Origin: Gracilibacter sp.
Lineage (GTDB): Bacteria > Bacillota > Desulfitobacteriia > Desulfitobacteriales > Syntrophobotulaceae
Length of the DNA: 40,984 nucleotides
NCBI GenBank assembly: GCA_024637055.1
Contig: JAGXFZ010000126.1
Coordinates: 1-40,984, forward strand
Direction: 5' to 3'
Position numbers and translations under genes: made by a program. The notes below the pieces were generated by a model. That model did no database searches. It saw only the letters and a program-made list of their open reading frames with translations, and had not been told where the DNA came from. How positions within the stretch are numbered: the stretch's first letter is position 1; every line of letters begins with the position of its first letter. This document shows, piece by piece, positions 1 through 40,984 of this stretch.

Positions 1-2
1 CA

Positions 3-101
3 GGGACACCTGGTGGAATAGGGTCAATGCAACCAGGAGATAAAGTGGAAGCTTATGTAGAGAAGATAGGGACATTGACGAATACTATAGCTTTGCCATA
101 A
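3..101 (+). CDS. Fumarylacetoacetate hydrolase family protein, C-terminal fragment
   Basis: Only the last 32 codons lie in the window; the gene begins upstream of position 1. The readable tail starts GTPGGIGSMQPGD and continues with VEAYVEKIGTLTN before a TAA at 99-101. GTP-GGIG-x(2)-PGD followed by a strand carrying 'IGxLxN' is the typical end of the FAH/2-hydroxyhepta-2,4-diene-1,7-dioate isomerase fold (seen plus family knowledge). Such enzymes hydrolyse or isomerise C-C bonds of acylpyruvate-type diketo acids using a divalent metal. The substrate cannot be told from the tail. Confidence 0.75.
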   Translation, partial: GTPGGIGSMQPGDKVEAYVEKIGTLTNTIALP

Positions 102-112
102 ATATGTGATTG

Positions 113-288
113 CATATTTACATATTACCCGCTCACCACGCGCCGAAGCTATTCACTTGCTGATACAGCTACTGCACCTAAACCTCTGGGTAATACCTGA
201 TGTTAACCACGGTGCAGCTTAACGCTGTATCAGCTGCGTTCTCGACGCTTCTCTGCTCTAAAGGTTCGCTAAGTAATATGTAAATATA
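113..288. repeat. 176-bp nested palindromic element (MITE/REP-like), copy 1
   Basis: The ends are 16-bp inverted repeats matching at 15 of 16 positions (113-128, CATATTTACATATTAC, against 273-288). Inside are a perfect 11-bp pair GCTGATACAGC/GCTGTATCAGC (159-169 and 224-234) and a perfect 7-bp pair CTGCACC/GGTGCAG (172-178 and 211-217). No open reading frame is visible inside. A 32-bp stretch near its right end (245-276) recurs exactly at 27111-27142. It lies between a gene end on each side. No clear target-site duplication was found. Confidence 0.7.
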
Positions 289-310
289 TCCATAACAAAG
301 ATTTAGATTT

Positions 311-352
311 AGTAGGGGCGTAACGAAACTTAGGTTTCGGTACGCCCCTACT
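311..352. repeat. Short palindromic hairpin between convergent genes
   Basis: An 18-19 bp stem (312-329 against 334-351, one mismatch, plus an A-T pair) closes on a 4-base loop; the arms carry GTAGGGGCG and CGCCCCTAC. It sits between the ends of a plus-strand gene and the minus-strand thioredoxin-like gene, so it could stop transcription from either side, although no run of T follows. It may also be one copy of a dispersed palindromic repeat. Function is inferred. Confidence 0.55.
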
Positions 353-390
353 TAAATAGGTTACGAGCTGAAAAAGCTGATTCTCCAAAT

Positions 391-897
391 TTATTGAAGC
401 TTTTCTATTGCATCTCTCATTTCTTCCTCAGTCATAAGTCCTTCTTTTTTAGTAACTATCTTACCTTCTTTATTGATAAAGAAAGAAACAGGGATAGAAG
501 CCGTCTTATATTGACGAGAGACTTCCATCTCTAAGTCTAGTAAAACGGGAAAGGTATAGCCATTTGACTTCATGTACTCTTCAACTGTAGCCTTATCTTC
601 TCCAGTATTAATGGTAAGTAAAACTAAACCTTTATCATTATATTCTTGATATATTTTTTCAATAGATGGCATTTCTTCAGTACAGGGATCACACCACGAA
701 GCCCAGAAGTTAAGATAAATATTCTCACCGACATAATCAGAGAGAGTAATCATGTCTCCATTTGTATCGGGAAGGGTAAAGTCTTTGGCTTCTTGTTTAA
801 AGCCTATGGCTGAACATCCGCTCAGAATAAGAGGGACACAAACTAGAATCAGAAGTATTAGCTTAATTCTAGTTTGCTTTGGTACAGTACTTCTCAT
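391..897 (-). CDS. TlpA/ResA-like thioredoxin-fold lipoprotein
   Basis: A 168-residue membrane-anchored thiol-disulfide oxidoreductase facing outside the cell. The first 28 residues form a lipoprotein signal with a lipobox ending LSGC (lipid-bearing C28). The thioredoxin-like domain follows, with active site WCDPC (C69, C72) and the cis-proline region TASIPVSFF. Families of this type (TlpA, ResA, CcdA partners) reduce cysteines of exported proteins, often apocytochrome c. A GGAGG site lies just upstream of the ATG. It is followed in the same direction 57 bp behind by no partner; upstream is the flavo-diiron gene on the same strand, which may be cotranscribed. The actual client is unknown. Confidence 0.88.
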   Translation of the reverse strand: MRSTVPKQTRIKLILLILVCVPLILSGCSAIGFKQEAKDFTLPDTNGDMITLSDYVGENIYLNFWASWCDPCTEEMPSIEKIYQEYNDKGLVLLTINTGEDKATVEEYMKSNGYTFPVLLDLEMEVSRQYKTASIPVSFFINKEGKIVTKKEGLMTEEEMRDAIEKLQ

Positions 898-954
898 TAT
901 TATTCCTCCATAATAATCTCACTTCACTCTATTACCATTGCAGTTAAACAACCG

Positions 955-2118
955 TTAGATTATTTTTTCTTCTAATTCGATCATTGTTTTTTCTAGCTGT
1001 TCTTCATCTGGGATGTACTGAATTCTGATATTGTCCAGGGTATCAAAGCCGCAGTCCTTTAGATATTGTTCTACTTGTCCTACACTCTGGCCACTCCAAC
1101 CGTAGGAACCGAAAGCAAGACCTATCCTATTTTTTGGTGCGAGACCTTTAAGGTAAGTCAGGAAGCTTGCTACGTTAGGCATAAGATTATTATTAAGAGT
1201 TGGAGATCCTACACAAATATATTTAGCAGTTTGGACCTCTGTCATAATGTCGGAGATGTGATTATCTTTCAGGCTCATCAATCGGGTTTTGAAACCTTTA
1301 TTGTCAAAGGCGTTCATAATCTTTTCCGCTATTATCTCGGTGGACTGCCACATGGTATCGTAGATTATGACAGCCTTATCTTCTGTGGTATTAGTACACC
1401 ATTTATCGTATTCGCCAAGGATAGCAGGCAAGCTAGCACGCCAGAGAATACCGTGACTGGGGGCTATAATATCTAATTCTAAATCAGCAAGGGCACCGAG
1501 TGCTTTTTTGACCTGGGTACCAAAGGGTAAAACGATATTAGCATAATATTTTTTAGCTTCTTCCATCACTATACCAAGAGAAAGCTGATCATCAAACCTT
1601 TCCGAAGATGCGATGTGCTGTCCGAAAGCATCGTTGGAAAAGAGAATTTTGTCTTCGGGAAGATAAGTAACCATATTATCAGGCCAATGTAACATTGGAG
1701 TGTGGACAAAAGCTAAGTTTCGTTTTCCAATATTCAAGACTTCACCTGTTTTGGTAACTTGGAAGTTCCAGTCTTCTTTATAGTGTGCTTTGAGACCTTT
1801 TTCTCCGCTAGGGGTGGTAAAAAGAGTAGCATTTTTTGCTATAGCCATGATATCAGGGAGACTTCCAGAATGATCCGGTTCCACATGGTTGGAAACCACA
1901 TAATCGATATCTGCTGGATCAATTATTTCAGATATCCGTTCTAGCATTTCGTCGAATAGGTGGTACTTGACTGTATCGATCAGCGTAATCTTCTCATCGA
2001 TAATCAGGAATGCATTATATGTAGTGCCACGCTGAGTCAGATAACCATGGAAATTTCTAATGCTCCAGTCGATAGAGCCTACCCAATAGATATTATCCTT
2101 AAGCTTGATAGGTTTCAT
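955..2118 (-). CDS. fprA: A-type flavoprotein (flavo-diiron protein, FprA family)
   Basis: A 387-residue cytoplasmic enzyme that reduces O2 to water and/or NO to N2O, protecting anaerobes. The N-terminal metallo-beta-lactamase-like domain (about 1-245) has all expected diiron ligands: HVEPDH (H78, E80, D82), H144, D163 and H222. The C-terminal flavodoxin domain (about 250-387) starts at IIYDTMWQSTEIIAEKI, the FMN phosphate loop. Length is normal for a class A protein with no fused rubredoxin; electrons presumably come from a separate rubredoxin or coenzyme F420-free donor. An AGGTG site precedes the ATG. Whether O2 or NO is the preferred substrate cannot be read from the sequence. Confidence 0.93.
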   Translation of the reverse strand: MKPIKLKDNIYWVGSIDWSIRNFHGYLTQRGTTYNAFLIIDEKITLIDTVKYHLFDEMLERISEIIDPADIDYVVSNHVEPDHSGSLPDIMAIAKNATLFTTPSGEKGLKAHYKEDWNFQVTKTGEVLNIGKRNLAFVHTPMLHWPDNMVTYLPEDKILFSNDAFGQHIASSERFDDQLSLGIVMEEAKKYYANIVLPFGTQVKKALGALADLELDIIAPSHGILWRASLPAILGEYDKWCTNTTEDKAVIIYDTMWQSTEIIAEKIMNAFDNKGFKTRLMSLKDNHISDIMTEVQTAKYICVGSPTLNNNLMPNVASFLTYLKGLAPKNRIGLAFGSYGWSGQSVGQVEQYLKDCGFDTLDNIRIQYIPDEEQLEKTMIELEEKII

Positions 2119-2168
2119 ATCTTAGAATCACCTCATATATCTTTAGTATTATTAATTACTTATTTCGT

Positions 2169-2177
2169 ATTATAACA
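2169..2177 (-). promoter_or_regulatory. Extended -10 promoter candidate for the flavo-diiron gene
   Basis: Read on the minus strand the sequence is TGTTATAAT, an extended -10 element (TGnTATAAT), about 50 bp before the start codon. No good -35 box lies 17 bp upstream, which is tolerable for an extended -10 promoter. Inferred from consensus only. Confidence 0.4.
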
Positions 2178-2229
2178 TTTTTTGATTCTGGAGTCTTGGA
2201 AATCAAGGTAAAATATGTTAAATGGGGTA

Positions 2230-2961
2230 TTAGGATTTACTATTGAATGGACTAACTTGGACTTCTAAGCTAAATAAAAAAGGGTAATTCCTATTTAAGT
2301 GTTCTAAATAATTCAGCCATTCTACGATAAGATGTCTATATATCCGTTTAATATCACCTGCTAGGTGTTCAATATCAGATTCCGAGAGCTCACAACTTGC
2401 GGTTCTGTGTATAAGCTCTTCAGATAGGTGGAAAGTAGCTAGCAAAAGGTTGGTAAAAGACTGATCTTCTAAGAGATTGGGGTTTTGTAACAGTTGGACC
2501 AAAAAATCTCTTTTATTAATAAGTAATTCATGAACCTCGTCAAGGCTGCAAGTTACGCCTATCTCAAAATTGGTACTTCTGATTTTTGCTTTAGCTAACT
2601 GAAAAGATTGGACTGTCCATTTATCTGTGATAACCAGTTGTTTATCAACATCCTGAATATTATGGCAGAAAGCTGATAGTAGAGTTAGTAACTGTTTACC
2701 AACTTCAGTGTAGAAAACTCCAATAATCATATTCTTCTTACGTTCATTAATCTTGTGTTCTCTTTGCGTAAGTAAACTATCCAACAAAAGTGAAGTGAAG
2801 ATTACGTATATAGGAAGGAAAGCGAACTTAAGAATAAAACTATCAAGGATATAATCTAATTCCCCTAAAAATAAGTAATATAAGAAATAGATTATAAAAG
2901 ATATAGCGAAGAAAAGGAGAATCATCCATCGGTTATCATAGTATTTCTTCAATTTTTTCAT
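2230..2961 (-). CDS. Hypothetical two-span membrane protein
   Basis: A 243-residue protein not recognised as a known family. Two hydrophobic segments lie near residues 13-32 and 40-64 with a short loop between; the rest (about 70-243) is a mixed-charge, probably helical cytoplasmic domain rich in Leu, His and Glu. An AGGGAGT ribosome site precedes the ATG. It stands alone between the flavo-diiron gene (same strand, 111 bp away) and the divergent Panacea gene. No catalytic motif is visible. Confidence 0.7.
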   Translation of the reverse strand: MKKLKKYYDNRWMILLFFAISFIIYFLYYLFLGELDYILDSFILKFAFLPIYVIFTSLLLDSLLTQREHKINERKKNMIIGVFYTEVGKQLLTLLSAFCHNIQDVDKQLVITDKWTVQSFQLAKAKIRSTNFEIGVTCSLDEVHELLINKRDFLVQLLQNPNLLEDQSFTNLLLATFHLSEELIHRTASCELSESDIEHLAGDIKRIYRHLIVEWLNYLEHLNRNYPFLFSLEVQVSPFNSKS

Positions 2962-3181
2962 ATTTACTCCCTGAAAATCATTATTAGAAAAAGTTCTCCA
3001 GCAACAGGGATAATCCTCTTTTGCTATTTTAAGAGAACACCGGATTAATAATTAATAAAATAATTTTTGACAACATCATCATTATAGAGGTAAAAGCATA
3101 AATAATCCAAGGATAAATGGAGTATAGCAAGCATAAAGATTAAGGAAGTACATATTCAACATGAATAGCGGAGGAGATATA

Positions 3182-3637
3182 ATGGTTTATAAGATTGCTG
3201 ATGCTATGCTATCTATCGATTCTATATCGAGACCAAAGTTACAGAAACTTTGTTACTATGCTTATGCTTGGTATATTACGTTCTTCGGGGAAAGACTATT
3301 CAGTCAGCTTCTCATGGCAGGAGAGAGGGGACCCATATGTCTCGAATTAGAGGCAAAATATGAGGAATTTGAAAAAGATCATATCCCAAAGATCGATAAA
3401 AAGCTTTTTGAAGTTATACCCGATGCAGAATTGAGAGAATTTCTTATAGCTATTTATGATGCACATGGAGAATTAACTGAGGAACAGCTTGAAACTATGG
3501 TCTGTATGGAAGACCCATGGATAAATGCACGAGCTAGAGAAGGAGAACTCAGCTGTATCTATATAGATGAAGAAATAATAGAATGGCAGACTACCAAAGT
3601 ATTAAGAGAGTTAAAGAACGATAATTACTCCATATAA
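3182..3637 (+). CDS. Panacea-domain (SocA/GepA-like, DUF4065) protein
   Basis: A 151-residue soluble protein. The start is placed at the second in-frame ATG because GGAGGAG lies at the right distance before it, whereas the ATG at 3161 has no such site. The hallmark is the N-terminal PKLQKLCYYAYAWYITFFGE stretch followed by AGERGPICLELEAKYEEF, which matches the Panacea pattern KLqKLlYya...GPv...ly. In known systems Panacea is the antitoxin domain of varied toxin-antitoxin modules, or the ClpXP adaptor SocA. Here no toxin gene is adjacent: the upstream gene is divergent and membrane-bound. The role of this solo copy is unknown. Confidence 0.82.
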   Translation: MVYKIADAMLSIDSISRPKLQKLCYYAYAWYITFFGERLFSQLLMAGERGPICLELEAKYEEFEKDHIPKIDKKLFEVIPDAELREFLIAIYDAHGELTEEQLETMVCMEDPWINARAREGELSCIYIDEEIIEWQTTKVLRELKNDNYSI

Positions 3638-3657
3638 TATCTAAGAAAGATTACCCA

Positions 3658-3720
3658 TAAAGTTAGGGACGGTTCTTTACTTTACAAAAAATGTAAAGTA
3701 AAGAACCGTCCCTAACTTTA
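3658..3720. repeat. Perfect 29-bp inverted repeat with 5-base loop
   Basis: The arms 3658-3686 and 3692-3720 are exact reverse complements around AAAAA; they contain TTAGGGACGGTTCTTTAC. It starts 20 bp after the Panacea stop codon. There is no T-run, so it is a poor intrinsic terminator. The motif AGGGACGGTTCTT is familiar from short dispersed palindromes in clostridial genomes (family knowledge, not checked here). Confidence 0.8.
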
Positions 3721-3726
3721 CTTCCA

Positions 3727-3762
3727 AACAAGATAGCAAGCCTTTTGGCTTGCTATCTTGTT
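3727..3762 (+). terminator. Stem-loop terminator candidate after the Panacea gene
   Basis: A perfect 16-bp stem (3727-3742 against 3747-3762) with a TTTT loop; the arms hold AGATAGCAAGCC and GGCTTGCTATCT. It ends in TTGTTATT, a weak T-tract. It lies 90 bp after the Panacea stop and 77 bp before the YibE/F start, so it probably separates these two plus-strand genes. Confidence 0.55.
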
Positions 3763-3838
3763 ATTGTGAGACAAGTTTGGTAATATTAAAAATTGAGATA
3801 CATCAAATGAACTTACTTTTTGTTGAAGGAGAATCTAC

Positions 3839-4993
3839 ATGCCTATAAAGAAAAATCAAGGACCTAAGATACATATCATTTTACTAATATTACTTCTTAC
3901 ATTAATAGTTTTTCCTTTGCCTTCATTTGCGCAGGGAGAAGAAGAAATGATGCCACCAGAACCGCAAACTGTCAGAGGGAAGATTTTGCAGATTACTGAA
4001 GATGAAAGTGTAGAGAAACAGCCTAGTTATGGAGACTACGAAGTAACCTATTATCAAGTTATGGTTGAGGTTCTCTCAGGCGAACATAAGGGAGAAATAA
4101 TACCTTCCCAGCATATTACTGATGAGAGAATGTTATATAAGTTAGAAATAGATGAAGGGGACGAAGTACTCATCTATCTGGAAACAGATGAGTCTGGAGA
4201 AGTCTACAACGCTAATATAGCGGAGATTTATAGACAGAAATACTTGCTCTATCTCACTATACTATTTCTTCTGTCCTTGATTATTTTCGGTGGAATCAAA
4301 GGTTTGAAAACAATAGTAACGCTTGCCATCACTGGCCTTGCAGTTATTAAGATCTTACTTCCAGGACTTGTAGCTGGTTATAATCCTATCCTTCTAACTG
4401 TTGGAATATGTGCGGTGGTTACTGCTTTTACTTTGGTAATTGTTAGTGGTCTGAACAAAAAGACTATTGCAGCCATTATTGGAACCACAGGCGGTGTTTT
4501 GGCCGCAGGTATTATAGCATTAATATTTAGTTCTCTAAGTAAACTTACCGGCTTGGGTCAGCAGGAAGCTCAGATGCTGTTGTTTATTCCTCAAGAGACA
4601 GGATTCAACTTTAAAGGCTTACTGTTTGCAGGAATCATCATTGGTGCTCTCGGTGCTGTCATGGATGTAGGTATGTCCATCGCTTCATCAATGAGTGAGA
4701 TCAAGATAATTAAACCTAATATTGGATCAAAAGAATTGATGGGAGCAGGAATGAATGTCGGTCGCGATATCATGGGGACCATGTCTAACACGCTGATTTT
4801 AGCTTATGTGGGAGCTTCATTACCTTTACTACTTTTATTCTTTGCCAATAATATCCCTGTAACTGAATTTGTCAATTGGGAAACTATATCTGCGGAAATC
4901 GTGAGGGCTCTTTCAGGTAGCATAGGACTAATCCTGACCATACCTTTAACTGCTATTACATTTATAGCTTTGAGTAGACAAACTAAGGAATAA
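3839..4993 (+). CDS. YibE/F family membrane protein
   Basis: A 384-residue integral membrane protein. Residues 10-32 are a signal-like hydrophobic stretch ending PSFAQ; residues 40-130 form an exported, beta-rich OB-like domain (VRGKILQI, GDEVLIYLE); the remainder holds about seven to eight membrane segments with Gly-rich repeats such as IIGTTGGVLAAGIIAL and GIIIGALGAVMDVGMSIASS. This layout is that of YibE/F proteins, whose transport activity is undefined. AAGGAG lies 9 bp before the ATG. Its TAA abuts the stop codon of the minus-strand lipoprotein gene with no base between. Confidence 0.88.
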   Translation: MPIKKNQGPKIHIILLILLLTLIVFPLPSFAQGEEEMMPPEPQTVRGKILQITEDESVEKQPSYGDYEVTYYQVMVEVLSGEHKGEIIPSQHITDERMLYKLEIDEGDEVLIYLETDESGEVYNANIAEIYRQKYLLYLTILFLLSLIIFGGIKGLKTIVTLAITGLAVIKILLPGLVAGYNPILLTVGICAVVTAFTLVIVSGLNKKTIAAIIGTTGGVLAAGIIALIFSSLSKLTGLGQQEAQMLLFIPQETGFNFKGLLFAGIIIGALGAVMDVGMSIASSMSEIKIIKPNIGSKELMGAGMNVGRDIMGTMSNTLILAYVGASLPLLLLFFANNIPVTEFVNWETISAEIVRALSGSIGLILTIPLTAITFIALSRQTKE

Positions 4994-6022
4994 TTATTTG
5001 TCCTCTTCATCTATCTTATCGTATTCTCTAGAATACTCCTGGTTCAGTACATCTGTATCGGGGGTACGATAACCATAGCCATCACCTCTAGGAACATCTA
5101 ATGAAGTGTTCTTATTATTCTTATAATAAATCTTCCTAACCTCTTCGTTAACTCCTCCAGCGGGATTTACGGTGCGGACCATCAATTGGTTCGGACCGGG
5201 ATTAAGAGCAACTTCGCAAGCGAAGATACCGTTAGAACCTACCTCGCTTATGCTCACTAAACTGAGAACTTCGTTACTATTGGAATTAAAATAATCATTA
5301 AAAACTTGAACTAAGCAATAAGGATCCGTGAAGCCATTGATCACGATTCTATCAGAAGTTATAAAACCAGGCTCCTCTGGTAAAGTGACAATAAGAGTCG
5401 GCCGCTTCAGAGGATATACGACATCGATTCTTTTTTGAATCGTAGTGGTTCTACCTTCTCTATTTGAAGCGACAATATTTAAAATATGGTTACCTTGATA
5501 ACGAATAATATCTGTCATGAAACTACCATCCTCTTTGACTAAGATAGGAAACCCATCTATAGTCACTTTATTCCCAGGATTAGTTTGTCCTTTGAATATG
5601 ATGTGACTAGAACTATACCTATCTTCTAATCCTACCCAAAGTTCAGGATCAGGAATCTCAGGTATATATTCTACGTATTTATTCTTCTGAAGTCTGGCAT
5701 TTTGGGATACTTCTTTGATAGTGATGATATTTGATCCTTCAGTTAGTTCTAAAATAGCTGTAAAACCGCCGTCTGGACTCACGGTTTGTTCATCTCCATT
5801 AATATAGATTCTATTTCCGGGTGAAGTCTGTCCCGGAACAGTTAAGAGAGCTTTGTTCGTTGACTTCGGAGGATCAAATAAGAGCCTTATTGGCTTTTCT
5901 ATGTCATCCCTGTCCTCTAGGTGGACAGGTGTAGGTGTAAAGTCATGATCACTGACGGATATGGCAGAACAACCTCCAAGTATGAAGATACAAAGAATAA
6001 GTAAATTAATTTGCTTTATCAT
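4994..6022 (-). CDS. Lipoprotein with three Ig-like/glucodextranase-B-like repeats
   Basis: A 342-residue predicted cell-surface lipoprotein. The ATG at 6022 is preferred because AGGAG sits 5 bp before it; the in-frame GTG 6 bp further out overlaps that site. Lipobox ILGGC gives lipid-bearing C18. Three beta-sandwich repeats follow, each with a turn like GQTSPGNRIYING, GQTNPGNKVTIDG and GFTDPYCLVQVF, and then 'DGGFT/DGSFM/NGIFA' and 'GSNIITI/GNHILNI/GPNQLMV'. These repeats resemble Ig-like domains of surface enzymes and binding proteins. No enzymatic domain is present; the C-terminus is charged and Tyr/Asp-rich. Function unknown, possibly wall or spore-surface binding. Confidence 0.75.
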   Translation of the reverse strand: MIKQINLLILCIFILGGCSAISVSDHDFTPTPVHLEDRDDIEKPIRLLFDPPKSTNKALLTVPGQTSPGNRIYINGDEQTVSPDGGFTAILELTEGSNIITIKEVSQNARLQKNKYVEYIPEIPDPELWVGLEDRYSSSHIIFKGQTNPGNKVTIDGFPILVKEDGSFMTDIIRYQGNHILNIVASNREGRTTTIQKRIDVVYPLKRPTLIVTLPEEPGFITSDRIVINGFTDPYCLVQVFNDYFNSNSNEVLSLVSISEVGSNGIFACEVALNPGPNQLMVRTVNPAGGVNEEVRKIYYKNNKNTSLDVPRGDGYGYRTPDTDVLNQEYSREYDKIDEEDK

Positions 6023-6349
6023 AGGCACTCCTATCCATAGGAAAATAATCCCATATGATAAAGCTTATGACACATATTAAATATAAATACATATTATTTG
6101 TACTGAAAGTAACTACTTATGCTACTAAAGTCCCTATAAAAAATAAGACCTGAATATCTAAAAGCAAAATAACGCTTTAGATATCGGGTTTTTTGTAAAT
6201 ATATGACGGAAATAAATTTACAAAAAAATAGAAAATTTTATTAAATCTAGCAGGTAATAGTCCTATAACTGTCGAACTAAACAAAAAATGTTATTATGTA
6301 AAAAAATTCCTTTGACAAATATTATTAAAGAAGGATTGGTATCTGTCTT
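6023..6349. other. Divergent intergenic region with an internal bidirectional hairpin
   Basis: AT-rich, 327 bp, between the lipoprotein gene (minus) and the GGDEF/HD-GYP sensor gene (plus). It contains a strong terminator-like hairpin (6149-6193), unexpected between divergent genes, and a possible extended -10 TGTTATTAT near 6291-6299 for the sensor gene. No coding frame, and nothing resembling the conserved GEMM cyclic-di-GMP aptamer, was seen. Confidence 0.5.
6149..6193. terminator. Bidirectional intrinsic terminator-like hairpin
   Basis: A 15-bp stem with two single-base bulges (6149-6165 against 6173-6187; ATATCTAAA pairs with TTTAGATAT) is followed on the plus strand by TTTTTT; on the minus strand it is followed by TCTTATTTTTTA. 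The plus-strand form looks like a genuine intrinsic terminator, yet no annotated gene ends here. Confidence 0.6.
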
Positions 6350-9067
6350 ATGGTCAACATATTAAGGGACAATTTAGATGTTCTGGAAGATGTATCCAAA
6401 ATGATATCTGCAGAAACAGGCTGCAGTATTATTATTTGTGACCATGAGGGTGAAATAATTGAAGCTACTCAGAAAGAAAGAATCGGCAGAAGCCATGTAG
6501 GTGCCAAAATAATTATGTCTGGGTTAACGGAAGAGGCCGTTATCTCTCCCGTCCAAGAAGAATCCTTCGCTAGACTTGGCACGGATACCAGAGTTGGTTA
6601 CAATTATGTAATTATGATCCAGGACAAAAGAGTAGGAAGCTTAGGGATGGAAGGTGACCCTCAAGCTCTTAAACCAATTGTTCGTATAGCGGCCAAGACG
6701 ATCGGAATCTATATATCAGAATATTTGAAGGAAAAAGAAAAGAATATGATTATCCAAAAAATGGCCAGGATTGCTGAAGATATAACTGATCAGTCTATTC
6801 GTGATTTGGATTATCATATTTTTACAGAGGATATTTTACTTGCCTCAGGGGCTAAGTATGTTTTGTTTAACCTTTACAATTCTACTAAAGACTTGTCTAC
6901 AACGGTTGCTATTTCAGGAGAAGATGCTGAAATAGCAACCGTTGAAGGTAATAAAATTTTAGGATTCTCAATTTTGGGGTATCAGTGGAAGATTAGTGAT
7001 AAAGTTTTCAGTGAGCTAAGAAGAAAAAGGATGGTTATATTTCCAAGCTTAATAGATCTTCCAAGGGATATTATTTCCTCTGATAAGGCTGAAGAAATGC
7101 AACAAGCTTTTGGTTTGGGACAAGTATGCTTTGCTGAAATTTCTCATAAAGAAAACATTATCGGAACTTTAATTATCATTTTAGAAAAAGATAATAATTT
7201 AAGGAATGAAGCCTTAATTGAATTATATGCATCTCAGGTAGGACACCTTTTAAAAAGAGTAGAGGTAGAAGCTGCTCTCAAAAAGAGTGAGAGTAAATAC
7301 CGTGTTCTAGTGGAGAAAATTAATGATGTTATCTTCAATCTTGATAAACAAGGAATCATAAGATACGTAAGCCCAGCCATAAAAGATTTTTTGGGTTATA
7401 CACCTGAAGATATGATAGGGACAGCTTTTGTAAACTATATCCATCCGTATGACTTGGATAACATACAAAAGGCATTATATAGCAACTTTATGGGAAATGA
7501 TGAATCTACTGTTTTAAGTATTTTAAATAAAAAAGGCAAAGTTTGTCATGTTCGGACTTCTACAAGATTGATACAAGAGGATGTAGAAGAAATTGTCTTA
7601 GGAGTAATGACAGATGTTACGGAAGTTCAGCAGACGTTGAATATTCTAGATTCGTTCTGGAAACATAGCCCTAATCCTATTAGTATTCTAGATAGGACTG
7701 GTAAAGTATTGCGAATATCTAAATCAGGTGCAGATATCTTTGGTTCTTCGCCTGAAGTACTAGAAGGTTTAAATATTGCGGAAGTATTCCCACCCTCAGC
7801 CGTTGAAGAGGTGATGAGGAGATTGGAAATGGCTAGCAATATCAAGGAGCCACAAAGTTACACAGATAGCATCGATTTATACAATGCCAACCATCGATAT
7901 TATGAGAGTTGGGTTTTCCCTATAATGAATGAAGAAGAGGAAACCAATCTTGTAGGTATGGTTGCCTTAGATATTACTGATCGTAAAAAAACAGAAGAAA
8001 GATTGAATTATCTAAGCTTCCATGATCCTGTCACAGGACTGTTTAACCGTACATATTACGAACGAGAACTTCAGCGATTGGATTTAAGTGATGACTATCC
8101 GGTCTCTGTCTTATCCCTAGATGCTGATGGGCTGAAAATAATCAATGACACCCTTGGTCATAACATGGGAGATGAGCTGCTGAAGAATCTTGCTGATATA
8201 CTTATCCAATCTCTAAGGGATACTGATATTCTTGCCCGAGTTGGTGGGGATGAATTTATTGTTTTTCTACCTAAAACCGATACCGAAGCCGCTCAAAGGA
8301 TTGTTGATAGAATAAGAAAAAATATTAAGCAATATAACGAAGAAAACCTGGCTCTTCCCTTAAGTATATCAATGGGTTTGGAAACTGCCGAGATACAGGG
8401 AGGAAATCTGGAAGAAGTTTTGAAGAAAGCCGACGAAAATATGTATAACAATAAATTCTTCCAGAAAAAAAACAGTCAGAGCCAGATAATAACTTCTTTT
8501 ATGTCTTCCTTAGAGAAAAGAGATTATGTCTCTCAAGGCTATGCAGATAGACTGTTTAAGTTATTTGCCAAAGTATCCCAGGCCAGTAAACTACCTTCAG
8601 GAACACTTAAGGCTTTGGCCCTACTCGCTCAAGTACATGATCTTGGTAATATAACCATCCCTGATAGCATCTTCTCCAAGCCGGTAGCTCTTAATGAAGA
8701 GGAATGGAATGTGATAAGATTACATCCTGAGAGAGGTTCTCGGATAGCATCCATCTCCCCTAACTTGGCTGATATCACCGAACTCATAATGAAGCATCAT
8801 GAAAGATGGGATGGAAAGGGATATCCCCAAGGGCTAAAAGAACAAGATATTCCTATAGAGTGCCGAATCCTAGCAGTGGTAGACGCTTTCGATGCCATGG
8901 TCACTGAAAGACCCTATCGAAAACCCCTAAGCACATTAGAAGCTGTCAAGGAACTTAAAAAATGTGCGGGTACCCAGTTCGATCCAGAAATAGTTGAATT
9001 TTTTATAAACATCTTAATAGAAGAAGGATTGAACATGGATACGAATCAGCTAGAACTGTTCGCGTAG
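6350..9067 (+). CDS. Diacid-recognition/PAS/GGDEF/HD-GYP cyclic-di-GMP signalling protein
   Basis: A 905-residue soluble signalling protein. Order: CdaR-like sugar-diacid-recognition domain (about 1-130, with ISAETGCSIIICDHEGEIIE), a GAF-like section (about 140-310), two PAS domains (about 315-430 and 440-550), GGDEF (about 560-720), HD-GYP (about 720-885). The GGDEF motif is intact at 632-636 (RVGGDEF) with an inhibitory-site RDTD five residues upstream, so cyclic-di-GMP synthesis is plausible. The HD-GYP part keeps HD (763-764), HPERG, HHERWDGKGYP (from 816) and DAFDAM, but the usual HDxGK lysine is Asn (HDLGN) and the helix usually reading EGHADRL reads QGYADRL, losing a likely metal-binding His. 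Hydrolysis may be weakened. The start has no close ribosome site. Its 3' end overlaps the next, opposite gene by 18 bp. Confidence 0.88.
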   Translation: MVNILRDNLDVLEDVSKMISAETGCSIIICDHEGEIIEATQKERIGRSHVGAKIIMSGLTEEAVISPVQEESFARLGTDTRVGYNYVIMIQDKRVGSLGMEGDPQALKPIVRIAAKTIGIYISEYLKEKEKNMIIQKMARIAEDITDQSIRDLDYHIFTEDILLASGAKYVLFNLYNSTKDLSTTVAISGEDAEIATVEGNKILGFSILGYQWKISDKVFSELRRKRMVIFPSLIDLPRDIISSDKAEEMQQAFGLGQVCFAEISHKENIIGTLIIILEKDNNLRNEALIELYASQVGHLLKRVEVEAALKKSESKYRVLVEKINDVIFNLDKQGIIRYVSPAIKDFLGYTPEDMIGTAFVNYIHPYDLDNIQKALYSNFMGNDESTVLSILNKKGKVCHVRTSTRLIQEDVEEIVLGVMTDVTEVQQTLNILDSFWKHSPNPISILDRTGKVLRISKSGADIFGSSPEVLEGLNIAEVFPPSAVEEVMRRLEMASNIKEPQSYTDSIDLYNANHRYYESWVFPIMNEEEETNLVGMVALDITDRKKTEERLNYLSFHDPVTGLFNRTYYERELQRLDLSDDYPVSVLSLDADGLKIINDTLGHNMGDELLKNLADILIQSLRDTDILARVGGDEFIVFLPKTDTEAAQRIVDRIRKNIKQYNEENLALPLSISMGLETAEIQGGNLEEVLKKADENMYNNKFFQKKNSQSQIITSFMSSLEKRDYVSQGYADRLFKLFAKVSQASKLPSGTLKALALLAQVHDLGNITIPDSIFSKPVALNEEEWNVIRLHPERGSRIASISPNLADITELIMKHHERWDGKGYPQGLKEQDIPIECRILAVVDAFDAMVTERPYRKPLSTLEAVKELKKCAGTQFDPEIVEFFINILIEEGLNMDTNQLELFA
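6900..6944. repeat. Perfect 18-bp inverted repeat inside the GGDEF/HD-GYP gene
   Basis: Arms 6900-6917 and 6927-6944 are exact reverse complements (CAACGGTTGCTATTTCAG and its complement) separated by 9 bases. The segment encodes TTVAISGEDAEIATVEG in the GAF-like region. It is not followed by a T-run. A stem this long inside coding sequence is rare; it would form a stable hairpin in the mRNA. Confidence 0.85.
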
Positions 9068-9421
9068 AACTTGTTTGGTAGCGATAACATCTCGTTCTAA
9101 ACCCAGGACATTTTTTATAATCACTTGTCCAAGCGAGACAGGTGCCTCAAGTTTTATCTTTTTAATTTCGTCCATCACGTCAAATATTTTTTCCTTCGGA
9201 ATCGCCTCACTAAGTCTTACACTTACTAAAGGCATATTTCCTCCCACCACTTTAACGGATGTGGCGATATTTCTCTGTGGAGCAAATATTTCCTGCTGTA
9301 CATATTCCCCGCCACGTTGACATGTCGCCCCTTCAAGCTTACTAATATTGTTATTATCATCTAATTCGACACTTAGCTCACAGCCATTCGGACATAGTAC
9401 ACAAATAAATTCTTTAATCAT
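9050..9421 (-). CDS. DUF1667 cysteine-motif protein
   Basis: A 123-residue protein of the DUF1667 type. The N-terminus IKEFICVLCPNGCELSVELD has CxxCxxxC-like cysteines (C7, C10, C14) and a further CQRGGEY at about 34, together a plausible metal or Fe-S site. It is the last gene of a three-gene operon with the two FAD oxidoreductases upstream, starting inside the end of the middle gene (8-bp overlap, out of frame). The same trio occurs in Thermotoga and many Clostridia beside glycerol-3-phosphate dehydrogenase-like genes (family knowledge). A role as electron-transfer subunit is inferred. Confidence 0.82.
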   Translation of the reverse strand: MIKEFICVLCPNGCELSVELDDNNNISKLEGATCQRGGEYVQQEIFAPQRNIATSVKVVGGNMPLVSVRLSEAIPKEKIFDVMDEIKKIKLEAPVSLGQVIIKNVLGLERDVIATKQVLREQF

Positions 9422-10655
9422 GTCTCACAACTACCTTTATATATTCTGAAGAGATTAGCTCTTCTTTTTTTATGCGCATTTGAATCATCTCGGCAGGAAT
9501 GGCTTTTTTCATCTTCTTGGTCTTGATTACTTGGTCATTCTGCAGGACTTGAATCGCACAATTTTTCAAGGGACTCCTTACCCGCATAGATAAAGTGATA
9601 TCTTTTTGGCCACTAACTTTCTGTGGAACTGTGTAGCCTACTTGATCATCCGTCTCCACCCGGATAGAACATTGCGGAAAAGAACCTTCTTGGATATAAG
9701 CTAGGACAGCTTGAGCCAGATTCTCTGCCTCTATGGATACGAAATCTACTAAATCATGGACATGCAGCGCATTACCGGCAACAAAGATGCCATCGATATT
9801 GGTCTGGTAATTCTCATCCACGATTGGTCCTCGTGTACGGCTATCCAAATTCACCCCTGCCATCAGAGATAGCTCATTTTCCGGGATTAGCCCAACCGAT
9901 AATATCAATGTATCGCAGTCATAATCATTTTCGGTTCCAGGGATAGGTTTCAGTCTTTCATCAACCCTACTAACTGTAATTCCTTCCAGCCGCTCCTTAC
10001 CTCGAATATTGGTTACAGTATGACTTAAGAAGAGGGGAATGCTGTAATCATTCAAACATTGTTCTATGTTACGAGGTAGCCCACTGGCATAAGGCAGAAT
10101 CTCCAAGACAGCTAGGACTTGGGCACCTTCCAAGGTCATCCTTCTAGCCATTATGAGTCCGATATCACCGGACCCTAGGATCACCACTTTCTTACCGACC
10201 ATTATGTTTTTGAGATTAACATAGGTTTGAGCGACACCTGCTGTATAAATACCGGCTGGTCTCGTTCCTGGTATACTAATGGCTCCTCGCGTTCTTTCTC
10301 TGCAGCCCGTGGTCATGATGATAGCTTTCGCCTGGTATTCAAGAAGTCCCTCCTTGGTAACAGCTATGACGTGCTTGTTGCTATCTATTTCCAGCACTGT
10401 CGTATCTGTAAGATAATCAATATCCATTTTTCCCACTTGGTCCAAAAATCTAGCAGCGTATTCCGGACCGCTTAAAGCTTCTTTGAATCGGGTCAGACCG
10501 AAACCATCATGGATACACTGTCTGAGAATTCCACCAGGAAGTTTCTCTCTTTCCAGAATCAAGATATCAGTTACACCCAATTCTTTTAATCTGGCAGCAG
10601 CCGCTAGTCCGGCAGGGCCCCCTCCGATAATAATAACATCCTTTTTAATCGTCAT
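9414..10655 (-). CDS. NAD(P)/FAD-dependent oxidoreductase, GlpA-partner type
   Basis: A 413-residue pyridine-nucleotide-disulfide-type oxidoreductase. The FAD loop is IIGGGPAGLAAAARL (about 8-22) and the NAD(P) loop VVILGSGDIGLIMARR (about 163-178); LRQCIHDGFGLTRF holds the cysteine typical of this subfamily, and DGIFVAGNALHVHDLVD is the C-terminal FAD contact. It is the middle gene of the operon: its ATG overlaps the stop of the GlpA-like gene by one base (TAATG) and its end overlaps the DUF1667 start. It probably passes electrons between the GlpA-like dehydrogenase and a nucleotide or quinone acceptor. Substrate not determinable. Confidence 0.85.
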   Translation of the reverse strand: MTIKKDVIIIGGGPAGLAAAARLKELGVTDILILEREKLPGGILRQCIHDGFGLTRFKEALSGPEYAARFLDQVGKMDIDYLTDTTVLEIDSNKHVIAVTKEGLLEYQAKAIIMTTGCRERTRGAISIPGTRPAGIYTAGVAQTYVNLKNIMVGKKVVILGSGDIGLIMARRMTLEGAQVLAVLEILPYASGLPRNIEQCLNDYSIPLFLSHTVTNIRGKERLEGITVSRVDERLKPIPGTENDYDCDTLILSVGLIPENELSLMAGVNLDSRTRGPIVDENYQTNIDGIFVAGNALHVHDLVDFVSIEAENLAQAVLAYIQEGSFPQCSIRVETDDQVGYTVPQKVSGQKDITLSMRVRSPLKNCAIQVLQNDQVIKTKKMKKAIPAEMIQMRIKKEELISSEYIKVVVRHD

Positions 10656-12121
10656 TAGTCTCTAACCTTCCCTACAAACATATTTCCTCTCATACGAGCA
10701 TAAATGATTTCATCTTCTTTCTTACTCTTCTCTTGCATGAGAATTTCAGAAATTCTTGTTTCACAATAACCTGCTTGGCAGCGGCCCATCATAGCTCGTG
10801 TCCTGTTCTTAACGCCGATTACCGTATCGACTCCGAGGGGATTGCGAATTGCTTCCAAAATCTCTGCTTTAGTTATCGTTTCACATCTACAGATGATTTC
10901 CCCATAGTTAGGATCCTGTTGGATTAGTTCCTTCTTCTTTTCTAAGGTCTGATCGTTAAAACATAAGATTCCTTTTCTATATGGATCATAATCTTGTTTT
11001 TCTTTCAGCTCTTGTTTCTGAGCAACCATTTCTATCACTCTTTTGGCAATAGGGATGGCACTGGTCAATCCAGGTGATTCTATTCCGATTAAGTTAATGG
11101 CAAAAGGGACTTCTTCTCTTTCTTCAATCACGAAGTCAGCATAACCACCTACGTTTTTATCTGCGAGTTTTGGTCTGATTCCGGAGAAATTACGAATGAA
11201 GAATTCCTTTTTCAAATAGGGTAAAATTCTTCCACCGTCCTTAATCAACAGATCCATAATCTCTTGAGTGGAAGAATAATTATCTCTTTCTTCTATATAC
11301 TCTGTACTAGGTCCAATCAAAATATTGCCATCAATGGTAGGGGTTAGATGAATCCCAAGCCCGCCTAGCTTCAGGTTAGGCACAGGATAGGCAGGGATTT
11401 TTAGATATTGACCCGCTTTTTTATCCAGAACAAAATACTCACCACGGCAGGGATAAATAGTATAGTCATTAATCCCAAGCATGCGGGCAATTTTATCGGC
11501 ATTGAGTCCAGCACAGTTTATGACCCATTTGGTATCATAGGAACCTTGGGTTGTTTTTATCTCATAGTATTCCAAACACTTGATAGCGACTACTTCATTA
11601 TCGAAAAAGAAATCCACCCCGTTATGATGGGCATTCTCAGCCAGGGCGATTGTATATATAAAAGGATTAAGTATTCCTGTTGCTGGGGAATACATAGCAA
11701 GCTCACCACCAACATGAGGGGCCAATTCCTTAATCCGTTCTTTATCGATTATCTCCAGACCAGGGACACCATTTCGATCTCCTTGTTCTTTTAACCGAAT
11801 TAGCTTGTCTTTATCTTCCTCATCAAAACCTACAACAACTTTTCCAGTTCTGGCAAAGGGTATATCCAGTTCTTTGGCCACTTTGTCAAAGCCTAAACAT
11901 CCCGCTACACAGTATTTGGCCATCAGAGAGCCAGGTTCATTGTTAAATCCGGCATGCAATACTCCTGAATTTCTACCACTGGTTTCTGTACAGACATCCA
12001 GTTCTTTTTCTAGCACTGCGATTTTTAGATTATATCTGGCCATCTCCCGAGCGATAGCACTGCCGATTACCCCTGCACCAATAATGATAACATCATATGT
12101 ATATCTCGATTTCTTATCCAT
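10655..12121 (-). CDS. GlpA-like FAD-dependent dehydrogenase with C-terminal BFD [2Fe-2S] domain
   Basis: A 488-residue enzyme. The N-terminal DAO-type FAD domain starts IIGAGVIGSAIAREMARY (about 11-28), with SGRNSGVLHAGFNN typical of glycerol-3-phosphate and 2-hydroxyglutarate dehydrogenases. The C-terminal part (about 410-470) is a bacterioferritin-associated-ferredoxin-like module: ICRCETITKAEI and then GRCQAGYC give four Cys for one [2Fe-2S] cluster. First gene of the three-gene operon, behind GGAGGAG. The pathway is probably oxidation of glycerol 3-phosphate or a related 2-hydroxy acid; which one is not shown by the sequence. Confidence 0.85.
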   Translation of the reverse strand: MDKKSRYTYDVIIIGAGVIGSAIAREMARYNLKIAVLEKELDVCTETSGRNSGVLHAGFNNEPGSLMAKYCVAGCLGFDKVAKELDIPFARTGKVVVGFDEEDKDKLIRLKEQGDRNGVPGLEIIDKERIKELAPHVGGELAMYSPATGILNPFIYTIALAENAHHNGVDFFFDNEVVAIKCLEYYEIKTTQGSYDTKWVINCAGLNADKIARMLGINDYTIYPCRGEYFVLDKKAGQYLKIPAYPVPNLKLGGLGIHLTPTIDGNILIGPSTEYIEERDNYSSTQEIMDLLIKDGGRILPYLKKEFFIRNFSGIRPKLADKNVGGYADFVIEEREEVPFAINLIGIESPGLTSAIPIAKRVIEMVAQKQELKEKQDYDPYRKGILCFNDQTLEKKKELIQQDPNYGEIICRCETITKAEILEAIRNPLGVDTVIGVKNRTRAMMGRCQAGYCETRISEILMQEKSKKEDEIIYARMRGNMFVGKVRD

Positions 12122-12171
12122 TCTACTCCTCCGAAGGTATATAATTTATTTCACAAATTGTTATACCATTT

Positions 12172-12180
12172 ATTATAGCA
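12172..12180 (-). promoter_or_regulatory. Extended -10 promoter candidate for the GlpA-like operon
   Basis: The minus strand reads TGCTATAAT, an extended -10 element about 50 bp before the ATG. No strong -35 was found. The rest of the 231-bp gap (12122-12352) holds no gene. Confidence 0.38.
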
Positions 12181-12352
12181 AAAAGAGCTTAGGTTTGCAG
12201 AGGCATTTTTGTTTAACTTCCTCAGGTACCTTTTTTCAACCAACAACATAAACCATAGTACTAGGAAAAATATGGATATGGAGTGGTATGGTATATCTAG
12301 GTCATCTTCGCACATAAGTGGAGTTGATAAAAATACACAGAAATAAGTACTT

Positions 12353-13009
12353 CTACTTTTCTACCAATCCTTCTCGCCAGGCAAAGGTCGCAAGTTGTAC
12401 CCGGTTTTGCAAATGGAGTTTCTCCATAATATTACATAAGTGGTTTTTGACTGTATTTTCTGTAATAGCCAAGTTAACAGCGATTTCTTTGTTGGTTATA
12501 CCATGGGCAACTAAGCTTAAAACCTCAACTTCTCTTTCGGTTAGGTGATACTTTTGGAAGCTAATATCCTGGTGTTTTTTACAGATACTAGAAAACTCTT
12601 TTAATATCTTACTGGCAATAGATTTGGATAAGGCAGCTTCCCCACGTAGCAGTCCTCTTATTTCTTCTATTAAACTATCGGGATCCATGCTTTTTAATAA
12701 ATATCCCTGGGCACCATTTTTTATGGAATTGAAGAGGTTATCATCATCGTCAGCTATTGTAAGCATAACAACTGTACAGTGAGGTAGTTCTTTTTTGATT
12801 TGTTTAACGGCTTCTACGCCGTTTAGCTCAGGCATTTCAACATCCATTATTATAATATCCGGGTTAAGAGTTCTAGCCTTTTCCAAAGCCTCTCTACCAT
12901 TACCTGCTTCACCGACAATATCTAATTCATTTAAACAGTTCAATAAACTTGCAAACCCTTTACGAAATAATGCATGGTCATCTACCAAAAGTACTCTGGC
13001 TTTTTCCAT
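12353..13009 (-). CDS. NarL/FixJ-family response regulator
   Basis: A 218-residue two-component response regulator. Receiver domain about 4-120: acidic pocket DD (10-11), phosphoacceptor D56 (IIIMDVEMPELNG), and K106 region GYLLKSMD. LuxR-type helix-turn-helix about 150-215: LTEREVEVLSLVAHGITNKE and NLAITENTVKNHLCNIMEKL. It lies directly behind the histidine kinase gene (26-bp gap, AGGGGAGA ribosome site), forming a pair. The targets are unknown; the divergent sulfate-exporter gene and the dsr region behind it are the nearest candidates (inference). Confidence 0.93.
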   Translation of the reverse strand: MEKARVLLVDDHALFRKGFASLLNCLNELDIVGEAGNGREALEKARTLNPDIIIMDVEMPELNGVEAVKQIKKELPHCTVVMLTIADDDDNLFNSIKNGAQGYLLKSMDPDSLIEEIRGLLRGEAALSKSIASKILKEFSSICKKHQDISFQKYHLTEREVEVLSLVAHGITNKEIAVNLAITENTVKNHLCNIMEKLHLQNRVQLATFAWREGLVEK

Positions 13010-13035
13010 TGTATTCTCCCCTTACAATTTTTCTT

Positions 13036-14346
13036 TTATTTTGGTAATGAAATTATTACCGGGATTGTTATTTCCAATAACGTTCCACGAGGCTGGTTTG
13101 GAAGTATTTTTAGGCAGCCACCAATAATTTGGGCCCTTTCTTGCATAATTGCTAACCCAAAATGGTTTTTGTTTTCCATACTTATGGTATTAAAATCTAT
13201 ACCCCGACCATTATCAGCTATGGATATGGTCATTTTTTTATTATCTTTATTTATTACAACGGTTATTTTTGTTGCGAAGGCATGTTTCTTGATATTTGTT
13301 AAAGCTTCTTGAATTATCCGAATCAGTTGGACTTTAATCTCTGTTGACAGGATCAGAGCTTCAGAACAATGACAAATAAATTCAGTCTCAATATGATTTA
13401 AAGAACCAATATATTCTAGGTAATCTTCAATCCACACACGAAAACAACTTGTTTCTTTGCTAGGTGGTATTTTTAAGTCATAGATATTCTGCCTTACCTC
13501 ATCAACTGCCTCCTGAATAACTTGTCTGAGTTCAACCACATCATCAAGTAAATCATGACAACAATCAGACTTTTCTAGACTTCGCTGAATTTTATGAGCT
13601 TTGAGATTGGTATAGACCATAGTCTGGGCGAGTCCATCATGCATTTCCCGAGCCAAACGGTAACGTTCCTCTAAAGTAGCGTAATTTTGGATTGCCATTT
13701 CAAATTCTTTTCTTTCAGTTATATCGCGAAGGACTATTTTAACCTGAGGTTTTTCTTCTCCGACCAAGGGAATATACGAATAGCTTGCTCCGACCTTGAT
13801 TTTTTGTCCATTTTTCTTAACTATACACATTTCAACATTCGGTATAGATATTTTCTTTTCAAACGACGTTTTCCCCCAACATTCTCTGTGCCCACAGTCT
13901 ACATTCATACAACTGTCTGGATTGTCGGAATTCCAGCAGACTTCTTTGTTTTTAGAACACCCATTCATTTCATCACAAGTTAAGATATCAATTACTTCTT
14001 TCTTATCCCATCCTGTTAATTTTTCGGCAGCAGGGTTTATATCAAGAATCTTACAATTTTCATCGATAACAACAATGCCATCAGAAGTATGATTAAAGAT
14101 TGTTTTTAATCTTTGTTGCTCCCAAAATAAAGTATTATGGATAGATCTAATTTTCTTGAACAACCACATTGAAAAAAGCATACCAAAAAAGGCGACGGCA
14201 GCCATTAACAAAATACTATTGGTCATGGCACTAAAATGATCTTCCAGAAAACAATACCGGATAACTTCATACATACCTACACCTAATGCAGGTAGTACCA
14301 GAGTTAACCATCTAATATTTACATAATAATCATCGTCGTTACGCAT
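13036..14346 (-). CDS. NarX/DegS-type sensor histidine kinase with cysteine-rich PAS domain
   Basis: A 436-residue membrane-bound sensor. Two membrane spans (about 12-30 and 42-63) with a short outer loop, a PAS domain (about 75-215), HisKA_3 dimer domain with phosphoacceptor H236 (REMHDGLAQTMVYTNL), and a HATPase domain (about 330-430; N-box EALTNIKKHA, ADNGRGID, GLAIMQERA). The PAS loop between 124 and 156 carries six cysteines (C124, C130, C137, C146, C151, C156), with C174 nearby; such loops in PAS kinases can bind Fe-S or metal, as NreB does with four Cys, though the spacing here differs. AGGAGA lies before the ATG. Paired with the downstream response regulator. Signal unknown; redox or sulfur species are inferred. 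Confidence 0.92.
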   Translation of the reverse strand: MRNDDDYYVNIRWLTLVLPALGVGMYEVIRYCFLEDHFSAMTNSILLMAAVAFFGMLFSMWLFKKIRSIHNTLFWEQQRLKTIFNHTSDGIVVIDENCKILDINPAAEKLTGWDKKEVIDILTCDEMNGCSKNKEVCWNSDNPDSCMNVDCGHRECWGKTSFEKKISIPNVEMCIVKKNGQKIKVGASYSYIPLVGEEKPQVKIVLRDITERKEFEMAIQNYATLEERYRLAREMHDGLAQTMVYTNLKAHKIQRSLEKSDCCHDLLDDVVELRQVIQEAVDEVRQNIYDLKIPPSKETSCFRVWIEDYLEYIGSLNHIETEFICHCSEALILSTEIKVQLIRIIQEALTNIKKHAFATKITVVINKDNKKMTISIADNGRGIDFNTISMENKNHFGLAIMQERAQIIGGCLKILPNQPRGTLLEITIPVIISLPK

Positions 14347-14908
14347 AACTTATTCTCCTAATATATCAATATTATACAAGAGGCCTATGTTGTTGACCTT
14401 TGTACCTTTTTGTACTATGCTTTACTATAGTCATTTAGTACTATTCTTCACAATTTATAAAAAACCTTCTCTATATAACCTACTTTTCAAGATAAAACAT
14501 TTTTATGCTCAAACTCATTTATATTTATACCAAAAAGTTAAAGTTCTTTATACCAAAATAAAAACTAGAAAAAAAAGATTAGAAAAGCCTTAGATAAGCT
14601 GAATTTAATAATACTGTTTAGGATACAAATCTTCGGCGGTATTTTACTAATCAATACAAAAAGATGTTTTTCGACGCAATTAAAATAAGAGATCTAAACA
14701 TAGCCCGAAAGAAGGATATATTTAATACTTTTCAAATTCTATAATTATTACTGTGATGGTTTTGGAATATTAACTTTCTATGTGAGCCAATGCACAAAGT
14801 ATTAATGGTTGATTCCATTTAATTGGAGGTGATTTGACAAGTTAATGGTGTTCAAACCTACTTAACCAAGGACTTTTAATTTTTTAAGAAAAAAAGGAGG
14901 CATTTAGG
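14347..14908. other. 562-bp divergent regulatory region
   Basis: Very AT-rich region between the sensor kinase gene (minus) and the YeiH-type gene (plus). Near the kinase start are three direct copies of TACTAT (14413, 14423, 14439), spaced 10 and 16 bp, a possible regulator-binding cluster. Before the transporter gene there is a TTGACA at 14834-14839 with only a weak -10 (TACTTA) 19 bp on, and a GGAGGTGAT-TTG mini-frame of three codons ending TAA. A 68-codon plus-strand frame at 14387-14593 is low-complexity Lys/Tyr/Phe without a ribosome site and is not called. Confidence 0.45.
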
Positions 14909-16249
14909 ATGAGTGTAGAGTTAGAAAACAAACCTCCAGTGAGCGGAGGCGGCGGAGGCTGGTCCGAGCTTTGGAAGAAGGAAGACTGGTGGGCGGTATG
15001 GGTAGGAATCATTTTCCTAGCAGGTGCATTGCTCGCTTGGCTCAGTAAACCAGTAATACCTAAAAGATGGGGAAATGATGATATTCCAAGTATAGTTGGA
15101 TCCATCACCTCCAGTATGATCCCCGGAATGATCTTAACAGGCATAATTCTATTAGCGTTTTTTACGCTAGCTATCAGATTTTCTGAGAAAGAAAGCACTT
15201 CCAAATTCATGATCGCGTTTCCTATAATTTTTGGTTTAGCTATAGTTGCAGAACTACTCGGAAACTACGCTCCATTAAGACACTATGGAGTTAACAGTGT
15301 CATTTGGGCTTTGGTTATTGGACTTGTAATTAGTAATACTATTAGAACCCCTAAGGTTTTCCAAGGTGCTGTACGTACAGAACTCTATATTAAAACTGGT
15401 CTCGTTCTTTTGGGAGCCAGCATCCTGTTCGACCGCTTATTAACAATGGGTGTTATGGGTCTTGGAGTTGCCTGGTGTGTTACCCCAATCGTTTTGATCT
15501 CTATGTACTGGTTCTCCCAGAAAGTTCTCAAAATGCATAATGAGAGAGGGTTAGCAATAACTCTTGCAGCTGCAACATCTGTTTGTGGAGTTTCAGCAGC
15601 GATAGCAGCTGGATCAGCAGCTAAGGCTAAGAAAGAAGAAATTTCCTTAGCTATTTCGGTTTCTCTGATCTTTACTGTAATCATGATGGTTGCAATGCCT
15701 GCTCTTGTCAAACTATTTGGCTTAGACCCCGCGGTGGGTGGAGCTTGGCTTGGTGGAACTATTGACGCGACAGGAGCAGTTGTCGCAGCAGGAGCTGTGC
15801 TCGGTCCAGAAGCTATGGAAGTAGCTGCAGTTGTAAAAATGGTTCAAAACATACTCATTGGATTCATCGCTTTCGGTATTGCCATATTCTTCGTAATGCG
15901 TTATGAAGGTAAATCTGCTGGTCAAGCTAATGTTGGCGTGAAAGAAATCTGGATTAGAATGCCTAAGTTTATCATCGGATTCATGGGCGCTTCCATTGTC
16001 TTTACACTACTCATCCCAACAGAAGCTGCTGATAGAGCGATTAGTATCGCTAATGGATGGCGTGGATTCTTGTTTACCCTTGCGTTTATTAGTATAGGTC
16101 TAGAAAGTAACTTTAAGGATATGGCGAAACTTGTTAGTGGCGGAAAACCGCTAACCCTTTATATAGTTGGTCAAACCTTTAACATCTTCCTTACACTGAT
16201 TGCTGCTTACATCTTCTTTAGCGGCAGATTCTTTACCCTTCCATTCTAA
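14909..16249 (+). CDS. YeiH-family (PSE) putative sulfate exporter
   Basis: A 446-residue integral membrane protein. After a glycine-rich N-terminus (SGGGGGW) and an amphipathic Trp-rich stretch come about ten to eleven membrane spans. The family signature regions are GLVLLGASILFDRLLTMG, AAATSVCGVSAAIAAG, WLGGTIDATGAVVAAGAV and FISIGLESNFKDMAKL, typical of the YeiH/UPF0324 'conserved integral membrane protein 698' group. The family is annotated as putative sulfate exporters; direction and substrate are not firmly established. AAGGAGG precedes the ATG. Lying at the head of a sulfite-reduction region, it may move sulfate, sulfite or another sulfur oxyanion (inference). Confidence 0.85.
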   Translation: MSVELENKPPVSGGGGGWSELWKKEDWWAVWVGIIFLAGALLAWLSKPVIPKRWGNDDIPSIVGSITSSMIPGMILTGIILLAFFTLAIRFSEKESTSKFMIAFPIIFGLAIVAELLGNYAPLRHYGVNSVIWALVIGLVISNTIRTPKVFQGAVRTELYIKTGLVLLGASILFDRLLTMGVMGLGVAWCVTPIVLISMYWFSQKVLKMHNERGLAITLAAATSVCGVSAAIAAGSAAKAKKEEISLAISVSLIFTVIMMVAMPALVKLFGLDPAVGGAWLGGTIDATGAVVAAGAVLGPEAMEVAAVVKMVQNILIGFIAFGIAIFFVMRYEGKSAGQANVGVKEIWIRMPKFIIGFMGASIVFTLLIPTEAADRAISIANGWRGFLFTLAFISIGLESNFKDMAKLVSGGKPLTLYIVGQTFNIFLTLIAAYIFFSGRFFTLPF

Positions 16250-16275
16250 AGTATTTCTTTAACCTTAAAATTTCA

Positions 16276-16302
16276 ACTCCCCCTATTTTTGATAGGGGGA
16301 GT
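16276..16302 (+). terminator. Hairpin between the exporter gene and the small membrane-protein gene
   Basis: A perfect 11-bp stem ACTCCCCCTAT/ATAGGGGGAGT around TTTTG, followed by TGCTTCTCT. The T-tract is imperfect, so it may be a partial terminator that lowers expression of the next gene rather than a full stop. Confidence 0.55.
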
Positions 16303-16332
16303 GCTTCTCTAAAAAAAAATGAGGTAATGAAA

Positions 16333-16551
16333 ATGAATGAAGAAAAAGTTCCAATCATGACATCCGTACCCAGGTGGTTTAAAGTTTTTAATGCACTTGC
16401 CTTGACAGTAATTTTGTCATGCTCAGGTTATATCGTAGTTAATAAAATTGGTGACTCGCATAATACCACATCTGGTGCTGGAGATATCTGGTGGGTCGAT
16501 GCTCCTGAAATAACAGAAAGCTACCAGGCGGTTATGGAGAAAAAGAAATAG
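16333..16551 (+). CDS. Small single-span membrane protein
   Basis: A 72-residue protein of unrecognised family. The ATG at 16333 is preferred over the in-frame ATG at 16327 because GAGGT lies 7 bp before it and only 1 bp before the other. Layout: short charged inner N-terminus (NEEKVPIMTSVPRWFK), one membrane span (about 16-38, ending SGYIVVNKIG), then an outer tail with GDIWWVDAPEITESY. It is downstream of the YeiH-type gene behind a weak hairpin and ahead of a strong terminator, so probably the second gene of a two-gene unit and possibly a transporter accessory subunit. That role is a guess from position. Confidence 0.7.
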   Translation: MNEEKVPIMTSVPRWFKVFNALALTVILSCSGYIVVNKIGDSHNTTSGAGDIWWVDAPEITESYQAVMEKKK

Positions 16552-16611
16552 GAACATAAAGGGACACGTCTCGACGAAATTATTAATTTTTATAATGAAA
16601 TTGATTATAAT

Positions 16612-16653
16612 GGGGCAACTTAAGGCGACGACCAAATGAGTTGCCCCTGTTTT
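16612..16653 (+). terminator. Intrinsic terminator after the small membrane-protein gene
   Basis: A perfect 9-bp GC-containing stem GGGGCAACT/AGTTGCCCC (16612-16620 and 16639-16647) with an 18-base loop, followed by TGTTTTTTT. It cleanly ends the exporter/small-protein unit 60 bp after the stop codon. Confidence 0.78.
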
Positions 16654-16771
16654 TTTCGGACAAAGGAATATTCGTATTTCTAATCATCATCATTGCAAAT
16701 GGTAATTTTACAGAGCTTTACGAAGAAGTTAAACTAATTTTAGATTTGATTCTACATGTGGAGGGCTCAAT

Positions 16772-17890
16772 TTGAAGATAAGAATGATAGGTATTGACTA
16801 TAGTACGGCGATACTTTCCCAACGGGAGATATTTGCTTTCTCTACAGTTCAGGCACAAGAGGCGATGCAAAGTGTTATAGATATCTATGATGTTAAGGGC
16901 TGTGTCATCGTATCTACCTGCAACCGGACAGAAATATATATTTGTGAGGATAACAACAGGCAGACGGATTTAGCTACTGTATTGTGTGGCTTGAAGGAAG
17001 TCTGCCTTGAAAAGTATAAAGATTTACTAACTGCCAGAGAAGGAATAGAAGCTGTACGCCATTTATTTGAAACAGCTTGTGGGCTTAATTCTCAGATTTG
17101 GGGCGAGGATCAGATTCTCACCCAAATTAAGGCCTCTATCGAAGCGGCTAGAAATGTGCAAACGGCAAATGAAGTGATGGAAAAGCTATTCCAGAACGCA
17201 ATAACTTCTGCCAAGAAAATAAAATCAACGGTAAGGCTGACTTCTTATGATCCATCTGTAGCAACAAAAGCACTCGATATCACAAAGTCACAGTACCCTA
17301 GTTTAATCGGACTTAAATGTCTTGTTTTGGGTAACGGAGAAATGAGCAAAATGATGTCTTCCATGCTTGCTGAGTGCGGGGCCCAAGTGACAGTAACTTT
17401 AAGAAAATATAAAGATAAAACAAGTCTAGTTCCTGAAGGGTGTATAGCGGTCAATTATGAGCACCGTCTTGCGGAGATAGAACAAGCAGACTTAATTATA
17501 AGTGCTACCTCCAGTCCTCACTACACCATCAAGCTTGAAGATGTTTCCACTATCTTGGCCGACAGGAAGCAGAGAGTATTCATCGACCTAGCGGTCCCTA
17601 GGGATATCGATCCCCAAATCGTTGAATATGATAACCTTGTCCTGTTCGATATAGAAAGCTTGGGTGGTTTGAAGCGGACTGAGTCTTGTAATAGATCATT
17701 ATTAGCCGCTAAACAAATTATTGATAAATATATTGATAAGTTTATCAAGTGGAACAAAGTAAGAGAGAGTCTGCCATTAATAAGCAATACAGTTAGTGAT
17801 ATATCTGAATCAATAAAGAAGAAGAACCTTCAAGACATTGAATATAGTCTCAAAGTAGAATATAGCTACCAAAAATGGAGCGTGCTATAA
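16772..17890 (+). CDS. hemA: Glutamyl-tRNA reductase, shortened (probable 3' frameshift)
   Basis: Reduces glutamyl-tRNA to glutamate-1-semialdehyde with NADPH, the first step of tetrapyrrole (siroheme, heme, cobamide) synthesis. The TTG start at 16772 follows GGAGGG. The catalytic domain has the nucleophile C50 in VSTCNRTEIY; NADPH domain about 155-305 (LVLGNGEMSKMM, SATSSPHYTI, FIDLAVPRDIDP). It stops at 372 residues, about 40-70 short of usual, within the C-terminal dimerisation domain. At an A5 run (17871-17875) one extra A would continue as KMERAIKDPTTYL and on to a TAA at 17980-17982 (about 403 residues), which looks more like a normal ending. So the gene may be slightly broken, frameshifted in sequencing, or read by slippage. 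Placement before the dsr genes fits siroheme supply. Confidence 0.85.
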   Translation: MKIRMIGIDYSTAILSQREIFAFSTVQAQEAMQSVIDIYDVKGCVIVSTCNRTEIYICEDNNRQTDLATVLCGLKEVCLEKYKDLLTAREGIEAVRHLFETACGLNSQIWGEDQILTQIKASIEAARNVQTANEVMEKLFQNAITSAKKIKSTVRLTSYDPSVATKALDITKSQYPSLIGLKCLVLGNGEMSKMMSSMLAECGAQVTVTLRKYKDKTSLVPEGCIAVNYEHRLAEIEQADLIISATSSPHYTIKLEDVSTILADRKQRVFIDLAVPRDIDPQIVEYDNLVLFDIESLGGLKRTESCNRSLLAAKQIIDKYIDKFIKWNKVRESLPLISNTVSDISESIKKKNLQDIEYSLKVEYSYQKWSVL

Positions 17891-17913
17891 AGGATCCAAC
17901 GACTTATCTATCT

Positions 17914-17953
17914 ATTGTCTTTTCTAATGGCTATCATCAAAAAAGACAATTTT
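17914..17953 (+). terminator. Weak hairpin after hemA
   Basis: A perfect 10-bp stem ATTGTCTTTT/AAAAGACAAT (17914-17923 and 17941-17950) with a 17-base loop, then TTTACA. AT-rich and with a short T-tract, so only a weak terminator. It would lie inside the alternative-frame extension of hemA. Confidence 0.4.
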
Positions 17954-18040
17954 ACATAGTCTTTGTACTAACTTACACTTAATGTAGAAAATGTAATAAT
18001 ACGCGACTAGTGAACAATTACCGTAAAGGAGGAGAAAAAT

Positions 18041-18892
18041 TTGGTTCTTTCAATATATGTTATTTTATCGGTCTTATGTTTTATCGGTTTTTCCTCATAT
18101 AAAGCTTGGAAATACGCTACCATGCCTATGCATAGTCGCCTTGATCTTTATCCTGTACCCAAAGAAGCGGGTAGAGCTGAATATGGAGGCTCCTATTATG
18201 AAGAAACGGAATGGTGGGCTAAACCCAGAAAAGTATCTCACCTTGGCGAAATCAAAGATATGTTAATGGAAATGCTTTTCATCAAGAAACTATTCCAAAA
18301 CCAAAGAAAACTTTGGTGGCCGTCTTACTCCTTCCACTTGGGGATTTACTTCTTATTTGCCTGGACTATTCTATTGGTGATCAGTGTAGCGTGGCCGGCA
18401 ACTTTTATTGTATATCTAACTTCTTTTGTCGGTATCGTCGGCTTTATCTTAGCTTTTGTAGGAAATGTAGTCCTGCTCATGCACAGAGTATTTGAACAAG
18501 ATCTGAAAAAGTATACTACTCCCCAAGAGTACTTTAATCTGATCCTAATCCTCGCTGTCCTAGTGACTGGTATTTATGCCTGGAGCGGCAGTATGATATC
18601 TGGACAGGCTGGACAAACGGTTGGACAGTTAATCTCTTTGCAAGCATTAGAAGTTGGACCAGCTCTCACTATCCACTTGGTTTTGCTAGGATTTATGTTT
18701 TTTTACATACCGTTAAGCAAAATGAATCATTACATCGGAAAATACTTCACGTTTCATAAAGTATTGTGGGACAATGACCCAAATCTGCCAGGTAGTAAGG
18801 TGGAACAAGATTTACAGGAAGCTGCAGCTAATCCGCCGAAAACAAAATGGTCTGCTCCTCACATGAATGAAGGGAGAGATTTAAATGCGTAA
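18041..18892 (+). CDS. DsrM-like membrane cytochrome b subunit (first copy)
   Basis: A 283-residue NarI/DsrM-type membrane protein that would oxidise menaquinol and pass electrons via heme b to its DsrK-like partner. TTG start at 18041 behind AGGAGG. One N-terminal span (1-22), a long polar loop (24-92, WW-rich), then four spans (about 97-120, 122-147, 166-183, 209-228). Candidate heme-ligand histidines in spans: H99, H148, H212, H230. It overlaps the next gene by 8 bp. Longer than the second DsrM in this locus (241 residues) and different in its N-terminal loop and C-terminal tail, so a paralogue, not a recent duplicate. Confidence 0.82.
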   Translation: MVLSIYVILSVLCFIGFSSYKAWKYATMPMHSRLDLYPVPKEAGRAEYGGSYYEETEWWAKPRKVSHLGEIKDMLMEMLFIKKLFQNQRKLWWPSYSFHLGIYFLFAWTILLVISVAWPATFIVYLTSFVGIVGFILAFVGNVVLLMHRVFEQDLKKYTTPQEYFNLILILAVLVTGIYAWSGSMISGQAGQTVGQLISLQALEVGPALTIHLVLLGFMFFYIPLSKMNHYIGKYFTFHKVLWDNDPNLPGSKVEQDLQEAAANPPKTKWSAPHMNEGRDLNA

Positions 18893-20501
18893 ATCAGCGG
18901 ATTTAAAACCTAATGATATAAGCAAACCAGTCGACCAACTTATACAAGTTGACTCACTGAAGACTTTGCCTGGTCCTTATAGCAAGGACGGTATGGAACC
19001 GGATTTCACAGAACCAAAAGAAGCCTGGAAGTCAAAATACTGTACTTCACTAGACGGTTTTGTAGGTATAGATACCCTCGTCAGACCATCAAGTCCTGAG
19101 GAAGAAGATGAATTCGTTCGCAAATTTATCAGTGGTCTGGAAAAAGTATTTGCCGACAGTAATAACAATTTCCTCCAACCTGTACAACTCACTATGGATT
19201 ATTGTGCCAAGTGCAATACCTGTTCTGAGGCCTGTCATGTTTTTGAAGCTACGAACCACAACGAACTTTACAGACCTATCTACCGTTCTGAGGTCTTACG
19301 TAAAATTTACAAAAAGCACTTTACAACCAGCGGTAAGCTGCTAGGCAGCGTTGTTGGTGCAGATATAGATGTCAACTGGGAGAGCATTGCTCGTCTTGGG
19401 GAGCTTGCCTATCGCTGTAATCTCTGTCGACGCTGTGCCCAGACTTGTCCGCTCGGTCTGGATAATGCCCTTATGGCACGCGAGATTCGTAAAATATTCA
19501 GCCAAGAGATGGGGATTGCCCCTACTCCGTTGCATACCAAAGGCTCCATGCTCCAGTTACAAACTGGCTCCTCGACAGGAATCAATAAAGCTGCCCTTCT
19601 GGATATGTTGGAATTTATCGAAGAAGATATCGAAGAAAAAACAGGTCGCAAAATTAAAATACCCATGGATAAAAAGGGAGCAGATATCCTCTTAACCCAC
19701 AATGCTGGGGAATTTATGGCTTGGCCTGAAAATCCAGCAGCATTTGCAATCCTTTTTGAGGAAGCGGGTCTGGATTGGACACTAAGTAGTTCAATGATCG
19801 GTTACGACAATGTGAACTATGGTCTATGGTACGACGATAGCCAAGCAAAAAAAGTTGCCTTACAGCAGTTTCAGGCTGCCAAAGAACTGGGGGTCAGACG
19901 TATCATTATCGGAGAATGCGGTCATGCCCATAAAGCAGCAGCAGTAAGCGCCGATCGCATGACATCAGGAGATAACAAAGTGCCAGTGGAGAGCTTCCTC
20001 CCACTATTATGGGAGTTAGTGGAGACCAAGCGTCTGAAGTTTGATCCTGAGAAGAATAACTTCCCAGTAACCCTGCACGACCCTTGTAACTTTGTTCGGC
20101 AGATGGGTATTGTTCAGCCACAAAGAAATATCCTGAAAGCGATTTGTCCTCAATTTAGGGAAATGACTCCGCATGGCGTTAATAATTACTGCTGTGGGGG
20201 CGGAAGCGGCTTTGCTATTATGCAGTCTCAAAACTTTGCAGAATTTCGCAATAAGGTTAGTGCTCGGAAGAAGTTCGAACAAATTATCTCAGCCTTTGGC
20301 GATGAGTTTGAGAATCCGGACATTATCAAATATGTATGTGCTCCCTGTTCTAACTGCAAAGGAACAATTAGAGATATGTTTGAGTTCTATGAAGCTACTG
20401 CTAAGTTTAATGTACACTACGGTGGCTTAGTAGAACTAATGGTCAATGCCCTCGTTAGCCAAAAAGAACCTTTCTTGACGTTCGAGGAAGATGAATTCTA
20501 G
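18885..20501 (+). CDS. DsrK/HdrD-like Fe-S protein (first copy, extended N-terminus)
   Basis: A 538-residue heterodisulfide-reductase-D-like subunit. Two [4Fe-4S] motifs: C107-x2-C110-x2-C113-x3-C117 and C178-x2-C181-x2-C184-x3-C188. A CCG domain binding the catalytic noncubane cluster has C401, C436-C437 (NYCCGGGSG) and C485-x2-C488. Compared with the second DsrK it has about 53 extra N-terminal residues and 47 rather than 34 residues between CC and the final CxxC. It should reduce a disulfide or trisulfide such as DsrC-S3 at the inner membrane face with the DsrM-like partner, but these differences leave room for another disulfide substrate. Forms a tight pair with the upstream gene. Confidence 0.85.
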   Translation: MRKSADLKPNDISKPVDQLIQVDSLKTLPGPYSKDGMEPDFTEPKEAWKSKYCTSLDGFVGIDTLVRPSSPEEEDEFVRKFISGLEKVFADSNNNFLQPVQLTMDYCAKCNTCSEACHVFEATNHNELYRPIYRSEVLRKIYKKHFTTSGKLLGSVVGADIDVNWESIARLGELAYRCNLCRRCAQTCPLGLDNALMAREIRKIFSQEMGIAPTPLHTKGSMLQLQTGSSTGINKAALLDMLEFIEEDIEEKTGRKIKIPMDKKGADILLTHNAGEFMAWPENPAAFAILFEEAGLDWTLSSSMIGYDNVNYGLWYDDSQAKKVALQQFQAAKELGVRRIIIGECGHAHKAAAVSADRMTSGDNKVPVESFLPLLWELVETKRLKFDPEKNNFPVTLHDPCNFVRQMGIVQPQRNILKAICPQFREMTPHGVNNYCCGGGSGFAIMQSQNFAEFRNKVSARKKFEQIISAFGDEFENPDIIKYVCAPCSNCKGTIRDMFEFYEATAKFNVHYGGLVELMVNALVSQKEPFLTFEEDEF

Positions 20502-20548
20502 ACATGGATGACAGGAAAGTGGACTTCGATGAGGAGGTGTAATCCTTT

Positions 20549-22222
20549 ATGAGGGTAGTAATTATTGGCGGGGTCGCCACCGGCCCGAAGGTGGCAGCTA
20601 GATTGAGAAGGTTGCGACCGGATGCCGACATCACCGTTATTGAACAAGGAGAACTCATTTCTTACGGGAGCTGCGGCTTACCGCTCTACCTCGGAAATCT
20701 TGTACCTGACATGATGGAACTCATGATGACTTCATCGGGCAGCGTTCGTGACCCTGATTATTTTCATCATACAAAACAAGTAAAAGTCCTTAACAATACC
20801 CGGGCAGAAGAGATTGATAGAATAAATAAAACTGTCAAGATACGTAATTTAGTTCACAATCAGCAAGACGCACTGCCTTATGACTATTTAGTTTTAGCAA
20901 CCGGAGGGAGCCCAGCAGTTCCGTCTCTTCCCGGTACAGATTTGCCAAATGTATTCACTTTGCACCATCCCAAAGATGCTCAGGCTTTACGAGAGTCGGT
21001 TCGTAGTAAGAAGTTAAAGCATATCACCATTATCGGTGCTGGCTTAATTGGAATAGAAGCTGCGGATGCATTATTTAGTCCCCGTGTAAAAGTAACCTTG
21101 TGTGAAGCCCAACCTCAGATTTTACCCAAATTATTAGATGCTGATATGGCCGCTCTGGTAGAGAAAGAAGTCCGTAATAGAGGAGTCGAAGTCCTTCTAT
21201 CGTGCCAGGTACGAAGTCTAATAGCAGGAGATAATGGTGCTGTTGCCCTAGTTGAAACGACTGACGGTGTGATAGAGACCGACGCAGTCATCTTGGCTAT
21301 CGGTACACGCCCTACAGTTGAACTCGCTCGTGCTGCCGGGATAGAACTAGGAGTTACCGGAGCGATTAAAGTCAATTCTCATTTACAGACCGAAGATCCA
21401 TCGATTTATGCCGGAGGAGACTGCGTAGAAAATTATGATCTCCTTTCAGGACAGCCTGTTTACTCTCCATTAGCATCTACAGCTAATAAACACGGAAGGA
21501 TTATTGCTGACAATATTTCCGGCAGAGATTCTAAGTTCCCAGGAGTAAACGAGACATCAGTTCTGCAGTGTTTTGAATATAATATTGGTCGGACCGGATT
21601 AGGAGAAGAAGAGGCTCGCAAACATGGTTTTGATGTGAGTAGTGTTATTATTTCCGGTTTTGATAATACCCATTATTATCCGATGCATGAGAAGGTCAAG
21701 CTTAAATTGATTGCAGATAAAAGTTCATGTCGGGTCTTAGGCGCCCAGGTTGTCGGAGCAGGTGAAGCTATCAAGCGTTTAGATGTTTTGGTTACAGCCA
21801 TGAAATATGGAGCTACGCTTGAAGATATTGCAAATTTAGATTTGGGATATGCTCCTCCGTTCTCAACCGCAATTGATTTGGTAGCCCATGCTGCCAATGC
21901 TTTGAGTAATAAAATCAGTGGTTTAATTCACAGCGTCTCAGGAGCTGAGCTATCAACCTACTTAGCGGATTATAAAAATTTATATATTATTGATATCAGG
22001 ACATCCGAAGAAATCCAAAGTACGCCAATCCCTTACAAAAATAAAATAGAAATCCCGCTTAGTGAACTAGCTATAAGGTGGGGAGAACTACCAACCCAGG
22101 CTAAGCTTATCACAGTTTGCGAACTGGGGGTTCGAAGCTACGAAGCTGCTTGCATGCTTCAAGGCAAGGGGTTGTCCGGTGTGTCCTATCTGGAAGGGGG
22201 ACTCTCAATCTTAGATACATAA
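20549..22222 (+). CDS. CoA-disulfide reductase-like flavoprotein fused to rhodanese
   Basis: A 557-residue fusion of the NADH-dependent persulfide/polysulfide reductase (Npsr, CoADR-Rhd) type. FAD loop IIGGVATGPKVAARLRR (5-21); redox cysteine C42 in SYGSCGLPLYLGN, the single-Cys site that binds CoA; NAD loop IIGAGLIGIEAADALF; FAD contact IYAGGDCVENYD. The rhodanese domain (about 460-557) has active loop CELGVR with C524. Known members reduce persulfide, polysulfide or elemental sulfur with NAD(P)H and CoA. Strong AGGAGGTG before the ATG. It lies between the first DsrMK-like pair and ferredoxin-dsrAB on one apparent transcript, suggesting handling of sulfane sulfur formed around sulfite reduction (inference). 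Confidence 0.88.
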   Translation: MRVVIIGGVATGPKVAARLRRLRPDADITVIEQGELISYGSCGLPLYLGNLVPDMMELMMTSSGSVRDPDYFHHTKQVKVLNNTRAEEIDRINKTVKIRNLVHNQQDALPYDYLVLATGGSPAVPSLPGTDLPNVFTLHHPKDAQALRESVRSKKLKHITIIGAGLIGIEAADALFSPRVKVTLCEAQPQILPKLLDADMAALVEKEVRNRGVEVLLSCQVRSLIAGDNGAVALVETTDGVIETDAVILAIGTRPTVELARAAGIELGVTGAIKVNSHLQTEDPSIYAGGDCVENYDLLSGQPVYSPLASTANKHGRIIADNISGRDSKFPGVNETSVLQCFEYNIGRTGLGEEEARKHGFDVSSVIISGFDNTHYYPMHEKVKLKLIADKSSCRVLGAQVVGAGEAIKRLDVLVTAMKYGATLEDIANLDLGYAPPFSTAIDLVAHAANALSNKISGLIHSVSGAELSTYLADYKNLYIIDIRTSEEIQSTPIPYKNKIEIPLSELAIRWGELPTQAKLITVCELGVRSYEAACMLQGKGLSGVSYLEGGLSILDT

Positions 22223-22260
22223 TTTAATATTGAGAAAAGTAATTATTGGGAGGTGATATA

Positions 22261-22449
22261 GTGTTTATTGTTACAATCAATGACGAGGAATGTTCAGGCT
22301 GCGATGCTTGTACAGAAAGCTGCCCAGCTAAAATTCTTAGTTTTGTTGATGGGAAAGCGGTAGTCACCGGAGATGAAAGCGAATGTATGGGATGTGAATC
22401 TTGTATTGTTGTATGCCCAACAGGGGCAATATCCATAATGGAAATTTAA
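22261..22449 (+). CDS. 2[4Fe-4S] ferredoxin
   Basis: A 62-residue bacterial-type ferredoxin. GTG at 22261 is chosen because GGGAGGTG is just before it; the in-frame TTG further out would overlap that site. Two cluster motifs: CSGCDACTESC and CMGCESCIVVCP, each followed by the usual Pro (CP). It sits 31 bp upstream of dsrA, so it is a natural candidate electron donor to the ferredoxin domains of DsrA/DsrB, or an acceptor for the upstream flavoprotein. Confidence 0.92.
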   Translation: MFIVTINDEECSGCDACTESCPAKILSFVDGKAVVTGDESECMGCESCIVVCPTGAISIMEI

Positions 22450-22479
22450 ATTACTATTAAAGAAATAGGAGGTTGTACC

Positions 22480-23673
22480 ATGACAGAAAAGAAGACCCCG
22501 CAACTAGATGAATTAGAAAAAGGTCAATGGCCAAGCTTTGTAACTGAAATTAAAAAAGCTGCGGCAACAAACGCTGCCTCTGAAGACCTACTTCATCTCT
22601 TAGAAAGATCTTATGAAGACAGAATAGGCCATTGGAAACATGGTGGGATCGTTGGCGTAAGAGGATACGGCGGTGGAGTTATCGGCCGTTATACAGATCT
22701 TCCTGAAGAATACCCCAATCTTGCAGAATTCCATACCATTCGTTTAGCTCAGCCAGCAGGATGGTTCTATGACTCAAAAGCCCTACGTTCCATTTGTGAT
22801 ATCTGGGAAAAACATGGCAGTGGCTTAACCAACTTCCATGGATCAACAGGAGATATCATCATGTTAGGAACCACTACTGATCACATTCAACCAGCTTTTG
22901 ATGAGTTCAGTGAAGCAGGATTTGACCTTGGTGGATCCGGTTCAGACTTAAGATCACCTAGCTGCTGTGTAGGACCAGCTCGTTGTGAATATGCTTGCTA
23001 TGATACTTTAGAAGCTTGTCACAATATTACTAATGAATACCAAGATGAAATCCATCGCCCAATGTGGCCATATAAATTTAAGATTAAATTTTCCGGTTGT
23101 GCCAATGACTGCACAGCATCTATCGCTCGTTCAGACTGTTCTGTAATTGGAACTTGGCGTGATACCATCCAAATCGATCAGGATGCCGTCAAACAATATG
23201 CCGCAGATGGCCTGGATATTCAAGACCGTGTCTGTGATAAATGTCCAACCCGTTGCTTGAAGTTTAATAGTGAAACTAAAGAACTTACCGTCATCGGTGA
23301 AGACTGTACCCGCTGCATGCACTGCATCAATTACATGCCTAAAGCCATCCGCGCTGGCAAAGTTAAAGGAGCTACCATTCTGTTTGGCGGAAAATCCACT
23401 ATTGTTCAATCAGCTTTCATGTCTTGGGTTATCGTTCCTTTCATGAAAATGGAAAGTGAAGATGATTTTGCAGAATTCAAAGACTTAATGGGTCGCGTCT
23501 GGGAATGGTGGGATGAAAACGGTAAAACCCGTGAGCGTATCGGTGAAACTATCTATAGATTAGGTATGGGCAAGTTCTTACGTGAATGTGAGTTGCCACC
23601 TGTACCGCAAATGGTATTCCGTCCTCGTGCTAATCCATATGTATTCTGGCCACAAGACGAAATCATAAAATAA
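22480..23673 (+). CDS. dsrA: Dissimilatory sulfite reductase alpha subunit
   Basis: A 397-residue subunit of DsrAB, which reduces sulfite by four electrons while loading sulfur on DsrC. The siroheme-[4Fe-4S] motif is C163-x5-C169 (CCVGPARCEYAC) and C207-x3-C211 (SGCANDC). An inserted ferredoxin domain follows: C252-x2-C255-x3-C259 and C276-x2-C279-x2-C282. Length is typical for Gram-positive DsrA. AGGAGG site; 27 bp to dsrB. The codon choice here and in dsrB is noticeably more C-ending (CGT, ATC, ACC) than in flanking genes, consistent with high expression. Confidence 0.98.
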   Translation: MTEKKTPQLDELEKGQWPSFVTEIKKAAATNAASEDLLHLLERSYEDRIGHWKHGGIVGVRGYGGGVIGRYTDLPEEYPNLAEFHTIRLAQPAGWFYDSKALRSICDIWEKHGSGLTNFHGSTGDIIMLGTTTDHIQPAFDEFSEAGFDLGGSGSDLRSPSCCVGPARCEYACYDTLEACHNITNEYQDEIHRPMWPYKFKIKFSGCANDCTASIARSDCSVIGTWRDTIQIDQDAVKQYAADGLDIQDRVCDKCPTRCLKFNSETKELTVIGEDCTRCMHCINYMPKAIRAGKVKGATILFGGKSTIVQSAFMSWVIVPFMKMESEDDFAEFKDLMGRVWEWWDENGKTRERIGETIYRLGMGKFLRECELPPVPQMVFRPRANPYVFWPQDEIIK

Positions 23674-23700
23674 ATTGAGAAAAGAAGAGGTGGATAATAA

Positions 23701-24759
23701 ATGTCTATACTAGATCAAGGACCTCCAGATTACAAAAAAATGATTCCTCCAATAATTAAGGACAATTACGGCAAATGGATATACCATGAGATTCCTAAAC
23801 CAGGTGTGCTCAAACATGTTTCTGAAACCGGTGACGAACTTTTCAGTGTACGTGTTGGATCGCCAAGATTAATAAGCTTAGATTTTGTGCGTAACCTCTG
23901 CGATCTTGCAGACGCTTACTGTGACGGTTACCTCCGTTTCACTAGCCGTAATAACGTAGAATTTCTTCTATCCGATGCTAGCAAGGTAGAACCATTAATT
24001 GCAGCACTTACCGAAAAAGGCCTCCCAGTCGGTGGTACTGGAGCAAGCCTGAGCAATATCGTTCACACCCAAGGTTGGATTCACTGCCATACACCTGCAA
24101 CAGATGCTTCCGGTATCGTGAAAGCTGTCATGGATGATCTCTTCGAATACTTTGGGTCCATGAAACTACCAGCAAAATTAAGAGTTGGCTTAGCATGTTG
24201 CCTGAATATGTGCGGCGCAGCCCACTGTAGTGACTTGGCTATCGTCGGAGTACACAGAACTGTCCCTCGTATAAATGATGAAAAAATCGCTAAGGGTACA
24301 GAAATCCCTAGCCTAGTTGCCAGTTGCCCTACAGGAGCAATTCGCCCCAATCCTAAAGCTAAGAGTGTAACTATTGTCGACGATAAATGTATGTACTGCG
24401 GAAACTGCTACACCATGTCTCCAGGAATGGAAATTATGGATGGCAAAAATGACGGTTGTGCTATTCTTGTCGGTGGTAAAGTTTCTAACGCCCGTAATGT
24501 TCCTAGCTTCTCCCGTATGGTAATTCCTTTCCTCCCCAACAATCCTCCTCGTTGGCCGGAAGTTACTGACGCAGTTCGCATGATTGTCGAGGTTTGGATT
24601 GCCCATGCTCGTAAAGGTGAACGGATGAGTGAATGGATCGAACGTATTGGTTGGGAAAGATTCTTTACCCTTACCGACATTCCTTTCTCTGACAAGTTAA
24701 TTGATGATTATATCTTCTCAAGAGAAACCTTCCGTACCTCTGCTACATTTAAATACTAA
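23701..24759 (+). CDS. dsrB: Dissimilatory sulfite reductase beta subunit
   Basis: A 352-residue beta subunit, partner of DsrA in the alpha2beta2 enzyme; DsrB carries the catalytically active siroheme. Visible motifs: HCHTPATD (C129), ACCLNMCGAAHC (C166, C167, C171, C176), the ferredoxin-domain cysteines in SCPTGAI and KCMYCGNCYTMSPG. The C-terminal arm (SRETFRTSATFKY) is the usual ending. AGAGGTG ribosome site. Followed 36 bp later by dsrD. Confidence 0.98.
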   Translation: MSILDQGPPDYKKMIPPIIKDNYGKWIYHEIPKPGVLKHVSETGDELFSVRVGSPRLISLDFVRNLCDLADAYCDGYLRFTSRNNVEFLLSDASKVEPLIAALTEKGLPVGGTGASLSNIVHTQGWIHCHTPATDASGIVKAVMDDLFEYFGSMKLPAKLRVGLACCLNMCGAAHCSDLAIVGVHRTVPRINDEKIAKGTEIPSLVASCPTGAIRPNPKAKSVTIVDDKCMYCGNCYTMSPGMEIMDGKNDGCAILVGGKVSNARNVPSFSRMVIPFLPNNPPRWPEVTDAVRMIVEVWIAHARKGERMSEWIERIGWERFFTLTDIPFSDKLIDDYIFSRETFRTSATFKY

Positions 24760-24795
24760 TCAGATAAAAATTAATAAGAAAGGGGATTGAACTCA

Positions 24796-25017
24796 ATGGA
24801 TAAAGGAGCTGCCAACCCCGAAATCAAAGACAAAGTCGTAGCTTATCTTCACACAGTACAAAAGGCAAAGAGTAAAGATATCGCTACAGCCATTGGAGAA
24901 AAGAAATCCGCAGTAGACCTTGCGGTCAAAGAATTAACAGCGGAAGATATCTGTGAATATTTATATATCACCACTACCTATATTTGCATCAAAGGTAAGG
25001 TAGGTGCTCCTGAATGA
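24796..25017 (+). CDS. dsrD: DsrD, winged-helix activator of DsrAB
   Basis: A 73-residue winged-helix protein. The ATG at 24796 fits AAAGGGG 9 bp upstream; an in-frame TTG at 24787 is too close to it. Motifs AANPEIKDKVVAYL, DIATAIGEKKSAVDLAVKEL (recognition-helix-like) and EYLYITTTYICIKGK match DsrD. DsrD is present in reducing-type dsr loci and has been shown in other organisms to raise DsrAB activity. Its presence argues for sulfite reduction, not sulfur oxidation. Its TGA overlaps the dsrM ATG. Confidence 0.96.
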   Translation: MDKGAANPEIKDKVVAYLHTVQKAKSKDIATAIGEKKSAVDLAVKELTAEDICEYLYITTTYICIKGKVGAPE

Positions 25018-25739
25018 GCAGCCTCTTTGGATGGGTTATACCCTACATTGTGGTCCTATTGTTCCTAGGAGGTATGCTCCTCCGCATCATGTCTTGGCTC
25101 AAAATCCCAGTTCCATTTAAACTAACGGTGTTTCCCTGCCCTAAGACTAGGGCAGGAGCCGCCGCAGATTTAGTCACGGAGAGCGTTGGCTTTAAAAGTC
25201 TATGGAGAGGTGGGAAGGGGCTATGGTTTATGTCCTGGCTCTTCCACATATCTCTAGCTTTTATTCTAATAGGCCACTTTTTTGGGATAGGTTTTCTAGG
25301 TCAACAATTCACCTGGATTGGAGCAACTTCTGAACAAAGTTTAGAGCTTTCTGTACTTTTTGGGACGTACGCTGGAGTAGCCTTATCTTTAGGATTATTA
25401 CTCTTAGCCATTCGCCGTATTACTTCTCCTACAATGAAATTTATCTCTTCCTTTGCTGATTATCTAGTATTGGTTTTGTTAATAGGCATTGTCGGAAGTG
25501 GGATGTACATGCGGATGTTTCATGGAGTAACTTACGAGGCTGTTCATGATTACCTTATTGGATTAATCACTTTCCATCCCGTTCCGTTACCTGACAACAT
25601 GGCCTTTATCTTTCACTTTACGTTAGTGCAACTACTTTTGTTATACTTCCCGTATTCTAAATTATTGCACTCTTGCGGGATATTCTTTAGTCGCTGGCTA
25701 ATTGTAAGGCCGCACGAAAGACAGGTGATCATCAAATGA
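25014..25739 (+). CDS. dsrM: DsrM, menaquinol-oxidising cytochrome b subunit (second copy)
   Basis: A 241-residue five-span membrane protein (about 5-25, 72-95, 115-133, 149-167, 196-215). Candidate heme b ligands are H78, H88, H170/H178, H188, H201 and H219. Starts by ATGA overlap with dsrD and is translationally coupled to dsrK (ATGA overlap). Together DsrMK is the minimal membrane complex that reduces the DsrC trisulfide with menaquinol; no dsrJ, dsrO or dsrP gene follows, as is usual in Gram-positive sulfate reducers. Confidence 0.92.
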   Translation: MSSLFGWVIPYIVVLLFLGGMLLRIMSWLKIPVPFKLTVFPCPKTRAGAAADLVTESVGFKSLWRGGKGLWFMSWLFHISLAFILIGHFFGIGFLGQQFTWIGATSEQSLELSVLFGTYAGVALSLGLLLLAIRRITSPTMKFISSFADYLVLVLLIGIVGSGMYMRMFHGVTYEAVHDYLIGLITFHPVPLPDNMAFIFHFTLVQLLLLYFPYSKLLHSCGIFFSRWLIVRPHERQVIIK

Positions 25740-27082
25740 GCGAGCAAGTACGTATTCCATACGTAGCAAGAGAAAAAGAACTAAAAGATTTATATCTACC
25801 TATGGTTGCACCGGAAGATCGTCCTCAGACAGCTCTTGAACTCCTTGGTGAGATGTTAAAGTATAAACGTTCTTTGAAATTATATTTAGATGTATGCACT
25901 CATTGTGGAGCTTGCGCTGAACAGTGTCATTCCTACCTGGGAACGAAGGACCCGTATAATATGCCAGTCGCTCGTGTTGACTTGGTCCGCCGTGTTTACA
26001 AACAAGTATTCGCATCCGGTCCTTCGTTTTTAAGAACTTGGGATGGGGCCAAGGCAATTGACCAGGAAACTATTGACCTATGGTACAAATATTTCCATCA
26101 ATGTAACCAATGTCGTCGTTGTGCCATATTCTGCCCGAAAGGCATCGATACCGCTGAGGTAACGATTGCCATGCGCGAACTCTTAGCTCACCTTGGTATG
26201 CCCAGTAGATTCCATGCTGGTATTGCCAAGAACATGGCCAAGACAGGTAACAATATGGGCAACCCATTGCCGGCCGTTCTGGACGGAATAGAGTTTCTGG
26301 AAGAAGAACTAAAAGAAGAAACAGGACTTGATATTCCGATACCTGTGGATAAAGAAGGCGCAGAAGTGCTATTTAATCCTTCTTCGTCGGATCTCTACGT
26401 CAATACAGATGGATTTATGGCTGTAGCTAAGATTTTCTATAAGGCAGGAGTTTCCTGGACGCTAAGTTCCAAAATCACTGAAACTGCTAACTTTGGACTC
26501 TTCTTCCATGAACCAAGTATGCGCGAACACAGTCGCCTTCTCGTTCAAGCTGGTAAGGAGCTCGGTGTCAAAAGGCTTGTGGCTGGAGAATGTGGCCATG
26601 GATGGAGAACCTGGCGGATGTTTACAGAAACTATCAATGGACCTCTTCCTTTTCCAGTAGTGCACTTATTTGAAGAGGTATTGGGATATCTCCGTGACGG
26701 TAGAATTAAATTTGATAAGTCCATGAATCCGGAAGTAGTCACTTATCATGATCCTTGTAACTATGCTCGAGCTGGAGATTTAATTAATCAGCCGAGAGAA
26801 CTTTTATCTGCTTGTGTCCAAAACTTTGTAGAGATGACCCCAACAAAAGAATTAAGTTTCTGTTGCGGAGGGGGATCGGGAATCCTCATGGACGAAGCAA
26901 TGAAAATCAGGGAAGCTTTAGCACAGCCTAAGGCAGAATGTGTAAGAAGCACCGGAGCAGAAATTCTCTGTGCCCCTTGTGCTATCTGTAAAGCCCAACT
27001 TCCCGATGTATTGGAACATCACAAAGTTGATGTCACAGTTAAAGGATTAAGTGACCTTATGGGTCGGGCTCTAATACTGTAA
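25736..27082 (+). CDS. dsrK: DsrK, HdrD-like catalytic Fe-S subunit (second copy)
   Basis: A 448-residue cytoplasmic-face subunit. Two [4Fe-4S] motifs: C54-x2-C57-x2-C60-x3-C64 and C123-x2-C126-x2-C129-x3-C133. The CCG motif is C341, C376-C377 (FCCGGGSG), C412-x2-C415, i.e. spacings of 34 and 34, which fits the noncubane [4Fe-4S] site of heterodisulfide-type reduction. Partner of the adjacent DsrM; substrate is probably the DsrC trisulfide, dsrC being next but one element downstream. Confidence 0.94.
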   Translation: MSEQVRIPYVAREKELKDLYLPMVAPEDRPQTALELLGEMLKYKRSLKLYLDVCTHCGACAEQCHSYLGTKDPYNMPVARVDLVRRVYKQVFASGPSFLRTWDGAKAIDQETIDLWYKYFHQCNQCRRCAIFCPKGIDTAEVTIAMRELLAHLGMPSRFHAGIAKNMAKTGNNMGNPLPAVLDGIEFLEEELKEETGLDIPIPVDKEGAEVLFNPSSSDLYVNTDGFMAVAKIFYKAGVSWTLSSKITETANFGLFFHEPSMREHSRLLVQAGKELGVKRLVAGECGHGWRTWRMFTETINGPLPFPVVHLFEEVLGYLRDGRIKFDKSMNPEVVTYHDPCNYARAGDLINQPRELLSACVQNFVEMTPTKELSFCCGGGSGILMDEAMKIREALAQPKAECVRSTGAEILCAPCAICKAQLPDVLEHHKVDVTVKGLSDLMGRALIL

Positions 27083-27084
27083 CC

Positions 27085-27148
27085 ACATATTTAATCATTA
27101 CCAGATTCCAACGCTTCTCTGCTCTAAAGGTTCGCTAAGTAAATATGT
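27085..27148. repeat. 64-bp short copy of the palindromic element at 113-288
   Basis: Terminal 9-bp perfect inverted repeats ACATATTTA/TAAATATGT (27085-27093 and 27140-27148). Bases 27111-27142 are identical to 245-276 of the longer element, and the left end resembles its left end, so this is an internally deleted derivative. It lies in the 111-bp gap between dsrK and dsrC. It may carry a processing or attenuation hairpin. Confidence 0.65.
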
Positions 27149-27193
27149 AGGACTATCAATATTAAAATTGTAGATATAAGGAGGTTTAAACTA

Positions 27194-27511
27194 ATGGCTG
27201 ATTTAAACGTTAATGGTGTTTTTATTCCGTTAGATGAAGATGGTTTCCTAGAAGATTCTGACTTATGGAACGAAGAGGTTGCCTTAGCTTTAGCACTCAC
27301 GGAAGATGTTGAGGAACTTACCGAAGAACACTGGCATTTGATTAACTACCTGCGTGATTACTATGCAAAATTTGGAGTAGCTCCAATGATTCGTAAGCTA
27401 TGTAAAGAAACTGGTTTCAATCTTAAGAAGATTTATGAACTTTTCCCAGGTGGGCCAGCTAAAGGTGCTTGTAAAGTTGCTGGTCTGATGAAACCAACCG
27501 GTTGTGTATAA
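27194..27511 (+). CDS. dsrC: DsrC sulfur carrier
   Basis: A 105-residue small sulfur-carrier protein. The flexible C-terminal arm ends GACKVAGLMKPTGCV with both conserved cysteines, C93 and the penultimate C104, so it can form the trisulfide with sulfite-derived sulfur on DsrAB; it is a true DsrC rather than a one-Cys TusE homologue. The core has WNEEVALALA and HWHLINYLRDYY. AAGGAGG site. Its TAA overlaps the ATG of the next gene by one base. Confidence 0.97.
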   Translation: MADLNVNGVFIPLDEDGFLEDSDLWNEEVALALALTEDVEELTEEHWHLINYLRDYYAKFGVAPMIRKLCKETGFNLKKIYELFPGGPAKGACKVAGLMKPTGCV

Positions 27512-28926
27512 TGGTCAACCGACTTGTAATCGCCGCCCCTCAAGGGCGTTGCGGTAAAACAACGGTAACCCTAGGACTCCTGCGCGCTTTTAGCCGCAGG
27601 GGTCTTAAGGTTCAGCCTTTTAAGAAAGGGCCAGATTACATTGATCCCAGCTGGCTTACAGCTGCTGCAGGGATTCCCTGCCGTAATCTTGACTCTTACT
27701 TTATGGAGCCCGAACAAATTTGCAAGTCTGTTTCCTTAGCAGCAGAGAACTGTGATTTAAGTATTATTGAAGGTGCTATGGGATTATTTGACGGACTTGA
27801 TTTAGAAGGTAGTAGCTCAACCGCAGAAATTGCCAAGATAACCAAGACTCCCGTTATTTTAGTACTTGATGCTACCCGCATGACACGTAGTGCGGCAGCT
27901 ATTGTTTTAGGATGTCAACATTTTGACCCTCAGATTCAAATCTGTGGGGTTATTTTAAATAAAGTTGCAAGACCACGTCACGAAAAAATGTTACGTGAGG
28001 CTATCGAACATTATTGTAAGGTACCAGTTCTAGGGGCCATACCTAAAGACAGTGGATTAAGTATTCCGGATCGACATCTTGGGCTTGTCACCCATATTGA
28101 AAGCGATGACAGTGATAGTCAGTTAGATTATCTAGCTGATGTAGTGAGTTCTAATGTCGACTTAGAACAGGTTTATTCTCTTGCTACGCAGGCACCTCCA
28201 CTGCCACATTGGCTTTCTAGATCCACTAATATATCCAGACAGTACTCACAACCAGTTAGAATCGGCATTATCCGAGATAAGGTGTTTAGCTTTTATTACC
28301 CTGAGAATTTAACTGCTTTAATAGACCTAGGGGCCCAACTTGTAGACATCAATAGCTTAACAGACTATCGTCTACCACCTGACCTTGACGCTCTTTATAT
28401 AGGTGGCGGGTTTCCGGAAGTATTTGCTGTTGAACTTGAAAGAAATATCGGTCTTCATTACTCTATCAGAAAAGCAGTAGAATCTTGCATGCCGGTTTAC
28501 GCCGAATGTGCAGGTCTCATGTTTTTAGGAAGAACACTCAGGGTTGGGGAAAAAACTTATGCTATGGCGGGAGCTTTACCGCTAGATACGATCATGGAAC
28601 CCAAGCCACAAGGACATGGGTATACATCATTTGAAACTTTACCTGGAAACCCGTGGTTCACCTCCGGCCTAAGCGTTAAGGGACATGAGTTTCATAATTC
28701 TCGAATAACCAACTTGGACCCGATGGTCAAGTTTGCATATAAAGTCCAGCGTGGTCAGGGTATAGATGGAATACATGATGGGATTATATATAAAGGAGTC
28801 TTGGCATCCTATAATCACCTTCATGCCTTAGGAACGCCTCAATGGGCAGAGAAATTAGTTGAATTAGCAACATCTTATAGTTTATTTCAAAATTCTATGA
28901 CAGTTCAAGCTCAAAACAATATATAA
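27511..28926 (+). CDS. cbiA: Cobyrinate a,c-diamide synthase family (CbiA/DsrN), siroheme amidase candidate
   Basis: A 471-residue glutamine-dependent amidotransferase. ATG at 27511 is chosen for the TAATG coupling to dsrC. N-terminal ATPase domain: P-loop APQGRCGKTT (about 8-17), FKKGPDYIDPSWL, SIIEGAMGLFDGL. C-terminal class I glutaminase: ALYIGGGFPEVFA and nucleophile C333 in YAECAGLMFLG, with PQGHGYTSFE and KGHEFHNSR. CbiA amidates cobyrinate; the dsr-linked form (DsrN) is thought to amidate siroheme to the amide found in DsrAB. Direct coupling to dsrC favours the DsrN role here, though a cobamide role is not excluded. Confidence 0.92.
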   Translation: MVNRLVIAAPQGRCGKTTVTLGLLRAFSRRGLKVQPFKKGPDYIDPSWLTAAAGIPCRNLDSYFMEPEQICKSVSLAAENCDLSIIEGAMGLFDGLDLEGSSSTAEIAKITKTPVILVLDATRMTRSAAAIVLGCQHFDPQIQICGVILNKVARPRHEKMLREAIEHYCKVPVLGAIPKDSGLSIPDRHLGLVTHIESDDSDSQLDYLADVVSSNVDLEQVYSLATQAPPLPHWLSRSTNISRQYSQPVRIGIIRDKVFSFYYPENLTALIDLGAQLVDINSLTDYRLPPDLDALYIGGGFPEVFAVELERNIGLHYSIRKAVESCMPVYAECAGLMFLGRTLRVGEKTYAMAGALPLDTIMEPKPQGHGYTSFETLPGNPWFTSGLSVKGHEFHNSRITNLDPMVKFAYKVQRGQGIDGIHDGIIYKGVLASYNHLHALGTPQWAEKLVELATSYSLFQNSMTVQAQNNI

Positions 28927-29014
28927 TTTACCAAAAAATGGGCTAGTCTCTTTTGTGAAAAATAAAGTATAATATTTATAGGATATTGAAAATAACTATC
29001 AGGGGGTAGCTATT

Positions 29015-29953
29015 ATGTGCGATCAGCAGTTTCTAGTATTTAAAGAAGTTGCCGAGACAAGAAATATTACCCTTGCAGCTAAAAGGTTACACATGAGCCA
29101 ACCAAGCATCAGTATTCAAATCCAGAATCTAGAAAATCAGTATGGTGCGAAGTTTTTCGAACGAACAAATAAAGGCGTAACCTTGACCCAAGCGGGTAAG
29201 ATATTTTATCAGCATATTTGCCAGGTCATCCAGCTTATGAAAGAAGCCGGGGAAAAAATTGCAGACCTGACTGAGGATAAACGTGGGCTCATTCATGTTG
29301 GAGCTACTTTTACCATTGGAGAATATGTTTTACCACTTATCTTAGGTTATCTGAACAGAATACGACCGGACATCGATTTTAAAGTTAATATCGCCAACAC
29401 GGAAACCATTGCCCAAGATGTCTTAGAGAAGCGCATTCACATCGGTTTAGTTGAAGGTCCTGTTCCTCAAAATCGTGAATTAGTTGTAGAAAATTTTTGG
29501 CAAGACGAACTTGTCGTAGTGGTGCCGTATCACCATCCCTGGAATAAGCGATCGAGTGTTACCATTGCAGAGTTGACAGTGGAACGGATGATTACGCGTG
29601 AGGTGGGCTCAGGAACTCGCAAAGTTATGGAAATAGCTTTAGAAGAGCGGGGCTTGGATCCTCAGCAGCTTAATATAACAATGGAACTAGGTAGTACTCA
29701 GGCTATCAAACAAGTAGTATGTTCTGGGCTGGGAATAACCATCATTTCTGCCCTGACCGTCGTCCAAGAGTGTAACCAGCAGATTTTAAAAGCACTTAAG
29801 ATACAGGATTGCCCTGTCTACCGCCCTTTAAATATTCTCACGCATGCTCAAACCCTCCAAACCAAAGATGAGCGTTATTTTATTAATTTTTTGCATAGCA
29901 GGGAACAGCTTGCTGAGATACTTAAATCTAAGATCCACGACATTCTGTGCTAA
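29015..29953 (+). CDS. LysR-family transcriptional regulator
   Basis: A 312-residue LTTR. N-terminal winged HTH about 1-62 (NITLAAKRLHMSQPSISIQI, then FERTNKGVTLTQAGKIF); effector domain about 90-300 with periplasmic-binding-protein fold (IHVGATFTIGEYVLP, VVVPYHHPW, GSGTRKVMEIALEE, GLGITIISALTV). The sequence style is that of the CysL/YeiE/CbbR-like group. GGGGGT precedes the ATG; TATAAT at 28968-28973 may be the -10. It lies between cbiA/dsrN and a nitrilase-family gene and could control the dsr operon, but its effector is unknown. Confidence 0.93.
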   Translation: MCDQQFLVFKEVAETRNITLAAKRLHMSQPSISIQIQNLENQYGAKFFERTNKGVTLTQAGKIFYQHICQVIQLMKEAGEKIADLTEDKRGLIHVGATFTIGEYVLPLILGYLNRIRPDIDFKVNIANTETIAQDVLEKRIHIGLVEGPVPQNRELVVENFWQDELVVVVPYHHPWNKRSSVTIAELTVERMITREVGSGTRKVMEIALEERGLDPQQLNITMELGSTQAIKQVVCSGLGITIISALTVVQECNQQILKALKIQDCPVYRPLNILTHAQTLQTKDERYFINFLHSREQLAEILKSKIHDILC

Positions 29954-29976
29954 AAGGCATATAGGAAGGCTAGCTT

Positions 29977-30837
29977 ATGGATACAAATCATATAATCGGA
30001 CTTGTGCAGATGGAGTCCACTGTAAGCAATACCCAAGGTAATCTGGAAAAAATACTTAGCATTGCAGAAGATGCCGTTGAACTTGGAGTAGATATCCTGT
30101 GTTTTCCGGAAATGGCCTTACATGGTTATAAGCCAAGTGAAGCATATAATCTTGCTGAACGACTTACGGGAACCAGTGTGCAAAAAATTTCAGAATGTGC
30201 TGTTAAGCTAGGCATTACCTTGCTAGTTGGAATGGCTGAAAAAGAAATAGGTGTTGAAAAACCCTATTTAACTCATTTTGTAGCCTTTGCAGACGGGGGA
30301 ATTGGTGCTTACCGAAAAACTCATCTTGGCCAAAGTGAAGAAGAATACTTCTCACCGGGGCAAGAGTTTCCAATATTTGAATCACATGGAATACGCTTTG
30401 GTATTGGGCTCTGCTGGGATTGGCATTTTCCGGAGGTAGCAACCATTTATTCTCTTAAAGGTGCCGAAGTATTATTTGCTCCCCATGCTTCGCCTACAGT
30501 GATTGGCGACTGGAAAGAAATATGGTTACGTTATCTTAGTGCCAGAGCCTACGATAACTCAGTTTACCTTGGAGCTTTAGGTAAAAATGGTCTTGGTCAG
30601 GAATTCCAAGGCGGTGCTCTTGTACTAAACCCCAAAGGAGAAATAATTGCCGAAAGTTTTAGACAGCAAGAAGGTATCCTTACTTGCGAACTTTCTGCTG
30701 AACATATCAACATCTTGCGTGGACGTCAGCGGAGAACTATGAAAGAGATTTTCTTCCTGGCCCACAGAAGGAAAGAGCTTTATCGGGAGATTATCGAGCT
30801 AGATGTAAACTCAGGTGACCATCCAAAAGATGATTAG
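29977..30837 (+). CDS. Nitrilase-superfamily carbon-nitrogen hydrolase
   Basis: A 286-residue amidase with the full catalytic triad: E45 (CFPEMALHGY), K114 (GAYRKTHLG) and C146 (GIGLCWDWHFPE). Family members include N-carbamoylputrescine amidase, omega-amidase and deaminated-glutathione amidase; substrate not determined. AGGAAGG site 23 bp after the LysR stop, so likely cotranscribed. At the end of a dsr locus it might act on a sulfur-metabolism amide, but nothing in the sequence proves that. Confidence 0.9.
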   Translation: MDTNHIIGLVQMESTVSNTQGNLEKILSIAEDAVELGVDILCFPEMALHGYKPSEAYNLAERLTGTSVQKISECAVKLGITLLVGMAEKEIGVEKPYLTHFVAFADGGIGAYRKTHLGQSEEEYFSPGQEFPIFESHGIRFGIGLCWDWHFPEVATIYSLKGAEVLFAPHASPTVIGDWKEIWLRYLSARAYDNSVYLGALGKNGLGQEFQGGALVLNPKGEIIAESFRQQEGILTCELSAEHINILRGRQRRTMKEIFFLAHRRKELYREIIELDVNSGDHPKDD

Positions 30838-30872
30838 ACCAATGTCGTTTGTTTTTATTTGATAGAGTTGAT

Positions 30873-30900
30873 TTGAGGAAGATATTAAAGATGATATTAT
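30873..30900 (+). promoter_or_regulatory. SigA-type promoter candidate for the exported 487-residue protein
   Basis: TTGAGG (30873-30878), 16 bp, TATTAT (30895-30900), then AAGGTGG and the GTG start at 30924. Fits consensus moderately. Confidence 0.35.
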
Positions 30901-30923
30901 AAGTATGGAAAGAAGGTGGTTAT

Positions 30924-32387
30924 GTGAAAAGATTAACATTAACATATATTGTCTTGTTTACTGCCATAATGGCTGCTTTTGCTGCTCCGGTCTTTGCCAA
31001 TTCTGGTCCTGTATTCTGGCAAGGTTACCCGTCTTCAGATGTGATGGCTATAGAAGAAAACTCTCCCATTGTAATAGAGAACGAAAATCTCGTTTTCGAT
31101 TTCTATGACATCGATAGTTTTTCTTATTCACTGAGAGGAAAGGTTACTGCTACCTATGAGATGCTTAACCCGACCCAAGAGACTAAAACGGTACAAATGG
31201 CTTTCCCTTTTGTCGGCAAGCTGGATAGTCTCTTAGCTAAAGAAATAGCTATCTCTGCGGATGGCCATGAACTGCCTTACGATATATATATAGGTGATGT
31301 GGTAAACAGTCATGGCAGTTCCTTTCAAAAGAAGGAAGAGGATGCAAGCTTTGATTTTGCCTCGATAATAAGTACCATCACAGATGAAACTTACAAGGCT
31401 GAGAATTTCGCTGAGAATGAGAAAGGCAAGCGTTATCTCATCGAAGTTAAACCAACTACCGACCAACGGATAAACTTTGCAGTTGATTTTAATTTTAATC
31501 CCGAAAAGACTAAAGTCCTGACAACAGGGTTCAATCGCTATGAAGGAGATGGCGTGAATACCAGAATCGCGGCTTGGTGTTACGAACCACGAACCTTAGA
31601 AATATTTGTCCTGGGTGAAGATGTTGACTTTGAAATTACTGGTTTTTCGGATGGGGAACTTGAGGATAAGACAGACTTGTTTACCTATCAATTATCTGAA
31701 CAAGAGGTGGAAGTAAAACCTTATTTGCTGGATTACATAAAAAAGAACACCTATGTCCAAAACGATGATTCGATTATTAAAAAAGAATTAGATAAAAGCC
31801 AATCATATAATAACCAATTATATAACCTATACGCAAAGTCTCTAGACCAAACCTTCAGTAACAGGAGCGGTTATAGCTCAGAATATGATCTGATTGAAAA
31901 AGAGAATTACGAGCGAATCCTAACTCTAGTCTATACGGTAGAATTTCCACCGAACAGCACAAAAGAAGTCAGCGTCAGTTATCGCACCGCAGGTACGATG
32001 GATAATACCAAGACTGCTAAACCCCTCCACACCTATGATTATATACTTAATCCGGCGAAAAACTGGGGGGACTTTAAAAATTTGAATATCGAAATCATCA
32101 CGCCTCAACAAGCCCCTTATGTTGTAGCAAGTAGTATTGAACTAGCTAGGGAAGAGAACGAAGATAACAAAGATAGCTATGTTTATACTGCGACCTTGGC
32201 AACGCTACCGGAGGATGATTTTACATTTACCATTTATTCTGCGGAGAAAATCACCCTGCTGGACAAGATTCAGGGAAGTCTGAACAAAAGTTTTGGATAT
32301 TTCGCTCCCCTTGTAATTGGTGTAGTGGTACTAATAATCGTCGCATTTATTATCAAGGCTGCTCTTCGCCTAAGGAAGAACTATTAA
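30924..32387 (+). CDS. Exported, C-terminally membrane-anchored protein of unknown function
   Basis: A 487-residue protein not recognised. The GTG start follows AAGAAGGTGG. Residues 1-26 are a Sec signal peptide ending VFANS; residues 27-450 form a large extracellular domain with beta-rich segments (KVTATYEMLNPTQETKTV; VSVSYRTAGTMDN); residues about 457-480 are one C-terminal membrane span (YFAPLVIGVVVLIIVAFIIKA) and a short Arg/Lys tail. No cysteine pair, metal motif or protease motif was evident. Only one cysteine is visible in the ectodomain (AAWCYEP). Stands as a single gene between the nitrilase and dehydrogenase genes. Confidence 0.75.
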   Translation: MKRLTLTYIVLFTAIMAAFAAPVFANSGPVFWQGYPSSDVMAIEENSPIVIENENLVFDFYDIDSFSYSLRGKVTATYEMLNPTQETKTVQMAFPFVGKLDSLLAKEIAISADGHELPYDIYIGDVVNSHGSSFQKKEEDASFDFASIISTITDETYKAENFAENEKGKRYLIEVKPTTDQRINFAVDFNFNPEKTKVLTTGFNRYEGDGVNTRIAAWCYEPRTLEIFVLGEDVDFEITGFSDGELEDKTDLFTYQLSEQEVEVKPYLLDYIKKNTYVQNDDSIIKKELDKSQSYNNQLYNLYAKSLDQTFSNRSGYSSEYDLIEKENYERILTLVYTVEFPPNSTKEVSVSYRTAGTMDNTKTAKPLHTYDYILNPAKNWGDFKNLNIEIITPQQAPYVVASSIELAREENEDNKDSYVYTATLATLPEDDFTFTIYSAEKITLLDKIQGSLNKSFGYFAPLVIGVVVLIIVAFIIKAALRLRKNY

Positions 32388-32405
32388 AAAATAGAAAAAA
32401 TAGAG

Positions 32406-32455
32406 TATTGTCACTCTAACGGGGAAAAATAAGATAAAAACAAGGAGTGACAATA
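32406..32455 (+). promoter_or_regulatory. Inverted repeat overlapping the ribosome site of the dehydrogenase gene
   Basis: Perfect 11-bp arms TATTGTCACTC (32406-32416) and GAGTGACAATA (32445-32455), 28 bases apart. The right arm begins within AAGGAG, the ribosome site, and ends one base before the ATG region. As RNA it could hide the ribosome site; as DNA it could be an operator. Confidence 0.55.
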
Positions 32456-32456
32456 A

Positions 32457-33326
32457 ATGAGTGAAGCCAAAATTCCTCAGCCGATTTTCCCCGCTCAACA
32501 TCAAGATAAACAACCAGGTCTGGAAACCTTGATGGATCCGAGGCCTATTTTTGAAAATACCAACTATCAACCGAGTGGTAAGCTACAGGATAAAGTCGCT
32601 CTTGTCAGTGGTGGCGACAGTGGAATAGGAAGAGCGGTTGCCATACTCTATGCCAAAGAGGGTGCGGATATCGTTATTCTCTATCTGGATGAACACGAAG
32701 ATGCCAAGATAACTAAAAAGAGAATCGAAGAGCTTGGTCGTCGTTGTGTGGTAATAGCGGGAGATATCGGAGATGAGGAGTTCAGTCAGCAGGTTGTCCA
32801 GCAGACCATTCAAGACTTTGGTCACTTGGATATTCTAGTCAATAACGCTGGGGAAGAGCAGGCCCAGAATTCTATCCTGGATATTACAGCTCAGCAACTG
32901 GAACAAACTTTCCGGACAAATGTCTTCGGGATGTTCCACCTTACCAAGGCTGCACTTCCCCATCTCAAGCAGGGTGCTGTTATCATTAATACAGCTTCGG
33001 TAACAGCGTATAAGGGAAAAGCAACCCTAATTGATTATTCAGCATCAAAAGGTGCTGTAGTGACTTTTACCCGTTCCCTCTCGGAATCCCTGGTCAAACA
33101 AGGGGTCAGAGTAAATGGGGTAGCCCCCGGTCCAACCTGGACACCACTCATCCCTTCAGCTTATTCCGCTCAGGATGTCTCAACCTTTGGGAGTACCACC
33201 CCAATGCAACGTGCCGCTCAGCCTGTAGAACTGGCACCGGCATATCTGTTCCTAGCCTCTAATGACAATTCTTATATGTCTGGGCAAATTGTGCATGTCA
33301 ATGGAGGAACGATTATTAATACTTAA
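32457..33326 (+). CDS. Short-chain dehydrogenase/reductase (YhdF/YghA-like)
   Basis: A 289-residue classical SDR with a 40-residue N-terminal extension (FPAQHQDKQPGLETLMDPRP) typical of the YhdF/YghA group often annotated as glucose-1-dehydrogenase-like or stress-related. Cofactor loop VSGGDSGIGRA (about 50-60), NNAG at 129-132, catalytic S181, Y194 and K198 (YSASKGA). The usual TGxxxGIG Thr is replaced by Ser. In Bacillus such proteins belong to general stress sets; substrate unknown. Single gene, with an inverted repeat at its ribosome site. Confidence 0.9.
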   Translation: MSEAKIPQPIFPAQHQDKQPGLETLMDPRPIFENTNYQPSGKLQDKVALVSGGDSGIGRAVAILYAKEGADIVILYLDEHEDAKITKKRIEELGRRCVVIAGDIGDEEFSQQVVQQTIQDFGHLDILVNNAGEEQAQNSILDITAQQLEQTFRTNVFGMFHLTKAALPHLKQGAVIINTASVTAYKGKATLIDYSASKGAVVTFTRSLSESLVKQGVRVNGVAPGPTWTPLIPSAYSAQDVSTFGSTTPMQRAAQPVELAPAYLFLASNDNSYMSGQIVHVNGGTIINT

Positions 33327-33341
33327 GGATTAGCCTTTTGT

Positions 33342-33493
33342 GGGGCTGTTGCAAAACACTTATAAAGGTCTCAGTAATATATAGCCGCTTTCGGCAGATT
33401 GCGCCGTCCGTGGCGCAAACAGCCGCGCTCCGCATCCTACTGCACTTGACGCTGGCTATATATTACTGAAACTAACCGTTTTGCAACAGCCCC
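33342..33493. mobile_element. 152-bp palindromic MITE-like element
   Basis: Ends are perfect 16-bp inverted repeats GGGGCTGTTGCAAAAC/GTTTTGCAACAGCCCC (33342-33357 and 33478-33493). A second perfect 15-bp pair, CAGTAATATATAGCC/GGCTATATATTACTG (33372-33386, 33454-33468), lies inside, and a 7-bp TTGCGCC/GGCGCAA hairpin (33399-33405, 33412-33418) in the middle. No ORF. The ends look like those of insertion sequences in clostridia, so it may be a non-autonomous element moved by a transposase elsewhere. It begins 15 bp after the dehydrogenase stop and could also end transcription. Confidence 0.75.
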
Positions 33494-33519
33494 TTTATTG
33501 AGATTTATAAGAACAATGC

Positions 33520-33548
33520 TTGACAAGTGAAATAATGTACTATATTAT
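33520..33548 (+). promoter_or_regulatory. SigA-type promoter of the PadR gene
   Basis: TTGACA (33520-33525), 17 bp, TATTAT (33543-33548): near-consensus in both boxes and spacing. Confidence 0.65.
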
Positions 33549-33591
33549 TATATCTAACCGATATATATCTAAAATATATATTATAATAATA
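33543..33591 (+). promoter_or_regulatory. Putative PadR operator
   Basis: Perfect 10-bp arms TATTATTATA/TATAATAATA (33543-33552, 33582-33591), the left one over the -10 box, with an inner ATATATAT pair. AT-only composition makes chance matches likely, but the position just ahead of a PadR gene suggests autoregulation. Confidence 0.35.
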
Positions 33592-33648
33592 CATATAGCT
33601 TACCGTAGTATATAAACATTAAACAGATAAAAAAATAGGGGGTAAACT

Positions 33649-34158
33649 ATGCTAGAGTATATCATTTTAGGATTCCTAATGCATAAAGAATTGACGGGCT
33701 ATGACCTCAAACAGTGCATGTTAAACAGTACATCTAATTTTTTTGATGCTAGTTTTGGAAGTATCTATCCAGCCCTGAAAAAGATGGAGGATAAGGGACT
33801 TGTTAGCTCCAACGAAGTGGTCGAAGGGGGTAAATATAAAAAGCGCTATGCTATCACCCGGACAGGCGAAGCAGACTTTTGGACTTGGTTAGAGCAGGAG
33901 ATCGATTTTTCCAAGACAAAGCCTGATCATCTTATAAAAGTATTCTTTTACGGGTTTTTGCCTAAAGACAAGGCTGTACATAACCTCCATAAGTTCATCG
34001 AAAGAGTCGAGCAAGTTCACAACCGACTAGCCGAACATGAAAAGCAAGTAAAGATACATGCTGATACCTACCAATATTCTACTTTGGTATTCGGGATGGA
34101 TTACTATACTTTGATTATCAATTGGAGTAAAAGTTTGTTACAAGAATTAGAAAAATAA
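33649..34158 (+). CDS. PadR-family transcriptional regulator
   Basis: A 169-residue regulator. PadR winged-helix domain about 1-80: EYIILGFLMHKELTGYDLKQ, NFFDASFGSIYPALKKMEDK, GKYKKRYAITRTGEADFWTW; the C-terminal part (about 90-165) is the helical Vir/dimer domain. AGGGGG site before the ATG. Followed after 46 bp by a tandem flavodoxin-fold reductase on the same strand, which it probably controls, presumably in response to an aromatic or redox-active compound (family knowledge, ligand unknown). Confidence 0.9.
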   Translation: MLEYIILGFLMHKELTGYDLKQCMLNSTSNFFDASFGSIYPALKKMEDKGLVSSNEVVEGGKYKKRYAITRTGEADFWTWLEQEIDFSKTKPDHLIKVFFYGFLPKDKAVHNLHKFIERVEQVHNRLAEHEKQVKIHADTYQYSTLVFGMDYYTLIINWSKSLLQELEK

Positions 34159-34204
34159 CACTAGACCAAACCGAGCAAGTTAATGTTTTTAGGAGGAGAA
34201 GGAT

Positions 34205-35575
34205 ATGAAAATAACAGTTCTAAACGGAAGTCCCAAAGGGGAAGAGAGCGGGACGGTATATTTTGTTAAGTATATTCAAAAGAAGTATCCCCAACATGAA
34301 TATGAGTATTTTAATGTGGCCCAAGCAATCAAAAAGATTGAGAATGACCCTCAAGAATTTGACCGAGTGATTGAGAGTGTGAAAAATTCGGATGGAGTAA
34401 TTTGGTCTTTTCCTCTCTATGTATTCTTGGTTCATGCTAGTTATAAAAGATTTATTGAGCTGATTTGGGAGCGGAGGGTGGAGAATATATTCCGGGATAA
34501 ATATGTTGTGTCAGTAGCAACTTCAATTCACTTCTTCGACCATACCGCAATCAACTATATGCACTCCATCAGTGATGATCTCAATATGAGGTATATCGAT
34601 TTTTTCTCTGCCGACATGACGGATTTGACAAAGGAAGACAGGAGAAAGGATTTACTCCAATTTGCTCACAATTTTTTCGAGCAGATGGAACAAAAGAGAA
34701 AGACCATTAAGTCCTATCTACCCATCATAGTTGACATCAAAGAATATATTCCTACGGAGGTTAGAGCTCCACTTGATACAAAGGGACAGAGATTCGTAAT
34801 CGTCACGGATGCTATGGATCAGGATAAAAATATTGGCAGGATGGTGAAAAGATTTCAAGAGTATACCCAAGCAGACTTAGTAGACCTATCTGCGCTTAAG
34901 ATCAATGGAGGATGTACAGGATGTATTCACTGTGGCTTTGATAATGAATGTATTTACGGTGAAAACGATGATGTTAAGAAAACCTATGAGAAACTAAAAC
35001 AATATGATATCTTGGTATTTGCGGGGACTATAAAAGATAGATTCCTGTCAGCTCGTTGGAAAACTTTTATCGACCGCAGATTCTACATCACACATCAGCC
35101 GCATTTCTCAGGAAAACAGCTAGCCTATCTGATCTCAGGGCCAATAAGTCAGACTCACAACATAAGAGAGGTACTGCAAGCCAATGCAGAATTCGATGAA
35201 GTTAATCTGGCAGGCATTCTCTCAGATGAATCCGCAAGCGCATTGGAAATCGATGAAAGAATGAAAGCCTTAGCCCAAAACTTGGTCGAATACTCCCTGC
35301 AAGGCTATATTCGACCCCAAACCTTCCTAGGAATAGGTGGTATGAAGATATTCAGAGATGTTATCTGGGGAAGGTTGAGGATGGTCTTTCAATCAGATCA
35401 TCGCTACTACAAAAAGCATGGAAAATATGATTTTCCGCAAAAGGATTTTGGTACAAGAGTACTGAATGCTATCATGATTCCAATAACGAAGATTCCGTCA
35501 GTGAAAAAAAGCATCCAAAGAGATATGAAGAAACACATGATTAGTGCGAATCAGCAAGTTTTGAGGAGTAAATAA
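34205..35575 (+). CDS. Tandem flavodoxin-fold NAD(P)H-dependent FMN oxidoreductase
   Basis: A 456-residue protein made of two flavodoxin-like halves. First half about 1-180: KITVLNGSPKGEESGTVYFV (FMN phosphate loop), then GVIWSFPLYVFLVHASYKRF. Second half about 195-400: FVIVTDAMDQDKNIGRMVKR, a cysteine cluster GGCTGCIHCGFDNECIYGENDD, and DILVFAGTIKDRFLSARWK. Both keep the shape of NADPH-dependent FMN/azo-type reductases; only the second has the C-x2-C-x2-C-x5-C stretch. The last 55 residues are a basic helical tail. Single-domain relatives are about 180-250 residues. Regulated probably by the adjacent PadR. Substrate unknown. Confidence 0.85.
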   Translation: MKITVLNGSPKGEESGTVYFVKYIQKKYPQHEYEYFNVAQAIKKIENDPQEFDRVIESVKNSDGVIWSFPLYVFLVHASYKRFIELIWERRVENIFRDKYVVSVATSIHFFDHTAINYMHSISDDLNMRYIDFFSADMTDLTKEDRRKDLLQFAHNFFEQMEQKRKTIKSYLPIIVDIKEYIPTEVRAPLDTKGQRFVIVTDAMDQDKNIGRMVKRFQEYTQADLVDLSALKINGGCTGCIHCGFDNECIYGENDDVKKTYEKLKQYDILVFAGTIKDRFLSARWKTFIDRRFYITHQPHFSGKQLAYLISGPISQTHNIREVLQANAEFDEVNLAGILSDESASALEIDERMKALAQNLVEYSLQGYIRPQTFLGIGGMKIFRDVIWGRLRMVFQSDHRYYKKHGKYDFPQKDFGTRVLNAIMIPITKIPSVKKSIQRDMKKHMISANQQVLRSK

Positions 35576-35624
35576 AATTCTGCAGTTGAAATAACTCATG
35601 GGCCATATAGTCAGTGAAAAGATT

Positions 35625-35665
35625 TAGACAGGTTGCAGTTCATTTAGTTCATAGCAGCCTGTCTA
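35625..35665 (+). terminator. Terminator-like hairpin after the reductase gene
   Basis: A 12-bp stem (TAGACAGGTTGC with GCAGCCTGTCTA, one G-T pair; 35625-35636 and 35654-35665), 17-base loop, then TGTTATTAATTT. Lies 50 bp after the stop codon and before the TetR promoter. Confidence 0.6.
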
Positions 35666-35725
35666 TGTTATTAATTTATACAATTCATGATGCTATCAAT
35701 AAAACTAATTCATAAAATGAAAATA

Positions 35726-35788
35726 TTGACAAAGAAACATAACGGTTATACTATTTGACTATAAGTTTAATTTAAGTCAAATAGTATA
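35726..35788 (+). promoter_or_regulatory. TetR-operon promoter and palindromic operator
   Basis: TTGACA (35726-35731), 17 bp, TACTAT (35749-35754). Overlapping the -10 is a perfect inverted repeat with 14-bp arms TATACTATTTGACT (35747-35760) and AGTCAAATAGTATA (35775-35788), 14 bases apart. It ends 13 bp before the TetR start codon, the classic place for an autorepressing TetR dimer or dimer pair. Binding by this TetR is inferred. Confidence 0.75.
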
Positions 35789-35800
35789 TGAGGTGACATA

Positions 35801-36400
35801 ATGCCTAAAACATTTTCTGAAAGCGAACGAGAGTATATCAAACAAAGGCTTAAGGAAGAGGCGAAGCTTTGTCTTACTCAGTTTGGAGTACGCAAGACAA
35901 CGGTTGATGAGCTTGTCAAAAGAGTAAAGATACCCAAAGGGACGTTTTATCTCTTTTATGAGTCCAAGGAGCTTCTACTTTTTGAAGTGTTCTTGGCATT
36001 TCATGATGAAATCCAGGCTAAATTAATCTCCGATATCACAGCCTTAAATGGAGAGTTGGATGCCCAAAAGTTTACCCAGCTTATCTGGGGTCTTTACAAA
36101 ATGGTGGAAGAGTCCTTTATGCTTCAATTTCTGACCAATGGCGAGATGGAACTACTAATCCGTAAGCTGCCGCCGGAAGTAGCAAAGATTCATACCGAAA
36201 AAGATGACTTCAGCGTAGAAAAATTAATATCCTTAGTGCCTAAGATGAAGAATGTAGACGGCAAAGCGTTCAGTGCGGCTTTAAGAGGAATCTTTTTAGC
36301 CATGCTGTATAAACACGAAATCGGAGAAGAAATTTTCAATGACGCTTTGAAAATCATGATACATGGTGTCGTTATCCAAATGTTCGAAGGAGAAGCATGA
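35801..36400 (+). CDS. TetR/AcrR-family transcriptional regulator
   Basis: A 199-residue repressor-type protein. HTH about 10-55: FGVRKTTVDELVKRVKIPKG followed by TFYLFYESKELLLFEVF. The C-terminal helical ligand domain (about 70-199) is divergent. AGGTGA site before the ATG. It overlaps the ABC ATPase gene, so repressor and exporter are one operon; the perfect palindrome over its promoter suggests self-repression relieved by an exported compound. Confidence 0.9.
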   Translation: MPKTFSESEREYIKQRLKEEAKLCLTQFGVRKTTVDELVKRVKIPKGTFYLFYESKELLLFEVFLAFHDEIQAKLISDITALNGELDAQKFTQLIWGLYKMVEESFMLQFLTNGEMELLIRKLPPEVAKIHTEKDDFSVEKLISLVPKMKNVDGKAFSAALRGIFLAMLYKHEIGEEIFNDALKIMIHGVVIQMFEGEA

Positions 36401-37245
36401 TGATTAGTGTGAAGGATTTATATTTCAGCTATACCAAGAAGCCATTTATCGAACAAGTTAATTTTGAGGTCGAATCCGGTGAAATCTTCGGCTTTTTAGG
36501 TCCATCGGGTGCAGGCAAAAGCACCCTGCAAAAAATCCTGACAGGACTCATCACTACCTATAGCGGTAGTGTAAAGGTCAATGGCACCGAGGTCAAACAG
36601 CGCAAGAACAGCTTTTATGAACAAATAGGGGTGGACTTTGAATTTCCGAGCTTATATGAAAAGTTGACAGGCAGAGCGAATTTGAGATTCTTTAATTCCC
36701 TATATCAAAAGCAAGGTGATGTAGAAACTCTTCTTGCTAGTGTCGGGCTTTTAGCTGATGCTGATAAAAAGGTTGCAGACTATTCCAAGGGGATGAAATC
36801 AAGACTTAATTTTATCAAAGCTATATTACATGATCCAGACATCTTATTTCTCGATGAGCCCACTTCGGGGCTTGATCCGTCTAATGCCAGGCTGATGAAA
36901 GACATGATATTAAAAGAAAAAGCTAAGGGTAAAACCATCATACTGACCACTCATAATATGTTCGATGCCACTGAACTTTGTGACCGTGTGGCCTTCATCG
37001 TAGACGGGAAGATAAAGGCCTTGGACGCGCCGCACAACCTGATTATGTCCAAGGGTGCCACGAAAATAACCTACACCTATGCCCAAAACGGGAAGGAAAA
37101 GATAGAGCATATTTCTCTACGTAAAACCAGTGAAGATGAGTTGTTATCTAGACTACTCAAGGACAATCAGCTCTTGTCCATTCATAGCAGTGAACCTACC
37201 TTAAACGATATTTTCGTAGAACTAACAGGGAGGCATCTGCAATGA
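36397..37245 (+). CDS. ABC transporter ATP-binding protein
   Basis: A 282-residue ATPase (281 if the second ATG at 36400, which better fits AAGGAG, is used). Walker A GPSGAGKST (about 33-41), signature YSKGMKSR (the usual LSGGQ is degenerate, as in drug/antibiotic exporters), Walker B ILFLDEPTSGLDP, switch His in TTHNMFD. C-terminal 60 residues form the extra domain of DrrA-type exporters. Energises the two permease subunits downstream; overlaps each neighbour by ATGA. Confidence 0.94.
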   Translation: MMISVKDLYFSYTKKPFIEQVNFEVESGEIFGFLGPSGAGKSTLQKILTGLITTYSGSVKVNGTEVKQRKNSFYEQIGVDFEFPSLYEKLTGRANLRFFNSLYQKQGDVETLLASVGLLADADKKVADYSKGMKSRLNFIKAILHDPDILFLDEPTSGLDPSNARLMKDMILKEKAKGKTIILTTHNMFDATELCDRVAFIVDGKIKALDAPHNLIMSKGATKITYTYAQNGKEKIEHISLRKTSEDELLSRLLKDNQLLSIHSSEPTLNDIFVELTGRHLQ

Positions 37246-37925
37246 GGATTAAGGCGCTGCTTAAAGGCGATATCAGTTTCCAGTATAAGTACGGATTTTA
37301 TTTTCTATATATCTTCTTTTCGGCAATTTATATCGGACTTCTTTTTACCTTACCTGAAAGCTGGAGGGGAGAGGCAGCCCTACTGATGATTTTTACTGAT
37401 CCAGCGGCTCTGGGGCTTTACTTTATGGGAGCCATCATCCTTTTGGAAAAAAGTGAAAGGGTACTGGATAGCATCGCGATCTCTCCTGTAAAGCCTGTGG
37501 AATATGTACTCTCCAAACTTTTATCCATTAGCATAATATCTACAGTGGTCGGGATTCTAATCGGTATGGCCGGAGGGGTAATATCAAATGTGTTTTATTT
37601 TTGCGCAGGGGTGTTTCTTGGCTCCTTCCTTTTCTCCGCCGTAGGACTTATTATCGCAGCCAATATTCCCACCCTCAATGCCTTTATTATCGCTACCATA
37701 CCAGCCTCGTTCTTTATTAGTGTTCCGGCCATCGCTTATTTATTTGGTGTTAAGAAAGCTTGGATGATTCTTCACCCGGGTGTCAGCATGATAGAACTGT
37801 GTACCAGTGGGCAGAATGCCCTGCCGGCTTTGTTGGTATTGATAGCATGGACTGCTCTACTCTTCCTATTATCTAGTCAGGTTGTCCGAAGAATGCTCCT
37901 GTCAGTAGGAGGTGTTAAGTTATGA
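37242..37925 (+). CDS. ABC exporter permease subunit 1
   Basis: A 227-residue protein with six predicted spans (about 16-35, 43-63, 89-107, 112-134, 140-163, 195-215) of ABC-2 type. The cytoplasmic loop LEKSERVLDSIAISPVKPVE is the usual ATPase-coupling region of fluoroquinolone-exporter-like subunits. Cotranscribed between the ATPase and second permease (4-bp overlaps). Probably a heterodimeric permease; substrate unknown. Confidence 0.88.
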   Translation: MRIKALLKGDISFQYKYGFYFLYIFFSAIYIGLLFTLPESWRGEAALLMIFTDPAALGLYFMGAIILLEKSERVLDSIAISPVKPVEYVLSKLLSISIISTVVGILIGMAGGVISNVFYFCAGVFLGSFLFSAVGLIIAANIPTLNAFIIATIPASFFISVPAIAYLFGVKKAWMILHPGVSMIELCTSGQNALPALLVLIAWTALLFLLSSQVVRRMLLSVGGVKL

Positions 37926-38635
37926 GGCGGTCTTTAAGGCAATCCTTTGGTATATTTATCAGTCAGATAACCAAGGACAGTATGCTCTTGGTTGTTTGTA
38001 TCGCGCCCATACTAGCAGCTTGTTTTTTTCGCTTCGGGATTCCAATTATTGAACAGCAACTGACGGTGTATCTTCATGAGCCAACGATTTTGACTCCATA
38101 CTATCTGCTTTTTGACTTATTTCTTAGCATGTTGACCCCATATATGTTTTGTTTTGCTTCGGCCATGGTGATGCTGACAGAATACGATGAAAACATGACA
38201 AGCTACCTTGCAGTTACCCCTATTGGTAAAAAGGGATATATGGTCTCGCGTTTGGTATTTCCCGCCGCGATTTCTTTCTTAGGATCGGTACTGTTGCTCC
38301 TGTATTTCTCACTGACTGAGTGGTCTATGACAATGATCGTACTAATGTGTCTATTGACGAGCCTTGCGAGCATCGCAGTTGCACTCTTAGTTTTTTCGGT
38401 ATCCCATAACCGAGTAGAAGGGGTGGCCATGTCCAAACTGTCCGGTCTTATGATGCTGGGGCTGCCCGTGCCTTTTTTTGTGCTTTCTAGCGCGCAATAC
38501 CTTTTTGCGTTTTTACCGTCGTTTTGGATAGCGAAGCTTAGCCTTGAACAAGATCTTTTGTATTTTATTCCCGCACTTCTGACCTCCCTAATATGGATAT
38601 GGCTTTTATATAGAAAGTTTGAGAGAAAGCTGTAA
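37922..38635 (+). CDS. ABC exporter permease subunit 2
   Basis: A 237-residue ABC-2-type membrane protein with about six spans. Coupling loop MLTEYDENMTSYLAVTPIGK mirrors the equivalent region of subunit 1, supporting a heterodimer. Ends with LLYRKFERKL. Last gene of the TetR-ABC operon; an ECF sigma gene follows 44 bp on. Confidence 0.88.
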   Translation: MRRSLRQSFGIFISQITKDSMLLVVCIAPILAACFFRFGIPIIEQQLTVYLHEPTILTPYYLLFDLFLSMLTPYMFCFASAMVMLTEYDENMTSYLAVTPIGKKGYMVSRLVFPAAISFLGSVLLLLYFSLTEWSMTMIVLMCLLTSLASIAVALLVFSVSHNRVEGVAMSKLSGLMMLGLPVPFFVLSSAQYLFAFLPSFWIAKLSLEQDLLYFIPALLTSLIWIWLLYRKFERKL

Positions 38636-38657
38636 CGAACCACTAATTTTTCGGATA
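38631..38657 (+). promoter_or_regulatory. ECF-type promoter candidate before the sigma gene
   Basis: TGTAAC (38631-38636), 15 bp, CGGATA (38652-38657). A TGTAAC/TGAAAC -35 and CG-containing -10 are typical of ECF-sigma promoters, which often control their own gene. The -35 overlaps the permease stop codon. The leader would be short. Confidence 0.3.
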
Positions 38658-38679
38658 TATGTTTTGAGGAGGTGAATGG

Positions 38680-39159
38680 ATGCCGGATATCGAGCAGATA
38701 TATAACGAATATGCCAGACAAGTATATAAATATTTGTTCAGCCTTTGTCACAATGAGCAAATGGCAGAAGAGTTAATGCAAGAAACTTTTTATCGTGCCA
38801 TCAAGTCTCTACAGACCTATGATGGAACATGCAAAATCTATGTATGGCTTTGTCAGATAGCGAAGCATATTTGGTATCAAGAGCTTGCCAAAAGTAAAAA
38901 AGCTCAAACTACAGAATTGTCGACGGACATTCCTTCAGCAAAGCATTCTATAGAAGAGAACTTAATCCTGGGTGAAGAAAAAATGAACTTATTTAAAGAA
39001 TTACATAGGTTGGATGAACCCATGAGAGAAGTGATGTATCTTCGTCTCACAGGGGAATTCAACTTTCGAGAAATTGGAGAGATTCTAGGTAGAGACGAAA
39101 CATGGGCACGGGTAACTTTTTACAGAGGCAAACAAAAAATCATGAGAGGGAGAATATAA
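38680..39159 (+). CDS. ECF-family RNA polymerase sigma factor
   Basis: A 159-residue sigma-70 of the extracytoplasmic-function type with only regions 2 and 4. Region 2: YNEYARQVYKYLFSLCHNEQ and AEELMQETFYRAIKSL; region 4: MREVMYLRLTGEFNFREIGE and GRDETWARVTFYRGKQK. GAGGAGGTG site. Coupled by TAATG to the anti-sigma gene. Its regulon may include the preceding TetR-ABC operon or itself; not shown. Confidence 0.93.
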   Translation: MPDIEQIYNEYARQVYKYLFSLCHNEQMAEELMQETFYRAIKSLQTYDGTCKIYVWLCQIAKHIWYQELAKSKKAQTTELSTDIPSAKHSIEENLILGEEKMNLFKELHRLDEPMREVMYLRLTGEFNFREIGEILGRDETWARVTFYRGKQKIMRGRI

Positions 39160-39773
39160 TGAAGTGTGATATCATTAAAGATTTATTGCCATTGTATATT
39201 GAAGGCCTTACTAGCAAGGATAGTAATGAAGAAATAGAAAAACACTTGGAGAGTTGTGAGGAATGCAGAACTTTTTTTCAGGAGATGTCCGGTGAAATCG
39301 AGGAGAAATTGTCAGTTTCCACAGATATCCAAGAACTTGATTATCTAAAAAAAGTTCGCAAAAGAAATTTGCGAACGGTAGCCTTGACTTCAGGCAGCGT
39401 TGTAGTTGTCCTGCTCATTTTAGTAAGTCTGTTTGCGTTTGGGTTTTCAGTATCCTCCAAGGATATGGATATGACATATCAGATAACAGATAATAGGTTG
39501 GAAATGGATTTCCAACTCAAAAATGGACATGATTTAACTCGGCGTTCTATAGAACCAGAATTTATTTATGATGATGATCAAAAGGTAATCGGAATAGAAC
39601 ATCGTTATAAACCTGTATGGGTATTCAATAATCCTTTTGATGATGTAGGGACCAAATTTTCATTAGGGATAGAAATACCTAATGAGGAGGAACAAGAACA
39701 ATACACCAGTACAATAATTATTGAATACTCGGACAAGATAGTAAAATTTGTGAATGGTAAATTAGTTGAGTGA
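39159..39773 (+). CDS. Anti-sigma factor with zinc-finger domain
   Basis: A 204-residue membrane-bound regulator that would hold the adjacent sigma factor inactive. The ATG at 39159 is used because it overlaps the sigma stop (TAATG) and restores the proper CDIIKDLLPLYIEGL start; a longer upstream frame is an artefact. ZAS motif H29-x3-C33-x2-C36 (HLESCEECR); one membrane span at about 75-97; outer domain of about 105 residues (MTYQITDNRLEMDFQL). Its 3' end overlaps the opposite-strand pseudouridine synthase gene by 12 bp. Confidence 0.88.
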   Translation: MKCDIIKDLLPLYIEGLTSKDSNEEIEKHLESCEECRTFFQEMSGEIEEKLSVSTDIQELDYLKKVRKRNLRTVALTSGSVVVVLLILVSLFAFGFSVSSKDMDMTYQITDNRLEMDFQLKNGHDLTRRSIEPEFIYDDDQKVIGIEHRYKPVWVFNNPFDDVGTKFSLGIEIPNEEEQEQYTSTIIIEYSDKIVKFVNGKLVE

Positions 39774-40898
39774 TTTAACAGTCCCAAACAGACTCAAAAA
39801 ATGTGGGGGAACCGGACTCTCATAATGCACATCTTCTTCAGTTGTCGGATGCTTAAAGGCTAGGATGTGGGCATGGAGTCCCAAACGGTTAATGGGGCTC
39901 TTTGCCCCTCCGTACTTTATATCCCCTATAACGCTATGTCCTATGTCTTGCATATGGACACGTATTTGATTCTTGCGGCCGGTCTCCAGTTTTACTTCTA
40001 ATAAAGAGTATAATTTACTCCTTTTTAATACCTTATAATGGGTTACAGCTTTTTGGCCATCATTAGGAGTACTACTAGAGTACATTCTAAGTGCTTTATT
40101 CTCATTTAACCAAGAAGTGATGGTTCCTTGATTGTCGGTTACCGAACCTTCGACCACTGCTATATAATTTCGATCTAGTACAACGTCCTTCCAAGCATTT
40201 TGGAGGGATTTCTTTATTTCTTCACTTTTGGCAAACATCATTACTCCAGAAGTACCTCTATCTAAGCGATGTACAACAAAAATGCGATTGTTTTTATTTC
40301 TCTTCTTTATATGTTCACTCAAAATATTATAGGCAGTTAGTTCTTTTTCTTGGACGGTAGCAATGGAAAGCATCCCAGCAGGCTTATCTATCACAATAAG
40401 GTGGTCATCTTCAAACAAAATCTTTAACCCCTTAGGCTTAGTTTTATCATGGGCTTTAGTCCAATTTACAAAAACTTGTTGACCGGGCAACAGTGCATAG
40501 TTAAATAGGGTTGTCACTTCACCGTCTACAGAAATCTGACGATGTGCCAGAAGAGATTTAATACTGCTTCGACCTTTCTCCGGCATCTGGGCAATAAGGA
40601 ATTTTAACAACTCACTTCCTTCAACTACTGTAAGGATAGTCTGCTTGTCTGTCCTTGGTTTAGCAAGTGGTTTTTTAAAAGTCTTAGTGATGGGTTTAGG
40701 AGTTGACTTATTACTACTAAACCTAGAGGACAATTTAGCATTTGGCTGATTTGTAGGCTTAGTAGTGGGCTTAGTGCTTGCTTTAGCAATTGACTTATTT
40801 GCTGAGTTAGTACTTGGCTTAGTGCTTGAGTTTGTGGTTGCCCTAGTATTTATCTTACTATTAGTCTTCGTGGCGGGCTTAGAACGTCTTGTTTTCAT
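39762..40898 (-). CDS. RluA-family pseudouridine synthase with basic low-complexity N-terminal tail
   Basis: A 378-residue enzyme. The catalytic region (about 160-378) has HRLDRGTSGVMMFAK with catalytic D213, LIVIDKPAGML and the C-terminal GRKNQIRVHMQDIGH motif; an S4-like RNA-binding domain precedes it (about 95-150). Residues 1-85 are a Lys/Thr/Ser/Pro/Asn repeat tail (TKPST, TKPTTKPTNQP, STPKPITKTFKKPL), absent from ordinary RluA proteins of about 300 residues. It modifies uridines in rRNA or tRNA; the target is not clear. The start follows AGGGG. Confidence 0.9.
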   Translation of the reverse strand: MKTRRSKPATKTNSKINTRATTNSSTKPSTNSANKSIAKASTKPTTKPTNQPNAKLSSRFSSNKSTPKPITKTFKKPLAKPRTDKQTILTVVEGSELLKFLIAQMPEKGRSSIKSLLAHRQISVDGEVTTLFNYALLPGQQVFVNWTKAHDKTKPKGLKILFEDDHLIVIDKPAGMLSIATVQEKELTAYNILSEHIKKRNKNNRIFVVHRLDRGTSGVMMFAKSEEIKKSLQNAWKDVVLDRNYIAVVEGSVTDNQGTITSWLNENKALRMYSSSTPNDGQKAVTHYKVLKRSKLYSLLEVKLETGRKNQIRVHMQDIGHSVIGDIKYGGAKSPINRLGLHAHILAFKHPTTEEDVHYESPVPPHFLSLFGTVKSLN

Positions 40899-40984
40899 CT
40901 TCTACCCCTTATAGATAGTATTATTTTATTATCATATTTATATATTCTCTACTTTAACATACTTAATGCAAGAAGTAGTTAAAA

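Follow-up and report, generated by a model that had tools for sequence, protein, structure and literature searches.

The NADH-dependent persulfide reductase of Archaeoglobus fulgidus (AfNpsr or NoxA-3, PDB entry 6PFZ) acts on persulfides and polysulfide but not on CoA disulfide, and its role has been described as not yet identified (PMC7969121). In fusion enzymes of this kind, sulfane sulfur is thought to pass from the rhodanese cysteine to CoA and then to an FAD-linked cysteine (PMC9405070, PMC7969121). A loop at residues 60-66 lies over the CoA pocket of AfNpsr, and its authors saw no such loop in the enzymes from S. loihica and B. anthracis (PMC7969121). Another NAD(P)H flavoprotein, DsrL, is the only known electron donor of reductive DsrAB, for which the donor is otherwise unknown (PMC10591310). 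Paralogous dsrM2 and dsrK2 genes upstream of dsrAB have already been noted in the literature (PMC6018796), as has a DsrMK clade lacking JOP (PMC10504309); the accessible text of neither paper mentions a persulfide reductase beside such DsrMK pairs.

The sequence studied here, hereafter the window, is a stretch of 40,984 nucleotides from an incomplete draft genome (85% complete) of a Gracilibacter sp. Its open reading frames and matches to family models reveal a cluster on the + strand in the order dsrM2-dsrK2-Npsr-Fd-dsrA-dsrB-dsrD?-dsrM1-dsrK1-dsrC-dsrN, composed as follows.

18041..18892, + strand: dsrM2, second copy of a DsrM-like membrane subunit (Nitrate_red_gam, PF02665; weak match to the DsrM model NF038037, far under its cut-off; kept before dsrK2 in relatives)
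18885..20501, + strand: dsrK2, DsrK-like CCG/4Fe-4S subunit (NF045796 DsrK, 410 bits, cut-off 400)
20549..22222, + strand: Npsr, predicted NADH-dependent persulfide reductase, an FAD/NAD flavoprotein-rhodanese fusion (from domains, cysteines, loop, clade and model)
22261..22449, + strand: 2[4Fe-4S] ferredoxin of 62 aa with GTG start, which goes with dsrA (two CxxCxxCxxxCP motifs; start signal)
22480..23673, + strand: dsrA, dissimilatory sulfite reductase alpha (TIGR02064, 548 bits, cut-off 393)
23701..24759, + strand: dsrB, dissimilatory sulfite reductase beta (TIGR02066, over cut-off)
24787..25017, + strand: DsrD-like small protein, named from position and length only, as family-model searches gave no confirming match (kept after dsrB in relatives)
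25014..25739, + strand: dsrM1, first copy of a DsrM-like membrane subunit (best match NF038037 DsrM, under cut-off; PF02665)
25736..27082, + strand: dsrK1, first copy of a DsrK-like subunit (NF045796 DsrK, 397 bits, cut-off 400)
27194..27511, + strand: DsrC, with both C-terminal cysteines present (KGACKVAGLMKPTGCV) (PF04358; TIGR03342 over cut-off)
27502..28926, + strand: dsrN/CbiA-type cobyrinic acid a,c-diamide synthase homolog (TIGR00379 over cut-off)

The gaps between dsrK2 and Npsr (47 nt), Npsr and the ferredoxin gene (38 nt), and the latter and dsrA (30 nt) each hold a good Shine-Dalgarno sequence, and no terminator-like sites were found in these three gaps on the + strand. The likely start of the ferredoxin is GTG 22261, behind the ribosome-binding site GGGAGGTG; the TTG at 22246 chosen by the ORF caller lies upstream of that site and was rejected. 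Two distinct DsrMK pairs (18041-20501 and 25014-27082) occur in this one cluster without dsrJOP, the upstream pair being of the same kind as the published M2K2 paralogs and the JOP-less clade, while close kin (67-85%) of the downstream pair were seen only in genomes G001, G021, G070 and G071. Upstream of dsrM2K2 lies hemA, coding for glutamyl-tRNA reductase (16772-17890). Siroheme supply may be the reason why hemA-like genes also occur next to this pair in Gordonibacter and Eggerthella. A gene for a putative transporter of the YeiH family (14909-16249) is another repeated neighbour of dsr clusters, seen in genomes of the Desulfitobacterium-like group, in Gordonibacter/Eggerthella and at locus L057. 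Downstream of dsrN, positions 29015-30837 hold a LysR regulator and a carbon-nitrogen hydrolase, two kinds of gene that form large neighbour clusters (35 and 30 members) across the surveyed loci.

The Npsr reading frame codes for 557 amino acids with no internal stops, comprising the Pfam domains Pyr_redox_2 (1-300), Pyr_redox_dim (342-443) and Rhodanese (467-552). According to the original prediction, C42 and the rhodanese C524 are both intact; they are indeed present, within SYGSCGLP and VCELGVRS respectively, and both columns are invariant in an alignment of 25 relatives. The best PDB match is 6PFZ, over residues 1-553, and the homology to AfNpsr extends over the whole length, with 41-42% identity in the structural alignment. 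An AlphaFold2 model (pLDDT 90.9) superimposes on 6PFZ with a TM-score of 0.92-0.93, against 0.88-0.90 for the CoADR-RHD of B. anthracis (3ICR), the Npsr of S. loihica (3NTA) and the CoAPR of E. faecalis (8A56). These three share the domain fusion and both cysteines with the window protein, but score lower than 6PFZ in sequence as well as structure, and 3NTA and 3ICR are without the loop and outside the loop clade. AfNpsr has the same C42, its second cysteine in the rhodanese domain (C519), the loop over the CoA pocket and an acidic residue at the NADH-selecting position, all as in the window protein. Activity, however, has been measured for AfNpsr only, and unlike the A. fulgidus gene the one in the window is part of a dsr operon, by dsrMK2.

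The loop reads TSSGSVR in the window protein (residues 61-67) and TTYGAVR in AfNpsr (60-66). The pattern LxxTxxGxxR marks the loop clade, with W at the glycine-side position in a few distant rows, while generic CoADR, of which the window genome has a paralog on contig C47, does not show it. As the window protein and its clade carry it, the loop is not peculiar to archaea. In trees made by quick searches without bootstrap, 59 other loop-bearing rows join AfNpsr in a single 60-row clade (SH-aLRT 99), within which all dsr-linked copies make up a single clade of 35 rows (SH-aLRT 99); loop-type Npsr was apparently recruited once into the dsr clusters of Firmicutes. The earlier designation as a persulfide-type enzyme thus agrees with the best PDB match, the diagnostic loop and the supported clade with AfNpsr, and judged from its sequence the window protein is an Npsr with the loop, of the kind known from Archaeoglobus fulgidus, its catalysis being predicted. 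A generic CoA-disulfide reductase label was rejected, given the AfNpsr loop and scores well below the curated cut-offs of the NCBIfam equivalogs TIGR03385 (420.5 vs 578.8) and PRK09564 (393.2 vs 458).

In a gene-neighbourhood survey, with genes called simply as longest ORFs, the linkage to dsr genes proposed in the original prediction is conserved across relatives. The order K2-Npsr-Fd-dsrA is also found in the window's own genus, in Paradesulfitobacterium, in Syntrophomonas and in several other genera of the order. This Npsr-Fd-dsrA arrangement is not due to chance, and recurs in many other genomes. Counting all dsr-linked copies, at least three arrangements occur over many families: dsrMK2-Npsr-Fd-dsrAB, dsrC-Npsr-dsrN and dsrJOP-...-Npsr. 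Npsr is located between dsrC and dsrN in L214, L218, L220, L223 and L224, with dsrC on one side and dsrK-type genes, then JOP, on the other in L221, immediately upstream of dsrC in L212, and behind dsrJOP, with or without M2K2, in L213 and L210. The dsrM2/dsrK2 pair, which the original prediction omitted, is a more faithful neighbour of the flavoprotein than the ferredoxin: dsrK2 is the most constant genetic neighbour of the Npsr clade, adjoining it within and outside dsr loci and in most of the dsr-linked ones, whereas dsrC adjoins it in six others. As all arrangements fall in the one 35-row clade, a single origin of the linkage is probable, with its retention through rearrangements; this is evidence against passive synteny. 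In a phylum sample of 398 genomes, loop-type Npsr is present in 33, and 32 of these 33 have dsrA, which occurs in 55 of the 398 overall (Fisher p 3e-31, a value that overstates the evidence since the genomes are related). It is missing in 23 of the 55 dsrA-bearing genomes; one dsrA-bearing genome, G193, has a fragment match only, with the loop region not scorable. No report of a linkage between Npsr or CoADR and dsr genes was found in the searchable literature, to which most subscription journals do not belong; the enzyme family is already known, and its dsr linkage appears to be undescribed within that literature, although such absence is no proof.

Sulfate reducers of other families have a sister Npsr outside dsr clusters, so that linkage to dsr seems dispensable for Npsr function there. 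In several sulfate-reducing families, this sister clade follows elongation factor P and is flanked by a CD1247-like gene and spoIIIAA (loci by spoIIIAA: L216, L222, L226, L228, L232, L234, L235, L237, L244). Other off-dsr copies (L147, L175, L176, L177, L179; also L227 and L219) stand by a cluster of NifX-like, MinD/Mrp-type ATPase and DUF134 genes, some of these clusters with a DsrE-like gene as well; all these names come from reading the sequences.

The genus Desulfosporosinus (g12) shows a different pattern. At most of its loci, the space between dsrK2 and the ferredoxin gene holds Npsr pieces with stops, frameshifts or deletions, or no trace at all, while dsrK2, the ferredoxin gene and dsrAB are intact. 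An intact Npsr at the dsr locus remains in three of these genomes (G044, G046 and G054), one of which is clearly AprA-positive. In several, an intact copy is found at another place, with a further dsrK2-like gene next to it in nearly all cases (L147, L175-L177 and L179; L180 is an exception). Genomes of g19 carry Npsr-M2-K2 at a distance from dsrA (L181, L182). In one Desulfosporosinus lineage (L012, 4175-4609, and L157) the relic is an open rhodanese-like frame of 144 aa with its Cys kept. I considered a stand-alone rhodanese replacing Npsr here, but with stops, frameshifts and partial pieces in its neighbours, decay is more probable than a new function.

The window genome (85% complete) has a PhsA thiosulfate reductase over cut-off, while no Sat was found in it and no AprA or AprB over cut-off; G001, of the same genus and 95% complete, gives the same picture. 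The host is a probable sulfite-breathing bacterium, and the presence of PhsA with no Sat or AprAB found fits a sulfite/thiosulfate respirer in need of sulfane sulfur disposal. However, PhsA itself releases sulfide from sulfane sulfur, and for that reason thiosulfate may not be the source. In the 398-genome sample, aprA is present in none of 13 genomes with dsr-linked Npsr versus 12 of 19 with unlinked copies. On the dsrAB tree this contrast amounts to two independent Apr gains, in both of which most loci have also lost the linked copy, and is not significant; I therefore take it as suggestive of, and not as proof for, a role in sulfite reducers.

The most likely role of Npsr, at roughly an even chance of being right, is NADH-driven reduction of sulfane sulfur beside sulfite reduction. 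The rhodanese C524 would take sulfane sulfur from polysulfide, a low-molecular-weight persulfide or thiosulfate, bound CoA could ferry it as CoA-S-SH to C42, and the FAD reduced by NADH would drive the release of H2S. Npsr would in this way consume sulfane sulfur arising beside sulfite reduction, for instance when thiosulfate is respired; the two sulfurs of the acceptor could then both be turned into sulfide, without a build-up of reactive sulfane sulfur. Its genetic partner is the DsrMK2/DsrC side of the Dsr system. Among the options of the original prediction, the removal of sulfane sulfur is a better fit than a feed into sulfite reduction. The intact dsr-locus copies in three Desulfosporosinus genomes, the clearly AprA-positive one included, count against this reading, as do the sister Npsr copies that sulfate reducers of other families keep away from dsr clusters.

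Alternatively, Npsr could serve a general defence against reactive sulfur, detoxifying persulfides formed at high sulfide, with the dsr operon providing co-expression only and no step in energy metabolism. The related Enterococcus CoAPR is a sulfide-stress enzyme (PMC9405070), loop-type Npsr is also found outside dsr clusters, e.g. by spoIIIAA, and the gene is dispensable in many Desulfosporosinus. I nevertheless consider this explanation possible but unlikely, as sulfate reducers make equal sulfide, yet the dsr copy is lost in most Desulfosporosinus, and loop-type Npsr is wholly missing from 3 of the 15 genomes with aprA in the phylum sample.

A direct role with DsrC is also conceivable: Npsr with NADH would reduce the DsrC persulfide or trisulfide, or a CoA persulfide derived from it, parallel to or in support of DsrMK. 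Its adjacency to dsrK2 or, at six loci, dsrC and the two C-terminal cysteines of the window DsrC are in line with this, and an NADH route to DsrC, by FlxABCD-HdrABC, has already been proposed (PMC4759654). However, every Dsr user makes DsrC trisulfide, and still 23 of the 55 dsrA-bearing genomes lack loop-type Npsr; AfNpsr, moreover, has a CoA pocket that is mostly shut and fails to reduce cystine or the disulfides of CoA and glutathione (PMC7969121), which makes a protein substrate doubtful. I consider this role rather improbable. A bolder form, in which Npsr would be a second, NADH-driven exit for DsrC-bound sulfur, reducing DsrC persulfide/trisulfide or derived CoA persulfide in the cytoplasm and bypassing or adjusting the quinol-driven DsrMK step, is a speculation that I regard as quite improbable.

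In the route of the original prediction, the flavoprotein would pass electrons from NADH to the adjoining ferredoxin and on to DsrAB; the pair would then be a split analogue of DsrL. The gene order flavoprotein-ferredoxin-dsrA is as this route would have it, and DsrL, which serves DsrAB, resembles the window Npsr in being a flavoprotein that uses NAD(P)H and has its gene among dsr genes, with 2[4Fe-4S] centres involved (PMC7596348); a donor to DsrAB is also wanting apart from DsrL. However, a DsrL chain carries a 2[4Fe-4S] ferredoxin domain at its N- and at its C-terminus and lacks a rhodanese domain (PMC7596348), whereas the window protein, a member of the CoADR/Npsr branch, is without either of these Fe-S domains. 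Homology to DsrL was rejected, Fe-S domains being absent from the protein in Pfam. Among 106 dsrA loci with enough upstream sequence (about nine genomes, shared by two collections, being counted twice), a ferredoxin gene directly precedes dsrA in 71 and Npsr lies upstream in 19. Most loci thus have ferredoxin-dsrA without Npsr, those of Gordonibacter and Eggerthella among them, and in Desulfosporosinus it stays intact while Npsr is mostly deleted or broken. Conversely, the usual neighbour of intact Npsr of the same clade away from dsrA is a dsrK2-like gene, not a ferredoxin gene. The two genes assort independently, against their being one unit; therefore, Npsr belongs with DsrMK2/DsrC, and DsrA is the partner of the ferredoxin. 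Ferredoxin is not a known acceptor for the two-electron cysteine/FAD chemistry of the Npsr family. These distributions do not support the proposed route, and I consider it improbable; the ferredoxin is instead a separate module with DsrAB, and a candidate electron carrier to it.

That Npsr is a mere bystander, carried in the operon by shared ancestry, is very improbable indeed: the linked genes form one clade and the linkage may have arisen just once, but at least three arrangements over many families hold Npsr inside dsr clusters, and its ready decay in Desulfosporosinus probably means that intact copies elsewhere are under selection.

The loop-type Npsr clade tied to dsrMK2 and dsrC provides a testable genetic context for AfNpsr-type enzymes and hints at their role, with Desulfosporosinus offering natural Npsr-loss variants for comparison. 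Likewise, the separate ferredoxin tied to dsrA gives a testable genetic context for the question of the electron donor to DsrAB. If an NADH-driven exit for DsrC-bound sulfur were true, some sulfite reducers could split their electron flow between membrane and cytoplasm.
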